Below the pieces are notes generated by a model. The model saw only the letters and a list, made by a program, of their open reading frames with translations. It did not search any database and was not told the DNA's origin. A program made the translations under genes and the position numbers. Shown in pieces: positions 1 to 64,000 of a stretch of 64,000 nt of DNA; position 1 is the first letter of the stretch; the number at the start of each line of letters is the position of its first letter. The stretch lies in NCBI GenBank assembly GCA_947473805.1, contig CANJGB010000018.1:1-64000 (forward strand). The letters are read 5' to 3'. Source of the stretch: Alphaproteobacteria bacterium. GTDB taxonomy: Bacteria; Pseudomonadota; Alphaproteobacteria; Ferrovibrionales; Ferrovibrionaceae.

Positions 1-2
1 AG

Positions 3-149
3 TATAGGCACGGGAATGAGACTCTTCTCGCTAAAGCCGAGAGAAGTTCTAAGCTGGCCGAGTTGCGGGACCTCGAAGCACTGTCATACGCATATGGGCT
101 GGTCCCCGAAGGTACGCCGCGTTGGCGGGGTAGGAAACCGAAAGGGTAA
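3..149 (+). pseudogene. Unidentified coding remnant cut by the window edge
   Basis: An open frame with no start inside the window runs to a TAA at 147-149. It encodes a charged Lys/Glu/Arg/Leu-rich stretch and ends in the basic tail WRGRKPKG, which loosely recalls the AT-hook or H-NS-type C-terminal patch. I cannot assign a family. The transposase remnant that follows begins in another frame right at this stop, so the two pieces look like separate sequences joined at about 145-150. It could also be the end of an intact gene lying to the left. Confidence 0.3.
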
Positions 150-273
150 ACGGCGCTTCGGCACGCGACGTCAGGCCAAGGACGAGGTGATGGACTGGAT
201 TACCTTCTACAACCATCGGCTGCTGCATTCGACGCTGAGCTATAGCAGCCCGATGGCTTTCGAGCAGAAATAG
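150..273 (+). mobile_element. 3' remnant of an IS3-type transposase (OrfB)
   Basis: About 40 codons encode the C-terminal end of an IS3-family DDE integrase-type transposase. The pattern TRRQAKDEVMDWITFYNHR followed by LHSTLSYSSPMAFEQ is the usual end of these proteins, including the final region around the last acidic residue. Everything upstream (HTH and the first two catalytic acids) is missing, so it cannot be active. A TAG at 271-273 directly follows FEQK, where related proteins normally have Trp, so a TGG-to-TAG change is possible. I see no clear terminal inverted repeat. It belongs to the mobile-element debris left of tRNA-Glu. Confidence 0.7.
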
Positions 274-395
274 CTTGCCAGACAAATCAGCTCGGCAGCA
301 CAGTCAGCACGTCAAGGGAGACGTCAGGCAGGGGCAAGCTCACAGTACGGCTGGGTTGAAGCTTCAGAAAGACACAATTCGTGCTATGATTCGGC

Positions 396-869
396 ATGGG
401 AAAAGCCCTTGCCATAGCCGCGCCAAAGCATGCCGGTGGGCGCCCGACGCTGTATCGCCGGGAGTATTGCCAGCGGATTGTAGAGCTGATGGCCGAAGGC
501 CGCAGTTTGGAAGGCTGCGCCGCGCTGGTCGGGGTTCACCCCGACAGCCTCTACGAATGGCAGCATCGGCACCCAGAGTTTTCCGACGCCGTTAGGGCTG
601 GCCGCGCTGCCGCCTTAGCCTGGTGGGAGCGTCGGGCCATCGAAATGGCATCTGGCGCCCCCGGCAATGCCCGGATTGTCATTTTAGCCCTGATGAACCG
701 CTCCAGATCGACCAGCGGCTGGCACAACACGCAGCGGATAGAGCATACCGGCCCCGACGGTGGCCCGGTTCAGATCGAGACGCTCGATGTCGGGCGGCTG
801 ACTCCAGACCAGCGGGGCCAACTGAGGAGCCTGTTGGCGGTGGCTGAACTGGTTCACCCCAACCCATAG
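396..869 (+). CDS. Phage terminase small-subunit-like protein
   Basis: The 157-residue product matches the layout of phage terminase small subunits. An N-terminal HTH domain begins GRPTLYRREYCQRIVELM and continues with EGRSLEGCAALVGVHPDSLY and a WQHRHPEF motif. A helical region follows, and then GWHNTQRIEHTGPDGG, a tail common in this group. The family recognises phage DNA for packaging by the large subunit. No large subunit, portal or capsid gene is present, so this is an orphan left by a prophage or phage-derived island. The start has no strong Shine-Dalgarno sequence. It lies 100 bp from the 3' end of tRNA-Glu, a common integration target. Confidence 0.7.
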   Translation: MGKALAIAAPKHAGGRPTLYRREYCQRIVELMAEGRSLEGCAALVGVHPDSLYEWQHRHPEFSDAVRAGRAAALAWWERRAIEMASGAPGNARIVILALMNRSRSTSGWHNTQRIEHTGPDGGPVQIETLDVGRLTPDQRGQLRSLLAVAELVHPNP

Positions 870-893
870 CGTGCCACCCTGACGCGCGCCGAC

Positions 894-914
894 TGTGGGG
901 TATTTTGTGGGGTA
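894..914. repeat. Paired TGTGGGGTA direct repeats near tRNA-Glu
   Basis: Two identical 9-bp copies of TGTGGGGTA (894-902 and 906-914) are separated by TTT. Short paired G-rich repeats beside a tRNA 3' end resemble arm-type binding sites of tyrosine integrases. No integrase gene is in the window, so this role is inference from position. Confidence 0.35.
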
Positions 915-919
915 CGAAA

Positions 920-944
920 CCAAAGACTTTCTAAAAGTCTTTGG
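920..944 (-). terminator. Perfect 11-bp hairpin downstream of tRNA-Glu
   Basis: CCAAAGACTTT and its exact reverse complement are separated by the 3-nt loop CTA. Read on the minus strand it lies about 25 nt after the tRNA CCA end and is followed by TTT. That fits a transcription terminator or 3' processing barrier for tRNA-Glu. It could also be part of an old attachment region. Confidence 0.5.
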
Positions 945-969
945 ATTTCAACGCATTAAGGCAAAAAAG

Positions 970-1045
970 TGGCGTCCCCAAGGGGATTCGAACCCCTGTT
1001 CTCAACGTGAGAGGCTGATGTCCTAGGCCACTAGACGATGGGGAC
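970..1045 (-). tRNA. tRNA-Glu (anticodon CUC)
   Basis: The minus strand gives a full cloverleaf of 76 nt. It begins GTCCCCATCGTCTAG and has the T-arm GGGGTTCGAATCCCC and an encoded CCA end. The acceptor stem GTCCCC pairs with GGGGAC. The anticodon stem encloses the loop CTCTCAC, giving anticodon CTC, which reads GAG. The 3' end faces the mobile-element scar on the left, consistent with use of this gene as an integration site. Confidence 0.95.
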
Positions 1046-1136
1046 GCAAGGCCAGGGCCTGACCGGGCCCAAGGGCGCTGTTCTTAGAGCGGCGGGCGGC
1101 AGGTGGCAAGCGGTTTCCCGCCCGGTTTCCCGGCCC

Positions 1137-1502
1137 CTATTCCGCCCGGACCTCGAGCGTACCGGTGACGGCGCCGGTCGTGGGATCGAGCAGGAGCAGA
1201 CGCTGGTTGCCGTCGCGCAACTCAACCATCAGCGCCAGGCTGGCGCCGGCCGGGGCCATGGTCAGCACCCGCGCCCCCTTGGGCAGGACGATGGGCGGCA
1301 GGACGGTGCCCGGTGCCAGCGGGGCAGCGGCGATCACGGGTTGGGCCGGCGTGGCGGCGGGCTTGCCCGTCACGGCCCCGCTGAAGGTGCGGACCAGGCC
1401 GATGACGACGCCACCGGCGGCGGCCAGCATCAGCACGCCGAGAACGATGACGACGATCTTCATCAGGCGTATGTTCGGCCCCGCGTCGACGGCCTTGTTC
1501 AT
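1137..1502 (-). CDS. Small single-pass membrane protein (DUF6476-like)
   Basis: The product has 121 residues. One hydrophobic segment (about residues 15-37, IVVIVLGVLMLAAAGGVVIG) is followed by an Ala/Pro-rich linker. A compact C-terminal domain ends in LLLLDPTTGAVTGTLEVR and is probably periplasmic. Small proteins of this plan lie divergently to an RluA-type synthase in many alphaproteobacteria and carry a DUF label; the exact label is from memory. It starts 20 bp from the rlu gene on the other strand, so the two share a very short control region. No function is known to me. Confidence 0.7.
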   Translation of the reverse strand: MNKAVDAGPNIRLMKIVVIVLGVLMLAAAGGVVIGLVRTFSGAVTGKPAATPAQPVIAAAPLAPGTVLPPIVLPKGARVLTMAPAGASLALMVELRDGNQRLLLLDPTTGAVTGTLEVRAE

Positions 1503-1521
1503 CGCAACCCCAATTCATCCA

Positions 1522-2511
1522 TTGATCAAAACCGACCAGAAAAGCGCGACCGCCGGCCCTGACGATGGCGGCGAGCGGCTCGACCGCTTCCTCGCCCGCG
1601 CGCTGGAAGGCGATGGCCTGTCGCGTTCGCGCCTGAAGGCGCTGATCGACGATGGCCATGTGGTCGCAAGCGGCGCGACCATATCCGACCCCTCCCATCG
1701 AATCAAACCGGGCCAGACCTATGTGCTGACCGTGCCGGAAGCGGTGGCGGCGGAGCCCGAGGGCCAGGCCATGGACCTGACCGTCGTATACGAGGACGCG
1801 CACCTGATCGTCGTCGACAAGCCCGCCGGGCTGGTGGTGCACCCGGCGGCCGGCAATCTGGACCGCACGCTGGTCAACGCGCTGATCGCCCATTGCGGCA
1901 CGTCGTTGTCGGGTATTGGCGGCGTGAAGCGGCCCGGCATCGTGCATCGCATCGACAAGGATACGTCGGGACTGCTGGTGGCGGCGAAACACGACGCGGC
2001 GCATACGGGCCTGTCGGCGCTGTTCGCGGCGCACGACATCGAGCGCGTCTACGCGGCATTGGTCTGGGGCCTGCCATCGCCGATGGAAGGCGAAGTCGAT
2101 GCCGCCATCGGCCGCGACCCGACCAACCGCAAGCGCATGGCCGTGGTCCGCCACGGCGGCAAGAGCGCCCTGACCTATTACCGCGTCGTGCGGGCCTTCG
2201 GCCTGGCGGCGGCGCGGGTGGATGCGGAACTGGCGACCGGGCGCACCCACCAGATCCGCGTGCACCTGACCCATATCGGCCATCCGCTGATCGGCGACCC
2301 GGTCTATGGCCGGGCCAGCCGGGCCCGCAAGGCAGCGCTCAGCGCCCCCGCCCAGGCCCAGGTGGCGGCTTTTAGCCGACAGGCTTTGCATGCCCGAGTG
2401 CTGGGTTTCGTCCACCCGATCACCGGTAAAAAGCTGCGGTTCGAGAGCGAATTACCCAGCGATATGAAGGACTTGGAAACGGTCCTCGCGACCGGCGCCA
2501 CGGGCTCTTGA
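1522..2511 (+). CDS. RluA/RluD-family 23S rRNA pseudouridine synthase
   Basis: The enzyme isomerises uridine to pseudouridine in rRNA. An N-terminal S4 RNA-binding domain (ERLDRFLARAL to SRSRLKALIDDGHV) is followed by the catalytic domain with HRIDKDTSG at about residues 142-150, where Asp145 is the nucleophile. RTHQIRVHL and the GDPVYG segment are also typical. The start is uncertain. An in-frame TTG at 1522 gives 329 residues, the usual length, without overlapping the divergent gene; the nearest ATG, at 1471, would run into it. RluD-like specificity is likely but not proven. Confidence 0.9.
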   Translation: MIKTDQKSATAGPDDGGERLDRFLARALEGDGLSRSRLKALIDDGHVVASGATISDPSHRIKPGQTYVLTVPEAVAAEPEGQAMDLTVVYEDAHLIVVDKPAGLVVHPAAGNLDRTLVNALIAHCGTSLSGIGGVKRPGIVHRIDKDTSGLLVAAKHDAAHTGLSALFAAHDIERVYAALVWGLPSPMEGEVDAAIGRDPTNRKRMAVVRHGGKSALTYYRVVRAFGLAAARVDAELATGRTHQIRVHLTHIGHPLIGDPVYGRASRARKAALSAPAQAQVAAFSRQALHARVLGFVHPITGKKLRFESELPSDMKDLETVLATGATGS

Positions 2512-2630
2512 AACCGCCTTAATCCCGACTAAATCACACAGGTATAGTGCTGCATCCCGCCAGGATTCAGGAAGGTGCTTCGGGCCTTTCGCGAATGCCG
2601 AGGCGATGCGGGACGAGGAAAGGGGCGAAC

Positions 2631-3512
2631 ATGGCCATGAGGACGTTACCCGCGATTGCCGCCGATGGCGGCCTGAGCCGGTATCTGCAGGAGATCCGCA
2701 AGTTTCCAATGCTGGAGCCGCAGGAGGAGTACATCCTCGCGAAGCGCTGGCGCGAACACGAAGATTCCACCGCCGCGCACAAGCTGGTGACCAGCCATTT
2801 GCGCCTGGTGGCGAAGATCGCCATGGGCTATCGCGGCTATGGCCTGCCGCTGTCGGAGCTCGTCTCCGAAGGCAATATCGGCATGATGCAGGCGGTGAAG
2901 CGGTTCGAGCCGGACCGCGGCTTCCGCCTCGCGACCTATGCCATGTGGTGGATCCGCGCGGCGATCCAGGAATACATTTTGCGCTCGTGGTCGCTGGTGA
3001 AGATCGGCACGACGGCGGCGCAGAAGAAGCTGTTCTTCAACCTGCGCCGGCTGAAGGGCCAGATGAAGGCCATCGACGAGGGCGACCTGCACCCCGACCA
3101 GGTGCAGAAGATCGCGACCACACTCGGTGTGCCGGAAGACGATGTGGTCAGCATGAACCGCCGCCTGGCGGGTTCGGACCAGTCGCTGAACGCGCCGATG
3201 CGGATCGACGGCGAAGGCGAGTGGCAGGACTGGCTGGTCGACGAGACGCCGACCGCCGAGACGCGCCTCGCCGACGACGAGGAACTGGGCAACCGGCGCG
3301 ACATGCTGCAGATGGCGCTCGCGAAGCTGAACGAGCGCGAGCGGCACGTGCTGCAGGAACGGCGCCTGAAGGACGAGCCGAAGACGCTGGAGGACCTGAG
3401 CCAGGAATACAACATCAGCCGCGAGCGGGTGCGCCAGATCGAGGTGCGCGCGTTCGAAAAGCTGCAGAAGGAAATGAAGAAGATTTCCACCGAGCGGCAC
3501 TACACGGCTTAG
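2631..3512 (+). CDS. rpoH: RNA polymerase heat-shock sigma factor RpoH
   Basis: The product is a 293-residue sigma-32. Region 2 (RFEPDRGFRLATYAMWWIRAA, from residue 91) handles core binding and -10 recognition. The RpoH box QKKLFFNLRRLK at 131-142 separates it from other sigma-70 proteins and takes part in FtsH/DnaK control. Region 4 carries the HTH NISRERVRQIEVRAF at 261-275. The ATG at 2631 was chosen because GGACGAGGAAAGGGG lies just upstream; a longer in-frame extension lacks one. TATAGT at 2543-2548 could be a -10 element. A strong terminator follows. ftsH, whose product degrades RpoH in other bacteria, is also in the window. Confidence 0.97.
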   Translation: MAMRTLPAIAADGGLSRYLQEIRKFPMLEPQEEYILAKRWREHEDSTAAHKLVTSHLRLVAKIAMGYRGYGLPLSELVSEGNIGMMQAVKRFEPDRGFRLATYAMWWIRAAIQEYILRSWSLVKIGTTAAQKKLFFNLRRLKGQMKAIDEGDLHPDQVQKIATTLGVPEDDVVSMNRRLAGSDQSLNAPMRIDGEGEWQDWLVDETPTAETRLADDEELGNRRDMLQMALAKLNERERHVLQERRLKDEPKTLEDLSQEYNISRERVRQIEVRAFEKLQKEMKKISTERHYTA

Positions 3513-3535
3513 GCGGAGCAAGCCTCAACGAACCG

Positions 3536-3568
3536 ACGGCCCGGCAGCGATGCCGGGCCGTTTTTTTT
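3536..3568 (+). terminator. Rho-independent terminator of rpoH
   Basis: A perfect 10-bp stem, ACGGCCCGGC with GCCGGGCCGT, encloses a 6-nt loop and runs into eight T residues (3561-3568). The T run touches the stop codon of the convergent protease gene, so the two transcription units abut exactly here. Confidence 0.9.
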
Positions 3569-4667
3569 CAGCGCGCGATGATCAGGACGACAGAGTCCTC
3601 GTACTCGGCAGCCCAATCTGCATTAGTCTGGATTGCCGTGGCTGGCTGCACCGTGGGTACATCCGCGAGCAGGGGCGCCAGATAGGCGGACTTCACGGCG
3701 TAGTTTACGTTTTGAAGCAATTGCCCCTTGTACTTCAGCATCGCCGCCGAACTGAGGGTCTTGGTCACGACTCCCACTACCTGTCCGCGCTGACCGATCA
3801 ACGGACCACCGGAATTACCGGGTTGGATAGGTACGTCGATCTGAAAAAACCGGACATCGTCATCAATTCCCGCCAACGCATTAACTCTGCCAAACGTCGC
3901 CTTTTGCGTTGTCCCTGAACGTCGATCATTGGATAGCCGAGCGTAAAGACTTCATCAGCTCGCCTGACGCCACTCCCGATGTCGATGGGGAGCGGGTGAC
4001 TGACCCCGTCGATCTTGAGTACGGCGACATCATTCGCCGAGTCGCTGGCGACGATTTGCGCAGGAATTTCCTTGCCGTCGCGAATAACCCGGAGATCGCG
4101 CGCGCCCTCGATGACGTGATGGTTCGTCACTAGATGGCCCTTTGCCGACACGAAGAATCCAGTTCCGGCACTAAAGCCGACTTTCTGTCGAGCCTCTTTC
4201 GGCCCGTACCCTTCAGCCGCAGGCTTGGTTGACACTTCGGTGCTGGCCTGCTGAAAGCGGGCCTGCGCCTCAGCCTCGCTCATGCCGAAGGCGAACTCGA
4301 ACTTGTTGCCGTCGGTATCGAAGCCGTATCCCGCACCGGTCGTACAGGTTTCGGCCTCCCATTCGGCGCCGACAATCCTGCCATTGGTGCAGCGAAGACG
4401 AGCGTTGCCACGCTGCCCCTTGCAATAAGGAATGGCGAATGCGGTCGCGAGGCGGCTTGCCGCTGGAATGTAGGTGACGCGCGACATACCGGTACAGGTG
4501 ACGCCGCTTTTCGTTTTCGCCTGGATGGACGAGGTGCCGTTCATCAAGTTGTGATCGACCGTGCCGAGGAAAACCTCGTTCGCATCGGTGAAGCGGCCGA
4601 CAACGGGATAGCTCGCACACCCCGTAACAAATACGGCGCACAGGCCGGCAATAATCGCTTTCTTCAT
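3568..4667 (-). pseudogene. Trypsin-like serine protease lipoprotein, frameshifted
   Basis: The N-terminal frame starts at the ATG at 4667. It has a lipoprotein signal (MKKAIIAGLCAVFVTGC, lipobox VTGC), an unassigned region, and then an S1-type peptidase with TNHHVIEG (His) and NDVAVLKID (Asp). The Ser motif PGNSGGPLIG lies in another minus-strand frame that continues to 3568. The switch falls at about 3895-3905, at the A-run of CGCAAAAGG. One extra A would join the frames as GQRKKATFGRVNALAGIDDD. Conservation on both sides suggests a recent single-base deletion or a sequencing error. The -1 slip at this site does not fit a standard slippery heptamer. If intact it would be a periplasmic DegP-like protease without PDZ domains. 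Confidence 0.75.
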
Positions 4668-4804
4668 GCCCGTCCCCAACCGGCACAATGATCCGAAAAA
4701 TTGAATCCTGGTTATATATGCACGAAATACGAGAACTTTCAAATGCGCGTCGCACGCGCCGACTTCCCTAAGGAGGCAGGCGGACACCACCAAGTGGCAA
4801 GCGC

Positions 4805-6103
4805 TCAGTTCTCGAAAGGGTCCTTGACCAGGATCGTGTCGTCGCGCTCGGGCGAGGTCGAGAGCATGGCGACGGGCGCGCCGATCAGCTCCTCGATGCG
4901 GCGCACGTACTTGATGGCGGTGGCGGGCAGCTGCGCCCACGAGCGCGCGCCGGCAGTGCTTTCGGCCCAGCCTTCCATCACTTCGTAGACCGGCTCGACC
5001 TCGGCCTGGGCGCGCATGTTGGCAGGGAAGTAGTCGATGGTCTTGCCGCCCAGGCGGTAGCCGGTGCAGACCTTCACTTCCTTCAATCCATCGAGCACGT
5101 CGATCTTGGTCAGCGCGATGCCGGTAATGCCGTTCAGCATCACCGACTGGCGCACCATGGCGGCGTCGAACCAGCCGCAGCGGCGCGCGCGACCGGTGAC
5201 GGTGCCGAATTCGTGGCCGCGTTCACCGAGGCGCTGGCCGACGTCATCCAGCAATTCGGTCGGGAACGGGCCGCCGCCCACGCGGGTGGTATAGGCCTTG
5301 GTGATGCCGAGCACATAGCCGACCGCGCCCGGCCCGAGGCCGGAACCGGCTGCCGCCTGGCCCGACACGGTGTTGGACGAGGTGACGAACGGATAGGTGC
5401 CGTGATCGACGTCGAGCATGGCGCCCTGCGCACCCTCGAACAGGATGCGGTCGCCGCGCCGGCGCGCTTCATCGAGCATGCGCCAGACCGGCTGCGCGAA
5501 GGGCAGGATTTTCGGCGCGATCTCCTTCAGCGACACGATCAGGCGGTCACGGTCGACCGGGTTCTGGCCGAGCCCGGCACGCAGCGAATTGTGGTGCGAC
5601 AGCAGGCCGTCGACCTTCTGCACGATGGTCGCGTCGTCCGCCAGGTCGCAGACGCGAATGGCGCGGCGGCCCACCTTGTCCTCGTAGGCCGGGCCGATGC
5701 CGCGCCGCGTGGTGCCGATCTTCACCGCGCCGGGCGCCGCGGCGTCTTCGCGGTAGCCATCCAGTTCGCGGTGGATCGGCAGGATCAGCACGGCATTGTC
5801 GGCGAGCTTCAGCTGCGCGGGGGTGATGTTCACGCCCTGGCCGGCAATCTTCTCGATCTCGCTGAGCAAGGCCCACGGGTCGACCACGACGCCGTTGCCG
5901 ATGACCGACAGCTTGCCGGGACGCACCACGCCCGATGGCAAGAGGCTGAGCTTGTAGACCTTGCCGCCAATGACCAGCGTGTGGCCGGCATTGTGGCCGC
6001 CCTGGAAGCGGACGACGACGTCGGCGCGTTCCGACAGCCAGTCGACGATCTTGCCCTTGCCCTCATCGCCCCACTGGGCGCCGATCACCGCTACGTTCGC
6101 CAT
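4805..6103 (-). CDS. purA: Adenylosuccinate synthetase
   Basis: The enzyme joins IMP and aspartate, using GTP, as the first committed step of AMP synthesis in the cytoplasm. The 432-residue length is standard. Signatures are [14 protein letters not shown] near the N-terminus (catalytic Asp and P-loop), GGHNAGHT (catalytic His), [14 protein letters not shown], and the C-terminal nucleotide-binding TKIDVLD. It lies 31 bp downstream of hisZ on the same strand and probably shares its transcript, an arrangement common in alphaproteobacteria. Confidence 0.98.
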
Positions 6104-6134
6104 GGTGTCCCGCTAAAACTGAGAGGTATAAAAA

Positions 6135-7295
6135 TCAGGCCAGCGCGCGCGGCTGGTTGCCGGCAAGCTGGTGGCTGCAGCCCAGGCGCTTCGCCTCGGC
6201 CGTCGCATCGGCGACCGGTTCAAGGCCGCGCACGACCGACCAGCCCTCGCTGCGCCAGCGGCGCGCCTCGACATGCGGCGTGCCGAACGGCAGGAACAGG
6301 CGGCGCTCGGGCGGCGAGGCCGGCAAAGCGCGCATGAGAGAGTCGAGATAGAGCGTGCAGCCGGTGGCGGGCTCATTGGCGCCCGCCATGTAACGGCCGC
6401 CGCGGCCCAGTTCGCCGCGCACGCCGCGGGCAAACAGCGTGAACGATACGCCGCTGTGATATTCGAGGCCGCGAAACTCGCCGAGGTCCAACGTGACCGG
6501 CAAATCGGGCAGCGCCAGTTTCAGTCCGTCGCACAGCGCGCGCAGCTGCGCCACCATCGCGGCGGCGGCGCGCGGCAGGTCGAGCTTCGCCAGGCGCGCG
6601 AACACCTGCGCGGCCGGGCCGATGTCGATCAGTGCAGCCAGGGTATCAGCGGCCTTGCCGGGGCCGACAGCATCGTGAAGGGCGGCGGCATCCTTGTGGT
6701 CGAGGGCGAGGCGCGCGGCCTTGGCCACTGCGGCGTCGAGGCCGAGGCCTTCGCACAAGGCCGGTACGAGCAGCGGGTTGGTGACGTCCATCGACAGGCC
6801 GGCAACACCCAGCGCCAGCACCGCCTCGGCGGCGAGGATGGCCACTTCCTGGTCAGCCGCCGGTGCGGCGGAACCGATCAGTTCGAAGCCGGCCTGGGCG
6901 AATTGACGCTCGGGCCGCAACTGGCTGCCGCGGGTGCGCAGCACCTGGCCGGCATAGCACAGGCGCAACGGACGCGGATCGTGCGCCAGGCGGGTCGCGG
7001 CGATGCGGGCGGCCTGCAACGTGATGTCGGGTCGGACGCCCAGCATGCGATGCGAGGCAGTGTCCATGAAACGGAACATCTGCCCCGCCAGGGCCTGGCC
7101 GGAACCGGCCAGCAGCGTGTCTTCGTATTCCACCAGCGGCGGCTTGATGCGGCGGTAACCATGGCCGGCGAAGACCGCCATCAGCCGCTCGGTCACCTGC
7201 GCCTCGACTTCGGCGCGCGGGGGCAGCACGTCGCGCAGCCCGGCCGGCAGCAGGCCGGCGGACGGATCGACGCCGTTATCCGAAACTTCGTTCAT
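6135..7295 (-). CDS. hisZ: ATP phosphoribosyltransferase regulatory subunit
   Basis: This HisRS paralogue is required by short-form HisG in the first step of histidine synthesis. The 386-residue product has the class II synthetase fold marks LLPAGLRDVLPP, FRFMD, VRPDITLQAARIA and GRGGRYMAGAN. It lacks the anticodon-binding domain of true HisRS. The ATG at 7295 (MNEVSDNGVD) is preferred. An in-frame ATG 51 bp upstream would add a leader (MLYTCGLS) unlike the family, but neither start has a strong ribosome-binding site. hisG is not in the window. purA follows. Confidence 0.9.
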   Translation of the reverse strand: MNEVSDNGVDPSAGLLPAGLRDVLPPRAEVEAQVTERLMAVFAGHGYRRIKPPLVEYEDTLLAGSGQALAGQMFRFMDTASHRMLGVRPDITLQAARIAATRLAHDPRPLRLCYAGQVLRTRGSQLRPERQFAQAGFELIGSAAPAADQEVAILAAEAVLALGVAGLSMDVTNPLLVPALCEGLGLDAAVAKAARLALDHKDAAALHDAVGPGKAADTLAALIDIGPAAQVFARLAKLDLPRAAAAMVAQLRALCDGLKLALPDLPVTLDLGEFRGLEYHSGVSFTLFARGVRGELGRGGRYMAGANEPATGCTLYLDSLMRALPASPPERRLFLPFGTPHVEARRWRSEGWSVVRGLEPVADATAEAKRLGCSHQLAGNQPRALA

Positions 7296-7566
7296 CGCGG
7301 TCCAGTGGCGGGCCAGAAACGGGGAAAGACCGCAGGTATAAAGCATGATTCGGCGGGCCGCGCCACGCCGCTCCGTACCGCCGGATCAGCCATGCCGGGG
7401 AGAGGAAAACAGCCCCCTCCACCCCCGCTTGCAATGCGGCCGCACTATGTCCAAATACCTGAAATTATTGGAGAAACGAGGTTGTGACAAAGCTCTGTCC
7501 GGCGGAACGAAGGCGGCAACATGCCGTTTGACTGACCTCTGCCACCAACGAAAGAGGAGCCCCATT

Positions 7567-8097
7567 ATGACCCTCGGCAAATTGGCCGCCATTGGCGCGG
7601 CAACCTTTATTACCATCGGCGCCGCCAGCGCCCAGACCAACCCGCCGACGCCCATGACGCCCCCGGCGCAGTCGCCATCCAGCCCGGCGGATACGTCGCC
7701 CATGCCCCCCCAGCGGAGCCCGGACATGGCGCCGAGCACGACCAGCCCGGCGCCGATCGTCCGGGATACCGCCCCGTCGGCGAAGTTCTCGTCGATCACC
7801 GAGATGAACGCCAAGCAGCTGGTCGGCAAGAGCGTCTACAACGCGGCTGGCGACCGGATTGGCGAGGTCGATGACGTCGTCGTCTCGAAGGCCGGCGCGC
7901 AGACCGCCGCCGTGATCGGCGTCGGCGGCTTCCTCGGCATCGGCGAGAAGAAGGTCGCCCTGCCGGTGAACCAGCTGCAGGTGCAGGACAACAAGATCGT
8001 CGCCCTGGGCCTCTCCGAGGATTCGGCCAAGCGCCTGCCGGAATACCGGAAGGACGACTGGAACAAGGCCGAGGCGGAGCGTCCGGTTACCCGCTAA
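7567..8097 (+). CDS. Exported PRC-barrel domain protein
   Basis: The product has 176 residues. A Sec signal peptide (MTLGKLAAIGAATFITIGAASAQ) is followed by a Pro/Ser/Thr-rich linker to about residue 70 and then a PRC-barrel domain (KQLVGKSVYNAAGDRIGEVDDVVV to VALPVNQLQV). PRC barrels are small beta-barrel modules of unknown ligand, common in alphaproteobacterial periplasmic and stress proteins. AAAGAGGAG seven bases upstream fixes the start. It is monocistronic, divergent from hisZ, and closed by a strong hairpin. Confidence 0.9.
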   Translation: MTLGKLAAIGAATFITIGAASAQTNPPTPMTPPAQSPSSPADTSPMPPQRSPDMAPSTTSPAPIVRDTAPSAKFSSITEMNAKQLVGKSVYNAAGDRIGEVDDVVVSKAGAQTAAVIGVGGFLGIGEKKVALPVNQLQVQDNKIVALGLSEDSAKRLPEYRKDDWNKAEAERPVTR

Positions 8098-8117
8098 CGG
8101 ATAAGTGTTCCTGAGGG

Positions 8118-8150
8118 ACGGCCCGCCGCATACGTGCGGCGGGCCGTTCT
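8118..8150 (+). terminator. Terminator hairpin after the PRC-barrel gene
   Basis: A 13-bp perfect stem (ACGGCCCGCCGCA with TGCGGCGGGCCGT) has a TACG tetraloop and is followed by TCTCCT. The U tract is weak but the stem is very stable. Confidence 0.75.
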
Positions 8151-8239
8151 CCTGTCGGCATGCGTGCTGTCATACCGGCGTCACTCAATGACGGCATGGT
8201 GGCGTGGACGATTCGGTTTCATGTCCGTCCGGTTACCTC

Positions 8240-8845
8240 ATGCCCACCATTCCGCAACTGGCATCCAAGCCCTTCGACGAGGCGCGCGAGGGCAACCATC
8301 TGTTTCTTCGTGCGTGGTTCCGCGCGCCGCTGCGGATTGCAGCGCTGACACCCTCGTCAGCAACCACCGGCGCCACCATGGCCCGCCTGATCGACCGCGA
8401 TCGCTCGGGACCGGTTCTCGACCTCGGCGCAGGCACCGGAGCGATTGGCCAGGCACTTCTGGAGTCCGGCCTGCCACCCGGACGACTGATCATGGTCGAG
8501 CGAGAAAAGGCATTGGCGGACCACTTACGCAAAAAGTTTCCCGCGATCCGCGTAGTCGAATGCGACGCGACGGGACTTGGCAGCGCATTGGCCGCACGCG
8601 GCGTGCGGCGCGTGGCCGCAATAGCCTCGACTCTGCCTATCGTCTGGTTCTCGGCCGCCGCCCAGATGGCCATTGTCGACCAATGTTTCGCCTTGCTGGG
8701 CGAAGGCGGCAGCCTGTTGCAGTTGACCAACCAGCCGGCGTCGCCCCTGCCAATGCGGAAACTGAACCTGGTCGGCGAGCGCGCCGCGCATGTGTGGCGC
8801 AATCTGCCGCCATCGTCGGTGTGGCGGTATCGCCGCCCCGACTGA
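8240..8845 (+). CDS. Class I SAM-dependent methyltransferase (PmtA-like)
   Basis: The product has about 201 residues. An N-terminal FLRAWFRAPLRIAALTPSSA motif, typical of phospholipid N-methyltransferase and rRNA-dimethylase-like proteins, precedes the SAM loop VLDLGAGTGAIGQALL. IMVEREKAL gives the ribose-binding acidic end of strand 2, and VVECDATGL follows. PmtA-type enzymes methylate phosphatidylethanolamine towards phosphatidylcholine; the substrate here is inferred only from the N-terminal motif. A GTG at 8204 in the same frame is an alternative start. Its stop is 5 bp from the stop of the convergent hydrolase gene. Confidence 0.75.
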   Translation: MPTIPQLASKPFDEAREGNHLFLRAWFRAPLRIAALTPSSATTGATMARLIDRDRSGPVLDLGAGTGAIGQALLESGLPPGRLIMVEREKALADHLRKKFPAIRVVECDATGLGSALAARGVRRVAAIASTLPIVWFSAAAQMAIVDQCFALLGEGGSLLQLTNQPASPLPMRKLNLVGERAAHVWRNLPPSSVWRYRRPD

Positions 8846-8850
8846 CGCGC

Positions 8851-9600
8851 CTAGCGCAGGGTCGCGGCGAACAGGTCGAGCAACCGTTCCCAGTGGCGCT
8901 CCGACGCCGCGCGGTCGTAGACCGGCGTGTCAGATGGCGCGAAGCCGTGCGTCGCACCCGGATACAGTTCGACCCGGTAGTCAGCTTTCGCAGCGGCGAA
9001 GGCTTCCTCGACCCGCCGGGTTTCATCGGGCGCCAGCCACGGATCGATGCCGGCGACGCCGATATAGACCTTGGCCTTGATACGCGGCGCCAGCAGGTGC
9101 GGGCTGTCGGGCTGATCTGTCGCGAGGCGGCCGCTATGGATGGCAGCCGCCGCGGCAATGCGGTCAGGATGATTCGCCGCCGCGGTCAGCACATGCGCAC
9201 CGCCCATGCAGTATCCGGTGGCGCCGACCTTGCCACGGGCGCCGCCCTTGACCTGCTTCTGCTGGCCGAGAAAGTCGAGAAAGGCAGCACTGTCGCCCGC
9301 GACCACCTTCAGACTCAGACGGCCCATTTCGCGCGTCATGCGCTCACGCGCCGGCCCTTCCTTGCCGAAAGCCTCTTGCGGATCGATCGGCGTCCACGCG
9401 CCGCCACGGTAGTAGAGATCGGGCAGCAGGGCGCAATAGCCGGCGGCCGCGATCCGCCGCGCCATATCGTGCAAAGCGGGCCGGATGCCGAGGCCGTCCA
9501 TGTACAGGATCACCGCCGGCCAGGCGCCGGGACCGTCGGGCCAATAGAGGGTGGCCGGGGCGACGCCATCGGGTGTCCTGATCTCGACAGCTTGTTCCAC
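8851..9600 (-). CDS. Dienelactone hydrolase family protein
   Basis: The 249-residue alpha/beta hydrolase has a Cys nucleophile in GYCMGG, an acid in the GIDPWLAPDE segment, and a His in YPGATHGFAP. This is the Cys-Asp-His triad of dienelactone hydrolases, which open cyclic lactones in chlorocatechol and related breakdown. No aromatic ring-cleavage genes are present, so the real substrate is unknown. It lies 12 bp after a MaoC gene and probably forms a minus-strand unit with it and the LysR regulator upstream. Confidence 0.9.
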   Translation of the reverse strand: MEQAVEIRTPDGVAPATLYWPDGPGAWPAVILYMDGLGIRPALHDMARRIAAAGYCALLPDLYYRGGAWTPIDPQEAFGKEGPARERMTREMGRLSLKVVAGDSAAFLDFLGQQKQVKGGARGKVGATGYCMGGAHVLTAAANHPDRIAAAAAIHSGRLATDQPDSPHLLAPRIKAKVYIGVAGIDPWLAPDETRRVEEAFAAAKADYRVELYPGATHGFAPSDTPVYDRAASERHWERLLDLFAATLR

Positions 9601-9612
9601 TATGGGCAGTCC

Positions 9613-10074
9613 CTAGTCGAAATAGGCCAGCAGCACCTCGGCGACAATGGCCGGCTTTTTCGAACCCTCAAGTTCGAAGATGTTCTCCATGACCAGCCTT
9701 GTGCCGTTGTTCTCGATGGGCTCCAGCGATTTGGGTATCACGGTGAGGCGGATGCGCGAACCGCTGGGCACCGGCGCAGTGAAGCGCAGCTTGTTCAGGC
9801 CGTAGTTGAGCGCGTGCTTCTTCTTCTCGATACGCCACAGCGGTATCGCCATGCGGGGCATCAGCGACAGCACGAGATATCCGTGCGCGAGGGTCTTGCC
9901 GCCCGGCATTTCCTTTTTCGCGCGCTCGACATCGGTGTGTATCCACTGGCTGTCGCCGGTCAGCGCGGCAAAAGCGTCGATGTCCTGTTGCGTTACCGTG
10001 ACCCAGTCGCTGGTGCCAATGGACTTGCCGATATGGGGCGCGAGATCACCGACACGTTCGAAGATCGCCGTCAT
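9613..10074 (-). CDS. MaoC-like hot-dog dehydratase
   Basis: The 153-residue protein matches single-domain MaoC/NodN-type enzymes. VTVTQQDIDAFAALTGD is followed by QWIHTDVERAKK and GGKTLAHGYLVLSL, which include the catalytic Asp and His of the hydratase 2 motif. These enzymes hydrate enoyl-CoA thioesters. It lies upstream of the dienelactone hydrolase gene. CoA-thioester metabolism is likely, but the substrate is not shown. Confidence 0.88.
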   Translation of the reverse strand: MTAIFERVGDLAPHIGKSIGTSDWVTVTQQDIDAFAALTGDSQWIHTDVERAKKEMPGGKTLAHGYLVLSLMPRMAIPLWRIEKKKHALNYGLNKLRFTAPVPSGSRIRLTVIPKSLEPIENNGTRLVMENIFELEGSKKPAIVAEVLLAYFD

Positions 10075-10168
10075 TTTTGTTTTCCTCCCTGGAACTCATG
10101 CAGACTTTAGGCGCACTCATCCGGCTGCCCCAAGGCCTTTTTAGCGTCGAGCGCACGGTAGCCCGCAC

Positions 10169-11056
10169 TTAGGGCTGCGGCGGATGGGCGGCGAACTTCA
10201 CGAACTCGTTTTGCAACTGGCCCTGGTAGATTTCCTTGCTGGTGGCGATCATGAACTGGCGCTGGATCGCGAAGCCGCGCACCTTCAGTTCGACCAGTTC
10301 GCCCGACAGCAGCTCGCGCTCGACCACGTGCTTCGACAGGCAGCCGATGCCGGTGCCGCTGGCGACGGCGCGCTTCAACGCCGGCAGGCTGCCGGTCTCA
10401 AGCCCGATCTTCAACGCGCCGAGTTGTTTCAGGATGGCCGTCGTGAACATGACGCGGACGCTGGAATCCGTCTTCTGCAGGAACCAGGTCTCCTCCTGCA
10501 GTTCGGGAATGCGGATCGATCGCTTGGCCGCGAGGTGATGCCCCTTCGCCGCGACGATGATGAGCGAGTCGGTGAGCCACGGCGTGATGTTCATGCGCGG
10601 CCGGTTGATCGGAAATTCGACGACGCCGACATCGAGCTGGATGCTGGCGAGCCCATCGAGCACCTGCCGCGAGGGCAGCACCATCAGGTCAATGCGCACC
10701 TGCGGATGCAAAGTGAGGAATGCCGAACAGATGCGCGGCAGGACATAGCCGCCTATGGCCGAACCGGCGCCGACACGCAACGTGCCCTGCAGCGCACCAC
10801 CGACGGCCGAGGATTCCAGGTCGACCGCCTGGGTCAGCATCGAACGCGCCTTGGGATGCAGGCGACGGCCGTTCTCGTTCAGCACCAACCGGCGACGGCT
10901 GCGGGTGAAGAGTTCGACGCCGAGGCTGGTCTCAAGATCCTGCAGCGAGGCGCTGGCCGAGGACTGGGTCAGGCCGATTTCCTCCGCCGCGCGGCTGACA
11001 CTGCCGGCGCGGGCAATGGCGTCGAACACCAGAAGCTGCCGCAACGTTACACGCAT
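10169..11056 (-). CDS. LysR-family transcriptional regulator
   Basis: The product has 295 residues. The N-terminal winged HTH (MRVTLRQLLVFDAIARAGSV, then AAEEIGLTQSSASASLQDLE and GVELFTRSRRRLVL) is followed by a two-lobe effector domain beginning LRVGAGSAIGGYVLP. The ATG at 11056 gives the standard N-terminus; an upstream extension is Arg-rich and unlike the family. It lies between a Bug receptor gene and the MaoC/dienelactone hydrolase pair on the same strand and may control them in response to the transported acid. Confidence 0.92.
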   Translation of the reverse strand: MRVTLRQLLVFDAIARAGSVSRAAEEIGLTQSSASASLQDLETSLGVELFTRSRRRLVLNENGRRLHPKARSMLTQAVDLESSAVGGALQGTLRVGAGSAIGGYVLPRICSAFLTLHPQVRIDLMVLPSRQVLDGLASIQLDVGVVEFPINRPRMNITPWLTDSLIIVAAKGHHLAAKRSIRIPELQEETWFLQKTDSSVRVMFTTAILKQLGALKIGLETGSLPALKRAVASGTGIGCLSKHVVERELLSGELVELKVRGFAIQRQFMIATSKEIYQGQLQNEFVKFAAHPPQP

Positions 11057-11126
11057 CTGAGCAACTTCTGCGCCGTTTCCCGTCCGCCGAGCATAGACGC
11101 GGCGGCGCGCGAGAGCCAGCCGGTGC

Positions 11127-12095
11127 CTATTGCGGCTGGATACCGGCCTTCCTGGCAATGTCGCCGTACAGTTTCGCGTCATGAGCCAACGTCGCCGCCA
11201 TTTCCTGCGGCGAGGATTCGACACGTTCAAGGCCGCTGTCCCTCAGCAGCTTCTGCACGTCGGGCTCGGCGACGGACGCCTTAAGCGCGGCATAGAGTCG
11301 ATCGACGATCGGCTGCGGCGTCTTCGCGGGTGCAACGAAGCCGTACCAGGACGTAATCGCCACATCGACTCCGGTGGCCTCCTTGAAGGTCGGAATGTCG
11401 GGCGCAATCTCGGAGCGCGCGCTGCCCGTCACCGCCAACGGCACAAGGTTTCCTTCTTTCACGTGGGCGGCAATGCTTGAATAGGCGCTGAACGACAACT
11501 GGATATCCTGCGCCAGAGCCGCCTGGACGATGGGCGCGGCCCCCTGGAACGGCACCTCGACGATATCAAGACCGCTGGCGGTCATGAGGTTCATGATGTC
11601 GAGCTGCATAGGACTGTTGGGCACGACACCGTAGTTGAACTTCTTGGGGTTCTTTTTCACGAGTGCGACGAACTCGCCCATGTTCTTGACGCCCAGCTGC
11701 TTTGGCACGGACAACACGAATGGCCACTGAGTGAAGCGGAATATCGGCACGAAATCCTTGATCGGGTCGGCCTGGGTGTTTTTCAGGAAGATCGGTCCGG
11801 AGACGATGCTGCCGCCGGCGAGATAGATGGTGTAGCCATCGGGCGCTGCACGCGCGGTGTATTCGGACGCGACCGAACCGCCGCCGCCCGGCTTCGCCTC
11901 GACGATGATGGGCTGGCCGAGGCGGGCGCGCAGCGGCGCGGACAATGCGCGGGCAATAAGGTCGGACGTGGCGCCCGGACTGGCCGGCAGGATGATGGTG
12001 ATGGGGCGGCTTGGAAATTCGGCCTGGGCATGCGCCGTAGCGGCAATGGCCATGCCGGCGACAACCAAGGCGGCAAGTCGCACTGATATTTCCAT
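11127..12095 (-). CDS. Bug-type tripartite tricarboxylate receptor protein
   Basis: The 322-residue periplasmic solute-binding protein has a signal peptide (LAALVVAGMAIAATAHAQ) and the family start FPSRPITIILPASPGATSD. VVEAKPGGGGSVASEYTARAAPDGYT and a DIPTFKEATG segment follow. Bug proteins bind carboxylates and similar anions. GGGAGGAACGAG just upstream sets the start at 12095. No TctA/TctB membrane genes are nearby, the usual state for Bug receptors, which greatly outnumber transporters. The LysR gene lies 70 bp downstream. Confidence 0.93.
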   Translation of the reverse strand: MEISVRLAALVVAGMAIAATAHAQAEFPSRPITIILPASPGATSDLIARALSAPLRARLGQPIIVEAKPGGGGSVASEYTARAAPDGYTIYLAGGSIVSGPIFLKNTQADPIKDFVPIFRFTQWPFVLSVPKQLGVKNMGEFVALVKKNPKKFNYGVVPNSPMQLDIMNLMTASGLDIVEVPFQGAAPIVQAALAQDIQLSFSAYSSIAAHVKEGNLVPLAVTGSARSEIAPDIPTFKEATGVDVAITSWYGFVAPAKTPQPIVDRLYAALKASVAEPDVQKLLRDSGLERVESSPQEMAATLAHDAKLYGDIARKAGIQPQ

Positions 12096-12130
12096 CTCGT
12101 TCCTCCCGTTTTTAATTGGGAGAAATGTTC

Positions 12131-12160
12131 TGCCGGGCCGCCGCAGGCGGCAAACCGGCA
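12131..12160 (-). terminator. Hairpin downstream of serA
   Basis: Nested stems TGCCGG/CCGGCA and GCCGCC/GGCGGC share one axis, interrupted only by an AAA bulge. It lies 48 bp after the serA stop. No clear U tract follows on the minus strand, so it may act with Rho or protect the mRNA 3' end. Confidence 0.5.
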
Positions 12161-12208
12161 ATTCCGATATTGGGTATTGGCCGGCGCGATATGTTTGCGC
12201 AGGCTAGA

Positions 12209-13792
12209 TCAGAACTGCAGTGACTTGACCTGCTGCACGCCAGGGATCGCCTTGATCTTTTCGACGATGGTTTCGGGCACCGTGGAATCCACCGCGATCA
12301 GCGCGATGGCGTCCGAACCAAGGCCCGACCGGCCGAGGTGGAAGGTCGCGATGTTGATGTTCGAATTGCCCAGCAGCGTGCCGAGGCGGCCGATAAAGCC
12401 CGGCTTGTCCTCGTTGGTGACGTAGAGCATGTGCGGGGCCATCTCGGCCTCGATCTTCACGCCCTTGATCTGCACCAGGCGAGGCAGGCCATCGGCCGAC
12501 AGGGTGCCGGCAACATCGCGGGTGCGCGCCTCGGTCGTGATGGTGACGCGCATAAGCGTCTGGTAGTCGCTGGGCCGGTCGTGCTTGACCTCGGTGACGT
12601 CGATGTTGCGTTCCTTGGCAACGACCGGCGCGTTGACCATGTTGACCGATTCCATCAGCGGGCGCAGCAGGCCCTCGAGCACGATGGCGGTCAGCGGCCG
12701 GGTGTTGAGGCTGGCGACGTGGCCTTCGTACTCGATCATCACCTTCTTCAGGCCTGATTCGGTCACCTGGCCGGCGAAGCTGCCAAGCTGTTCGGCCAGT
12801 TTCATGTACGGCTTCAGGCGCGGGGCTTCCTCGGCCGACACGCTGGGCATGTTCAGCGCGTTGGTGACGGCGCCGGTGACGAGGTAGTCGGACATCTGCT
12901 CGGCGACCTGGAGCGCGACGTTCTCCTGCGCCTCGCCGGTCGACGCGCCGAGGTGCGGCGTGGCGATCAGGCGCGGATGGCCGAACAGCAGGTTCTCCTT
13001 GGCCGGTTCGACCAGGAACACGTCGAGCGCGGCGCCGGCGACCTGGCCGGAATCGAGCGCATGCTTCAGGTCTTCCTCGACCACCAGGCCGCCGCGGGCG
13101 CAGTTGATGATGCGCACGCCCTTCTTGCACTTGGCGAAGGCGGCCTTGTCGAGGACATTGCGGGTCTGGTCGGTCAGCGGCGTGTGCAGGCTGATGAAAT
13201 CGGCGCGGCGCAGCAGTTCGTCCAGCTCGACCTTCTCGACGCCGATGGCCTTGGCGCGCTCGGGCGACAGGAACGGATCGAACGCCACGACCTTCATCTT
13301 CAGGCCCTGGGCACGGTCGGCCACGATGGAGCCGATATTGCCGCAGCCGATGATGCCGAGCGTCTTGCTATAGACCTCGACGCCCATGAAGCGGTTCTTT
13401 TCCCACTTGCCCGCCTGGGTCGAGATGTCGGCCTGGGGAATCTCGCGCGCCAGCGCCATCATCATCGAGATGGCGTGCTCGGCGGTGGTAATCGAATTGC
13501 CGAACGGCGTGTTCATCACGCAGATGCCGCGCGCAGTAGCCGCCTGGATATCGACGTTGTCGACGCCGATGCCGGCGCGGCCGATGACCTTCAGCTTCTT
13601 TGCGGCCGCCAGGACCTTCGCCGTCACCTTGGTGGCGGAGCGGATGGCGAGACCATCGTAGTCGCCGATGATGGCGATCAGGTCGTCGGGCTTCAGGCCG
13701 ACCTTCACATCGACGGCAACGCCGCGATCCTTGAAAATCTGCACCGCTGCGGGCGACAGGTCGTCGGAAATCAGAACCTTGGGTTTTGCCAT
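12209..13792 (-). CDS. serA: D-3-phosphoglycerate dehydrogenase
   Basis: The enzyme oxidises 3-phosphoglycerate with NAD as the first step of serine synthesis. The 527-residue long form has an N-terminal substrate domain and a Rossmann domain (LGIIGCGNIGSIVADRAQGL). Catalytic residues lie in NCARGGLVVEEDL (Arg), the following Glu region, and TPHLGASTGEAQ (His). An intervening ASB domain leads to a C-terminal ACT domain (YVTNEDKPGFIGRLGTLLG) that normally senses serine. It lies 15 bp downstream of serC, in one operon under the serC leader. Confidence 0.98.
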   Translation of the reverse strand: MAKPKVLISDDLSPAAVQIFKDRGVAVDVKVGLKPDDLIAIIGDYDGLAIRSATKVTAKVLAAAKKLKVIGRAGIGVDNVDIQAATARGICVMNTPFGNSITTAEHAISMMMALAREIPQADISTQAGKWEKNRFMGVEVYSKTLGIIGCGNIGSIVADRAQGLKMKVVAFDPFLSPERAKAIGVEKVELDELLRRADFISLHTPLTDQTRNVLDKAAFAKCKKGVRIINCARGGLVVEEDLKHALDSGQVAGAALDVFLVEPAKENLLFGHPRLIATPHLGASTGEAQENVALQVAEQMSDYLVTGAVTNALNMPSVSAEEAPRLKPYMKLAEQLGSFAGQVTESGLKKVMIEYEGHVASLNTRPLTAIVLEGLLRPLMESVNMVNAPVVAKERNIDVTEVKHDRPSDYQTLMRVTITTEARTRDVAGTLSADGLPRLVQIKGVKIEAEMAPHMLYVTNEDKPGFIGRLGTLLGNSNINIATFHLGRSGLGSDAIALIAVDSTVPETIVEKIKAIPGVQQVKSLQF

Positions 13793-13807
13793 GACCTGTT
13801 GTCCGCC

Positions 13808-14974
13808 CTAGGCGGCCTTCTGCAATTGTTGCTTGGTCTCCGCCCAGGCCCAGTCGAGCCAGGGCAGCACGGCCACGATATCCGCGGTCTCGACGGTGGC
13901 GCCGCCCCAGATGCGCAGGCCTGGCGGCGCGTCGCGATAGGCGGCGACGTCGAGCGCGACCTTCTCCTTCTCGAGCAGGTCGGCGATCTTCTTGGCAGCG
14001 GCAGCCTGGCCCTCTGCATCGAGGCCGGCGAACCAGGTGTCCTTGATCGACAGGCAGATCGACGTGCACGAGCGGATTGCCGGATCGCGCGCGAGGAAGG
14101 CGGCCCAGTCACTGGCCTCGACCCACGTCGCGAGCGCGGCAAGGTTGGCCTCGGACCGCGCGATGGAGGCCTTGAGGCCACCGATCGACTTGATCCAGCC
14201 CAGCGCATCGAGAATGTCCTCGACGCAGAGCATCGAGGGCGTGTTGATCGTCTCGCCCTTGAAGATGCCCTCGGTCAGCTTGCCGTCCTTGGCCATGCGG
14301 AACAGCTTCGGCATCGGCCATGGCGGGTTGTAGGTGGTCAGGCGCTCGACCGCGCGCGGGCTGAGCACGATCATGCCGTGCGCCGCCTCGCCCCCGGTCG
14401 CCTTCTGCCAGGACCAGGTAGTGACGTCGAGCTTGCTCCACGGCAGGTCCATGGCGAACACGGCCGAGGTGGCGTCGCAAATGCTGAGGCCCTGGCGGTC
14501 GGCGGCGATCCAGTCGCCATTCGGCACGCGCACGCCCGATGTGGTGCCGTTCCAGGTGAAGACGACGTCGCGCGACCAATCGACCTGCTTCAGGTCGGGG
14601 ATCTGGCCGTAATCGGCCTTCAGCGTGCGGGTGTCCTTGAGCTTCAGCTCCTTGACCACATCGCTGACCCAGCCGGAGCCGAAGCTTTCCCAGGCCAGCA
14701 GGTCGATGCCGCGCGGGCCCAGCAGCGACCACAACGCCATTTCCACGGCGCCGGTGTCCGAGGCCGGCACGATGCCGATGCGGTAGTCAGCGGGGATGCC
14801 GAGGATTTCGCGGTGCTGCTCGATGGCGGCGGCGAGACGCGCCTTGCCTTCCTTCGACCGGTGCGACCGGCCGACCAGGGCAGTTTCGAGATTTGCGGCG
14901 GACCAGCCAGGGCGCTTCGCGCAGGGGCCGGAAGAGAAATTCACCCCGGTGGGGCGGTGGGCGGGTTTTGCCAT
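13808..14974 (-). CDS. serC: Phosphoserine aminotransferase
   Basis: The PLP enzyme transaminates 3-phosphohydroxypyruvate to phosphoserine. The 388-residue product begins with the proteobacterial pattern [14 protein letters not shown] and [10 protein letters not shown]. The likely PLP lysine is Lys191 in [11 protein letters not shown], preceded by [24 protein letters not shown] and [13 protein letters not shown] are also typical. It is first in the serC-serA operon. A clear promoter and a structured leader whose last stem-loop carries the ribosome-binding site lie directly upstream. Confidence 0.97.
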
Positions 14975-15023
14975 ACGGCGTTCCTTCCAGAACGATTGCG
15001 CCCCGTTGGGGGGGCGTGTCCCG
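14975..15023 (-). promoter_or_regulatory. serC leader RNA candidate
   Basis: The short 5' UTR folds into two hairpins. The first is CGCCCC/GGGGCG with a 6-nt loop (14999-15016). The second is CGTTC/GAACG (14979-14994), whose TGGAAG loop holds the Shine-Dalgarno GGAAGG. A serC leader whose final stem overlaps the serC ribosome-binding site is known in alphaproteobacteria, and this one has that plan and position. The signal it senses is unknown to me. The transcript end at about 15023 is inferred from the promoter. Confidence 0.65.
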
Positions 15024-15029
15024 CCGCGG

Positions 15030-15057
15030 ATAATAGGGATTGAAGGCCCTCGGTCAA
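15030..15057 (-). promoter_or_regulatory. Promoter of serC-serA
   Basis: On the minus strand TTGACC (15052-15057) and TATTAT (15030-15035) are 16 bp apart, close to the housekeeping sigma consensus. The expected start is about 7 nt further on, just before the leader hairpins. Confidence 0.75.
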
Positions 15058-15103
15058 TGCCCGAATTGTGAAGTTTTTCCAGGCATTTTTGCTGCAGTGC
15101 AAA

Positions 15104-15508
15104 TCAGTCGGGAAACATTCGCGCGGCAAAGAAAGCGGCGCTGGCGGAGACGGTGGTGACGACCGCGCCCCACAGCATGTCGGCCACCGCGATCTTCACG
15201 GAATAACCCTTGAGCGTTGCCAGGTTGGTGATGTCGTACGTTCCATAGGCCAGCAGGCCGAGGAACGCGGCCAGCGCCGCCGCACGCAACCACGAATCGG
15301 CGGCAAGTCCTGGCCAGACCGCGAAGAGCAGGATGCCGGCGACGAAGAACAGATAGAACAACGCCGCGATGGCGAAGTTCGGCTGCGGCAGCAAGAGGTC
15401 ACCGATTTCCGCCTTGTAGAAATTCTTCGCGACAACACCGAGCCACAGTCCGTCCATGATGAGGAAAGCGACGAGGGCGGCGGCATAGGCGGCGGCGATG
15501 CGGGTCAT
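15104..15508 (-). CDS. Four-helix membrane protein, DUF2177-like
   Basis: The 134-residue integral membrane protein has about four hydrophobic segments. It begins RIAAAYAAALVAFLIMDGLW, with a characteristic D-LWLG-V in the first helix and KNFYKAEIGDLL in the first loop. LLAYGTYDITNLATLKGYS is the other mark of this uncharacterised family. GGAG eight bases upstream supports the start at 15508. It diverges from the aldo/keto reductase gene 78 bp away. Function unknown. Confidence 0.85.
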   Translation of the reverse strand: MTRIAAAYAAALVAFLIMDGLWLGVVAKNFYKAEIGDLLLPQPNFAIAALFYLFFVAGILLFAVWPGLAADSWLRAAALAAFLGLLAYGTYDITNLATLKGYSVKIAVADMLWGAVVTTVSASAAFFAARMFPD

Positions 15509-15586
15509 CCGGTATCTCCAAATTGCTGGCGCGGCTGCGGCAATGATCGCATGCTGGCGGCCAGGCCGGAAGCGAAGAGGAACGCC

Positions 15587-16567
15587 ATGAAGTACGTCAA
15601 TCTGGGCCGGATGGGCCTGAAGGTCTCGCGCCTGTGCCTGGGCTGCATGACCTATGCGGACAAGAAGTGGCGGCCCTGGGCGCTGGACGAGGAAGAGTCG
15701 CAGCCGTTCTTCCGCCACGCCATCGAGAACGGCATCAACTTCTTCGACACCGCCGACACCTATGCCACCGGCATCTGCGAGGAAATCACCGGCCGCGCGC
15801 TGAAGAAATACGCCAGGCGGCACGAGGTCGTGCTGGCGACCAAGGTGTTCAATCCGATGGGCAAGGACCCGAACAACCGGGGACTCAGCCGCAAGCACAT
15901 CATGGAGGGCGTCGATGCCAGCCTGCGCCGCCTGGGCGTGGATTACATCGACCTGTACCAGATCCACCGCTTCGACCCACGCACGCCGGTCGAGGAGACG
16001 ATGGAGGCACTGCATGACGTGGTGAAGGCCGGCAAGGCTTTGTACATCGGCGCATCGTCGATGTTCGCCTGGCAGTTCGCCAACATGCAGCACGCCGCCG
16101 CACTGAACGGATGGACCAAGTTCGTCTCGATGCAGAACCACTACAACCTGGCCTATCGCGAGGAAGAGCGCGAGATGATCCCGTTCTGCCGCGACCAGGG
16201 CATCGGCCTGATCCCGTGGTCGCCGCTGGCGCGCGGCTTCCTGGCCGGCAATCGCCACAAGCAGGACTGGGGCGAGACATCACGCGCGAAGACCGACGAC
16301 CTGGCGCAGCGCTTCTATTATCGCGACGAACATTTTGCCGTGGCCGACGCCGTAGGCGAAGTGGCACGCGCCCGCGGCACCTCGGCGGCGCGCATCGCCT
16401 ATGCCTGGGTCCTGGCACAGCCGGGCATCACGGCCCCCATCGTCGGCATTTCCAAAATGCCGCAGTTCGACGATGCGCTCGGCGCGCTGGAAATCGACCT
16501 GAGCGACGCAGAGAAGAAGATTCTGGAAGCACCGTACCGCGCGCAGCCGGTTGCCGGACACCAGTAA
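15587..16567 (+). CDS. Aldo/keto reductase
   Basis: The 326-residue TIM-barrel NADPH oxidoreductase carries the catalytic tetrad region: DTADTYA (Asp, Tyr), ATKVFNP (Lys) and YIDLYQIHRFD (His). NADPH contacts such as IPWSPLARGFLAG near the C-terminal half point to the YajO/Gpr-like branch. AAGAGG precedes the start by seven bases. It is 21 bp upstream of an SDR gene, probably one transcript, so the pair may act on successive carbonyl steps. Substrate unknown. Confidence 0.93.
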   Translation: MKYVNLGRMGLKVSRLCLGCMTYADKKWRPWALDEEESQPFFRHAIENGINFFDTADTYATGICEEITGRALKKYARRHEVVLATKVFNPMGKDPNNRGLSRKHIMEGVDASLRRLGVDYIDLYQIHRFDPRTPVEETMEALHDVVKAGKALYIGASSMFAWQFANMQHAAALNGWTKFVSMQNHYNLAYREEEREMIPFCRDQGIGLIPWSPLARGFLAGNRHKQDWGETSRAKTDDLAQRFYYRDEHFAVADAVGEVARARGTSAARIAYAWVLAQPGITAPIVGISKMPQFDDALGALEIDLSDAEKKILEAPYRAQPVAGHQ

Positions 16568-16588
16568 AAAAGAACGGGAGAAACGGCC

Positions 16589-17356
16589 ATGAGCGACACG
16601 ATCATCTGGATCACCGGCGCGAACTACGGCATCGGCGCGGGCCTGGCGAAGTACGCGCCGCACAAGGGTGCGCGCATCATCAACGTGTCAAACATGCAGC
16701 ACCCGGACTATGAGACAGTGCTGTTCGACCTGACCGAGCCGGCCACCTGGGACACGGTGACCGCGCACTTCCAGAAAGAACTGGCGGCGTTCAAGGGCAA
16801 GCGCGCGATCTTCCTGCAGAACGCCCATTTCGCGAAGGACATGGGGCTGGTCGGCGAGGTCGAGCCGCAGCTTTATCTGAAGGGCATCCTGGCCAATGCC
16901 GTCGCGCCGATCTACCTGGCGGACGGATTTCTGCGCGCCTGCCGGCCGGAGTTTGAGTCCGGCATTATGCTGATGTCGTCGCACGCGGCGGCGGGACCGA
17001 TGCCGGGCCTGGCGACCTACGGCGCCGGCAAGCTGGGCATCGAGCACTGGGTGAAGACGGTACAGGCGGAGCGCAAGCTGCGCGGCACTGGCCCGTGGAT
17101 CGTCGCCATGCGGCCAGGCTTTGTCGATACGCCAACCACGCGCGAGACGGCGGAGTATGGCACCAAGGTTTATCCCCGCGCGGACAAGATGAAAGAAGCG
17201 CTGCAGAGCGGCAATGCACAGGACCCGGAAACCACGGCGCGGGCGATCTGGTCATTCCTGCCACCGCCACCCGACACGCACTTGATCGACGCCAGCACCT
17301 CGCCGCTGTTCGACCCGAAGATGTCGGCGGCGATCCGCAACAGTCGCAAGGGCTAG
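16589..17356 (+). CDS. Short-chain dehydrogenase, unusual LQNA subtype (copy 1)
   Basis: The 255-residue SDR opens with DTIIWITGANYGIGAGL, the cofactor glycine motif, and has Ser in MLMSSHAAAG and YGAGK as the catalytic Tyr-Lys. In place of the usual NNAG it has FLQNAHF after AAFKGKRAI. Ahead of that is an unusual DLTEPATWDTVTAHF segment. The protein at 47659-48387 shares all of these, so they form a distinct SDR subtype. Its stop overlaps the stop of the convergent hydrolase by 4 bp. It is downstream of the aldo/keto reductase. Confidence 0.88.
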   Translation: MSDTIIWITGANYGIGAGLAKYAPHKGARIINVSNMQHPDYETVLFDLTEPATWDTVTAHFQKELAAFKGKRAIFLQNAHFAKDMGLVGEVEPQLYLKGILANAVAPIYLADGFLRACRPEFESGIMLMSSHAAAGPMPGLATYGAGKLGIEHWVKTVQAERKLRGTGPWIVAMRPGFVDTPTTRETAEYGTKVYPRADKMKEALQSGNAQDPETTARAIWSFLPPPPDTHLIDASTSPLFDPKMSAAIRNSRKG

Positions 17357-18309
17357 CGCGTCGCGGTCACCATTTCACGGATTGAGTTCATCACGACATC
17401 GCGGTGCGCATATAGAACCGGGTGTCCGGCGCCGGGAATGACGACCAGCTTCGACTGCGGCACGTCGCGGTGCAGGGCGCGGCCATGGATGTCGGGGCCG
17501 ACGGAATTATCCTGGTCCGCAATGACGATGGTGACCGGCATTTTCAGTTCGCCGTAGCGGCGCGACTGCGCGCGCAGAAATTCCTTCAGCTCGCGCACAT
17601 CCTCGGCGTTGGCGGCAAAGCTGGCAGGTCGGATCGTCAGCGGCAGTGGCGCCTTTTCGGTGAACAATTCCGGCACCGGCTCGGGCTTGAAGGCATTGGC
17701 GCCGCCGGCATCGAGCAGCAGCGCGCCGACCGCCGGCACGACAAGGTGGTTCATGACAGGGCCAACCACGGGAGCGCCGGCAATGTCGTAGATCAACGCG
17801 GTGGGCGAATCCCACGGATAGCTGGCGCCGTTCAACAGGACCAGGCCGGGCACCTCGTCGGGATATTGCAGCGCCCAGGCGAGCGCCACCGCACCGCCAT
17901 ACGAGAAGCCAACAACGATGGGCCGCTCGATGCCCATTTTGCGCACGGCATCGTGCAGCAGGCGCGCCTGGTCGGCCGGCGTCACGGGCCCACTGGGCCG
18001 GGTGCTATAGCCATGTCCGGGCCGGTCGGGCGCAATGAGGTGCCAGCCCGGGGGCGCCACCGGAAACAGTGTCGCGGTCACGTCCTGCGCGGCGCCAAAC
18101 GCGCCATGAATGACGACAATGGGCCTGCCCTGCCCGGTTTCAGCGACGTGCAGGCGCGCGCCGCCCACCTCGACGAACTTTCCTTCCGGGGGAAAGCGGG
18201 CTTCGGCGCGCTGGGTCAGAACCGTGCTGGTCGCCCCGAGTCCAAGGGCCGAACCGATCAGGATCGCAGCAATGAGGGTAAACAGGCGAAAACCTCCGAC
18301 AGACGCCAA
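17353..18309 (-). CDS. Membrane-anchored or exported alpha/beta hydrolase
   Basis: The 318-residue protein has an N-terminal hydrophobic segment (about residues 8-28) and the oxyanion motif VVIHGAFGAAQD. A GFSYGG nucleophile elbow (Ser), APDRPGHGYS, an acid in IADQDNSVGP and a His in PGAGHPVLY complete the triad. The N-terminal helix suggests it faces the periplasm. Substrate is not evident. Confidence 0.88.
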   Translation of the reverse strand: MASVGGFRLFTLIAAILIGSALGLGATSTVLTQRAEARFPPEGKFVEVGGARLHVAETGQGRPIVVIHGAFGAAQDVTATLFPVAPPGWHLIAPDRPGHGYSTRPSGPVTPADQARLLHDAVRKMGIERPIVVGFSYGGAVALAWALQYPDEVPGLVLLNGASYPWDSPTALIYDIAGAPVVGPVMNHLVVPAVGALLLDAGGANAFKPEPVPELFTEKAPLPLTIRPASFAANAEDVRELKEFLRAQSRRYGELKMPVTIVIADQDNSVGPDIHGRALHRDVPQSKLVVIPGAGHPVLYAHRDVVMNSIREMVTATR

Positions 18310-18445
18310 CTTTATACGCGGCCCGGATTACAAAGACGTCAATTCGGAGAGTTTCTCGCACAGACAAAAGAAAACCGGCAATCCGTCACTCCGGCCATGA
18401 GGCCGCAGCGTCGGATTGCCAGATTTCGGCGTGGCCGGGCTTGGC

Positions 18446-18724
18446 CTATTCCCGCCAGAAGGGCTTGGTGCTCTCCCGGAGAATGTCGCCCTCGCTGAGC
18501 CCCAGATCCTTGCGCAGGTGGTCGCTCAAGCTCCGCAGATGGTGGCGCTCGGTTGCACGGTCCTGCCAGGTCAACATGATCGCGACGCCCGATGCGGCGA
18601 CTTTGCCGATCCGTGCGAGGAAACCAGTGAGTACAGGGCCCGTGGCCGGAGAAACCAGGTTCTGCGGCACGGACCGTAAATTGGCGGGGCATTGCCCACC
18701 AATTGTATCGATCCATTCGCTCAT
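18446..18724 (-). CDS. Small DUF1127-type protein
   Basis: The 92-residue product ends with the DUF1127 pattern TWQDRATERHHLRSLSDHL, RKDLGLSEGDI, then a terminal KPFWRE. DUF1127 proteins are short and basic. Some alphaproteobacterial members affect RNA turnover and phosphate or carbon metabolism. The N-terminal 45 residues are not recognised. The start at 18724 was chosen because the longer frame would run through the divergent control region. The gene faces the MocR-type regulator head to head. Confidence 0.8.
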   Translation of the reverse strand: MSEWIDTIGGQCPANLRSVPQNLVSPATGPVLTGFLARIGKVAASGVAIMLTWQDRATERHHLRSLSDHLRKDLGLSEGDILRESTKPFWRE

Positions 18725-18773
18725 TTTTTGCGACTTTTCTGAAGCAATCAGCACTTTATTGTGCGGATGCGCC

Positions 18774-18826
18774 CTTATGTATTGACTCAATAAGGGGGTC
18801 AATCTAAACATTGTCACCATGACAAT
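18774..18826. promoter_or_regulatory. Overlapping divergent promoters and inverted repeats, DUF1127/MocR
   Basis: TTGACT (18782-18787, + strand) and TTGACC (reverse complement of 18797-18802) are opposed -35-like boxes and form the arms of one inverted repeat. CATAAG on the minus strand (18774-18779), 17 bp from its -35, fits a -10. A second repeat, ATTGTCA-CCA-TGACAAT (18810-18826), straddles the MocR start codon at 18819. This is a good candidate operator for autoregulation and for control of the divergent gene. The role is inferred from layout. Confidence 0.55.
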
Positions 18827-20201
18827 ATGGCTTCCCAAGATTGCCAGCCGCCCTGGCCCCCGCTACCAGGCGATTGCCGCCGCCATTACCGATGCGATCG
18901 ACCAGGGCGACCTGCCGCCCGGTTCACGCCTGCCCCCGCAACGCGACCTGGCCTGGAAGCTGGGCGTGACCGTGGGCACGGTCAGCCGCGCCTACATGCT
19001 GGCGGAGCAGCGCGGCCTGTTGTCGGGCGAAGTGGGCCGCGGCACCTATGTGCGCGACCGCGGCGCCGCGCAGGGGCAAATCCTTGGCCACTGGAACGAC
19101 GGCGTCATGGACCTGAGCCGCAACGCGGCGCACAGCGTGGCGCATGCGGCGGCGATACGCGATGCGATGACGAGCCTTGCTGACCGGCAGGGTATCGACC
19201 GCCTGCTGCACTACATGCCGTCCGCCGGGCACATGGACCATCGTGCCGCAGGCGCGACCTGGATCGGACGCACGGGCCTGAAGGTCACGGCCGACCAGGT
19301 GATCGTTACCGGTGGCGCGCAACAGGGCATCGCGGCGGTGACCAGCGCGCTGGCCCAGCCGGGCGACATCGTCCTGACCGAGGCGCTGACCTATTGCGGC
19401 CTGATGGATGCAGCCCGGCTGAACCACGTTCGCCTCGAGGGCGTGCCGCTGGATGCCGAGGGCATGCTGCCCGACGCACTTGAAGCGGCGGCGCGGCGCA
19501 CCGGCGCCCGCATGGTCGTGGTCACGCCCACCATCCACAATCCGACCACCAGCACTATGAGCCTGGAGCGGCGCAACGAGATCGTCGAGGTCGCGCGCCG
19601 GCACGACCTGACCATCGTCGAGGACGATGTCTATGGCTTCCTGCCGCGCGAGCGGCCGATCCCCATTGCGGCGCTGGCGCCGGAGCGCACGGTCTATATC
19701 GCCAGCGCATCGAAGTGCCTGGCGCCTGGATTGCGCGTCGGCTGGCTGGCCTGCCCGCCGGCCCTGGTCGAGCCGCTGGTCGATGCAATCCATGCGATGT
19801 CGATCTCGATGCCCGCCCTGCCGGCCGAGATTGCGCGGATGTGGATAGCCGACGGCACGGCGGTGAAGCTGACCGAGCACCTGCGGCGCGAGACGGCCGA
19901 ACGCCACGCGCTGTTCGCGGAAATGTTCGGCGGCTTCGAGATGCGCGCCAATGCGGCGAGCTTCCACGTTCTGCTGCACCTGCCCGAGCCGTGGCAGCCG
20001 GACGAGTTCACCCTGGCGGCGCGCGAGCGCGGATTGATCGTGATTTCGGCCCCGACCTTTGCGGTGACCCGTCATGCGGCCCCCGCCGCCGTGCGAATTT
20101 CGCTGAGTGCTGCGGCCAGCACCGAACATTTGCGGCGCGCCCTCACCGAGCTGCGCACCGCGCTGGAAAGCATGCCGCGCTCGCGCCGCGCGGTGATCTG
20201 A
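18819..20201 (+). CDS. MocR/PdxR-type GntR regulator with aminotransferase domain
   Basis: The 460-residue fusion has an N-terminal GntR winged HTH (RYQAIAAAITDAIDQGDLPP, then GSRLPPQRDLAWKLGVTVGTV, and GEVGRGTYV) linked to a fold-I aminotransferase domain. TNG-like GGAQQGI, TIHNPTTSTMS, DDVYGF and the probable PLP lysine in IASASKCLAPGLRVGW are visible. MocR proteins use PLP and an amino compound as effector and often control a divergent gene, here the DUF1127 protein. The start codon lies inside a 7-bp-arm inverted repeat. Its stop is only 3 bp from the convergent kinase stop. Confidence 0.93.
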   Translation: MTIWLPKIASRPGPRYQAIAAAITDAIDQGDLPPGSRLPPQRDLAWKLGVTVGTVSRAYMLAEQRGLLSGEVGRGTYVRDRGAAQGQILGHWNDGVMDLSRNAAHSVAHAAAIRDAMTSLADRQGIDRLLHYMPSAGHMDHRAAGATWIGRTGLKVTADQVIVTGGAQQGIAAVTSALAQPGDIVLTEALTYCGLMDAARLNHVRLEGVPLDAEGMLPDALEAAARRTGARMVVVTPTIHNPTTSTMSLERRNEIVEVARRHDLTIVEDDVYGFLPRERPIPIAALAPERTVYIASASKCLAPGLRVGWLACPPALVEPLVDAIHAMSISMPALPAEIARMWIADGTAVKLTEHLRRETAERHALFAEMFGGFEMRANAASFHVLLHLPEPWQPDEFTLAARERGLIVISAPTFAVTRHAAPAAVRISLSAAASTEHLRRALTELRTALESMPRSRRAVI

Positions 20202-20204
20202 GAC

Positions 20205-22316
20205 TTACGGGTTGCCGGTCTGCAGCGGGGGGAAGCGCACCGTTGCAATCGTGCCGCGACCCGGCGTGCTCTCGAGCGTAAACGTCGCGCCGTGCAGGTC
20301 GGCAAGCCGCTTGACCAGCGGCAGCCCGAGACCCGGCCCCGAATGGTCCCGGACCAGCAGGTTGTCGATCTGCCCGTAAGCCTCGAACGCCTGTGCGATC
20401 TGTTCGGCGGTCATGCCGATGCCGCTGTCGATGACGGCGACTTCCACGCCGGCGGCAGGCGCCGGATCGATTCGGATCATCACCTTCCCGCCTGCCGGCG
20501 TGAACTTCACGGCGTTAGACAGCAGGTTGGCCATGATCTGTTTGGCGGCGCGCGGGTCCGCCCAAACAGAGGTGGCGTTGGGGGATATCTCTTCGGCCAG
20601 TTCGACGTGGCGTTCATGAGCCGCCGCTTTCACGAGCGACAGCGACGAACGCACCAGTTCACGTGACTGGATCGTCTCGGGATGCAGCTCGAACCTTCCC
20701 GCCTCGATCTTCGCCAGATCCAGCACGTCATTGATCAGGCCGAGCAGGACGGTGCCGCCGTCATGGATGTATTTCGCATATTCGCGGTACTCGCCATCCT
20801 TCGCTGGACCGAAGGAATCGTCGCGGATGACCTCGGCGAAGCCCAGGATCGCGGTAAGCGGCGTGCGCAGCTCATGGCTCATCATGGCCAGAAATTCCGA
20901 CTTCGAACGGTTGGCTTCCTCGGCGCGAACGCGCTCGGCGGTCGCCGCCGCATGGGCCGCGCGCAACTCCTCGGCCTGGCGCTCCAGCTGGGCGCGCCCC
21001 TCGCGCAGCGTCAGCTCGGCCGTCTTGCGTGCTGTGATGTCGAAGATCAGGCCAACGAAGCGGGTCGTCCTGCCGTCGGGTGAGCGGATCGCGTAGCCGA
21101 AACCCTGGCACCAGATGTAGCGGCCATCGTCGCGCCGCATGCGGTATTCGGCCTCGAACGGAAGCTCCGAGCGTTCGGCGTGACGCTCCAGCGCGGCGGC
21201 GACCTTGGCGCCGTCATCCGGGTGAATGCGTCGGGCAAAATCGTCGTAAGTCAGAATCGTTTCGCGGTCGCGCACCCCGAGGATATCGAGCAGCCGGGGC
21301 GAGAGCGCCAATGACCCTGTCTCGGCATCGCGGTCCCAGACGCCGGCGTTGGAGGCCAGCACTGCGAGATTGAAGCGCTCGTTGGCGGCGGCTACGGCGC
21401 GAGTACCGTCAGCCTCGCGCCGCAAAGACCGCAGCACAAGGAAGGCCAGCAGGCAGATGATGGCGGCCACGCCCACGGCGGCACCGGATAACAGCCACGC
21501 ATCGCGCCGCCACGGTTGCAGCACGCGATCGGGATTGAACGACACCGCCACTGTGAGCGGCCAGTCGGCCACGGATGCGACCTGCAGCGAAGTCCGCGAT
21601 TCGCCGGACCCGGCGGCAAAAATGGGCAGGGCATCCAGCCGGGCGCCGACGGATTCGCGACCGGACAGCTGGTCAAGCAGCGATGACGAGGCGATCACCA
21701 CGCCATTGCCATTGACGAGCGCGATATATTCGCCGCCCGCATCGCCCGTCGCGTCGTAGTACTGACGGAAATAGGCGGGTGAAACCACGCCGGTCAGCAC
21801 GCCGCCAAAGCCGCCCAAGACGCTGTCATACCGGCGGCTGACAACCACCACCATCTGGTTGTCCGAGCGCGCCCGGATTGGCGCGCCGATATACAGACCG
21901 GTCGCGGCGCCATCGCGGTGGGCCCGGAAATAGTCCCGGTCGGACAGGTCGATCGGCGGCGGGCGTGGACTTTGCACGTTGGCAAAGCTGCGCCCGTCAC
22001 GGCCGATCATGCCGGCGTTTGTAAGCTGCGGCAGGCGCCCTTCGTACTCGCGCAGGCGATTGTAGACATAGGTCGAATTCAGCAGGCCGTCGCGCTCGGC
22101 CTCGACGAATCGATCCGAAAGCAGATCGAGCAGGATATCGACAGTGCCGAAGGTGCGCGCGGCATGCCCGGCCAGGGTGCGCGCGAACTCGGTCGATTCC
22201 TTTTCCGCACGCTGGAGCCGATCGTTGCGGTCGTACCAGAGCGCCGCGGCCAGGATGGCGGCAATCAACAGGCAAACACTGATGGCACCGGCGATGGTAA
22301 GGCGAACCAGGTTCAT
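20205..22316 (-). CDS. Membrane sensor histidine kinase (periplasmic sensor, PAS)
   Basis: The 703-residue kinase has transmembrane helices near 7-27 and 275-296 bracketing a periplasmic PDC/CACHE-like sensor (FRAHRDGAATGLYIGAPI and EYIALVNGNGVVIAS are typical). A PAS domain follows at about 312-430 (WDRDAETG to GLIFDITARKTAE). Then come a coiled coil, HisKA with His481 in MMSHELRTPLTAI, and an ATPase domain with NLLSNAVKF, DSGIGM and GLGLPLV. No receiver domain or response regulator gene adjoins it. It is the last gene of the glmM block, 24 bp after glmM, so it may respond to envelope state; that link is inference. Confidence 0.93.
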   Translation of the reverse strand: MNLVRLTIAGAISVCLLIAAILAAALWYDRNDRLQRAEKESTEFARTLAGHAARTFGTVDILLDLLSDRFVEAERDGLLNSTYVYNRLREYEGRLPQLTNAGMIGRDGRSFANVQSPRPPPIDLSDRDYFRAHRDGAATGLYIGAPIRARSDNQMVVVVSRRYDSVLGGFGGVLTGVVSPAYFRQYYDATGDAGGEYIALVNGNGVVIASSSLLDQLSGRESVGARLDALPIFAAGSGESRTSLQVASVADWPLTVAVSFNPDRVLQPWRRDAWLLSGAAVGVAAIICLLAFLVLRSLRREADGTRAVAAANERFNLAVLASNAGVWDRDAETGSLALSPRLLDILGVRDRETILTYDDFARRIHPDDGAKVAAALERHAERSELPFEAEYRMRRDDGRYIWCQGFGYAIRSPDGRTTRFVGLIFDITARKTAELTLREGRAQLERQAEELRAAHAAATAERVRAEEANRSKSEFLAMMSHELRTPLTAILGFAEVIRDDSFGPAKDGEYREYAKYIHDGGTVLLGLINDVLDLAKIEAGRFELHPETIQSRELVRSSLSLVKAAAHERHVELAEEISPNATSVWADPRAAKQIMANLLSNAVKFTPAGGKVMIRIDPAPAAGVEVAVIDSGIGMTAEQIAQAFEAYGQIDNLLVRDHSGPGLGLPLVKRLADLHGATFTLESTPGRGTIATVRFPPLQTGNP

Positions 22317-22340
22317 GCCGGCTGTTCCGAACCGCCGCCG

Positions 22341-23699
22341 TCAGGCCGCGGCGCGCTCCAGGGCCTCGACGATGGCCCCGGCGACATCGGCGATCAGGGT
22401 GCTGTCCTCACCTTCGACCATCACACGGATCAAAGGTTCAGTTCCTGAGGGGCGGATCAACAGCCGCCCATCCTTGCCGAGCCGCTGATGTCCCGCGGCG
22501 ATCGCCTGTTTCACTTTGTCGTGGGCGAGCGAGGCACCGCCTGCCGCGCCATCGGAAAACCTGACGTTGCGCAGCAATTGCGGCACCGCCGTAAAGCGCC
22601 GGCAGATATCGCTGGCCTTGCGGCCGGTATCGGCGATCACCGCCATGACCTGCAGTGCCGCCACCAGCCCGTCGCCGGTCGTGGCAAAGTCGGAAAGAAT
22701 GATATGCCCCGACTGCTCGCCGCCCACATTGCAGCCGCTGGCGCGCATCTTCTCCAGCACGTAGCGGTCGCCAACGCCGGTGCGATACAGCCCGATGCCG
22801 AGTCCCTCGACGAACCGCTCCAGGCCGAGGTTGGACATGACCGTCGCCACCAGACCGCCACCCTTCAGCCGCCCCTCGGCCAGCCAGCGTTCGGTGATCA
22901 ACGCCATCAACTGATCGCCGTCGATCAGCGCGCCGGTCTCGTCGCACATGACCAGACGGTCGGCATCGCCATCGAGGGCGATGCCCAGATGCGCGCCGTG
23001 GGCGACGACGGCCTCCTGCAGCGCCTGCGGATGGGTCGAGCCGCACTTGCGGTTGATATTGAAGCCGTCGGGATGGATCGCGATGGGGACGACGTCGGCC
23101 TCCAGCTCCCACAGGACGTCGGGCGCCACCTTGTAGGCGGCGCCGTTGGCGCAATCGACCACGACCTTGAGCCCGGAGAATTTCTGTCCGCGCGGCAGGG
23201 TCGCCTTGGCGAATTCGATGTAGCGCCCCTCGACATCGTTCAGCCGCTGCGCCCGCCCCAGAGCATTGGATGCAGCAAGCTCGACATTTGCGCCCGACCG
23301 TAAACCGGCCTCGATCTCGCGCTCGACCTCGTCGGAGAGCTTGTAGCCATCGGGACCGAACAGCTTGATGCCGTTGTCCTCGTACGGATTGTGCGAGGCC
23401 GAGACCATGACGCCGAGGTCGGCCCGCAGGGTGCGCGTGAGCATTGCCACCGCGGGCGTCGGCATGGGGCCGACCAGGATCACGTCCATGCCGACCGAAA
23501 CGAAGCCGGCCGTCAGCGCCGGCTCGATCAGGTAGCCCGACAGGCGGGTGTCCTTGCCGATTACGACCCGGTGGCGGTGGTTGCCGCGGATGAAATGCCG
23601 GCCCGCCACCATACCAACCTGCAGGGCGGTGGCGGCGTCCATGGGAGCACGGTTCGCGGTGCCGCGAATGCCGTCAGTACCAAAAAGCTCGCGTGTCAT
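22341..23699 (-). CDS. glmM: Phosphoglucosamine mutase
   Basis: The enzyme converts glucosamine-6-phosphate to glucosamine-1-phosphate for UDP-GlcNAc, hence peptidoglycan and lipid A. The 452-residue product starts [14 protein letters not shown]. The phosphorylated serine is Ser102 in [15 protein letters not shown]. The metal loop is LDGDADRLV, the sugar loop is GEQSGHI, and [12 protein letters not shown] is the phosphate-binding C-terminal loop. folP lies 38 bp upstream, so ftsH-folP-glmM forms the common bacterial order. Confidence 0.98.
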
Positions 23700-23737
23700 C
23701 GTGACCGGAATCTACACCAGCGGGAAAGCCGGCGCCA

Positions 23738-24583
23738 TTACCCGGGTTTCCGCAGCGCCGACCACACGGCCAGCGCCTGCACCGTGGCGGCGACGTCGTG
23801 GACGCGCACCACATGCGCGCCGCGATGCACCGCCTCCAGCGCGGCGGCGAGGCTGCCGGCAAGACGGTCCTGCGCCGGCGTCGCCCTGGCAAGGTGGCCG
23901 ATGAACGACTTCCGCGAGGCGCCAACCACCACGGCATGGCCCAGATTTCCAAGGACGTGAAGGTCGCGCAGCAGGGCCACATTGCCATCCACGGTCTTGC
24001 CGAAGCCGATGCCAGGATCAAGCGCGATATGGTTGCGCGGCATGCCGGCGGCGATACAAGCGGCCACCCTGGCGGCCAGGTAGTTGCGCACCTCGGCGAC
24101 AACATCGCCGTAGCGGGTGTCGAGTTGCATCGTCGCGGGATCACCCCGCTTGTGCATCAGCACCACGGCCACGCCGGCGGCCGCCACGGTCGCAAGCGCC
24201 GCAGGGTCGTCTTCCAGCGCCGAAACGTCGTTGACGATGCGCGCACCGGCACGGGCGGCGGCGCTCATGACAGTGGCTGAGCGGGTATCGACCGACACGG
24301 CGGCGCCCGCACGGGCCAGCGCTTCGATCACCGGCAGGACACGGCGCAACTGCTCGTCCGCATCGACCGGGACGGCGCCGGGCCGGGTAGACTCGCCACC
24401 GACATCAAGGATGTCGGCTCCCTCATCCATGAGTTTGCGCCCATGATCGATCGCGGCGGCGGCGTCGAGGAAGCGGCCGCCATCCGAGAAACTGTCCGGC
24501 GTCACGTTGACGATGCCCATGACGAGGGGCCGGGCAAGCGAAAGGCCCGCCCAGTTGAGCGGGCCTTCTGCCGCAGGCATCAT
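23738..24583 (-). CDS. folP: Dihydropteroate synthase
   Basis: The enzyme condenses p-aminobenzoate with dihydropterin pyrophosphate in folate synthesis and is the sulfonamide target. The 281-residue TIM barrel carries GIVNVTPDSFSDGG, DVGGESTRPGA, VSVDTRSA, NDVSAL, DPGIGFGK and VGASRKSFIG. Paired ATG codons at 24583 and 24580 follow the ftsH stop by only a few bases, so translation is probably coupled. A longer frame upstream is Arg-rich shadow sequence within ftsH. Confidence 0.97.
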   Translation of the reverse strand: MMPAAEGPLNWAGLSLARPLVMGIVNVTPDSFSDGGRFLDAAAAIDHGRKLMDEGADILDVGGESTRPGAVPVDADEQLRRVLPVIEALARAGAAVSVDTRSATVMSAAARAGARIVNDVSALEDDPAALATVAAAGVAVVLMHKRGDPATMQLDTRYGDVVAEVRNYLAARVAACIAAGMPRNHIALDPGIGFGKTVDGNVALLRDLHVLGNLGHAVVVGASRKSFIGHLARATPAQDRLAGSLAAALEAVHRGAHVVRVHDVAATVQALAVWSALRKPG

Positions 24584-24587
24584 TCGT

Positions 24588-26525
<1,938 letters not shown>

Positions 26526-26621
26526 TTCGCTGGTCCTTCCTCGCCCGGCCACTCGGCCCGGGCAACCTTTCGCACCCTAACAGCCGACGATAGCGCAACT
26601 CGGCCGGGGGTCCCAAACTGT

Positions 26622-26649
26622 TAAATAATGCGCCGCGCAGGGTTTCCAA
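26622..26649 (-). promoter_or_regulatory. Possible ftsH promoter
   Basis: In the 160-bp tilS-ftsH gap the minus strand has TTGGAA (26644-26649) and TATTTA (26622-26627) 16 bp apart. This allows ftsH to be transcribed apart from tilS. A heat-shock sigma site could also be present, but none is clear by eye. Confidence 0.35.
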
Positions 26650-26685
26650 TCGGTTCACACCGAAAATGATCCGCGACGGTGTCGT

Positions 26686-27978
26686 TTAGCCGCCCGACGA
26701 AAGGCGCGCGCGCAACAAACCGGCACCTGGCGCCCGGAAGCCAAACCATGGGACGGCGGCCAGCCGCCCTTTTTGCCATAGGGCCGGCGCTGTCAGGGCG
26801 GCGAGGCGAGGTACGTGGCGCGCAACACCAGGGAGCGCCGCAAGCAATTGCCGCCACCCCTCGTCACCCAAGGGGGCAAGGAGGGCGGCCGGACCGGCAC
26901 CGAGGCGGAGCATCACCCGCCCCCCGTCCCAGGCCTGCCAGTGCCGGCCGGGCGACAGGGGCGCGGGCGCGGGCAGGTTGCGAGCCTCGCGACAGATCAG
27001 GAAGCGGCCTTGCCATTCGGCAAGGCGACAACCGTGCAGGGTTCGACGCGGCACCGCGCCGGCTTCAAGGTCGGCCCACACCCGGTCCAGCGCGGCGGCA
27101 TCCGGCGGCACGCGGTTTCCGGCAATGGCGGCAATGAGCGTGCGCAGGGCACGGCGGCCGATCTCGCCGCCGCCCTGACGCAGCACGTCGGGATCGAGCA
27201 CCGCATAGGCTCCCGCAATGCCCAATCCGCCAGCCCGCGCGATCAGGTCGCTGGCGGCGCGCTCCAGGGCGTCACGCGCGCTGGCAATGTGGCGCGCGGC
27301 GGCGGCGATGCGTTCGGGCACGACATCGTCGGGCGCCAGCAGCCGCAGCGCCTCGCGCACCCGCACGCGCTGGAAGCGGTCGTCAGCATTGGATGGATCC
27401 TCGATCCACTCCTGCCCGACCGTGCGCAGGGTGGCAGTGATGCGGGCGCGGGAAAATCCCAGCAATGGCCGGATCAGCTGCACATCGCCCAGATCATCCA
27501 GCGGGCGCGAGACGGCCATGCCGGACAGGCCGTCCAAACCGCTGCCGCGACCGAGCCGCAGCAGCACGGTTTCGGCCTGGTCCTCGACATTGTGGGCAAC
27601 GGCCAGCGCGCCGAGGCGAAACCGGCGGCAGGCATCGCCCAGCAAGCGATAGCGGGCTGCGCGCGCGGCGGCCTGCAAACCGGTGCGCGGCTTGTCGCCC
27701 CGCCAGCGAAGGATGCGGTGATCGACGCCCAGGGCGTGGCACCACGCGGCGACCTGCTTCGCCTCCGCCGCACTGGTGGCGCGCAGGCCGTGATCGACGG
27801 TGAAGGCAACCAGCCGCACCTTGGGCCGGCGGCGAGCCCATGCCGCAAACAGGTGCAGCAGGGCCATGGAATCCGAACCGCCGGATACGCCGATGGCGAT
27901 CCCGGTTGCCGTGGATTCCAGATTGTCGAGTGCGGCCGCGAACGCTGCTGCCGGGATCGGCGTCGCTGACCCGCCCAT
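26686..27978 (-). CDS. tilS: tRNA(Ile)-lysidine synthase
   Basis: The enzyme attaches lysine to C34 of the CAU-anticodon isoleucine tRNA, switching its identity to AUA decoding. The 430-residue product has the PP-loop ATP motif VSGGSDSMALL at about 31-41. FTVDHGLRATSAAEAKQV, ALAVAHNVEDQAETVLLRLGRGSGLDGL and the WIEDPSNADDRFQRVRVR segment are family marks. The C-terminal domain is weakly conserved, as usual. It begins 5 bp after the cpoB stop, extending the Tol-Pal operon into the ftsH block. Confidence 0.95.
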   Translation of the reverse strand: MGGSATPIPAAAFAAALDNLESTATGIAIGVSGGSDSMALLHLFAAWARRRPKVRLVAFTVDHGLRATSAAEAKQVAAWCHALGVDHRILRWRGDKPRTGLQAAARAARYRLLGDACRRFRLGALAVAHNVEDQAETVLLRLGRGSGLDGLSGMAVSRPLDDLGDVQLIRPLLGFSRARITATLRTVGQEWIEDPSNADDRFQRVRVREALRLLAPDDVVPERIAAAARHIASARDALERAASDLIARAGGLGIAGAYAVLDPDVLRQGGGEIGRRALRTLIAAIAGNRVPPDAAALDRVWADLEAGAVPRRTLHGCRLAEWQGRFLICREARNLPAPAPLSPGRHWQAWDGGRVMLRLGAGPAALLAPLGDEGWRQLLAALPGVARHVPRLAALTAPALWQKGRLAAVPWFGFRAPGAGLLRARLSSGG

Positions 27979-27983
27979 GCGGG

Positions 27984-29012
27984 CTAGCGGCAGCCGGCCT
28001 TGGTACGCTCTGCCGTCGCGAGGGTCTTCAGGCTGGCCGACGCGGCGGGAAAATCCTTGTTGAACTGCGAGAACACGGCACAGGCCTCCGGCTTCTGGTT
28101 CAGGTCATTAAGCGTCTTGGCCAGCTTCACCAGACTGTCCGGCGCCTTGGTGCCCTTCGGATACTTCTGGTAGCCCGTCAGGAAGGACGCAGCCGCCTTT
28201 TCGTAGTCCTTGCGGACATAGAAGGTCTCGGCCAGCCAGTACTGCGCATTGCCGGCCAGCGGGTCGTCAGCGTGCAGGCGCAGGAACTCGGTGAACGCGC
28301 CCTCGGCCTCGGCATAGTCACCCTGGTTCAGCAGGCGGAAGGCGTAGTTGTACTGTTCGGCCGGCGTGTTGCCCTGCAGACGCGTGGCAGTGCGCGGCGG
28401 CGCCGGGGTCGGCTGGGTCGCGTTCGGCGCCTGCGTGACGCCGGAAACCTGGCCACCCGGAGCGACGCGCATGGTGCCCAGAAAACCTTCGGGCTTGGCC
28501 GGTGTGTTCGGATCACTGGTGCGGCTGGCCTCGGCCGGGGGCTGGCCAGGCGGCGGCGTCAATACAGGCGCGGCAGCAGCAACCGGCGGCACGCCAGCTG
28601 TGGGCGGCGTCGCGGCAGGCGAAGCGGCAGTGCCCTTCTCGATGGCGGTCAGGCGGAAGTCGATATCCTCGACCAGCTTGTCGAGGCGGCGCTGCATCTG
28701 GGTGGAGCGATAGTCGAGCTCCTCGGTCCGGCCGGTCAGCTGCTGAATCTGGGTTTCGAGTGACTGGATGCGGTCTGACAGGCGGGTCGCAATTTCGCCC
28801 GACAAGTCGCCGCCCACCGGAGCCGCCGCGCCCGGGGGCAGCGGTGCGCCACGATAAACCTGCCGCTGCAGCGCGTTCAGATCGTCACGCAGGCGCCGCA
28901 CTTCCGTGCCGAGATCGTTCTGCGCGAGTGCGGCCGGCGCGCCCGCGCAAACGAGTGAAACGATCAGGACCAGGGGCCGGAGCCGCGTGCGGAACGTTGA
29001 CGTCATCATCAT
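27984..29012 (-). CDS. cpoB: Tol-Pal associated periplasmic protein CpoB (YbgF)
   Basis: The 342-residue periplasmic coordinator links Tol-Pal to peptidoglycan synthesis during constriction. A signal peptide (LVLIVSLVCAGAPAALAQ) precedes a coiled coil (about 35-130). A long Pro/Ala linker follows, then C-terminal TPR repeats (EQYNYAFRLLNQGDYAEAE, then NAQYWLAETFYVRKDYEKAA). Three adjacent ATG codons at 29012, 29009 and 29006 could each serve; no clear ribosome-binding site decides. It closes the tol-pal genes and precedes tilS. A strong hairpin separates it from the last pal copy. Confidence 0.93.
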   Translation of the reverse strand: MMMTSTFRTRLRPLVLIVSLVCAGAPAALAQNDLGTEVRRLRDDLNALQRQVYRGAPLPPGAAAPVGGDLSGEIATRLSDRIQSLETQIQQLTGRTEELDYRSTQMQRRLDKLVEDIDFRLTAIEKGTAASPAATPPTAGVPPVAAAAPVLTPPPGQPPAEASRTSDPNTPAKPEGFLGTMRVAPGGQVSGVTQAPNATQPTPAPPRTATRLQGNTPAEQYNYAFRLLNQGDYAEAEGAFTEFLRLHADDPLAGNAQYWLAETFYVRKDYEKAAASFLTGYQKYPKGTKAPDSLVKLAKTLNDLNQKPEACAVFSQFNKDFPAASASLKTLATAERTKAGCR

Positions 29013-29131
29013 GCCATTCAAGCTTGGTGGGCAAATCGGGCGAATTTCAGAATACACCTTCGCGGGCGGGAACCTAACCTCGGGCACCGGACCCGCAAAG
29101 CCTGAAAAAGTAGCCGCGCAAACTACGAAAC

Positions 29132-29159
29132 GGCGCGGCCGGGTTCATCCGGCCGCGCC
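29132..29159 (-). terminator. Strong hairpin between the third pal gene and cpoB
   Basis: GGCGCGGCCGG and its perfect 11-bp complement enclose a 6-nt loop. On the minus strand it sits right after the pal stop and is followed by GTTTCG, a weak U tract. It probably attenuates or stabilises, lowering cpoB relative to pal. Confidence 0.6.
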
Positions 29160-29165
29160 AGACGG

Positions 29166-29705
29166 TCAATCGGTCAGAATGGTAACGGCGCGCCGGTTCT
29201 TCGACCACGCCTCTTCGCCGCCGCCCATCGCGACCGGACGCTCCTTGCCATAGGAGATGGTCGATACGCGATCCGTCGCGATGCCCTGATTGATCAGATA
29301 GTCCTTCACGCTGCGCGCGCGGCGATCGCTGAGCGCGAGGTTGTATTCACGGGTGCCGCGCTCGTCGGAATGGCCCTCGACGACGATGCGCTGGCGCACC
29401 TGCTTGAGCCATACGGCCTGCTTGTCCAGCGTGCCGCGGGCATCCGTCCGCAGGTCGTAGCGATCGGTATCGAAATAGACGCGGTCGCCGATACTGACGA
29501 GCTGTGCCTGGGCCGCCGTGGTGGAACTGTTGGCGCCTCCCGCCCCACCGCCGCCCGGCAGACCCTGCTGGCCGAAGCCGCCCCCGGCGCCAGCCCCGGC
29601 ACCTGACGACGAGCCGCTGCCCTGCAACCGGCCTTCGCTGACCGGCGGCGATTCGCAAGCTGCCAGCGCCAGCGCGCCAATGAGAAATACCAGTGCACGT
29701 TTCAT
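29166..29705 (-). CDS. Peptidoglycan-associated lipoprotein, Pal copy 3
   Basis: The product has 179 residues. A lipoprotein signal (MKRALVFLIGALALAAC) is followed by a Gly/Ser-rich linker and an OmpA-like domain. VYFDTDRYDLRTDAR, VVEGHSDERGTREYNLALSDRRARSVKDYL and ISYGKERPVA keep the Asp and Arg that bind diaminopimelate in peptidoglycan. It is clearly closer to copy 1 than to copy 2. Anchored in the outer membrane, such proteins bind the wall and TolB. The Gly-rich linker differs from that of copy 1. Confidence 0.92.
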   Translation of the reverse strand: MKRALVFLIGALALAACESPPVSEGRLQGSGSSSGAGAGAGGGFGQQGLPGGGGAGGANSSTTAAQAQLVSIGDRVYFDTDRYDLRTDARGTLDKQAVWLKQVRQRIVVEGHSDERGTREYNLALSDRRARSVKDYLINQGIATDRVSTISYGKERPVAMGGGEEAWSKNRRAVTILTD

Positions 29706-29795
29706 TTCAGCCCCTGTTTTCTACGCCCCATACGGGCGTTCTGAAGGTCAATTCCGGCGGAACAAGGGCAAGAACGTGTTGAATTGCCGATCAGT

Positions 29796-30383
29796 TCAAT
29801 TCAACAGCACGGTCACCGCACGGCGGTTCTGTGCCCAGGCCGATTCGTCATTGCCCATTATGACTGGCCGTGTCGCACCGTAGGACATTGTAACGATGCG
29901 AACCGCCTCGACCCCGCTGGCCACCAGCCGGTTGCGCGCGGCTTCGGCACGCGCGAGTCCGAGGCTCAGATTGTACTGTGCATCGCCACGCTCGTCGGCA
30001 TGCCCCTCGACCAGGACGCGATATTCCGGAAAGGCGCGCAGCCAGTCGGCCTGGCGGTCGAGCGTCGCAATCGCCGCATCGTCCAGCGCGGCGGAATCGT
30101 AGGGGAACAGCACACGCGCCTGGACGTGGCTGGCAAAGTCGGCGCCGGTGCCGGGACGCTGCAGGGCGGGCGCCGTGCCGGGCGACTTTACGTCCAGCGA
30201 CGGCTGATACGAAAGAGGCCCGACATATTGCGGCGCTGACACGACCACAACCGGCTGTGGCTGCGGCGTGCAGGCCGCGAGGGCCAGGAAGACAGCGCCG
30301 AAAAGCAAGATGCCCCGGCATTGCTGCCGGAGCATCCAGGAACACTCGGCGCATCCCGGCATGGCCGGGAAGCGCTTGCGCAT
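29796..30383 (-). CDS. Divergent Pal/OmpA-like lipoprotein, copy 2
   Basis: The product has 195 residues from the ATG at 30383, which follows the pal copy 1 stop by two bases (TGAACATG), so coupling is likely. An internal ATG at 30335 gives a more ordinary lipoprotein signal (MLRQQCRGILLFGAVFLALAAC). The mature part has an OmpA-like domain (VLFPYDSAALDDAAIATLDRQ, GHADERGDAQYNLSLGLARA). The conserved Asp and Arg are kept, but it differs widely from copies 1 and 3, including Leu-Ala in place of Glu-Arg before the Arg. It may be a specialised Pal. Confidence 0.88.
   Translation of the reverse strand: MRKRFPAMPGCAECSWMLRQQCRGILLFGAVFLALAACTPQPQPVVVVSAPQYVGPLSYQPSLDVKSPGTAPALQRPGTGADFASHVQARVLFPYDSAALDDAAIATLDRQADWLRAFPEYRVLVEGHADERGDAQYNLSLGLARAEAARNRLVASGVEAVRIVTMSYGATRPVIMGNDESAWAQNRRAVTVLLN
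30309..30336 (-). other. Imperfect 12-bp stem-loop at the internal start of pal copy 2
   Basis: GATGC, a mismatch, CCGGCA, a TTGC loop, TGCCGG, a mismatch and GCATC form a long stem that covers the internal ATG at 30335. A second, smaller stem (CCCGGC/GCCGGG around ATG) lies at about 30355-30369. If made in the mRNA, they would hide the internal start and favour the ATG at 30383, or mark a processing site. Confidence 0.5.
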
Positions 30384-30385
30384 GT

Positions 30386-30919
30386 TCAGTTCGCGACGAC
30401 CGTGACGGCGCGACGGTTCTGCGAGTAGGCCGCCTCGTTGGCGCCGAGCGCAACCGGGCGCTCCTTGCCGTACGAGATGGTGGTGACGCGCGCCGCGGCG
30501 ATGCCCTGGTTGATCAGGTAGCTCTTCGCCGAGTTGGCGCGACGCTCGCCCAGCGCGAGGTTGTACTCGCGGGTGCCGCGCTCGTCGCAGTGACCTTCAA
30601 CGACAACGCGGTTCTGGCCGTACTGCTTCAGCCACGTGGCCTGCTTGTCCAGCGTGGTGCGCGCGGCCTGGCTCAGGTCCGACTTGTCATAGGCGAAGAA
30701 GACGCGGTCGCCGACATTGACCACGAGGTCCTGCTGGCTGCCCGGACGAATCGAGGCCGCCGGCGTCGAAGTCACCGGCGGCGTCGCGGCCGGCGGAGTC
30801 GTAGTGGTGCCGGTGCCGGTGCTGGCGGTCGTGGCCGACGGGGCCGTTTCGCAAGCAGCGAGAAGCAGGGCGGCGGCGGCCACGCCCAACAGCTTCGGGC
30901 CGAACGAGGTGAGGCGCAT
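30386..30919 (-). CDS. pal: Peptidoglycan-associated lipoprotein Pal, copy 1
   Basis: The product has 177 residues. The lipoprotein signal is FGPKLLGVAAAALLLAAC. A Thr/Pro-rich linker and an OmpA-like domain follow, with VFFAYDKSDLSQAART, VVEGHCDERGTREYNLALGERRA and ISYGKERPVALG. The position directly after tolB makes it the canonical pal. In E. coli Pal binds TolB, TolA and peptidoglycan and helps invaginate the outer membrane at division. A good promoter in the 293-bp gap to tolB should drive it separately. Two more Pal-type genes follow in tandem. Confidence 0.95.
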   Translation of the reverse strand: MRLTSFGPKLLGVAAAALLLAACETAPSATTASTGTGTTTTPPAATPPVTSTPAASIRPGSQQDLVVNVGDRVFFAYDKSDLSQAARTTLDKQATWLKQYGQNRVVVEGHCDERGTREYNLALGERRANSAKSYLINQGIAAARVTTISYGKERPVALGANEAAYSQNRRAVTVVAN

Positions 30920-31037
30920 TTTCTTCTAACCTTCCTTCAGGAATTATCTCGATACGATATAGGGGTAACGTGGCCACACCGAGAGCCTTGCGGCGCTGCG
31001 AAGTAGGACCATCGATCCCGTTACATGATCGGAGCGG

Positions 31038-31066
31038 ACTATATGCCCCGAGTTGTACGGAATCAA
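31038..31066 (-). promoter_or_regulatory. Promoter of the pal genes
   Basis: On the minus strand TTGATT (31061-31066) and TATAGT (31038-31043) are exactly 17 bp apart, close to the housekeeping consensus. It lies 119 bp before pal copy 1 and would give the pal genes a transcript independent of tolQRAB. Confidence 0.7.
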
Positions 31067-31152
31067 GTGCCGAACCCTTGGATTTCTGCCGCTTTTCTGC
31101 GGTTTTGGCCGTTAACTGTTGCGCTGCCGCAACACTCCGCGGCGAATTCACA

Positions 31153-31188
31153 GACGGCGAGCACCCGAAGCTTCGGGGCCCCGCCGTC
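31153..31188 (-). terminator. Hairpin downstream of tolB
   Basis: GACGGCG pairs with CGCCGTC and, inside, CCCGAAG pairs with CTTCGGG, giving a two-part stem 25 bp after the tolB stop. No U tract follows. With the pal promoter beyond it, the site is a likely partial terminator or mRNA-end barrier. Confidence 0.5.
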
Positions 31189-31212
31189 CCAATTAGACGC
31201 AAACAGCTGTTG

Positions 31213-32544
31213 CTATTGCTGGCTGAGTGGCGACCAGGCCGGATCGGACGCGTCGCCGGGGGTGACCATCTCGCGTTCGTTGTAACCGGTGAGATCCACC
31301 GACCACAGACGGACACGCCCGCCCTCCCCGCGCGAGTTCGACGAAATCTCGCGGTAGAACATCAACACGCGGCCGTTTGGTGCCCAGGTCGGCGCCTCCT
31401 GCACATCGTTGCTGGTGGACAGGATGCGTTCACCCGAACCGTCGGGCCGCATGACGCCGATGGCGAACGTGCCCCTGCCTTCCTTGGTAAAGGCGATGAG
31501 ATCGCCGCGCGGCGACCATACCGGCGTCGAGTAGCGACCCTCGCCGAAGCTGATGCGCTTCTGGTTGCCGCCATCGGAATCCATCACGTACAGCTGCTTG
31601 GTGCCACTGCGGTCTGAGTTGAAGGTGATCTTGCCGCCATCGGGCGAGTAGCTGGGCGACGTGTCGATGCCGGGATCGGCGGTGAGGCGCGCCTGCTGGC
31701 GTGTGCGCAGATCGCGGATGTAGATGTCGGAATTGCCATCGACCGCTAGCGACATCACCACCTTGTTGCCGTCAGACGAGAAGCGCGGCGCGAACGTCAT
31801 GCCGGGGAAGTCGCCGACAAGCTCCTGCTGGCCGGTGTCGATGTTGAACAGGTACACGCGCGGCCGGTCATTGAAGTACGACAGGTAGGTGATTTCCTGC
31901 TGGCTGGGGCTGAAGCGCGGCGTCAGCACAAGGAAACGCCCGTCGGTCATGAAGCGGTGGTTCTCGCCATCCTGGTCCATGATCGCCAGGCGCTTGACGC
32001 GCTTTGTCGGCGGACCTGACTCGGCGATGTAGACAATGCGCGTGTCGAAATAGCCGTCCTCGCCGGTAATGCGCTTGTAGACCTGGTCGGCGATCCGGTG
32101 CGCCACGCTGCGCCAGTTCTGCTGCAGCGTGGACATCTGCAGGCCGACCATCTGCTGTTCTGCAAACACGTCCCACAGGCGGAACTCGATGCGGATGCGG
32201 CCATCGGCCTGGTATTCGGCGCGCCCATTGACCAGCGCCTGCGCGTTGATCACGCGCCAGTCCTGGAAACGCGGCGTCGGCCGCATGTCGGACGGGCGCT
32301 GGATGTGGGCGCGCGGATCGATCGGCTTGAACAGGCCCGAACGCTCGAGGTCGGCGCGGATGACGCGCGCGATGTCCATGCCCAGCTTGGTTGCCTGTGG
32401 ATTATCGAAATCGAAATCGCTGATGGCGATCGGCAGCGGCTGCACCACGCCCTTGCTGATATCGATTTCGATCTTCGACTGCGCCGACGAGGTGACGGCG
32501 GAAAAGGCGAACAGCAAGCCAACGAGCAGCGGTTTCATCATCAT
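31213..32544 (-). CDS. tolB: Tol-Pal translocation protein TolB
   Basis: The 443-residue periplasmic protein has a signal peptide ([19 protein letters not shown]) and an N-terminal domain ([17 protein letters not shown] to the tRNA-synthetase-like fold). A C-terminal six-bladed beta-propeller shows repeated [31 protein letters not shown] and [13 protein letters not shown] units. TolB binds Pal and TolA. The start has three Met codons; the first is used here. It follows tolA by 3 bp, so tolQ-R-A-B are one operon. Confidence 0.97.
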
Positions 32545-32547
32545 GGG

Positions 32548-33453
32548 CTATCCACCGATCATTTCTTTGGGATTAAACGTCAGCACGATCTCGTTGCCGG
32601 TCCAGCGCTGCACGTCGCCAGGGGGAAACTTGATCGGCTGTGCACGGAGAATCGCGCGCCGGGCCGCCTCACCCGCACTCTGGGCATAAGTCGTCTTCAG
32701 GTCGGACTGATTGATAATCTCGGGCACGCCGCGAACCATGCCATCGGGATTGAGCCAGACGCGCACGCGCACGACCAGCGTAGCGGCCTCACGCGCGCCG
32801 GGGTCAACCGACCAGAGCGGCTCGATCTGGTTGCGCAGGAAGTCCTTCTCGCTCTGCGTCACCGGCTGCGACAGGTTGGTTGGCACGTTGTGCTGCGGCA
32901 CCTGCTGCTGCGCGACCCGTTGCGGCGCCGGCTGCTGCGGCGGTGTTGGCGCCTGCGGCACCGGCTTCTGAATCTTGTTTAGCAGCGCCGCCAGCTTGGT
33001 CGCGTCGAACTGCTTTGCTTCGGTCGGAGTCGGTGCCGGCGTAGGGGTTGGCGGTGCTGGCTTAGCCTGCGGCTTGGGCGGCGGCGGCGGGGCCTCGGCG
33101 ACCTTCGGTGGTTCGGGCTTTGCCAGCGGCTTGGGCGTCGGCTCGGGCGCTACCTCCGCCTTTGCTGGCGGCGGCGGGGGCGCGGGTTCCGCCTTTGGCG
33201 GCGGGGGTGGCGGCAGGGCCTTGGCCGGCTCGGGCTTCGGCGGTTCCGGCTTGGGCTCGGGCTTCGGCGCCTCAACCTTCGGGCTGGGGGGCGGCGGATT
33301 GCTCTTCTCGGCGATCGGCACCATCTCGGCCAGGATCACGGTCGGCGGTTCGGGCGGCGGCGGTTTTTTTTCGAGGAACGGCAGGCCCACCACGGCAAGC
33401 ACCACCACGCCGACGTGGATTGCAGCCGAGTATATGAAGGCCGACCGATGCAC
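32548..33453 (-). CDS. tolA: TolA energy-transducing protein
   Basis: The 301-residue protein has one N-terminal transmembrane helix (SAAIHVGVVVLAVVGLPFL, with the TolA/TonB-type Ser-His pair). A long Pro/Lys/Glu/Ala-rich periplasmic arm (about 30-170) and a C-terminal TolA/TonB-like domain (LRNQIEPLWSVDPGAREA and LVVRVRVWLNPDGMV) follow. It carries TolQR energy to TolB-Pal at the outer membrane. The middle is mostly polyproline-like rather than the Ala/Lys helix of enteric TolA, usual for alphaproteobacteria. Confidence 0.93.
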   Translation of the reverse strand: MHRSAFIYSAAIHVGVVVLAVVGLPFLEKKPPPPEPPTVILAEMVPIAEKSNPPPPSPKVEAPKPEPKPEPPKPEPAKALPPPPPPKAEPAPPPPPAKAEVAPEPTPKPLAKPEPPKVAEAPPPPPKPQAKPAPPTPTPAPTPTEAKQFDATKLAALLNKIQKPVPQAPTPPQQPAPQRVAQQQVPQHNVPTNLSQPVTQSEKDFLRNQIEPLWSVDPGAREAATLVVRVRVWLNPDGMVRGVPEIINQSDLKTTYAQSAGEAARRAILRAQPIKFPPGDVQRWTGNEIVLTFNPKEMIGG

Positions 33454-33479
33454 TTTTGCCTAACGCTCCTGGGCCTGGG

Positions 33480-33935
33480 TCAGTTCTTGGTCGGGGCGCC
33501 ACCGCCCCCGGCATTCGGCGCCACCGCAACCAGCGCGACCTTGGTGAAGCCGGCGGCATTGATGAGGCCCATCACTTCCATCACGCGGCCGTAATTGATC
33601 GCCCGGTCGCCGCGCACGAAAATGCGACGGTCGGTCTGGCCCTGGGCGATGGCCATCAGCTTGGGCACCAGGTCCAGGGCGTCGATCTCGTTCTCCTGCA
33701 GGAAGATCTTGCCGGACGCATCGACCGAGACTGCCAGCGGTTCGGAATTGTCGGTGATGTTCGGCGCCACCGTCTTGGGCAGGTCGACCTGGACACCAAC
33801 GGTCAGCAGCGGTGCGGTGACCATGAACACGATCAGCAGCACCAGCATCACGTCGACGAACGGCGTGACGTTGATGTCCGACATCGGTCGCAGACGCCGC
33901 CCCCGCCCCTTGGCGCCGCCGACCTGCATGGCCAT
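33480..33935 (-). CDS. tolR: TolR proton-channel subunit (ExbD/TolR family)
   Basis: The 151-residue protein has one transmembrane helix beginning INVTPFVDVMLVLLIVFMVT, which contains the conserved Asp used in proton flow. A periplasmic domain follows, with VDLPKTVAPNI and IFVRGDRAINYGRVMEVMG. TolR works with TolQ to energise TolA. Its ATG overlaps the tolQ stop (TAATG), so the subunits are translationally coupled. tolA follows 26 bp later. Confidence 0.97.
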   Translation of the reverse strand: MAMQVGGAKGRGRRLRPMSDINVTPFVDVMLVLLIVFMVTAPLLTVGVQVDLPKTVAPNITDNSEPLAVSVDASGKIFLQENEIDALDLVPKLMAIAQGQTDRRIFVRGDRAINYGRVMEVMGLINAAGFTKVALVAVAPNAGGGGAPTKN

Positions 33936-34666
33936 TAGGTGGCCTCCTCGTCGAGCTGCCGCGACAGGATCGCGCCGAATTCGCCGGCGAAGCCCTCGAG
34001 CCGGGTGCCGTAGTGCTGCATGTCGTTCGAGAACTTGTTGTAGGCGACGACCGCCGGAATGGCGGCGACGAGGCCCAGCGCCGTTGCGAACAGCGCCTCG
34101 GCAATGCCGGGCGCCACGACGGCGAGCGAGGTGTTCTTCGACGCGGCGATGGACTGGAAGCTGTTCATGATGCCCCAGACGGTGCCGAACAGGCCGACGA
34201 ACGGGCCGGTCGAACCGACGGTGGCGAGGAAGCCGAGATAACGTTCCAGCCGCTCAAGCTCGCGGTCGATCGTAATGCGCATGACCTGCTGGATACGGGT
34301 CTGCAGGCTGGCCACCATGCCATCGCCACGCACCAGCCCGCGCTCGGCGGAGCGGCGCCATTCGCGCATCGCGGCAGCGAACAGAACCGCCATCGGATGG
34401 TCGGGTGCCGCGCCGATGCGGTCGTACAGCGCCTCGAGCGAGCCGCCGGACCAGAACTCGTGCTCGAACTTTTCCGCCTGCTTGCGCACGCGATTTATGC
34501 GGATGATCTTTTCGAAGATGATCGCCCAGCACCAGAACGAGGCCATGAGCAGAAGCAGCATGACGACCTTGACCACGATGTCGGCGCGCATGAACAGCGC
34601 CCACATGGACAGTTCGTTTGCGGCGGTTGCGCCGAGTTGCAATGCGTTGACGGCCTGGCTTTCCAT
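33935..34666 (-). CDS. tolQ: TolQ proton-channel subunit
   Basis: The 243-residue inner-membrane protein has three transmembrane helices: about 26-50 (VVMLLLLMASFWCWAIIFEK), near 140-165 (LATVGSTGPFVGLFGTVWGI) and near 175-205 (EALFATALGLVAAIPAVVAYN). This is the MotA/TolQ/ExbB pore fold. The start at 34666 gives the family N-terminus; a longer reading frame upstream is a shadow of ybgC. It opens the tolQRAB set, 29 bp after ybgC. Confidence 0.97.
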   Translation of the reverse strand: MESQAVNALQLGATAANELSMWALFMRADIVVKVVMLLLLMASFWCWAIIFEKIIRINRVRKQAEKFEHEFWSGGSLEALYDRIGAAPDHPMAVLFAAAMREWRRSAERGLVRGDGMVASLQTRIQQVMRITIDRELERLERYLGFLATVGSTGPFVGLFGTVWGIMNSFQSIAASKNTSLAVVAPGIAEALFATALGLVAAIPAVVAYNKFSNDMQHYGTRLEGFAGEFGAILSRQLDEEAT

Positions 34667-34695
34667 CGTCTCTTCTTTCCCCCGGCGGGTTGACG

Positions 34696-35145
34696 CTAAA
34701 TCGCTGATAAATTTGGTGAAAGTGTGGCGAGTGCAGTAACGACGCCGGCCGGCAGGCGTTGCGGCCGGCCGGCGCGGTTGAGGCAGGCCAAACGGACGGT
34801 GGCCCGAACAAGTTCTCCGGCGCCCCGCCAGACCGACTGGAGCATGACCATGGAGGCGCCCCGGCTTTCGCTGATGCCGGTGCGGATTGTCAGGTCGTCG
34901 TCGAGGCGGGCGGGCGACAGGTAGTCGACCTCGCAGCGGCGCACGACGAAGGCAATGCCCTCGCGGTCCAGAAGCCCGCGCTGGTCGATCCCGGCCAGAC
35001 GCAGCAGGTCGGACCGGGCGCGTTCGATGAAGCGCAGGTAATTGGCGTAGTAGACGATGCCGGAGCCGTCGGTGTCTTCCCAATAGACCCGCACCGGCAT
35101 GACATGCGTGCCGGCGTCCAGATGGCCCAGCGCGCGGTCAGACAT
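34696..35145 (-). CDS. ybgC: Tol-Pal associated acyl-CoA thioesterase YbgC
   Basis: The 149-residue hot-dog thioesterase has [25 protein letters not shown], where the Asp is catalytic in the 4-hydroxybenzoyl-CoA thioesterase type. YbgC hydrolyses short acyl-CoA or acyl-ACP and interacts with acyl carrier protein and phospholipid enzymes in E. coli. The gene overlaps the ruvB stop by 8 bp and precedes tolQ, the conserved order. Confidence 0.95.
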
Positions 35146-36187
35146 CGTCGTCCCCTGCCTGGGACATCAGGTCCAGCTGGGCGCCGATTTTCGGCACGGC
35201 CAGGCCGAGATGGCCGAATGCCGCGGGTGTCAGCAGGCGGCCGCGCGGCGTGCGCTGCAACAGGCCCTGCTGGATCAGATACGGCTCGATGATTTCTTCC
35301 AGCGCGTCGCGCGGCTCGGACAGGGCGGCGGCGATGGTCTCGATGCCGACCGGACCGCCGCCGAAGTCGCGCGCGATGGTGCCGAGGTAGCGCCGGTCCA
35401 TGGCATCGAGGCCGCGGACATCGACCTCGAGCCGGGTCAGCGCCGCGTCGGTCGCGCGCGCGTCGATGCTCTTGGCCCCGTCCATGGCAGCGAAATCGCG
35501 CACCCGGCGCAGCAGACGGCCGGCGACACGCGGCGTGCCCCGCGCACGGCGGGCGATCTCGCGCGCGCCGTCGTCGGTCAGGTTCATGTTGAAGATGCGG
35601 GCGCCGCGGCGGACGATCAGTTCCAGTTCGGCGACCTCGTAGAAGTTCAGCCGCAGGGGAATGCCGAACCGCTCGCGCAGCGGCGTGGTCAGCAGGCCAG
35701 AACGCGTGGTCGCCCCCACCAGCGTAAACGGCGGCAGATCGATGCGCACACTGCGCGCGGCCGGTCCTTCCCCGATGATGAGGTCCAGCTGCTGGTCCTC
35801 CATCGCCGGGTAGAGGATTTCCTCGACCGCCGGCGACAGGCGGTGGATCTCGTCGATGAACAGGACGTCGCGCGCCTCGAGATTGGTCAGCAGCGCGGCA
35901 AGGTCGCCCGCCTTGGCGATGACCGGGCCAGACGTCGCGCGGAAATTGGCGCCCAGTTCACGCGCCACGATCTGCGCCAGCGTCGTCTTGCCGAGGCCCG
36001 GCGGGCCGAAAAGCAGCACATGGTCCAGCGCCTCATTGCGCGCGCGCGCGGCATCGACGAAGACGCGCAAATTCTCGCGCACCTGGCGCTGGCCGACAAA
36101 GTCATCCAGCCGCTGCGGCCGGAGATGCCGTTCCAGTTCGTCGCCATCCAGGGGCTGGGCATCGACGATGCGTTCGGCTGCGGTCAC
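35138..36187 (-). CDS. ruvB: Holliday junction helicase RuvB
   Basis: The 349-residue AAA+ motor drives branch migration with RuvA. The N-terminal [12 protein letters not shown] and Walker [16 protein letters not shown] are present, with Walker [14 protein letters not shown] and sensor [25 protein letters not shown] and the C-terminal winged helix [13 protein letters not shown] complete the pattern. Its start overlaps the ruvA stop by 4 bp. Confidence 0.98.
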
Positions 36188-36780
36188 TTGGCCAGTTCCT
36201 TGAGGCCGGCGCGGATCAGCTCGGAGACATCGGCATTGCCATCACGCGCGGCCTTGACCACCGCAGTGAAAGCTTCCGTGCGCTTGTAGCCGAGATTGAC
36301 GAGGGCGGAGATTGCGTCTTCCGACGCGCTGCCGCCCGCGCCGCGTACCGGTGTGGCATTGCCGATCGGCAGCGGTGCACCGGCGGCCTTGTCCTTCAGT
36401 TCGGAACAGATGCGCGCGGCCAGCTTCGCGCCCACGCCATTGGCGCGCGCGACCGAGGTTTTGTCATTGGCGGCAATAGCATCGGCAAGTTCCGGCGGCG
36501 ACAGCACCGAGAGAATGGCGAGCGCAACCTTGGCGCCAACGCCCTGGACCGTCTGCAGCAGCGCGAACCAGTGCTTCTCGCTGTCGGACGTGAAGCCGTA
36601 AAGGTGGATATGGTCCTCGCGCACATGGGTGACGATGGCCAGCTTCACCACCTCGCCCGGGCGCGGCAGGCCGCGCAGCGTCTTGGCGCCGCAGAACACC
36701 TGGTAGCCGACGCCGCCAACATCGAGGACGCAGAAATCCTCGCCCACCATGTCGAGCTGTCCGGTGAGGCGCGCGATCAT
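36184..36780 (-). CDS. ruvA: Holliday junction protein RuvA
   Basis: The 198-residue protein binds four-way junctions as a tetramer and loads RuvB. The N-terminal OB fold opens [20 protein letters not shown]. Two helix-hairpin-helix motifs follow ([13 protein letters not shown] and [13 protein letters not shown]). The C-terminal domain that regulates RuvB is [15 protein letters not shown]. It overlaps both ruvC and ruvB by 4 bp. Confidence 0.98.
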
Positions 36781-37292
36781 GGCCGCGCCCCCGCGGTTAC
36801 CACCGCCGTCGCCAGGCGGCGATGGGTGGCGTAGTGATGCGCATGGCAGATCGCCACGGCCAGCGCGTCGGCTGCGTCGGGACCGTCGATCTTCACGCCC
36901 GGCAGCAGGCGATGGACCATCGCCTCGACCTGGTCCTTGGCCGCATGGCCAGTGCCGACGATGCTCTTCTTGATCAGGTTCGGCGTGTATTCGTAGACGG
37001 TGACTCCGGCCAGGGTGGGCACCAGCACGACAACGCCGCGCGCCTGGCCCAGCTTCAACGTCGAACCGGGATTCTTGTTGACGAAGGTCTCCTCGACCGC
37101 GGCCGCATCGGGCAGCCAGGTCGCGATCACCGTGCGCAGGCCTTCGAACAATTGCAGCAGGCGTTCGCCCAGCGTGCCATCGCCATCGGACGTGACGCGT
37201 CCGTTCGCGAGGTGGCGCAGGCGGTTGCCGTCGGCCTCGATCACGCCCCAGCCGGTGGAACGAAGACCCGGATCGAGACCGATGAGGCGCAT
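36777..37292 (-). CDS. ruvC: Holliday junction resolvase RuvC
   Basis: The 171-residue endonuclease cuts four-way junctions. The acidic residues lie in [13 protein letters not shown] (first Asp), [22 protein letters not shown] (Glu) and the C-terminal [17 protein letters not shown] (two Asp). It lies 6 bp after yebC and overlaps ruvA by 4 bp, giving the order yebC-ruvC-ruvA-ruvB. Confidence 0.98.
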
Positions 37293-37298
37293 GCGCCC

Positions 37299-38048
37299 TC
37301 AGCCGCCGAACTGGCGCATCACCGCGTCCGAGATTTCGAAATTGGCGTAGACCTGCTGCACATCGTCAAGATCCTCAAGCGTCTCGAGCATGCGCAACAT
37401 GGACTGCGCCGTTTCGGCATCGACCGGAACGGTATTCAGCGGCTTCCAGACCAGGCGGGCCGACTTGGCTTCGCCAAAACGCTTTTCCAGCGCGTCGCGC
37501 ACGACCTGGAAATCCTCCACCCGGGTCAGGATCTGGTGGCCATCGTCATCGTGCAGCACGTCGTTCGCACCGACCTCGACCGCCGCCTCCATCATCGCGT
37601 CGGCATCGCCGACGCTGAGCGGAAAAGCGATCTCGCCCAGGCGCTCGAACGTGAAGGCGACTGAATTGCTTTCGCCGAGCGCGCCGCCGGCCTTGGAGAA
37701 GATCGTGCGCACCTCGCCGGCGGTGCGGTTGCGGTTGTCGGTCAGCGCCTCGACGATCACCGCCACGCCGCCCGGGGCATAGCCCTCGTAACGGATTTCC
37801 TCGTAGTTCTCGCTGGCTTCGCCGCCGGCGCCCCGCTTGATCGCGCGCTCCATCGTCTCGCGCGTCATGTTGGCCGCGCGGGATGCCTGGATCGCCGCCC
37901 GCAGGCGCGGATTGGCGGCCGGGTCAGGCACACCCATCTTGGCCGCGGTCGTGAGTTCGCGGATGAGCTTGGTGAACACCTTGCCCCGCTTGGCGTCCTG
38001 CGCGCCCTTGCGGTGCATGATATTTTTGAACTGGGAATGGCCGGCCAT
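37299..38048 (-). CDS. yebC: YebC/TACO1-family translation or transcription factor
   Basis: The 249-residue protein begins [22 protein letters not shown], the family signature. [21 protein letters not shown] and [17 protein letters not shown] follow. YebC proteins were annotated as DNA-binding regulators. Mitochondrial and bacterial members are now linked to ribosomes stalled on difficult sequences such as proline runs. That would suit a block containing Pro-rich TolA, but this is speculation. It heads the ruv-tol minus-strand block. Confidence 0.95.
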
Positions 38049-38157
38049 GCCGAGAGTCTTCCGAAAGCTAGAACTGGACAGTTTGCGGGTAGTTTACGGG
38101 GTCTGACTACCACATATTGTGGCGGAAAGCAGCAAGCTTTGCCGCCGAGTCGGCCCC

Positions 38158-38970
38158 CTAGGGCATGGCCGGGGCCAGCCGCCCGCCGATGCGGACCGGG
38201 GCGATCCGGGTAGCCAGGCCGGTGCGGTCGTCAGTTTCCAGGAACACGCCGCACAGGGTCGCCTCGCCCAGGGCCGGCTCAAACCGGCCGCCGGGCAGTT
38301 TGCGGGTGAAGCGGGCCAGCGGCTCGGCCTTGTCCATGCCGATCACGGAATTGTAGTCGCCGCACATGCCGGCATCGGTCTGGTAGGCGGTGCCGCCGGG
38401 CAATATCTGGGCGTCGGCGGTGGGCACGTGGCTGTGGGTGCCGCAGACCAGACTGACGCGCCCGTCGCAGAAATGGCCCATGGCCATCTTCTCCGAGGTC
38501 GCCTCGGCATGGATATCGACGAGGATCAGGTCGGTGCCGCCCTGGCCCAGGCGCAGCTTGGCCAGTTCCGCCTGGATGGCGGCGAAGGGGTCGTCCAGCG
38601 GCTCCATGAAGGTGCGGCCCATGACCTGCAGCACCGCGACCTTCTTGCCCCGCGGCCCGGTGAATACCCCGGCGCCACGGCCGGGCGTACCCTTGGGGAA
38701 ATTCAGCGGCCGCAGCAGCTTTGGGTCGCCATCGATATAGCCGAGGGTTTCCTTCTGGTCCCAAGCATGATTGCCGGTGACGATGACATCGACGCCCAGC
38801 GCGTAGAGCTCCTGACAGATCTTGCCGGTAATGCCGAAGCCGCCGGCCGCATTCTCGCCATTCACCACCACGAAATCGAGGCCGAGGCGGGTGCGCAGGT
38901 CGGGCAAATGCTTGGCCAGCGCCTCGCGCCCCGAACGTCCCAGAATATCGCCGCAATAGAGGAGCTTCAC
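38158..38970 (-). CDS. YmdB-like metallophosphoesterase (TIGR00282 type)
   Basis: The 270-residue calcineurin-like phosphodiesterase has metal ligands in LLYCGDILGRSG, VNGENAAGG, VIVTGNHAWD, VDIHAEATSEK and CGTHSHVPTADA. The Bacillus and Deinococcus members hydrolyse 2',3'- or 3',5'-cyclic nucleotides and are linked to multicellular behaviour. It overlaps the cyclo-ligase gene by 4 bp, a common arrangement, and is the last gene of that unit. Confidence 0.93.
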   Translation of the reverse strand: MKLLYCGDILGRSGREALAKHLPDLRTRLGLDFVVVNGENAAGGFGITGKICQELYALGVDVIVTGNHAWDQKETLGYIDGDPKLLRPLNFPKGTPGRGAGVFTGPRGKKVAVLQVMGRTFMEPLDDPFAAIQAELAKLRLGQGGTDLILVDIHAEATSEKMAMGHFCDGRVSLVCGTHSHVPTADAQILPGGTAYQTDAGMCGDYNSVIGMDKAEPLARFTRKLPGGRFEPALGEATLCGVFLETDDRTGLATRIAPVRIGGRLAPAMP

Positions 38971-39548
38971 AAAAACCGCCTTGCTTCCCGTTCCGTCACA
39001 ATCCAGTCCAGCCGCATGTCGTGCGGGCCATGCGGCGCCGCGTTGATCTCCTGCGCAGCAAAGGCCAGGCCCACCGTGATGACACCACCCGCCGCGCGCA
39101 AAGCCGCGATGGTGCGGTCGTAATACCCCCCGCCATAGCCCAGACGCCAGCCCGCCGCGTCGAAACCGAGCAACGGCACTAGCAACAGCGCCGGAATGAC
39201 GACAGGCGCCTCCGGCCCGGGGGCCGGGATACCGTGTTTGCCCGCAGGCGGCGGACGATCCAGCGGCGCCTGCCGAAAGACCAGCGGGCGGCCGCTTTCC
39301 GTCACTACCGGTAACCCGACGGGATGACCCGAAGCCGCCAGCCGCCGCAATAGCGGCAGCGGACTGAATTCATCGCCAACCGGCCAATAACCGCCGATCG
39401 CCGCCAAAGGCGGCACCGGAATGCCTGCGAAGTGCTCGGACGCCCGTTGCGCGGCATCCGCCGCCTTGATGCCGGCGCGCAATGCCTTAAGGCGCTGCCG
39501 CAGGGCCAGCTTTTCGGCTTCAAGGGTGGAAGTGGACGGCGCCACCAT
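38967..39548 (-). CDS. 5-formyltetrahydrofolate cyclo-ligase
   Basis: The enzyme converts 5-formyl-THF to 5,10-methenyl-THF with ATP, returning the storage folate to the active pool. The 193-residue product has EKLALRQRLKALRAG and AIGGYWPVGDEFSPLPLL. The Mg-ATP site is IPALLLVPLLGFDAAGWRLGYGGGYYDR. It lies directly downstream of the 6S-like RNA, matching the ssrS-ygfA pairing known in proteobacteria. Confidence 0.95.
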   Translation of the reverse strand: MVAPSTSTLEAEKLALRQRLKALRAGIKAADAAQRASEHFAGIPVPPLAAIGGYWPVGDEFSPLPLLRRLAASGHPVGLPVVTESGRPLVFRQAPLDRPPPAGKHGIPAPGPEAPVVIPALLLVPLLGFDAAGWRLGYGGGYYDRTIAALRAAGGVITVGLAFAAQEINAAPHGPHDMRLDWIVTEREARRFL

Positions 39549-39571
39549 GGCCGTTGGCCTTTTTCAATCCT

Positions 39572-39703
39572 CCTGGACCTGGCTTAACCAGGTGGGCGCC
39601 ATATAACCGAGGCCTCGACCCCGGCAGGGACAGCTCCCTAAGGGAGAGACATTGGTCCCGGGGATTCGTATGGCCTGACGCACCTGGCAGCAGACCGTCC
39701 GGG
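39572..39703 (-). ncRNA. ssrS: 6S RNA (SsrS)
   Basis: Between zapA and the cyclo-ligase gene the minus strand folds into the 6S plan. The closing stem is CCCGGAC/GTCCAGG, then comes CCAGGTG/CACCTGG, then GCCATA/TATGGC. A central bubble carries a small CGAGG/CCTCG hairpin on its 3' side. The terminal stem is CCCCGG/CCGGGG, GGGAC/GTCCC and CTCCC/GGGAG with a TTA loop. 6S RNA mimics an open promoter and binds sigma-70 RNA polymerase in stationary phase. Location and fold both fit; the exact ends are estimates. Confidence 0.8.
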
Positions 39704-39710
39704 AGTTAAA

Positions 39711-40046
39711 CTAGGGCGTCTGGAGCCGCGCGGCAACCGCCTCCAGCCGCCGGGCGATTCCGGCCAGGCGCGGCGCGGTGCCCGAGACCTTGGCGCCATC
39801 GGCGCGCAGGCCGTCCAGCTGGCCGCGCATGGCCTCGGCCTCGTCATAAGCGGTGGCCAGATCGTCGGCGACCAGCAGCGCCGCCATCAGTAGCAGGCGC
39901 GCCTCGCCCACCTGGCCGACGCCATTGACCAACTCCTTCAGGCGATTGTCGACATAATCGGCGAGGTAGGTGATGTGCTCTTCCTCGCCATCGTTGCAGC
40001 CGATGGAGTATTGCCGGCCGTTGACCGTGACATTTACCTGGGCCAC
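39711..40046 (-). CDS. zapA: Cell division protein ZapA
   Basis: The 111-residue protein begins AQVNVTVNGRQYSIGC and has EEEHITYLADYVDNRLKELV, with a C-terminal coiled coil. ZapA cross-links FtsZ filaments in the Z ring. The GTG at 40046 is taken as the start because GGGGGAGAC lies upstream and the N-terminus then matches the family; a longer frame is shadow sequence. The 6S-like RNA follows immediately. Confidence 0.93.
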   Translation of the reverse strand: MAQVNVTVNGRQYSIGCNDGEEEHITYLADYVDNRLKELVNGVGQVGEARLLLMAALLVADDLATAYDEAEAMRGQLDGLRADGAKVSGTAPRLAGIARRLEAVAARLQTP

Positions 40047-40059
40047 GGCCGTCTCCCCC

Positions 40060-40422
40060 TCAGGTTCCCAGCGCCAGCTTGACCTGGCCGATCGCGGTAT
40101 CGATCCGCCCGGCCATGGCCGCGGCGGCCTGGTGCAGCCGGTGATTGCCTGATTCGGCCTCGGCCAGTGCGTCACCCAGCTGTTTGTTCGTGGCGTTCAG
40201 CCGCGTGACCTCGTCGGACAGGGCCTGGACCCGGCGCTCGGCCTCAGCGCGCGCCTTTTCAGACGTGGCGAGCTTTTCGTTCAGTTCGGTCGCCTCGGCG
40301 CCCAGCGCCTGCAGGCGCACGGGCATGCTCAACTCCAGTTCGGCCAGCGCGCTCGTCAGTCGCTGTTCGGCTGCCGCAATCTCGTTCAGGGCCTCGGAAA
40401 TAACGCTCTCGGTCACAACCAC
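40060..40422 (-). CDS. Small coiled-coil protein (DUF4164-like)
   Basis: The 120-residue protein is almost entirely alpha-helical with heptad Leu/Ala spacing (about 15-110), including EATELNEKLATSEKARAEAE and RVQALSDEVTRLNATNKQL. It has no signal or membrane segment. Such proteins precede zapA in many alphaproteobacteria, and a role beside ZapA in division is a reasonable guess. The DUF label is from memory. Confidence 0.75.
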   Translation of the reverse strand: MVVTESVISEALNEIAAAEQRLTSALAELELSMPVRLQALGAEATELNEKLATSEKARAEAERRVQALSDEVTRLNATNKQLGDALAEAESGNHRLHQAAAAMAGRIDTAIGQVKLALGT

Positions 40423-40485
40423 TCCTCTCGAATCGTCGGCGAAACGATAGGGACCCGCGCCCGCAGCGTCAACGCGGGCGCAGCA

Positions 40486-40857
40486 TCATCGCTCGGAAGC
40501 GGAATCAAAGCGCGCCCTGGCCTTGGCGATGCGCGGACGATTGCGGCGCGCCCAGTCGGCCAGGGCAATGATGGGATCGCGCAGCGTGCGGCCGAGGTCG
40601 GTCAGCTCATAATCGACCCGCGGCGGCACAGTTGCGTGAACCGTGCGGGTAACCAGGCCGTCGCGCTCGAGCCCGCGCAGCGTAAGTGTCAGCATGCGCT
40701 GCGAAATGCTGCCAATGGCGCGTCGAATCTCGCTGAACCTGAGAGGTCCGTCGGCCAGCTGGCCCACCACCAGCACCGACCACTTGTCGCCAATGCGCTG
40801 CAGCACCTCGCTGATCGCGCGGCAATCCTCGGGCACATGGATGTTCCCGGGTTTCAA
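40486..40857 (-). CDS. HxlR-family transcriptional regulator
   Basis: The 123-residue winged-helix protein carries RIGDKWSVLVVGQLADGPLRF, RRAIGSISQRMLTLTLRGLERDGLV and the wing PRVDYELTDLGRTL. The family usually senses redox or reactive aldehyde signals and controls a divergent gene. Here the divergent neighbour, 91 bp away, encodes a pyridoxamine oxidase-fold protein, its most likely target. Confidence 0.93.
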   Translation of the reverse strand: MKPGNIHVPEDCRAISEVLQRIGDKWSVLVVGQLADGPLRFSEIRRAIGSISQRMLTLTLRGLERDGLVTRTVHATVPPRVDYELTDLGRTLRDPIIALADWARRNRPRIAKARARFDSASER

Positions 40858-40947
40858 GAATGTGCCTCCTTGATCACCCGGCGACAGTAATCAATTTAGC
40901 CTTGGTTACAAATCGTAACTTCACAGCACTTATACCGGGGAATAGCA

Positions 40948-41385
40948 ATGGCCGAACTGAAGTTGAGCGAGCTGGTCAAGCAGGCGGTCAACACTGCGCT
41001 GGCGCGCGGCAAGCCGATCAGCGTGGCCTATGTGGATGCCGGCAACCGGCCGCAGATTTCGTTCCGCGGCAGCGTGCAGGCCTATAGCGACACGCAACTG
41101 GCGATCTGGGTGCGCAATCCCGCCGGCGGCATGCTGAAGGCAATCGAGAGCAATCCGTACGTTTCGCTGCTCTACGCTGACCTCAGCCCCGAGTCGAAGG
41201 CATTCGTCACGTTCAAGGGGCGTGGCCGAGTCGATGCATCGGACGCGGCGCGCCGCGCGATCTACGACAATTCCATCGAGCTGGAGCGGAACCTGGACAA
41301 GGATCGCAAGGGCGTCGCGCTGATCATCGACCTCGACAGCGTTTCCGGCCTGTTCGGCGGCCAGATGTTCCTGCTGGCGGCCTGA
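40948..41385 (+). CDS. Pyridoxamine 5'-phosphate oxidase-fold flavoprotein
   Basis: The 145-residue split-barrel protein has [21 protein letters not shown] and a conserved [25 protein letters not shown] segment, typical of FMN-binding general stress proteins of this superfamily. The precise substrate cannot be stated. It diverges from the HxlR regulator gene, which suggests redox control. Confidence 0.85.
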
Positions 41386-41488
41386 CCGGCCCCTGCGACG
41401 GCGGGCAGAAAGGCAGATTCACGCATTGACTCCCCTTGTCGCGGGCGGTCATGTTGCGCGCCTTTCCGCCCAAGCCGAGATGCGCCCC

Positions 41489-43492
41489 ATGAACGCCCAG
41501 AATCCCGCGCCGACCGCCGTCTCCCATGCCGATATGGCCAATGCCATCCGGGCGCTCGCGATGGACGGTGTCCAGAAGGCCAATTCCGGCCATCCCGGCA
41601 TGCCGATGGGCATGGCCGACGTGGCGACGGTGCTGTTCACCAAATTCCTGAATTTCGATCCGGCCGACGCCAAGTGGCCAGATCGCGACCGGTTCGTGCT
41701 GTCGGCGGGCCACGGCTCGATGCTGCTGTACGCGCTGCTGCACCTGACCGGCTATCCGGACATGACGATGGACGAGCTGCGCTCGTTCCGGCAGATCGGC
41801 GCGCGCACCGCGGGCCACCCGGAATACGGCCACGCCAGCGGCATCGAGACGACGACCGGCCCGCTGGGCCAGGGCCTGGCCAATGCCGTCGGCATGGCGC
41901 TGGCCGAGCGCATCCTGAATGCGCGCTTCGGCACCGAGGCGGTCGACCACTACACCTACGTCATTGCCGGCGACGGTTGCCTGATGGAAGGCATCAGCCA
42001 CGAGGCGATCTCGCTGGCCGGCCATCTGAAGCTGAATCGGCTCGTCGTCCTGTTCGACGACAACCAGATTTCGATCGACGGCCCGACCAGCCTGACCGTC
42101 AGCGACGACCAGTTGGCGCGGTTCAAGGCCAGCGGCTGGAACGTCCGCCGCATCGATGGCCACAACCCGGTTGCCATTGCCAGCGCGCTGCGCGCCGCGA
42201 AGAAGAGCGACAAGCCCACGATGATCGCCTGCCGCACAGTGATCGGCTATGGCGCGCCGACCAAGGCCGGCAGCAAGGACACCCACGGCTCGCCGCTGGG
42301 CGACAAGGAAATCGCCGGTGCCCGCGAGAAGCTGGGCTGGCCGCACGCGCCGTTCGAACTGCCTGAGGCGGTGCTGAAGGCCTGGCGCCGCGCCGGCAAG
42401 CGCGGCGGCAAGCTGCGCAAGGCCTGGGCCGCGCGCCTCGCTGGCCTGCCGGCGGACCAGCGCACCGCGTTTGAATCGGCGATGAAGGGCGGCCTGCCCG
42501 CCGCCTTCGGTCCGGCCGTCGCCGCCTACAAGGAAAAACTGGCGGCCGAGAAGCCGAAATGGGCGACCCGCAAGTCGTCACAGATGGCGCTCGAGGTCAT
42601 CAACCCCGTGGTGCCCGAGATGATCGGCGGCTCCGCCGACCTGACCGGCTCGAATAACACCAAGACCGCCACCACGGCGCCGATCTCGGCATCCGATTTC
42701 AGCGGCCGGTATGTCTATTATGGCGTGCGCGAACACGGCATGGCCGCCGCAATGAACGGCATGGCGCTGCATGGCGGCGTCATCCCCTATGGCGGCACGT
42801 TCATGGTCTTCACCGACTATTGCCGCCCGTCGATCCGCCTGTCGGCGCTGATGGGCCTGCGCGTCATCTATGTCATGACGCACGATTCCATCGGCCTCGG
42901 CGAAGACGGCCCGACCCACCAGCCGGTGGAACACCTCGCCGCGCTGCGTGCGATCCCCAACCTCCTGGTGCTGCGCCCGGCCGACGCCATCGAAACCGCC
43001 GAGGCATGGCAGGTGGCGCTGGAACAGAGCAACCGTCCGTCGATCCTGGTGCTGACGCGCCAGGACCTGCCGGCCCTGCCGCAGGCGCCGTCCGGCGACA
43101 ACCGCGTGGCCAAGGGCGGCTACGAGGTGATCGGCGCCGATGGCGGCGCGGCCAAGGTCACCCTCCTGGCCACGGGCTCGGAAGTGTCCATCGCGCTGGC
43201 GGCCCGCGACCTGCTGCAAAAGGAAAACGTGCCGACCCGCGTTGTCTCCCTGCCCAGTTTCGAACTGTTCGACGCGCAGCCCGAGGCATACCGCCAGGCC
43301 GTGCTGGGGCCGGGCACCGTGCGCATCGCGGTCGAGGCGGCAATCCGCCAGGGCTGGGACCGTTACCTGGGCGACAGGGGCGACTTTGTCGGCATGTCGA
43401 GCTTTGGCGCGTCGGGTCCGTACCTGGAACTGTACCGCCACTTCGGCATCACCCCGGAAGCCATCGCCGCGGCGGCCAAATCGCGCCTCTAG
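41489..43492 (+). CDS. tkt: Transketolase
   Basis: The thiamine-diphosphate enzyme moves two-carbon units in the pentose phosphate and Calvin-type pathways. The 667-residue product has [24 protein letters not shown], the TPP motif [13 protein letters not shown] to [14 protein letters not shown], and [34 protein letters not shown] comes before the C-terminal domain. The ATG at 41489 gives the family N-terminus; one at 41480 is also possible. gap, pgk and an aldolase lie downstream, a common Rhodospirillales-type carbon cluster, here with a kinase gene inserted. Confidence 0.97.
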
Positions 43493-43601
43493 GCGGCCGA
43501 TACGGGGGCAGACCCGGCTCCGTTCCGGCGGGCGCAACCGATTGTTAACCGTCGCACTGGCACGATAGGGGTTGCATTAACCCTGCCGGGACCAGGCCCT
43601 G

Positions 43602-45236
43602 GTGATGACCGCGTCGATCCACCCGTCCATAGAACAGCATGTGGGCGACATGCTGCTGCCGGCGCTTGATTGCCTGCGGGTGGGCGTTTCCGTGTTCGAT
43701 GCCAGCGACCGGCTGGTCTATTGCAACGAGCATTTCCGCTATATTTACCGGTCGTTTGACGCCGTCGCCGACCTGCTGGGCCTGACGTTCACCGACATCC
43801 TGCGGCTGCAGATCGCCAATGGCGAAATCGCCGGCGCCGTGGCCATCGACAACCCCGACGGCTACATCGCCGACCGCCTGACCGTACGGCAGGACCTGCA
43901 CTCGCGCCCGATCGAGCAGCGTCTGACCGATGGCCGCTGGATCAGCATCAAGGAGCGGCCGGTGCCGGGCGGCGGCTATATCGGCCTGTGGCAGGACATT
44001 ACCGAGCTGAAGCGCGCGCAGATCGCCATCGAGGACGCGGTCGGCAACACCACCAATGGCTTCGCCCTGTGGGACCAGGCCGACCGGCTGATGCTGGCGA
44101 ACCCCGCCTTCAGCCACCTGCACCGCAGCGGCAGCACGATGCCATCTCGGGAGGAACGCTTTGCCGCCTTGCTGCGCCGTGCAGTGGCCGACGGCATCTT
44201 CCGCGTCGAGGGCGATGCGGAAACCTGGGTCGCCCAGCGTCTCAGGCGCGACTGGGATGCGACCGGCGAGGTCGTGGTGCAGCATCGCAACGGCCGCTGG
44301 CTGTCGATCAAGGACCGGCGCACCCGCGACGGCGGCAGCGCGACGATCATGACCGACGTCACCGAGTTCAAGGAAAACGAGATCGAGCTGACGCTGCGCG
44401 GCAAGACGCTGGAACGCACGGTGCACGAACTCGAAATGGTGCAGTCGAAGCTGGAGGAGAACGGCGAGGAACTCGCGGAACTCGCCGAGCAGCTGCAAAT
44501 CGCCAAGGTCATGGCGGAACAGTCGAGCGCCTCGAAATCGGCGTTCCTGTCAAACATGAGCCACGAGCTGCGTACGCCGCTGAACGCCATTATCGGCTTT
44601 TCCGAGGTCATCCGCGGCGCCATGGTCGGCCCGGTCGGCAATGCGAAGTACCAGGAGTATGCCGACGACATTCACAAGGCAGGGTCGCACCTGCTGGCGC
44701 TGATCAACGACATTCTCGACCTGGCCAAGATCGAGGCCGGGCGCATGGACCTGTCGCTGGGCGAAATGGATGTGCAGTCGGCCGTCGATGGCGTTGTCCG
44801 CCTGGTCGACCAGCATATCGATGAAAAAGCCCTGGACCTGGAACTGATGTGCCACGAGGCGTGCCCGACCCTCCACGCCGATGATCGCGCCTTCCGGCAG
44901 ATCCTGCTGAACCTCTTGACCAATGCGGTCAAGTTCACGCCCCGCGGCGGCCGCATCGGCATCCGGGTTATCCCGGGCGAGGAAGGCGGCGTCGACGTGA
45001 CGGTCTGGGACAGCGGCGTCGGCATCGCCGCCCGCGACCTGCCGCGCGTCATGCAGCGGTTCGAGCAGGTCCGCGATCCCATGACCTCGGACAACAAGGG
45101 CACCGGCCTGGGCCTTGCCATCGTCCAGTCGCTGATGGAACTCCACGGTGGCGGGTTCTACCTGCAAAGCACGGTGGGCAGCGGCACCGTCGCTACCCTG
45201 ACCTTCCCCGCCCCGGCCGCCGCCGTCGCGGCCTGA
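43602..45236 (+). CDS. Soluble PAS-domain histidine kinase
   Basis: The 544-residue kinase has no membrane helix. Two PAS-7-like domains (about 20-135 and 145-255) each end in a GYIGLWQDITELKRA- or ATIMTDVTEFKENE-like linker. A coiled coil (255-310) leads to HisKA with His321 in NMSHELRTPLNAI. The ATPase domain shows NLLTNAVKF, DSGVGI and GTGLGLAIV. No response regulator adjoins it. Its place between tkt and gap suggests sensing of a cytoplasmic metabolic cue, but that is inference. GTG 43602 or ATG 43605 is the start. Confidence 0.93.
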   Translation: MMTASIHPSIEQHVGDMLLPALDCLRVGVSVFDASDRLVYCNEHFRYIYRSFDAVADLLGLTFTDILRLQIANGEIAGAVAIDNPDGYIADRLTVRQDLHSRPIEQRLTDGRWISIKERPVPGGGYIGLWQDITELKRAQIAIEDAVGNTTNGFALWDQADRLMLANPAFSHLHRSGSTMPSREERFAALLRRAVADGIFRVEGDAETWVAQRLRRDWDATGEVVVQHRNGRWLSIKDRRTRDGGSATIMTDVTEFKENEIELTLRGKTLERTVHELEMVQSKLEENGEELAELAEQLQIAKVMAEQSSASKSAFLSNMSHELRTPLNAIIGFSEVIRGAMVGPVGNAKYQEYADDIHKAGSHLLALINDILDLAKIEAGRMDLSLGEMDVQSAVDGVVRLVDQHIDEKALDLELMCHEACPTLHADDRAFRQILLNLLTNAVKFTPRGGRIGIRVIPGEEGGVDVTVWDSGVGIAARDLPRVMQRFEQVRDPMTSDNKGTGLGLAIVQSLMELHGGGFYLQSTVGSGTVATLTFPAPAAAVAA

Positions 45237-45389
45237 AACCACACCTTCCGCCGCGGAATTCCGCCCGTCTTGCAAGGACGGTCGATTGGCCTTAGACACA
45301 CGCCACAATCGACCCCGCCCAGCGTCCGGAAACCCCGCCGGCGCAGCCGTTTCGGCCCGGGCCCATTCAGACTGCGGAGGATCAATTCC

Positions 45390-46397
45390 ATGGCTGTTCG
45401 CGTCGCCATCAACGGTTTCGGCCGGATCGGGCGCCTGGTTCTGCGTGCCATTGCCGAGAGCGGTCGCACCGATATCGAGGTGGTCGCCATCAATGACCTG
45501 GGTCCTGTGGAAACCAACGCCCACCTGCTGAAGTACGACTCGGTCCATGGCCGCTTCCCCGGCAAGGTCGAGATCAAGGACGGCTCGATGAATGCCGGCC
45601 GCGGCTGGTTCAAGGTTACCGCCGAGCGCGACCCGGCCAAGCTGCCGTGGAAGGAACTGGGCGTCGACGTGGCGCTGGAATGCACCGGCCTGTTCACCGA
45701 CCGCGAAAAGGCCAACCTGCACCTGCAGGCGGGCGCGAAGAAGGTGCTGGTCTCGGCGCCAGCCACCGGTGCCGACCTGACCGTCGTCTATGGCGTGAAC
45801 CACCACAAGCTCACCAAGGAGCACAAGGTTGTCTCGAACGCCTCGTGCACGACGAACTGCCTCGCGCCGGTCGCCTTCGTGCTGAACAACGCCATCGGCA
45901 TCGAGCACGGCTTCATGACCACCATCCACAGCTATACCGGCGACCAGCCGGTGCTGGACACGATGCACAAGGACCTGTACCGCGGCCGCGCCGCCAACCT
46001 GTCGATGATCCCGACCACGACGGGCGCCGCCAAGGCCGTGGGCCTGGTCCTGCCGGAACTCGCCGGCAAGCTGGACGGCTCGTCGATCCGCGTGCCGACG
46101 CCGAATGTCAGCCTGGTCGACTTCAAGTTCGTCGCCAAGCGCAAGACGAGCGTGAAGGAAGTGAACGACGCGATCATTGCCGCCTCCACCGGCCCGCTGA
46201 AGGGCGTGCTGGAGACGAACGACGAGCCGCTGGTCTCGATCGACTTCAACCACAACCCGGCCAGCAGCACGTTCGACCTGAAGCAGACCCAGGTCATCGA
46301 CGGCACCTTCGTCCGCGTCGTGTCCTGGTACGACAACGAGTGGGGCTTCTCGAACCGCATGGGCGACACCGCCGTGGCCTTCGCCAAGGTCGGCTGA
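45390..46397 (+). CDS. gap: Glyceraldehyde-3-phosphate dehydrogenase
   Basis: The 335-residue enzyme makes 1,3-bisphosphoglycerate. [17 protein letters not shown] binds NAD. The catalytic Cys153 lies in [12 protein letters not shown], and the catalytic His region follows in [27 protein letters not shown] closes the fold. GCGGAGG upstream sets the start. pgk follows after 10 bp, so the two are cotranscribed. Confidence 0.98.
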
Positions 46398-46407
46398 GGA
46401 AAACGTC

Positions 46408-47610
46408 ATGGCAGGCAGCGGCATTCCGACGCTCGATTCGGTTGATGTCTCCGGCAAGCGCGTGCTGGTGCGCGTCGATCTGAACGTGCCAATGAAGGAC
46501 GGGCGGGTCACCGATGACCTGCGCATCAGCCGCAGCCTCCCGACGCTGCACGAACTGGCGCGCAAGGGCGCCAAGGTCGTGGTGCTGTCGCACTTCGGCC
46601 GGCCCGACGGCAAGCCGGTGCCGGACATGAGCCTGCGCCCGGTCGCCGCCGTTCTGGCGACCGCTCTGGGCCAGAAGGTTGAGTTCGGCGACGACTGCAT
46701 CGGCGAGGCCGCGAAGAACACGGTCGATCGCCTGCGTCCCGGTGGCGTCGCGGTGCTGGAAAACACCCGCTTCCATGCCGGCGAGGAAAAGAACGACCCC
46801 GAACTGGCCAAGGAAATGGCCAAGCTCGGCGACATCTACGTCAACGACGCCTTCTCGTGCGCCCACCGCGCGCACGTCTCGACCGAGGCGCTGGCCCATT
46901 TGCTGCCGGCTTATGCCGGCCGCAACATGGAGGTTGAGCTCAATCACCTGAAGGCCGCGCTGGAGAAGCCCCAACGGCCGGTTGCCGCCCTGGTCGGCGG
47001 CGCCAAGGTTTCGACCAAGCTGGAACTGCTGGGCAACTTGCTGGCGCGCGTGGACCGCCTGATCATCGGCGGCGGCATGGCCAACACGTTCCTCGCCGCC
47101 AAGGGCTTCGAGATCGGCACCAGCCTGTGCGAGCGCGACCTCGTGCCCATCGCGCGCGACATCCTGGCCAAGTCGGCGGTCAGCCGCTGCCAGATCGTGC
47201 TGCCCGACGATGTCGTCGTGGCGCGCGAGTTCAAGGCCGGCGCGGCCTCGAAAATCCTTCCCGCCGACCGCGTGCCGCCGGACCAGATGATCCTCGACAT
47301 CGGTCCGGTTACCGCCGCGCGCCTCGGCACCATGCTGACAGAATGCAAGACGCTGGTCTGGAACGGCCCGCTGGGTGCGTTCGAAACGCCGCCATTCGAT
47401 GCCGGCACCGTGACGGTGGCGCGCACCGCGGCGGCGCTGACCGCGGCGGGCAAGCTGCTGTCGGTCGCCGGTGGCGGCGACACGGTGGCAGCCCTGCGCC
47501 ATGCGGGCGTGGCTGACGAGTTCTCGTACGTCTCGACCGCCGGGGGCGCGTTCCTCGAATGGGTCGAAGGCAAGGAACTGCCCGGCGTCACGGCGCTGCT
47601 GCGCCATTGA
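46408..47610 (+). CDS. pgk: Phosphoglycerate kinase
   Basis: The 400-residue enzyme transfers phosphate from 1,3-bisphosphoglycerate to [23 protein letters not shown] and LSHFGRPDG are the substrate-binding N-terminal motifs. [15 protein letters not shown] and [14 protein letters not shown] follow, and the nucleotide site is [10 protein letters not shown] with [12 protein letters not shown]. It is downstream of gap and upstream of an SDR gene. Confidence 0.98.
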
Positions 47611-47658
47611 TCTGACGCGAGACGTCGGCCAAGCTTCCCCGCAACAAGCGGAGGAAGC

Positions 47659-48387
47659 ATGGGCGACACCATCGTCTGGATCAGCGGCGCGACCGGCGGC
47701 ATCGGCGCGTCGCTCTTGCGGCATGTTCCCTACCCCAATGCACGCATCATCAATCTCGACATCCGCGACGCGGCGGGCTGCGAGAATGTCCGCTTCGACC
47801 TGACCGATCCGGCAAGCTGGGATGCGGTCGCCGCACACTTCGCCGATGAACTCGCCCGCTTCAAGGGCCGGCGGGCGGTGTTCCTGCAGAACGCCTTTGT
47901 GCAGGCCGGCATGGGCGTCATCGGCAAGATCGACCGTGACGGCTACCGCACTTCGCTGACTGCCAACTTCGTTGCGCCGCTGATGCTGGGTGAGGCATTC
48001 CTCCGCGCCGCCACCCCTGGCTATGAGCTGGGCCTGATGATGATGTCATCGGGCTCTGCCCTCGGGCGCATCGGCCAGTCCGCCTATGGCGCGGCGAAGG
48101 CCGGCATCGAGAAGTGGGTCGAGGTCGCTCGTCAGGAATTCAGCACCCGTCCCGACACGTGGATCGTCGCCGTCCGGCCGGGCCTCGTACGCACGGCAAC
48201 CGCACTGCGTGGCGCCGACCTTCCGGCGGAGATTTATCCGCGGGCCGGGGTGCTGAAGGAAAAGTTCGCAACCCACGGCGTCGAGGCCGACCTTGCTGGC
48301 GCACGCATCTGGAAGGCGCTGCCGCCAAAGCCCGGCCGGCCGCTGATCTCGTTCGACGACTCCACGACCGAGCAGGCGACGATCTAG
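47659..48387 (+). CDS. Short-chain dehydrogenase, unusual LQNA subtype (copy 2)
   Basis: The 242-residue SDR opens TIVWISGATGGIGASLL, with Ser in MMMSSGSALGRIG and the catalytic YGAAK. It shares with the protein at 16589-17356 the rare DLTDPASWDAVAAHF segment and FKGRRAVFLQNA in place of the usual NNAG. The rest is moderately diverged, so these are paralogues. It sits between pgk and the convergent M48 gene, 48 bp after pgk, and its stop overlaps the M48 stop. It may be read through from the gap-pgk transcript. Substrate unknown. Confidence 0.87.
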   Translation: MGDTIVWISGATGGIGASLLRHVPYPNARIINLDIRDAAGCENVRFDLTDPASWDAVAAHFADELARFKGRRAVFLQNAFVQAGMGVIGKIDRDGYRTSLTANFVAPLMLGEAFLRAATPGYELGLMMMSSGSALGRIGQSAYGAAKAGIEKWVEVARQEFSTRPDTWIVAVRPGLVRTATALRGADLPAEIYPRAGVLKEKFATHGVEADLAGARIWKALPPKPGRPLISFDDSTTEQATI

Positions 48388-49435
48388 CCGCAGATTTTTT
48401 TCAACGCCTGCCATTCGGCGGCATTCAGCGCGTCGCCACCGCCCTTCTGGTCGGCGGCGCGCGCCCGCGCCGCGCGGTCGATGGAGGCGGGGTGGGTTTC
48501 CAGCAGCGCGAACATCCCGGTCGCGCCGCCTTCCTTCTTCTCCAGCCGTTCGAAAAAGTCGGCGAACGGGGTAGCGGCAATACCGGCGCGGGCCAGCGTG
48601 GCGAAGGCCTCGTCGTCGGCAGCGGCCTCGGCATCGCGGGTATAGGCGGCCTGCACCATGATCTGCGCCAGCACGATGGTCGAGGAAATGCCGGTCACGT
48701 CGCCCAGCAGGAGACCGACCGCCAGCGCGCCGGTGCCGCGCTTGATGATGATCTCGATCGGGTGGCGCAGGTCGCTGTGGCCCATTTCGTGCGCCAGCAC
48801 GCCGGCCAGTTCGTTCGGATGCTGCGTGAAGTCGAGCAGGCCGCGGAACACCACGATGTGGCCGCCGGGCAGCGCGAAGGCGTTGACCAGCTTGCCGTCC
48901 ACCACATGCAGCGTGAATGGCACACGGTGCAGTCCGGGCGCGCCCAGCCGCGCCTGCAGATGCGCCAGCGCCGCGACACCCTCGGCGGCCTGGCAATCGC
49001 CTGACCCGGCCGCGACCTGCACGGCCACGCTGCGGCCGAGGCGCTCTTCCATGGCGGCGGGATATAGGCCGCGACCTGCGCCGACAGCAGCGGCAGGCCG
49101 ACGACGAAGAACAGCACCACAGCCATGCCGGCGCCGACGATCCAGCTTGCGGTGCTGAGCCAGGCGGGACGGCCGCCTTTCGGGTCGGCGCGACAATGGC
49201 GGCGCAGCACGCGCAGCAGGATGGAATCCGCGCACTGGATTTCCGCGCTGCTGCCGCGCCGCACAAGCCGCGCCTGCCCGGTGTCGTCGATATTGAACGG
49301 AACGATTTCGTCGTACGGCCAGGTATCGACAACGCGGTGGTCCGGCGTCTCGATCAACAGACCGCCAGCCAGCAGCGTCAGGATCACATCCCGCGCCCCG
49401 GCTGTTTTGCCGTTGTAGTAGCGGGCGGCGCTCAA
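48384..49435 (-). pseudogene. Membrane-linked M48 metallopeptidase, frameshifted
   Basis: The N-terminal frame runs from a TTG at 49435 (SAARYYNGKTAGARDVIL), just after the DUF898-like stop. It includes a transmembrane helix (SWIVGAGMAVVLFFVVGLPLL) and ends its sense part at VAAYIPP. The peptidase continues in another frame from about 49052 (MEERLGRSVAVQVAAG) with the zinc site VLAHEMGHSDLRHP, a downstream Glu region and an AADDEAF ligand. One missing base in the CCGCCGCCATGG stretch explains the break. It may be a real mutation, a sequencing error, or two coupled proteins. M48 enzymes of this sort clear misfolded membrane or periplasmic proteins. Confidence 0.78.
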
Positions 49436-49438
49436 CGC

Positions 49439-50500
49439 TCAGCCCAAGCCGACATCGAAAGCATCGGCAATACCTTCGCCGGTTGCGGGCACCGCCTGGG
49501 TAGACTGGACAATCGCAGAAAGGCCATTGGGATTCTCTATATGCAGGGTCGCGCAGATTTGACGGAGGATTGGCACATAAATCAGCGGCCAGATGAGAAG
49601 TGAGAAAAGTACGAAGAAGCTGATGAACCCGATAAAGCCATAGTACTTCGAGAAACCACGTGGATTGACCCCGATAACAAACATCCACATTTCCACGATG
49701 AACCCGACCACGAAGATGAACAGAAACCAACCCGCCAATACCAGAATCGGGGCAAGCACGAAGCGGCGAAACACAGGCCAGAATGGCAGTGCGGAATCGA
49801 AGCGGACCTCGCCTACCTGCGTATGAGCCATGACGTAGCGAAACTCGCGCACGCGGCACCAGATATAGGCGAGGCCGAGCGTGGCCATCACGATCAGCCA
49901 CGGACCCAGCAGGTCCCGGCCGCGGCCGTCGAACTCAACACGCTGGTCACCGACGACGGTGTGGCGCAGCAGCCTGGCCTGCTGGTTCATCCGCATCCAC
50001 GGGTAATAGACGCCGAGCGTCAGGCCGATCAGGGCCATCCAGCAGATGACCTGGACCGCGTAACCCGCGGCGCTACCGTCCTGGCCACAGCGGATGCCAC
50101 GCCACATTGTGCGTGACAGCCGGTAGCGCCGCGCCCGGTACACGGCAAACTGATAGAGAAACAGAAACACGATCGAGGTCGAGAAGCTGACGAGCCTCAC
50201 GGCCAGCATGTTGCCCGCCACCAGGGTCGTCAGAAGGTTTACGGCGATGAAGTACGGCGCCAGGACGCACAGCGCGATCAGGAAGCCCTTGAACAGCTCC
50301 ATCCCGGTGCCGGTATAGGCCAGCGGGTCGCCGAGGACCTCGATATTGCTCCAAAGGTAGCGGCGCAGGCGGGTGCGGCCCCAGAAGCGGTAGAAGCCTA
50401 ACGTAACGATGTTCAGGCCCAGATTCCGCAGCAGCAGGCCAAACAGCGAGCCGCGCCCGCGATACACTACCTGCGGCGCCAAGGTCTCCGTCTGGTCCAT
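49439..50500 (-). CDS. DUF898/YjgN-type multipass membrane protein
   Basis: The 353-residue protein has about six hydrophobic helices. The repeated cytoplasmic signature LGLNIVTLGFYRFWGRTRLRRYLWSN recurs as LIGLTLGVYYPWMRMNQQARLLR, and each copy is followed by a small beta-like segment. That duplicated pattern is the DUF898 (YjgN) family mark. Function is unknown. It is coupled to the M48 peptidase gene, whose TTG start follows its stop within a few bases; such pairs are common. Confidence 0.88.
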   Translation of the reverse strand: MDQTETLAPQVVYRGRGSLFGLLLRNLGLNIVTLGFYRFWGRTRLRRYLWSNIEVLGDPLAYTGTGMELFKGFLIALCVLAPYFIAVNLLTTLVAGNMLAVRLVSFSTSIVFLFLYQFAVYRARRYRLSRTMWRGIRCGQDGSAAGYAVQVICWMALIGLTLGVYYPWMRMNQQARLLRHTVVGDQRVEFDGRGRDLLGPWLIVMATLGLAYIWCRVREFRYVMAHTQVGEVRFDSALPFWPVFRRFVLAPILVLAGWFLFIFVVGFIVEMWMFVIGVNPRGFSKYYGFIGFISFFVLFSLLIWPLIYVPILRQICATLHIENPNGLSAIVQSTQAVPATGEGIADAFDVGLG

Positions 50501-50703
50501 GTCCGGTTCCCCCGTCCCCTGGGGACAAGTCTAGCAAGTGCGCGCAATGCGCGTAAATCCCGGAAGCGGTTTTCGCCCCAGTCGCACGCGGCTTCCGGCC
50601 GCCCGCACGGAAGGCTCCTCCTGCCCTCCGTTGAAAAGCGGGCCGCCATCCGGTAAGCAACCGGCCATCCCCTGAACCCAAGCGAACCAAGGACCCCCGC
50701 CCC

Positions 50704-51633
50704 ATGAAGATCACCCGCAAGGTCCGCGAAATCCTGGATCACTACGAGAGCGACAATCCCGGCGTGAAGGCCAACCTGGCCCGCATGCTGATGGCCGGCA
50801 AGCTGGGCGGCACCGGCAAGATGGTGATCCTGCCGGTCGACCAGGGCTTCGAGCACGGCCCGGCGCGCAGCTTCGCCCCGAACCCGGCGGCGTACGACCC
50901 GCATTACCATTTCCAGCTGGCGATCGACGCAGGCCTCAACGCCTTCGCCGCCCCGCTGGGCATGCTGGAGACCGGCGCTGCCACCTTCGCCGGCCAGATC
51001 CCGCTGATCCTCAAGATCAACAGCGCCAACAGCCTGTCGCGCGAGAAGGATGCGCCGACCCAGGCGGCGACGGCGAGCATTGCCGACGCGCTGCGGCTCG
51101 GCTGCTCGGCGGTCGGCTTCACGATCTATCCGGGCTCGGACGCGGCCTACGACATGATGGAGATGGTGCGCGACCTTTCCGAAGAGGCGAAGGCCGTGGG
51201 CCTCGCCACCGTGGTGTGGTCGTACCCGCGCGGCGGCGACCTGTCGAAGGATGGCGAGACGGCGTTCGACGTGGTGACCTATGCCGCGCACATGGCGGCG
51301 CTCTTGGGCGCGCACATCATCAAGGTGAAGCTGCCGGGCGCGAACCTGGCACAGGCCGAGGCCAAGAAGGTGTACGAGGCGCAGAAGATCGACGGCTCGA
51401 CCCAGGCGAAGCGCGTGGAGCACGTGGTGCAGGCCCTGTTCGGCGGCCGGCGCCTGGTGGTGTTTTCGGGCGGCGCGACCAAGGGCGAGGACAGCGTGTT
51501 CGACGACGCGCGCGCGATCCGCGACGGCGGCGGCAATGGCTCGATCATCGGCCGCAACACCTTCCAGCGGAAGCGCGAGGACGCGCTGAAGATGCTCGAC
51601 ACCATCGTCCGCATCTACCAGGGCAAGGAATAG
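50704..51633 (+). CDS. Class I fructose-bisphosphate aldolase (DhnA/archaeal type)
   Basis: The 309-residue TIM-barrel aldolase cleaves fructose-1,6-bisphosphate. It is the DhnA/FbaB-like class I form, not the zinc class II form usual in E. coli. LPVDQGFEHGPARSF, LILKINSANSLS, VGFTIYPGSD and HIIKVKLPG are visible, the last with the probable Schiff-base Lys. VFSGGATKG and NGSIIGRNTFQR are the phosphate-binding loops. It completes the tkt-gap-pgk-aldolase set. Confidence 0.92.
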   Translation: MKITRKVREILDHYESDNPGVKANLARMLMAGKLGGTGKMVILPVDQGFEHGPARSFAPNPAAYDPHYHFQLAIDAGLNAFAAPLGMLETGAATFAGQIPLILKINSANSLSREKDAPTQAATASIADALRLGCSAVGFTIYPGSDAAYDMMEMVRDLSEEAKAVGLATVVWSYPRGGDLSKDGETAFDVVTYAAHMAALLGAHIIKVKLPGANLAQAEAKKVYEAQKIDGSTQAKRVEHVVQALFGGRRLVVFSGGATKGEDSVFDDARAIRDGGGNGSIIGRNTFQRKREDALKMLDTIVRIYQGKE

Positions 51634-51647
51634 GCGCCAGCCTTTCC

Positions 51648-52202
51648 ATGGCCAGTGAGGACCGTTCGCCGCCGCGGCCGTTGTGCCGCCTGTACCTGGT
51701 CGTGCCGGCGGGCACGACGGTTGCGGCGCTGAACGCGGCGCTGGACGGCGGCGACGTCGGCTGCATCCGCCTGCAGGAGCCGGAGGAGGCCTTGCGCGAG
51801 GTGGCGCAGGGCCGTGACGTCGCCTGCTTCCTGGAGGACGCACACGGCGCCGGCCGCTATGACGGCATCCACCTGACAGACGCCGCGGGATTCGCCGAGG
51901 CGCGCGCCAGCGCCGGCATGGTGGGGGTTGCGGCCGACAGCCGGCACGACGCGCTGGAGGCGGCCGAGGCGGGGGCCGACTACGTGGCGCTGAGCGGCGC
52001 GGAACTGGTCGCCTGGTGGGCGGAGCTGATGGAAGTGCCCTGCGCCGCCGAGGGCGCCACCACGCTGGACGAGGCCGTGGAACTGGCGAAACAGGGCGCC
52101 GATTTCGTCAGCCTGGGCAGCGCCATCTGGAACCACCCGGACGGCCCGAAAACCGCCGTCGAGGCCCTGAACGCGGCCATTGCGGCGACCCGGCCCGGCT
52201 GA
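51648..52202 (+). CDS. Thiamine phosphate synthase-like TIM-barrel protein
   Basis: The 184-residue product resembles ThiE/TenI. CRLYLVVPAG opens the barrel, and GIHLTDAAGFAEARA, VGVAADSRHDALEAAEAGADYVALSG and DFVSLGSAIWNHPDGP follow. It is shorter than typical ThiE, and the pyrophosphate-binding parts are weakly matched, so it may act as a TenI-like or other TMP-synthase relative. It follows the aldolase by 14 bp. Proteins of this type sit here in related genomes. Confidence 0.78.
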   Translation: MASEDRSPPRPLCRLYLVVPAGTTVAALNAALDGGDVGCIRLQEPEEALREVAQGRDVACFLEDAHGAGRYDGIHLTDAAGFAEARASAGMVGVAADSRHDALEAAEAGADYVALSGAELVAWWAELMEVPCAAEGATTLDEAVELAKQGADFVSLGSAIWNHPDGPKTAVEALNAAIAATRPG

Positions 52203-52265
52203 TAGCGTCCGCCGCCTTTCGAGGCCCCCTGTTTCCGGGCACCCCCGCCCCACCGAGGTTTCCCC

Positions 52266-53078
52266 ATGTCAGCCTTGCGTTCACCGTTGATCAACGTGAT
52301 GACGGCGGCGGCGAAGAAGGCCGCGCGGGTGCTGATCCGCGACTTCGGCGAGGTCGAGCACCTGCAGGTCTCCCGAAAGGGCCCGGCCGATTTCGTCAGC
52401 GTTGCCGACGAGAAATCCGAGCGCACGCTGCGCGAGGAACTGGGCCGCGCGCGGCCGGACTACGGCTTCCGCCTGGAGGAAGGCGGCACCATCGCGTCAA
52501 AGGACGGCATCCACAACTGGGTGGTCGATCCGCTGGACGGCACCACCAACTTCCTGCACGGCCTGCCGCACTGGGCCATTTCCATCGGCCTCGAGAAGAA
52601 CGGCGAGCCGGTGGCCGGCGTGATCTACGACCCGATCAAGGACGAGATGTTTGTCGCCGAGAAGGGCCAGGGCGCCTATCTCAACTCGAAGCGCCTGCGC
52701 GTGTCGGGCCGGCGCAAGCTGGAGGAGACGGTGCTGGCGACCGGCATTCCGTTCCACGGCCTGCAGGGCCACAAGCGCTTCTCCGCCGAGCTCGACGCCA
52801 TCATGCCGAACGTGGCCGGCGTGCGCCGCTTCGGCGCCGCGGCGCTCGACCTCGCCTATGTAGCGGCGGGCCGCTTCGACGGCTTCTGGGAATGGAACCT
52901 GAAGCCGTGGGACATCTGCGCCGGCATCGTCATGGTGCGCGAGTCCGCCGGCCTGGTGACCGACCCGCATGGCGGCGACAAGCCGTACGAGACCGGCAAC
53001 GTGCTGGCCAGCACCATGGACATCCACCCCAAGGTGGCGCTGACGCTGCGCGCTGCGGCGAAGAACGCGGTGGAGTAA
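52266..53078 (+). CDS. Inositol monophosphatase family protein (SuhB-like)
   Basis: The 270-residue Mg-dependent phosphatase has metal ligands in VSVADEKSE, EEGG, WVVDPLDGTTNFLHG and WDICAGIVMVRESAG. It hydrolyses inositol-1-phosphate or related sugar phosphates. SuhB members also join rRNA antitermination complexes. The segment AALDLAYVAAGRFDGFWEWNLKPWD is typical. It ends the carbon cluster; the next 730 bp carry no gene. Confidence 0.93.
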   Translation: MSALRSPLINVMTAAAKKAARVLIRDFGEVEHLQVSRKGPADFVSVADEKSERTLREELGRARPDYGFRLEEGGTIASKDGIHNWVVDPLDGTTNFLHGLPHWAISIGLEKNGEPVAGVIYDPIKDEMFVAEKGQGAYLNSKRLRVSGRRKLEETVLATGIPFHGLQGHKRFSAELDAIMPNVAGVRRFGAAALDLAYVAAGRFDGFWEWNLKPWDICAGIVMVRESAGLVTDPHGGDKPYETGNVLASTMDIHPKVALTLRAAAKNAVE

Positions 53079-53150
53079 GGGACGCCCTCGGCTATTGGCG
53101 CACAGCTTCAGCCCGCCCGTTTCCAACCTCCTGTTCCTGAACCCGAATTC

Positions 53151-53231
53151 CTCATCCTGAGGCGCTGCCCCCAAGGGCCGGCCCCGCCGGCCCGTTTAAC
53201 CACAGACATTGGCGGCGTTGCGAAGGATGAG
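53151..53231. repeat. REP-like palindrome 1
   Basis: CTCATCCT (53151-53158) is answered by AGGATGAG (53224-53231). Between them lie further GC-rich complementary parts (GGCCGG/CCGGCC). The CTCATCCTGAGG core recurs in the element at 55741-55852, and a near form occurs at 59126-59198. Confidence 0.65.
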
Positions 53232-53306
53232 CCCCCTGACGCCCCCGCCGGGGCGCCAGTACAGCCACCTAAACCAGTTCAAAACCGCTGAAATCGCCGC
53301 GCCGGG

Positions 53307-53411
53307 GTGAGTTTCGAGTGCGTTTGGGTGAGTTTGGAGTGCGCTTTGGTGCGTTTGAGTGGCGGTTAGGTGAGTTTGAGTGGTGGTTCAGTGAGTTTCG
53401 GTGCCTTCAAC
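53307..53411. repeat. Five-copy 21-bp tandem repeat, G/T-rich strand
   Basis: Five consecutive 21-bp units begin at 53307, 53328, 53349, 53370 and 53391. Each is a variant of GTGAGTTTGGAGTG plus a 7-nt tail such as CGTTTGG. The + strand is overwhelmingly G and T with very little C. The unit is a multiple of three, so one frame gives a 7-residue repeat (RLGEFGV-like), but no ribosome-binding site or family supports a gene. Copies are degenerate, so it is not a recent expansion. Confidence 0.85.
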
Positions 53412-53757
53412 CACCAACCTACGGGTCCTCTAAAAGTCCCAAGCCCAAACCGGGCATGTATGCCCATGTCCGGATTTTTCAATGCAACCCCGGCGTTCAA
53501 TTTTTCTAGAGTGGCAAATCAACTCTCCTGAGAAGGCTTTTTATTTCTGGAAATTCTAACAGGCCAATATCCACTTTGAAAAATCCGTCCGGTGCATTCG
53601 GCTGAGCACACCATTTAGAACCGAATCCAGAAATCGACCGTCAAACGACTTAAACACCCGCCGCGTATGCATGCATGGATGAGTGCCGTAGCTTTTCTTG
53701 AGGTGCGGCGTAAGTGAATGCTTCGTCGTCTGGCTCAAGATTCGCTTTCCTGCTGAA

Positions 53758-53813
53758 GTACCAGTTGAGGGGCGCGATGTTGGAGTCCTGCTTCTTCAAC
53801 GAAAGGGACGTTC
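53758..53813 (-). pseudogene. Degraded fragment of a Bug receptor gene
   Basis: Over about 55 bp this sequence matches the Bug gene at 55902-56885 (around 56118-56172) at roughly three bases in four, starting with the identical GTACCAGTTGAGGG. In the minus sense one frame gives NVPFVEEAG and another gives NIAPLNWY, the two halves of the family motif around DVPSLKEQGTDIAALNWY. An indel therefore breaks it. It is a relic of a fourth Bug copy in this cluster. Confidence 0.65.
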
Positions 53814-54642
53814 AGGCCTCGCCGATGGTTTCGCCGTTCGTCACGCGCTGAAGGAAGCGCAGCACCACCTTCGCGCATTCGTCCGGGTTGTCCCAGGTGA
53901 TGTTGCCGGCGGCCTCGATGCCGTGCAGTTCGCAGGCCGGAATCGTGCGCGCCATCATCTGCTGCTCGGCGACGTCGAACTGGCCCTGCTCGGCGTACAG
54001 CAGGAGCGTCGGCGCGGCGATGCGCGGGAGGAGCGGCGTGATGTCCATGGTCGAGGCCATGCGCATCAGCCCGGCCAGCACATGGGCCGGCACGCGGCCC
54101 ATGCGTTCCATGAACAGTTCGTTCTGCAGCGGGATGCGTGAGGTATAGAGCGGGGCGGCGGTGCGGGCGTAGAGCCAGGTGCCCATGGCCATCAGCGCCG
54201 AGATGCCATCTGGATAGCCATCGCGCAGGAAGCGGCCTTGCGCCTTGGCCGGCACGAAGGCCGGCGTGCCGACGCCGGTGAGGCTGCGCACGCGCGCGGG
54301 GTGATGGGCGGCGAAGTGAATCGCCATGATGCCGCCGCCGGAGGTGCCGACGAGATGCACTTTCTCCAGCCCCAGCGCATCGAGCAAAGCCAGCGTGTCG
54401 TTCGCGAGTGTGTCGAGCGTGTAGGTGTAGCCGAGCGGCGGCGCGGTGGAGCGGCCGAGGCCGCGCCGGTCGGGCCGGATGACACGATAGTGGCGCGCCA
54501 GCGTGGGCACCCAGGCGCGATATTCGTCGCTGTCGCCGGACAGGTGGGCGAGCAGCACCACCGTCTCGCGCGGACGCCAGGGATCGGTGAAGTCGTCGTC
54601 CTCGTAGTGGAGGTCGGCGCCGTCGACATGGACGACCGGCAT
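53812..54642 (-). CDS. Alpha/beta hydrolase
   Basis: The 276-residue cytoplasmic hydrolase has LAHLSGDSDEYRAW (oxyanion), RPDRRGLGRST and the nucleophile elbow VGTSGGGIMAIHFAA (Ser). A cap region with MGRVPAHVLAGLMRM and LLLYAEQGQFDVAEQQM (acid region) follow. The final His region is less clear: ELHGIEAAGNITWDNPDE has no standard GHxxH. GGGAGGAAAAGC upstream sets the start at 54642. It diverges from a Bug receptor gene and probably acts on the same group of substrates. Confidence 0.85.
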   Translation of the reverse strand: MPVVHVDGADLHYEDDDFTDPWRPRETVVLLAHLSGDSDEYRAWVPTLARHYRVIRPDRRGLGRSTAPPLGYTYTLDTLANDTLALLDALGLEKVHLVGTSGGGIMAIHFAAHHPARVRSLTGVGTPAFVPAKAQGRFLRDGYPDGISALMAMGTWLYARTAAPLYTSRIPLQNELFMERMGRVPAHVLAGLMRMASTMDITPLLPRIAAPTLLLYAEQGQFDVAEQQMMARTIPACELHGIEAAGNITWDNPDECAKVVLRFLQRVTNGETIGEA

Positions 54643-54760
54643 GCTTTTCCTCCCGTCATTCTTTCTTGCCCGCATCATCGCGTGGCGCGCGCGAAGTTGC
54701 CAGTGGCGTGCGGCGGGCCTAGCCTCAGCGGACAAACAAGAAATACGGGAGGGAAAATTC

Positions 54761-55723
54761 ATGGACGTGAAAAGCCTGTTGGGCGGCGCGCTGCTCGCGC
54801 TCGCCGTCGCCGCGCCTGCCACGGCGCAGAACTTTCCGAACCGGCCGGTCACGCTGCTGGTCAGCACCGCGCCGGGTAGCGGCATGACCGTCACGGCGCG
54901 GCTGATCGCCGGCGAACTGGAGAAGATCTGGAAGCAGACGGTGACGGTGGATTTCCGCGGCGGTGCCGGCGGCTACATCGCGGCCGAAGTGACCATGCAG
55001 CAACCGGCTGACGGGTACTACCTGCTGTACGGCAGCAACGCATTCACCGCGATCCGGCTGTTCGCCAAGGGCAACACCTTCAATCCGGCGACCGACCTGA
55101 CGCCGATCTCGTACGCCATCTCGCAGCCGTTCGTGATCCTGACCAACCCGAAAGTGCCGGCGAAAGACGTGAAGGAATTCATCGCCCTGGCCAAGGCCAA
55201 TCCGGGCAAGCTGAACTTCGGCGTGATCGGCCGCAGCCAGCAGACGCTCGAGGTGCTGCGCTTCAGCGCACTGGCCGGCATCAAGATGGAGGAGGTCGCC
55301 TACCAGGCGACAGCGGCGGTCATGCCGGCGCTGATGACCAACGACCTGCAGATGTACCTGGGCGGCGTGGCCAGCCAGGGCCCGATGGTGAAGGAGGGCC
55401 GACTGGTGGCGCTGGCGACGATGGACGACAAACGCGCAGACTATCTGCCCGACGTGAAGACGCTGAAGGAACAGGGCATCAACCAGAACGCGCTGTTCTG
55501 GTACGGCATCTGGGGACCGCCGAAGATGGACCCGGCTTTGGCCAACCGCATCGCCGCCGACATCAAGACCGCGCTGTCGGTGCCAACGCTGAAGGACACG
55601 CTGGAAAAGCAACAATACTACAATGTGGCGCCCAACACGCCGGCCCAGTTCAAGGCGTTGCTGGAAACCGAAATGAAGATCTACGCCGACGTGGCGAAGG
55701 CCAACAATATCCAGCCGGAATAA
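54761..55723 (+). CDS. Bug-type receptor protein (cluster copy A)
   Basis: The 320-residue periplasmic binding protein has a signal peptide (LLGGALLALAVAAPATAQ) and then FPNRPVTLLVSTAPGSGMTV, the family start. VDFRGGAGGYIAAEVTMQQPADGYYLLYG and LPDVKTLKEQGINQNALFWYGIWGP also fit. GGGAGGG upstream sets the start. No TctAB transporter genes accompany it. It diverges from the hydrolase and converges on copy B across a long palindrome. Confidence 0.93.
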   Translation: MDVKSLLGGALLALAVAAPATAQNFPNRPVTLLVSTAPGSGMTVTARLIAGELEKIWKQTVTVDFRGGAGGYIAAEVTMQQPADGYYLLYGSNAFTAIRLFAKGNTFNPATDLTPISYAISQPFVILTNPKVPAKDVKEFIALAKANPGKLNFGVIGRSQQTLEVLRFSALAGIKMEEVAYQATAAVMPALMTNDLQMYLGGVASQGPMVKEGRLVALATMDDKRADYLPDVKTLKEQGINQNALFWYGIWGPPKMDPALANRIAADIKTALSVPTLKDTLEKQQYYNVAPNTPAQFKALLETEMKIYADVAKANNIQPE

Positions 55724-55740
55724 AGACTGTTCAAGAAGTT

Positions 55741-55852
55741 GCCCATGCTTCGAGACGGGCCTTAAGGCGCTCCTCGGGATGAGCGGAGTTTACTGCGAAA
55801 ACTCATTCTCATCCTGAGGAGCCGCGGGCAGGCGGCGTCCCGAAGCATGGGC
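55741..55852. repeat. REP-like palindrome 2, between convergent Bug genes
   Basis: This 112-bp nested palindrome has outer arms GCCCATGCTTCGAGACG and CGTCCCGAAGCATGGGC, with one mismatch. Inner arms are CTCCTCGGGATGAG and CTCATCCTGAGGAG, also with one mismatch, and a small centre hairpin (GAGTTT/AAACTC) is present. It lies exactly between two convergent stops, so it can act as a bidirectional terminator as well as a dispersed repeat. Confidence 0.85.
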
Positions 55853-55901
55853 CAACGTCCGAACAGCGAAGAGGGAATTCACCGGCTGGGCGACGGGGTT
55901 C

Positions 55902-56885
55902 CTACTCCGGCTGGATCTTCGCGATCTTCCCCGCTTCCGCACGCACCTTGAGGTCGGTCGCCAGCGTCTTCGCCATGAACTCGGGCGTCGAGCCGATGAG
56001 GTCGAGGCTCATCTTGTTGGCCTGGTCGATCACCGCCGGGTCCTTCACCATTTCCTGGATCGCGGCGGAGAGCTTGTCGGTGATCGGTTTCGGCAGGCCG
56101 GCGGGGCCGAACAGGCCGTACCAGTTGAGGGCGGCGATGTCGGTGCCCTGCTCCTTCAATGACGGCACGTCGGGCGCGAGGGCCGAGCGGCGCTCATCGA
56201 GGATGGCCAGCGGGATGAGCTTGCCCTCCTTGATGTCGGCGGCGCGAGTGCCGTAGGGGGCCAGCGTGACGTGCGTTTCGCCGGTCAGCATCGACAGGTT
56301 CATCGGCGCCGAGCCGGTATAGGGAATCATCTGCCAGTCGACGCCGAGGCGGTTGGCCAGCAGCGCGCTGAACAAATGGCTGGGCGTGTTGGGCTGCATG
56401 GCGAAGTTGATCTTGCCGGGGTTGGCCTTCGCATAGGCGACGAATTCCGGCATCGTCTTGTACGGCTGGCCGGCGCTGGCGATGACCATCAGCGGGTAGT
56501 GCGAGAAGTACGAGATCGGCGTGAGGTCGCGCTGCACGTCGATGTCGGGGTTCTTCAGGAAGATGTTGAACATCGCCAGCGAGTCGAAGCCGAACAGCAG
56601 GGTGTAGCCATCGGGCGCGGCGCGCTTCACGTATTGCGTGCCGATGAGGGAGCCGCCGCCGGGCATGTTCTCGACCACGATGGACTGGTTCCACTTGCGG
56701 CCCAGCCAGTCGCTGATCATGCGCACCATGATATTGCCGCCGGTGCCGCCGGCCGCGAAGCCGCCGATGATGCGGATGGGCTTGCTGGGATAGTCGGCGG
56801 CGGATTGCGTCGCGGGCTGGGCGTGGGCGGCGGTGGTGCCGAGCAGTGCGGCCAGGGCCGCGGCCAGGATGGCGCCGAGTTTCAT
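55902..56885 (-). CDS. Bug-type receptor protein (cluster copy B)
   Basis: The 327-residue protein has a signal peptide (LGAILAAALAALLGTTAAHAQ). YPSKPIRIIGGFAAGGTGGN, VVENMPGGGSLIGTQYVKRAAPDGYTLLFG and LAPDVPSLKEQGTDIAALNWYGLFGPAG follow. It is the closest relative of the degraded fragment at 53758-53813. It is on the opposite strand from copy A and the same strand as copy C, 154 bp downstream of it. Confidence 0.93.
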   Translation of the reverse strand: MKLGAILAAALAALLGTTAAHAQPATQSAADYPSKPIRIIGGFAAGGTGGNIMVRMISDWLGRKWNQSIVVENMPGGGSLIGTQYVKRAAPDGYTLLFGFDSLAMFNIFLKNPDIDVQRDLTPISYFSHYPLMVIASAGQPYKTMPEFVAYAKANPGKINFAMQPNTPSHLFSALLANRLGVDWQMIPYTGSAPMNLSMLTGETHVTLAPYGTRAADIKEGKLIPLAILDERRSALAPDVPSLKEQGTDIAALNWYGLFGPAGLPKPITDKLSAAIQEMVKDPAVIDQANKMSLDLIGSTPEFMAKTLATDLKVRAEAGKIAKIQPE

Positions 56886-56999
56886 GGTTGTTTTCCCCCT
56901 AAGCGTTTTTGACTTTATCGGGGGATTGGATTCCCCCGGATGCGCGCGGTCAAGGGGGCGGAAATTACGGATGTGGACGGCGGCGCTGCGGCCACCCTG

Positions 57000-57021
57000 C
57001 CCTCCCCCCTTCGGGGGAGGG
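57000..57021 (-). terminator. Hairpin after Bug copy C
   Basis: A 9-bp perfect stem, CCCTCCCCC with GGGGGAGGG, and a 4-nt loop lie 19 bp after the copy C stop. No long U tract follows. It separates copy C from copy B. Confidence 0.55.
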
Positions 57022-57039
57022 CTTTCGCGGGCGGGCGAA

Positions 57040-58035
57040 CTACTTCACGAAGCCCATGGTCTTGAGCGCCGTGGCGATGGTGGCGCTGTCGTTGATGAAG
57101 CGGGCCTGGGCGGTGGCCTGGTCGCTGATGTGCGGGCGCAGGCCGAAGCCGGCGAAGCGTTCGGCGACCTCGGGATCGCGCAGCGCGTCGTTGATGGCGG
57201 CGTTCAGGCGGTCGAGCGCGGGCTTGGGCGTGCCGGCGGGCGCGGCGATGCCCTGCCAGTATTCCCACTGCCCCTTCATCAGGTCGGGGAAGCCGGCCTC
57301 GGTGAAGGTCGGCACCTCGGGCAGTTGCGGCCAGCGCTGGTTGGCCAGCACGCCGATGATCTTGATCGCGCCGGCCTTGTGGTGCGGGACCAGCGTCGAG
57401 AGCGCGTCGAACTGGAACGCGTTGCGGCCGGCGACGAGATCGGTGATCGCGCTGCCGGTGCCGCGGTACTGCACGTCCTGCGCCTCGGTGCCGGTCACCT
57501 GGAGGAAGCGCACGGCGCTGATGTGCGAGCCGGTGTTCGCGCCGGCGGTGCCGAAGTTGAGCTCGCCCTTTTTCGCCTTGAGCAGGGCGACGAACGACTT
57601 CACGTCGGACACGCCGAGGTTCGACGCCACGCCGAGGAACATCGGCTGTTCGTTGGTGATGGCGACGGCGACGAAATCGCGCGTCGGCACGAACGGCAGG
57701 TCGGGCACGACCACGGGGGCGACCGCGTGGCTGCTGGTGCCGAACGCGACCAGGGTGTAGCCGTCGGGCGCGGACTTCGCGACATATTGCGAGCCGATGG
57801 CCCCGGCGGCGCCGGCGCGGTTCTCGACGATCACCGTCTGGCCCAGCGACTTCTCCATCTTGGCGCCGACGAGGCGCGACCAGGCGTCGGTCACGCCGCC
57901 GGGCGCATAGGGCACGACGATGGTGACGGGCTTGGTCGGGAAGGCCTGCTGGGCGACGGCCGCAAGCGGCAGCAGCGCGACAGCGAGGGCGGCGGGGGCA
58001 AGGGCCGCGAACGTGCGGCGGGACAGGATCGACAT
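57040..58035 (-). CDS. Bug-type receptor protein (cluster copy C)
   Basis: The 331-residue protein begins with a twin-Arg-like MSILSRRTFAALAPAALAVALL signal, ending near AVAQQ. FPTKPVTIVVPYAPGGVTD, VIVENRAGAAGAIGSQYVAKSAPDGYT and LPEVPTFTEAGFPDLMKGQWEYWQG follow. The SRRTF motif suggests Tat export, unlike copies A and B. CTGGAGG upstream sets the start. It follows the nitronate monooxygenase gene on the same strand. Confidence 0.93.
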   Translation of the reverse strand: MSILSRRTFAALAPAALAVALLPLAAVAQQAFPTKPVTIVVPYAPGGVTDAWSRLVGAKMEKSLGQTVIVENRAGAAGAIGSQYVAKSAPDGYTLVAFGTSSHAVAPVVVPDLPFVPTRDFVAVAITNEQPMFLGVASNLGVSDVKSFVALLKAKKGELNFGTAGANTGSHISAVRFLQVTGTEAQDVQYRGTGSAITDLVAGRNAFQFDALSTLVPHHKAGAIKIIGVLANQRWPQLPEVPTFTEAGFPDLMKGQWEYWQGIAAPAGTPKPALDRLNAAINDALRDPEVAERFAGFGLRPHISDQATAQARFINDSATIATALKTMGFVK

Positions 58036-58128
58036 CGGTTCCTCCAGGGCTTTCTTACGGTGGCAGTGTAGAGCAAAGCGTGCCGCGCGCGACAGCAATT
58101 CCACCCTGGCGTCGGCACCGGGATAGCC

Positions 58129-59094
58129 TCAGGCGCGCAGACCGTCGAGCGCCGCGGCGTATTCCCGCTTCAGCGTGGCGACGATCCCGGCGACCGGCAG
58201 GATGGCGTCGATATTGCCGACGCCCTGGCCGGCGGCCAGCAATTCGGTCCAGCGTTTGGGATTTTCCTTGGTCGTGTCGATGCCGTAGGTGGCGTCGCTC
58301 TTCAGCAGCAGTTTCGGATCGTCGGGATCGAAGCCGCAGGCGGCGATGGAGGTCTTCATCAGGCTGGTGTGCACGCCGCTGAAATAGGGCGTGAACAGGA
58401 TGTCCTTGGCCGTGCAGCGCAGGATGTGGCTTTTGTAATTGTCGTCGATGCGCGATTCGACCGAGGCCGCGAAGCGCGTGCCGATATAGGCAAGGTCGGC
58501 GCCCATGGCGCGCACCGCCGCCACCGCATCGCCCGTGGTGATGCCGCCGGCGACGGCCAGCGGGCCCTTCCAGAAGCGGCGCACCTCGGCCACAAAGGCG
58601 AACGGGTTCAGCGAGCCGCCATGGCCGCCGGCGCCGGCGCACAGCAGCACCAGCCCATCGACGCCCTGTTCCAGCGCGCGCTCGGCATGGCGGGCCTGGG
58701 CCACGTCGTGGAACACGATGCCGCCATAGGCGTGCACCGCCTTCACCACATCGGCATTGGCGCCGAGGCTGGTCACCACCATCGGCACCTTGTGTTTGAT
58801 GACGGTTTCCATGTCGCGGTCGAGACGCGGATTGGTCTTGTGCACGATCTGGTTGACGGCGAAGGGCGCAACCTTCTTGCCAGGATTCTTCGCGGCGAAG
58901 GCGGAAAGCGCCTCGCTGATTTCCGCCAGCCATTCGTCGAGCTGTTCGGCCGGACGGGCGCTGAGCGCGGGAAAGGCGCCGACAATGCCGCTGGTGCATT
59001 GCGCGATGGTCAGCGGCGGCGAACAGGGCAGCAGCATCGGCGCGCCGATGACGGGCAGATCGAGGCGGTTCTGCAACAGGGTCGGCAATGGCAT
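58129..59094 (-). CDS. Nitronate monooxygenase (2-nitropropane dioxygenase family)
   Basis: The 321-residue FMN TIM-barrel enzyme has LDLPVIGAPMLLPCSPPL and VVTSLGANADVVKAVHAYGG. VDGLVLLCAGAGGHGGSLNPFAF carries the catalytic His, and VAGGITTGDAVAAVRAMGADLAYIGTRF is the phosphate-binding part. These enzymes oxidise alkyl nitronates, and some members act on other electron-poor substrates. It is followed by Bug copy C and preceded by two thioesterases, so it belongs to an accessory catabolic cluster. Confidence 0.93.
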   Translation of the reverse strand: MPLPTLLQNRLDLPVIGAPMLLPCSPPLTIAQCTSGIVGAFPALSARPAEQLDEWLAEISEALSAFAAKNPGKKVAPFAVNQIVHKTNPRLDRDMETVIKHKVPMVVTSLGANADVVKAVHAYGGIVFHDVAQARHAERALEQGVDGLVLLCAGAGGHGGSLNPFAFVAEVRRFWKGPLAVAGGITTGDAVAAVRAMGADLAYIGTRFAASVESRIDDNYKSHILRCTAKDILFTPYFSGVHTSLMKTSIAACGFDPDDPKLLLKSDATYGIDTTKENPKRWTELLAAGQGVGNIDAILPVAGIVATLKREYAAALDGLRA

Positions 59095-59125
59095 GCGGTT
59101 TCCTCGGGCGGCTTCTTTTGGACCG

Positions 59126-59198
59126 CCTCACCCTTCGACAAGCTCAGGATGAGGCTAATTGAAAACGTTCCTCATGCTGAGCTTGTCGAAGCGTGAGG
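59126..59198. repeat. REP-like palindrome 3, 29-bp arms
   Basis: Arms at 59126-59154 and 59170-59198 are inverted copies with only two mismatches, separated by 15 bp. The core is CTTCGACAAGCTCAGGATG, a sequence seen widely between genes in alphaproteobacteria. It lies between the thioesterase and nitronate monooxygenase genes, both on the minus strand, and should form a very stable hairpin in that mRNA. Confidence 0.9.
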
Positions 59199-59204
59199 GC
59201 CACA

Positions 59205-59648
59205 TCAGGCTTTCTCCGCCAGCAGGAAATGGCCGTGCATGGTGGTGACGGGGCGCAGCGGATCGTCCTGCCAGGCCTCGGCGCGGACATTGGCGACGCG
59301 GCGGCCCTGGCGGGCGACGATGGCGCGGGCAAAGGTTTCGACCGGCCGCGCCGAGCGCAGGAAGTCGATGCCGATGTCGATGGTCTTGGGCACGCGGTCG
59401 GTCTCGGTGGACAGCAGCAGGTGCAGGATGGCGGTGGCCTCGAGGAAGCCGCCGATGACGCCACCATGCAACGCCGGCAGCATCGGGTTGCCGATCAGCT
59501 TCGGGTCGGCGGCGATCGAGGTGCGCAATTCGTCGCCCACCAGTTCGGCGCGCAGGCCGATGAAGCGGCAATAGGGAATGGCGGCGGCGAGCGCCGCCAC
59601 GTCGCGGGCGGCGCGCAGCTCGACCAGCTTTTCCGACATCGCGCTCAT
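59205..59648 (-). CDS. PaaI-type hot-dog thioesterase (copy 1)
   Basis: The 147-residue hot-dog protein has PMLPALHGGVIGGFLEATAIL, the PaaI-like HGG motif, and TIDIGIDFLRSARPVETFARA. Such proteins hydrolyse aryl- or acyl-CoA esters. It overlaps the gene upstream by 4 bp (ATGA-type). The pair have equal length and probably form a heteromer or act in sequence. An internal ATG at 59639 is possible. Confidence 0.88.
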   Translation of the reverse strand: MSAMSEKLVELRAARDVAALAAAIPYCRFIGLRAELVGDELRTSIAADPKLIGNPMLPALHGGVIGGFLEATAILHLLLSTETDRVPKTIDIGIDFLRSARPVETFARAIVARQGRRVANVRAEAWQDDPLRPVTTMHGHFLLAEKA

Positions 59649-60088
59649 GCGCGGCCCGGCTTGGTGTCGCGCATGAAGGTGCCGGTTGACGTGGCGACCA
59701 GGCGCCCGGGATCCTCGGCATGCCAGGCGGTGCCGCGGGTAAAGGCGATGTGGCGGGTGATGCGGTAGCACTCGGCGCGGGCCAGCAGTTTCAGGCCGCG
59801 CGTCGCCGGGCGCAGATAGTCGATGCGCAGGTCCAGCGTCGCCATGGTGGTGAAGCTGCCGAGCCGGCGCCACGCGGCGAAGCCCGAGGCATTGTCCATC
59901 ATGGTTGTGACGACGCCGCCCATCAGCGTGCCGCTCTCCGGATCGCCCACCAAGTCCTCGCGCCAGGCAAGGCCGAGAATGGCGTAGAACTCGCCGACCT
60001 CGACGGCCTCAACGCCCAGCGCGATGTTGTGCGGCGCCCCGGCGCAGAAGCGCCGCGCGGCCGCCATCCAGTCGATCTCGTCGGTCAT
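59645..60088 (-). CDS. PaaI-type hot-dog thioesterase (copy 2)
   Basis: The 147-residue partner of the preceding gene has DPESGTLMGGVVTTMMDNASGFA, in which the HGG of copy 1 reads MGG while the Asp-Asn pair is kept, and ATLDLRIDYLRPATRGLKLLARAE. Loss of the His in one half is typical of paired hot-dog proteins. Its start shares bases with the epimerase stop (TGATG), so three genes are coupled. Confidence 0.88.
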   Translation of the reverse strand: MTDEIDWMAAARRFCAGAPHNIALGVEAVEVGEFYAILGLAWREDLVGDPESGTLMGGVVTTMMDNASGFAAWRRLGSFTTMATLDLRIDYLRPATRGLKLLARAECYRITRHIAFTRGTAWHAEDPGRLVATSTGTFMRDTKPGRA

Positions 60089-61065
60089 CACACCTTGTAG
60101 AAGTCGCGGTACCAGCGGATGAATTTCGGCAGGCCGGCATCGATTGGCGTCTTCGGATCGAAGCCGCAGTCGCGCTGGATCGCGGTGATGTCGGCATAGG
60201 TGGCCGGCACGTCGCCCGGCTGCATGGGCAGGAACTGCTTCTCGGCGGTGCGGTTCAGCTCGCGCTCGATCAGGCCGACGACGCGCATCAGGTCCTCGGA
60301 GCGGTTGTTGCCGATGTTGTAGACCCGCTGCGGCGGCGTCTTGCCGTCGTCGGCCGGCGGCCGGTCGAGGGTGGCGATGATGCCGGCGACGATGTCGTCG
60401 ATATAGGTGAAGTCGCGCTTCATCTCGCCGTTGTTGAAGATCTGGATCGGGCGGTTCTCGAGGATCGCCTTGGTGAACAGGAACATGGCCATGTCGGGCC
60501 GGCCCCACGGCCCGTACACCGTGAAGAAGCGCAGGCCGGTCAGCGGAATGCGGAACAGGTGGGCGTAGGAGTGGCTGATCAGCTCGTCGGCCTTCTTGGT
60601 CGCGGCGTAGAGCGAGATCGGCTGGTCGACGCGGTCCTCGACGGCGAACGGCAGCTTGGTATTGCCGCCATAGACCGATGACGACGAGGCATAGACCATG
60701 TGCTCGAAATTCGGCAGGTGGCGCGCCAGTTCCAGGATCACCGTGTGGCCCAGCAAATTGGCCTGGATATAGGCCCAGGGGTTGGTCAGCGAATAGCGCA
60801 CTCCCGCCTGGGCGGCGAGGTGGACGATGCGGCGCACGTCCTGGCCGCGCACCACGGCGTCCATCCCCTCGCGGTCGCTGATATCGGCCTTCACGAAGGC
60901 GAAGCCCTTGCGGGCGGTCAGCCGGTCGAGCCGGGCCTGTTTCAGGGTGACGTCGTAATAGTCGTTCAGGTTATCGACGCCGATGACGGTGTCGCCCCGG
61001 TCAAGCAGCGCATGCGCCACGTGCGATCCGATGAAACCCGCCGCGCCGGTGACCAAAATCGGCAT
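60088..61065 (-). CDS. UDP-glucuronate 4-epimerase-type sugar epimerase
   Basis: The 325-residue extended SDR has VTGAAGFIGSHVAHALL (NAD) and GVDNLNDYYDVTLKQARL, a mark of UDP-glucuronate 4-epimerases. YASSSSVYGGNTKLPF, a YAATKKADE catalytic Tyr-Lys and FFTVYGPWGRPDMAMFLFTK complete the pattern. The product, UDP-galacturonate, feeds surface polysaccharide. The coupling to thioesterase genes is unexpected functionally and may be only positional. Confidence 0.93.
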   Translation of the reverse strand: MPILVTGAAGFIGSHVAHALLDRGDTVIGVDNLNDYYDVTLKQARLDRLTARKGFAFVKADISDREGMDAVVRGQDVRRIVHLAAQAGVRYSLTNPWAYIQANLLGHTVILELARHLPNFEHMVYASSSSVYGGNTKLPFAVEDRVDQPISLYAATKKADELISHSYAHLFRIPLTGLRFFTVYGPWGRPDMAMFLFTKAILENRPIQIFNNGEMKRDFTYIDDIVAGIIATLDRPPADDGKTPPQRVYNIGNNRSEDLMRVVGLIERELNRTAEKQFLPMQPGDVPATYADITAIQRDCGFDPKTPIDAGLPKFIRWYRDFYKV

Positions 61066-61220
61066 CCAGAACCCTCACTCGCCTGTTCGTGGCGGGACAA
61101 TACCAGCCCCAGTCCCGCACGCCGGAAAATCGTACCAAACGGCCTTTGTATCATATTGAGACAAATATCCGAGCGTGCTAGTCTCCGAAAGTGACAGCTT
61201 AAACCAGCGGGCGGGGGGGT

Positions 61221-62645
61221 ATGTCCCAGCTGATTCTCATTGTGGATGACGATCCGACGCAACGGCGCATCCTGGAAACCGTGGCGAACCGCCAAGGCTA
61301 TCGCACCCGCACCGCCGCCGGCGGGCGTGAGGCGCTGGATATCCTGCGCGATCCGAAACAAGAGCCGGTTGAACTGATCCTGCTCGACCTCAACATGCCC
61401 GACGTGGACGGCATGACGGTGCTGGAACAGGTGCGGCCAACCAACAACGTGCCGGTCGTCGTGCTCACCGCCCAGGCGGGTGTCGATACGGTGGTGAGGG
61501 CGATGCGGGCCGGCGCCAACGACTTCGTCGTCAAGCCGGTGAGCCCCGAGCGGCTGATCGTCTCGCTGGAAAACGCGCTGAAGATCGGCACGCTGACCGG
61601 CCAGGTGCAACGGCTGAGCCGCAAGATCGCCGGCCAGGTCGGCTTCACCGACATGATCGCCGAAGCGGCATCAATGAAGGCCGTGCTGGATCTGGCGCGC
61701 CGCGCCTCGGCCTCGAACATTCCAATTCTTGTGGAAGGCGAATCCGGCGTCGGCAAGGAACTGATCGCCCGCGCCATCCAGGGCTCGTCCGAGCGCAAGG
61801 GCAAGCCGTTCATCGTGGTGAATTGCGGCGCCATTCCCGACAACCTGGTGGAAAGCATCCTGTTCGGCCATGAAAAGGGCTCGTTCACCGGCGCGACCGA
61901 CAAGCATGTCGGCAAGTTCCAGGAAGCCTCGGGCGGCACGCTGTTCCTCGACGAAATCGGCGAGCTGAAGCTGGACATGCAGGTCAAGCTGCTGCGCGCG
62001 CTGCAGCAGGGCGAGATCGACCCGGTCGGCGGCAACCGGCCGGTGAAGGTGGACATCCGCCTGATCTCGGCCACGAACCGCGACCTGGCCGAGCAGGTGA
62101 AGCAGGGCAAGTTCCGCGAGGATTTGTATTACCGCCTGAACGTCTATCCGATCCGCGTGCCGCCGCTGCGCGAACGGCGCGACGACATCGTGCCGCTGGT
62201 CAACCACTTCGCCGCCGCCTTTGCCGCATCCGAAGGCAAGGCGGTGCGCGGCGTCTCGCGCGAGGCGATGGACATGCTGGCCGGCTATGCCTGGCCGGGC
62301 AATGTGCGCCAGCTGGAGAACACGCTGTTCCGCGCCGTGGTGCTGTGCGACGGCGAATTGCTGCAGCCGGCGGACTTCCCGCAGATTCTCTCGGCGCTGG
62401 GCGTGCCGGGCGACGGCAGTCTGAGCGGCGACATGAATAGCGGCCCGGTGGGCGATTCGCTCTCGGCGGTGGATACCGGCGGCGCGGTGCGCACGCTGGC
62501 TGACGTCGAGGCCGACATGATCCGCCTGGCGGTGAACCGCTACCACGGCCAGATGTCGGAAGTGGCGCGGCGGCTGGGCATCGGCCGCTCGACCCTGTAC
62601 CGCAAGGTCCGCGACCTCGGCATCCCGTTCCGCGAAGGGTCGTAG
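61221..62645 (+). CDS. Sigma-54-dependent response regulator (NtrC family)
   Basis: The 474-residue activator has a receiver domain with phospho-acceptor Asp56 in LILLDLNMPDVDG. The AAA+ domain has Walker A GESGVGKE at 173-180, and its sigma-54 loop GSFTGA at 220-225 has Ser for the usual Ala. Walker B is LFLDEIGEL. A Fis-type HTH ends the protein (MSEVARRLGIGRSTLYRKVRDLG). No kinase gene is adjacent, although two orphan histidine kinases are elsewhere in the window. The target promoters are unknown. Confidence 0.95.
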   Translation: MSQLILIVDDDPTQRRILETVANRQGYRTRTAAGGREALDILRDPKQEPVELILLDLNMPDVDGMTVLEQVRPTNNVPVVVLTAQAGVDTVVRAMRAGANDFVVKPVSPERLIVSLENALKIGTLTGQVQRLSRKIAGQVGFTDMIAEAASMKAVLDLARRASASNIPILVEGESGVGKELIARAIQGSSERKGKPFIVVNCGAIPDNLVESILFGHEKGSFTGATDKHVGKFQEASGGTLFLDEIGELKLDMQVKLLRALQQGEIDPVGGNRPVKVDIRLISATNRDLAEQVKQGKFREDLYYRLNVYPIRVPPLRERRDDIVPLVNHFAAAFAASEGKAVRGVSREAMDMLAGYAWPGNVRQLENTLFRAVVLCDGELLQPADFPQILSALGVPGDGSLSGDMNSGPVGDSLSAVDTGGAVRTLADVEADMIRLAVNRYHGQMSEVARRLGIGRSTLYRKVRDLGIPFREGS

Positions 62646-62701
62646 CCGCTCCGTCGTGAACCGTCCGGCCGTGGTGACGCGGCCATGGTTGGGGGAAAGC
62701 C

Positions 62702-63088
62702 ATGACATACGTGCCGATCACCTCCTGTCTTGCCGCCATCCTGGCGCTGATGATGGTGGCCCTGAGCTTTCAGGTCTCGCTGCGCCGGCGGCAACTGGCG
62801 CTGTCGCATGGCGATGGCGGCGACCAGGTCCTGCGGCGGCGCATCCGCGCCCATGGCAATTTCATCGAATATTCGCCGCTCGCGGCGATCGTCATCCTTC
62901 TTGTGGAACTGGCCGGCACAAATCCTGCGACAGTGTGGGCGCTTGGCGGTGCGCTGGTAGGGGCCCGCGTCGTTCACGCGCTGGGCATGCTCTATACCAA
63001 AGGACCGGCATTGCGAGCGGCGGCAATGGTCGTCCAGCACCTCGCCTTTCTTTTTGGCGCCGCATTGCTCATCGCCCCTTTGTTTTAA
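62702..63088 (+). CDS. MAPEG-family membrane protein
   Basis: The 128-residue protein has about four transmembrane helices. The MAPEG pattern is LQVSLRR-like FQVSLRRRQLALSHGDGG, then RRRIRAHGNFIEYSPLAAIV and GALVGARVVHALGM. Eukaryotic members handle glutathione and eicosanoids; bacterial ones are mostly uncharacterised glutathione-linked membrane proteins. It is between the regulator and the HlyIII gene. Confidence 0.9.
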   Translation: MTYVPITSCLAAILALMMVALSFQVSLRRRQLALSHGDGGDQVLRRRIRAHGNFIEYSPLAAIVILLVELAGTNPATVWALGGALVGARVVHALGMLYTKGPALRAAAMVVQHLAFLFGAALLIAPLF

Positions 63089-63127
63089 CGCCACACCCGC
63101 GCCATTTTCCCGCTGTTTGATGGGCGT

Positions 63128-63772
63128 ATGCGCATCCCGGTGTTCAAGACGTATAGCCGCGGCGAGTTTCTCGCCGATGCCTGGCTGCATATCGTGGGCG
63201 TCACGGCGGCCGGCGCCGGGGCCGTCGTGCTGCTGGCCATTGCGCTGTCACAGAACTCGCTGCGGCTCGGCGTCGCGCTGACGGTCTATGCCCTGGGCCT
63301 GGCGGCCACCTTCGCCTTTTCGGCCGCCTACAACCTGGTGCAGCGGCCGCAATTGAAGGCGGTGCTGCGGCGGCTGGACCACAGCGCCATCTTCGTGATG
63401 ATCGCCGGCACCTATACGCCTTTCGCCCTGGTCTCGCTCGGCGGAAGTTACGGCTATGGCCTGCTCGCCTTCGTGTGGGCGGTCGCGGCTTTCGGCGTGG
63501 CGCTAAAGCTGTTCCTGCCGCACCGCTTCGAGAACATCGCCGTATTGTTCTACCTGGCACAGGGCTGGGCGGTGCTGACCGCGATCAATCCGCTGATCGA
63601 GGCGCTGCCCTCGACGGCGATGGTGCTGCTGCTGGCCGGCGGCGTGATCTATACCGGCGGCGTGGCGTTCCACATGTGGGAGAAGCTGCGCTATCACAAC
63701 GTGATCTGGCATTCGTGCGTGCTGGCGGCGGCGTGCTGCCACTATGCCGCTGTGGTCGACGCGGGTGCGTAG
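63128..63772 (+). CDS. Hemolysin III / PAQR-type membrane protein
   Basis: The 214-residue protein has about seven hydrophobic helices. The HlyIII motifs are EFLADAWLHIVGVTAA, SAAYNLVQ, LRRLDHSAIFVMIAGTYTPF (Asp-His) and a C-terminal YHNVIWHSCVL (two His), which form the metal site of the PAQR fold. Despite the name, most bacterial members are not proven toxins and may act on membrane lipids. Confidence 0.93.
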   Translation: MRIPVFKTYSRGEFLADAWLHIVGVTAAGAGAVVLLAIALSQNSLRLGVALTVYALGLAATFAFSAAYNLVQRPQLKAVLRRLDHSAIFVMIAGTYTPFALVSLGGSYGYGLLAFVWAVAAFGVALKLFLPHRFENIAVLFYLAQGWAVLTAINPLIEALPSTAMVLLLAGGVIYTGGVAFHMWEKLRYHNVIWHSCVLAAACCHYAAVVDAGA

Positions 63773-63781
63773 AGCAAAGCC

Positions 63782-64000
63782 CTAGCGGCAGCGGACCTCG
63801 TTCATCTGGCTCTTGTCGGCCAGGGTAATGCGCGCGATCTCGACCCGGCCGCCCGGCGGCAGCATGCAGATGCCGACCGGGTTCATCCACGACTTAACCT
63901 TGACCTCGATCTTCTGGTCGGCGGCGATTTCCATCGGCAGGCAGAAGCGCAGTGGCGCGCCCACATCGGCGGCGAAGGTGATCGGCCGGAAGGTGCCGGT
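63782..64000 (-). CDS. Partial unknown protein, cut by the window end
   Basis: An open frame on the minus strand runs from the window edge to a stop at 63782, giving 72 visible residues with no internal stop. It includes PLRFCLPMEIAADQKIEVKVK, a Cys-Met turn (GICMLPPGG) and a Cys near the C-terminus. Two to three Cys in a short beta-rich tail suggest an exported or disulfide-bearing protein. I do not recognise a family. The start lies to the right. Confidence 0.55.
   Translation of the reverse strand, partial: TGTFRPITFAADVGAPLRFCLPMEIAADQKIEVKVKSWMNPVGICMLPPGGRVEIARITLADKSQMNEVRCR

Follow-up and report, generated by a model that had tools for sequence, protein, structure and literature searches.

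The question raised by this locus is whether a short, G/T-rich tandem repeat in the window, the 64,000-nucleotide stretch of DNA that was analysed, is a local curiosity or one copy of a more widespread element. Analysis of the periodicity reveals five 21-bp units at positions 53296–53400, with a lag-21 identity of 62/84 as compared with a mean of 27.7 and a maximum of 44 in 10,000 mononucleotide shuffles, while the best lag-21 stretch in the rest of the 64 kb reaches 44/84. The same block heads the 15 rows returned by TRF for the window (53305–53398, period 21, 4.5 copies, 83% matches, score 96). Read on the C/A strand, the units are, in order, CGAAACTCACTGAACCACCAC, TCAAACTCACCTAACCGCCAC, TCAAACGCACCAAAGCGCACT, CCAAACTCACCCAAACGCACT and CGAAACTCACCCCGGCGCGGC. 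A previous sequence-only reading had recognised the five-unit, 21-bp tandem repeat correctly but had placed it at 53307–53411, about 10 bp too far to the right: this interval lacks ~10 bases at the start of the array, and its last residues, 53401–53411 (GTGCCTTCAAC), fit the unit poorly. Nor does the description of the block as consisting of G and T only hold, since base counts over 53296–53400 are G 47, T 35, C 13 and A 10, or 78% G+T; an equal G+T content is reached by 12 of 63,896 overlapping sliding windows (the block's own neighbours counted), an equal A+C content by none. The array is located between the stop codons of a SuhB-type gene (53078, + strand) and an alpha/beta hydrolase gene (53812, - strand), and the features of the region are collected in Table 1. 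The place had been called a gene-free scar; it is indeed noncoding, but it corresponds to the intergenic region between two convergent genes and not to a scar.

Table 1. Position of the array and of the surrounding features in the window.
Feature	Position	Strand	Remarks
Inositol monophosphatase family (SuhB-type) gene	52266..53078	+	PF00459, 5.9e-63; stop 217 bp from the array and facing it
Tandem array, five 21-bp units	53296..53400	-	TRF and lag identity
Leader-position stretch	53401..53552	-	Best boxA-like site 5 mismatches; match to relatives' leader z 0.9
Terminator-like hairpin and T run	53450..53473	+	For transcripts that leave the SuhB-type gene and cross the array
Sigma-70-like promoter towards the array	53553..53582	-	TTCAAA-N16-TAGAAT, TG before the second hexamer; consensus match only
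Alpha/beta hydrolase gene	53812..54642	-	PF00561, 4.5e-26; convergent, promoter-side neighbour

The home assembly (G000; 58 contigs, 3.31 Mb) was searched for further copies, which gave nine places at first, that of the window included, and more later. Twelve arrays of 4–6 units are in register and share one consensus, CGAAACTCACCNAARCGCNNY on the C/A strand. R1, a sequence-only model built from these twelve, identified a thirteenth array on contig C29 (E 3.1e-14), and two more R1 matches in this genome (E 0.46 and 0.93) are taken as chance; the window array, itself among the training copies of R1, scores E 1.3e-19. With a step finder that permitted 20–22 and 41–43 bp only, the units follow each other at 21 bp throughout in 11 of the 13 arrays, a single 22-bp step being present in each of those on C37 and C29. 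Within the unit there are two A-rich cores 10 and 11 bp apart, that is 10.5 bp on average. A DNA search for a similar unit in plasmids and a pattern scan of viral contigs returned nothing, and the pattern scan of GTDB contigs gave six single matches, none with a flanking unit on either side. Likewise, the array found no match among the Rfam covariance models when 12 loci were scanned at E<=0.1 (the sole match being a tRNA elsewhere in locus L002), and no pertinent description of such a combination of repeat, promoter and boxA was found in open-licence papers, in agreement with the earlier statement that no described element has this unit.

Looking for the unit across the genome and its relatives, as the sequence-only reading had proposed, thus led to thirteen home arrays and to analogous arrays in two other genera, which is at odds with a single local curiosity. 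By DNA similarity none of 30 relatives matches the home repeat. R1, on the other hand, matches two of the order's 18 genomes, the home genome and, from a different genus, G003 (E 8e-4), the latter match being a 20-bp array, CGAAACTGGCTCAAACAGGA, directly 5' of the uppP/BacA gene (PF02673). Used as a query, this uppP array yields 8 places in G003, 21 in its congener G012 and 2 in G004, from a third genus, as well as single matches in G013 and G014 that cover just the gene end of the query. The relatives' arrays (28 loci read) are made of ~10-bp half-units; the steps between these, conditioned on a finder that permitted 9–13 and 20–23 bp only, are of 10 bp (205), 11 bp (40) and 12 bp (9), with 15 others. 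Because steps of 10 and 20 bp hold no 7-residue frame, the 7-residue in-frame pattern of the window array, already suspected to be accidental, can be considered as such. A second model, R2, built on the relatives' element, matches 10 of 385 genomes class-wide; within the family these are G003 and G004 and not the home genome (G012 was not drawn), and the matches in the eight genomes outside the family are decamer or other repeats, or chance. R2 finds nothing at E<=1 in the 13 home loci and nothing in G000. Since R2 misses the home loci, the link between genera rests on the R1 match in G003, on four leader matches described below and on the common layout. A six-fold AAC pattern at 10 bp occurs 57 times in G003 (0 with the reversed control); no other genome among the 385 has more than 7 occurrences, and the home genome has none. 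G003 contains in addition a second type of array, CGAACCGCYA at 10 bp (L153, L174, L177), one of which stands at cmk, where G012 carries the first type. Judged by neighbouring genes, five of the eight G003 sites are common to G012, which argues for long-lived copies, and in three orthologous G003/G012 pairs promoter core and leader can be aligned and the arrays differ in steps of unit size.

The relatives' elements have the following layout on the C/A strand: a promoter with TTATTCCTA at -10, ~62–79 bp, a boxA-type leader resembling that of rRNA operons and usually located ~57–89 bp before the array, and ~70–130 bp of tandem units with a period of 10 or 20/21 bp, close to one and two turns of the helix; the array often stops near the stop codon of the adjacent gene. 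The promoter core TTATTCCTA is present upstream with at most one mismatch at 17 of the 28 relatives' loci and, as a raw count, at 5 of the 13 home loci; only in L125 and L126 was a TTG hexamer seen by eye, 17 bp ahead of TATTAT. The dyad GAACN4GTTC, which resembles an operator or a 5' hairpin, occurs at 17 of the 20 relatives' loci printed, and in all 17 of one set of relatives' loci it stands just 3' of the -10. The leader, ~75 bp from GCTSTTGGACATCGTGGAT to AAATCAATGNCTTGGCAC, is boxA-like and conserved across 19 aligned relatives' copies, its core in G003 and G012 being commonly GCTGTTGGACAT, which differs from boxA by two mismatches in its centre. At home, the motif GCTCTTTGACAT, which by its sequence is boxA, is found with 0–2 mismatches upstream of 6 of the 13 arrays (73–234 bp before the array, a looser spacing), the window's being one of the seven without it; the background is 0.23% of 3,000 random 240-bp stretches of the window, for a motif chosen after the loci were seen. 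On this count, and with the exact match at C50, the array family as a whole can be said to carry a boxA sequence of the rRNA-leader type. The C50 site is identical to the boxA preceding 16S rRNA in Sphingobium and Rhodobacter, where the same 12-mer precedes the 16S match by 212 and 233 bp; the other four alphaproteobacterial rRNA leaders examined (two Azospirillum, Bosea, Ensifer) differ from it at 2–3 positions, and the boxA of the E. coli rrnB leader is GCTCTTTAACAA. No rRNA genes were found in the 12 home contigs scanned. Four home leaders (C29, C57, C13 and C50) match those of the relatives better than any of 300 shuffles does; the nine others, that of the window included, do not. Two further readings of these regions were rejected. 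An RNA structure is not apparent, as the leader alignment has four pairs with no change on both sides and the array folds are ordinary on either strand (z-scores -1.8 to +1.6). A coding leader, with LLDIVDKKIN.. in one frame in the relatives, has frames ending at different stops and no clear third-position signal.

The window's own copy has a promoter-like site and no recognisable boxA, its best boxA-like site being at background level; it is probably decayed, and its leader stretch looks so. The promoter-like site is situated 153 bp ahead of the array, as two overlapping sites where 0.2 are expected. As regards the R-loops that such a strand skew was said to favour, the transcript expected from promoter and boxA would be the C/A strand, which is G-poor, although a G-rich array RNA would come by read-through from the SuhB-type gene; the one terminator-like hairpin found for this direction, against a mean of 1.2 in shuffles, is not significant alone. 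SuhB is a component of the rRNA boxA antitermination complex, and the presence of a SuhB-type gene beside the window's array is probably a coincidence.

Comparison of a single site between species gives insight into what is conserved. In a survey of 18 genomes, two of them without a cmk match, an array is present 5' of cmk (cytidylate kinase, PF02224) in five of the nine genomes with a cmk match in genus g4, that of G003 and G012. These are G003, G011, G012, G013 and G014; the other four genomes of the genus lack it, and none was found 5' of cmk in seven genomes of other genera, home included. All five arrays have lag matches above all 200 shuffles and are phased at 10 or 20/21 bp, and their units are CGAACCGCYA in G003, the 21-bp GATCGAACTGGCTTCCAACGG in G011, AACNGG at 10 bp in G012, a 21-bp type in G013 and CGGATTGGCTCGCGTTGGCC in G014. 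We count these as at least four types because R2 relates G011 with G012, and G014 to them only weakly. Over 47 arrays the best W/S period is 9.8–10.8 in 46, whereas the strongest alphabet is W/S in 23, RY in 15 and KM in 9. W/S periodicity is a signature of bendability, and a reading of the arrays as bendable DNA was rejected, for the period is conserved yet W/S is dominant in those 23 only. As far as the sequences tell, the common property of the arrays is their spacing and not their composition.

We therefore give roughly even chances to the following explanation: the array would belong to one copy of an interspersed noncoding unit that is driven by a promoter and led by boxA, and in which the array is kept for its helical spacing. 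The 13 home copies of this unit would have counterparts, built from other repeat sequences, in at least one further genus (G003, G012) and, more weakly, in a third (G004). Copies, layout, positions, period and unit turnover are established; transcription, antitermination and a role of the array as DNA are what we infer from them. RNA polymerase would start at the promoter, the NusB/S10 antitermination machinery would be loaded on it at boxA, and the array would be transcribed as part of a ~250-nt RNA. The promoter, the boxA and the absence of a common reading frame suggest that this transcription unit is untranslated, and the 10–10.5-bp phasing kept through replacement of the sequence points to the face of the DNA helix; taken together, they lead to a boxA-led noncoding unit ending in a phased DNA platform. 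The array would work mainly through the helix, repeated sites on the same face forming a platform at gene ends for a phased protein or a wrapped complex, with a landing site for gyrase or a nucleoid protein as our favourite. Taken alone, this platform step is rather doubtful. Only tentatively, with somewhat better prospects than that step, do we propose a new class of element consisting of scattered promoter and boxA units with a helix-phased array, whose period is kept and whose sequence is replaced by species at the same sites; it might be a transcription-coupled station for DNA topology or protein loading, the unit co-evolving with a binding protein.

The position of the arrays relative to genes bears on two other explanations. 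At home the array-side stop codon faces the array in 9 of the 11 loci with a called gene (the exceptions being C12 and C19; C36 and C57, without a gene call on that side, were left out), a BIME-2-like placement, extragenic and at gene 3' ends; the array ends within 30 bp of that stop in 7 of the 11. In the relatives the stop faces the array in 18 of 28 loci, within 24 bp in 16, and the array lies between converging genes at 14 of these 28 loci and at 4 of the 13 home loci. Such a placement, together with 10–10.5-bp phasing across ~105 bp, is what a BIME-2-like gyrase-wrapping site would have, phased DNA loading gyrase at gene ends where transcription drives positive supercoils. PMC6379681 describes an E. 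coli gyrase motif with a phased ~10-bp variation in G/C and an enrichment of gyrase sites both in BIME-2 and downstream of operons with high transcription; gyrase wrapping and DNA deformability are treated in a preprint (PMC12393610). However, PMC6379681 also finds the BIME-2 signal as independent of transcription, W/S periodicity is not dominant in half of the arrays and boxA is left unexplained, so that we hold this explanation to be unlikely. The short distances from the stops would equally fit an element that belongs to the array-side gene and is read on the G/T strand, in its 3'-UTR or for termination, as would terminator-like hairpins on that strand of the leader, found at 2 of 13 home loci (mean 0.3 and maximum 2 in shuffles) and at 7 of 28 relatives' loci (mean 1.1 and maximum 4 in shuffles). 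Against it, the array at the accA site common to G003 and G012 comes after what appears by eye to be an intrinsic terminator, some arrays stand 5' of genes (uppP, cmk), and the promoter and boxA on the opposite strand would have no explanation; we consider it less probable than a gyrase site. Terminators beyond the array in the C/A direction show no excess over chance (home 0/13, relatives 1/28).

The dispersed copies could also stem from a nonautonomous mobile element, as its ends or what is left of it, with tandem transposase-binding sites spread as a MITE-like unit. Tn7- and IS21-type ends contain multiple tandem transposase-binding repeats, the many copies share a leader and an internal architecture, their presence among species is patchy, and by eye an IS-like sequence stands at the array edge on C57. 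This sequence begins directly at the edge, near the contig end (C57:1–126, L061), and the IS may have cut that copy. The stretches read beside istA (C45) and istB (C49) are without such repeats, the sharing of sites between G003 and G012 indicates long-lived copies, and a promoter with boxA is unexpected in a MITE end, which leaves this explanation as improbable as the gyrase site. Species-specific units and unit-sized differences between orthologues are, on the other hand, what a neutral minisatellite spread by recombination and slippage would produce, but neither the near-exact phase across scattered copies, nor the promoter and leader common to them, nor the retention of the cmk site with a changed unit is expected of it; its probability appears slightly below that of a 3'-UTR element. 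That the array is part of a repetitive protein is very improbable indeed: the C12 array is open and falls in the C-terminal tail of a protein predicted at 259 aa, but this product has no Pfam match and the relatives' steps are of 10 and 20 bp.

As regards known systems, the boxA-led unit with a phased array resembles an rRNA operon leader in that a promoter and boxA GCTCTTTGACAT precede untranslated DNA; it differs in having a ~105-bp tandem array in place of 16S rRNA, in its 13 scattered copies and in a boxA recognisable in not quite half of them. IS21- and Tn7-type ends likewise carry tandem sites of about 20 bp on one side of a unit, whereas here the stretches read beside the home istA and istB lack the repeats and no transposon body was seen. 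REP/BIME-2 elements, too, are candidate gyrase sites interspersed outside genes, often at the 3' ends of these, but the present units are direct, tandem and phased instead of palindromic, have their own promoter and boxA, and are species-specific. A promoter and boxA ahead of an array of direct repeats is known for CRISPR (PMC7862264, citing Stringer et al.); the units described here are contiguous, 21 bp from start to start and without spacers, and the copies are scattered. If our explanation is true, antitermination of the rRNA/CRISPR type would serve a third kind of untranslated unit, and the arrays would be a natural case of selection apparently acting on helical spacing and not on sequence. 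Since the unit differs by species while the sites persist, the partner, be it a protein, gyrase or a copying process, should be findable by comparing species with different units.

Some minor observations can be added. IS21 ends were considered and rejected, as C45:10500–14493 and C49:1–3000 contain no NAAACT cores at 20–22 bp spacing (C45 stops inside istB); there is a weak istB-like match on C37. The home genome has a SAM_alpha riboswitch at C54:4374–4453 (L221). In several relatives' loci GAACN4GTTC is followed by a second dyad, e.g. GCATACCTTGGTATGC in L114. Boxes of the form GTWCN7GTTC, which we take to be LexA-like, are found 134–164 bp before L103, L109, L120 and L130 (G003/G012) and 363 bp before L121; the arrays concerned are at uppP (both species), at cmk and at one or two further sites. 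These boxes are not general among the arrays, and none is present within 250 bp before any home array. Decamer tandem repeats exist outside the family, in other families of the class (L136, L137, L134 and L138, with TCTCAACCTG, TCAGTTAGGG, AATCCCGTTG and GGTCGGTTCC, respectively). boxA within two mismatches is absent, on either strand, from five decamer arrays of other families, and in L136 promoter-like sequence stands immediately ahead of the array.
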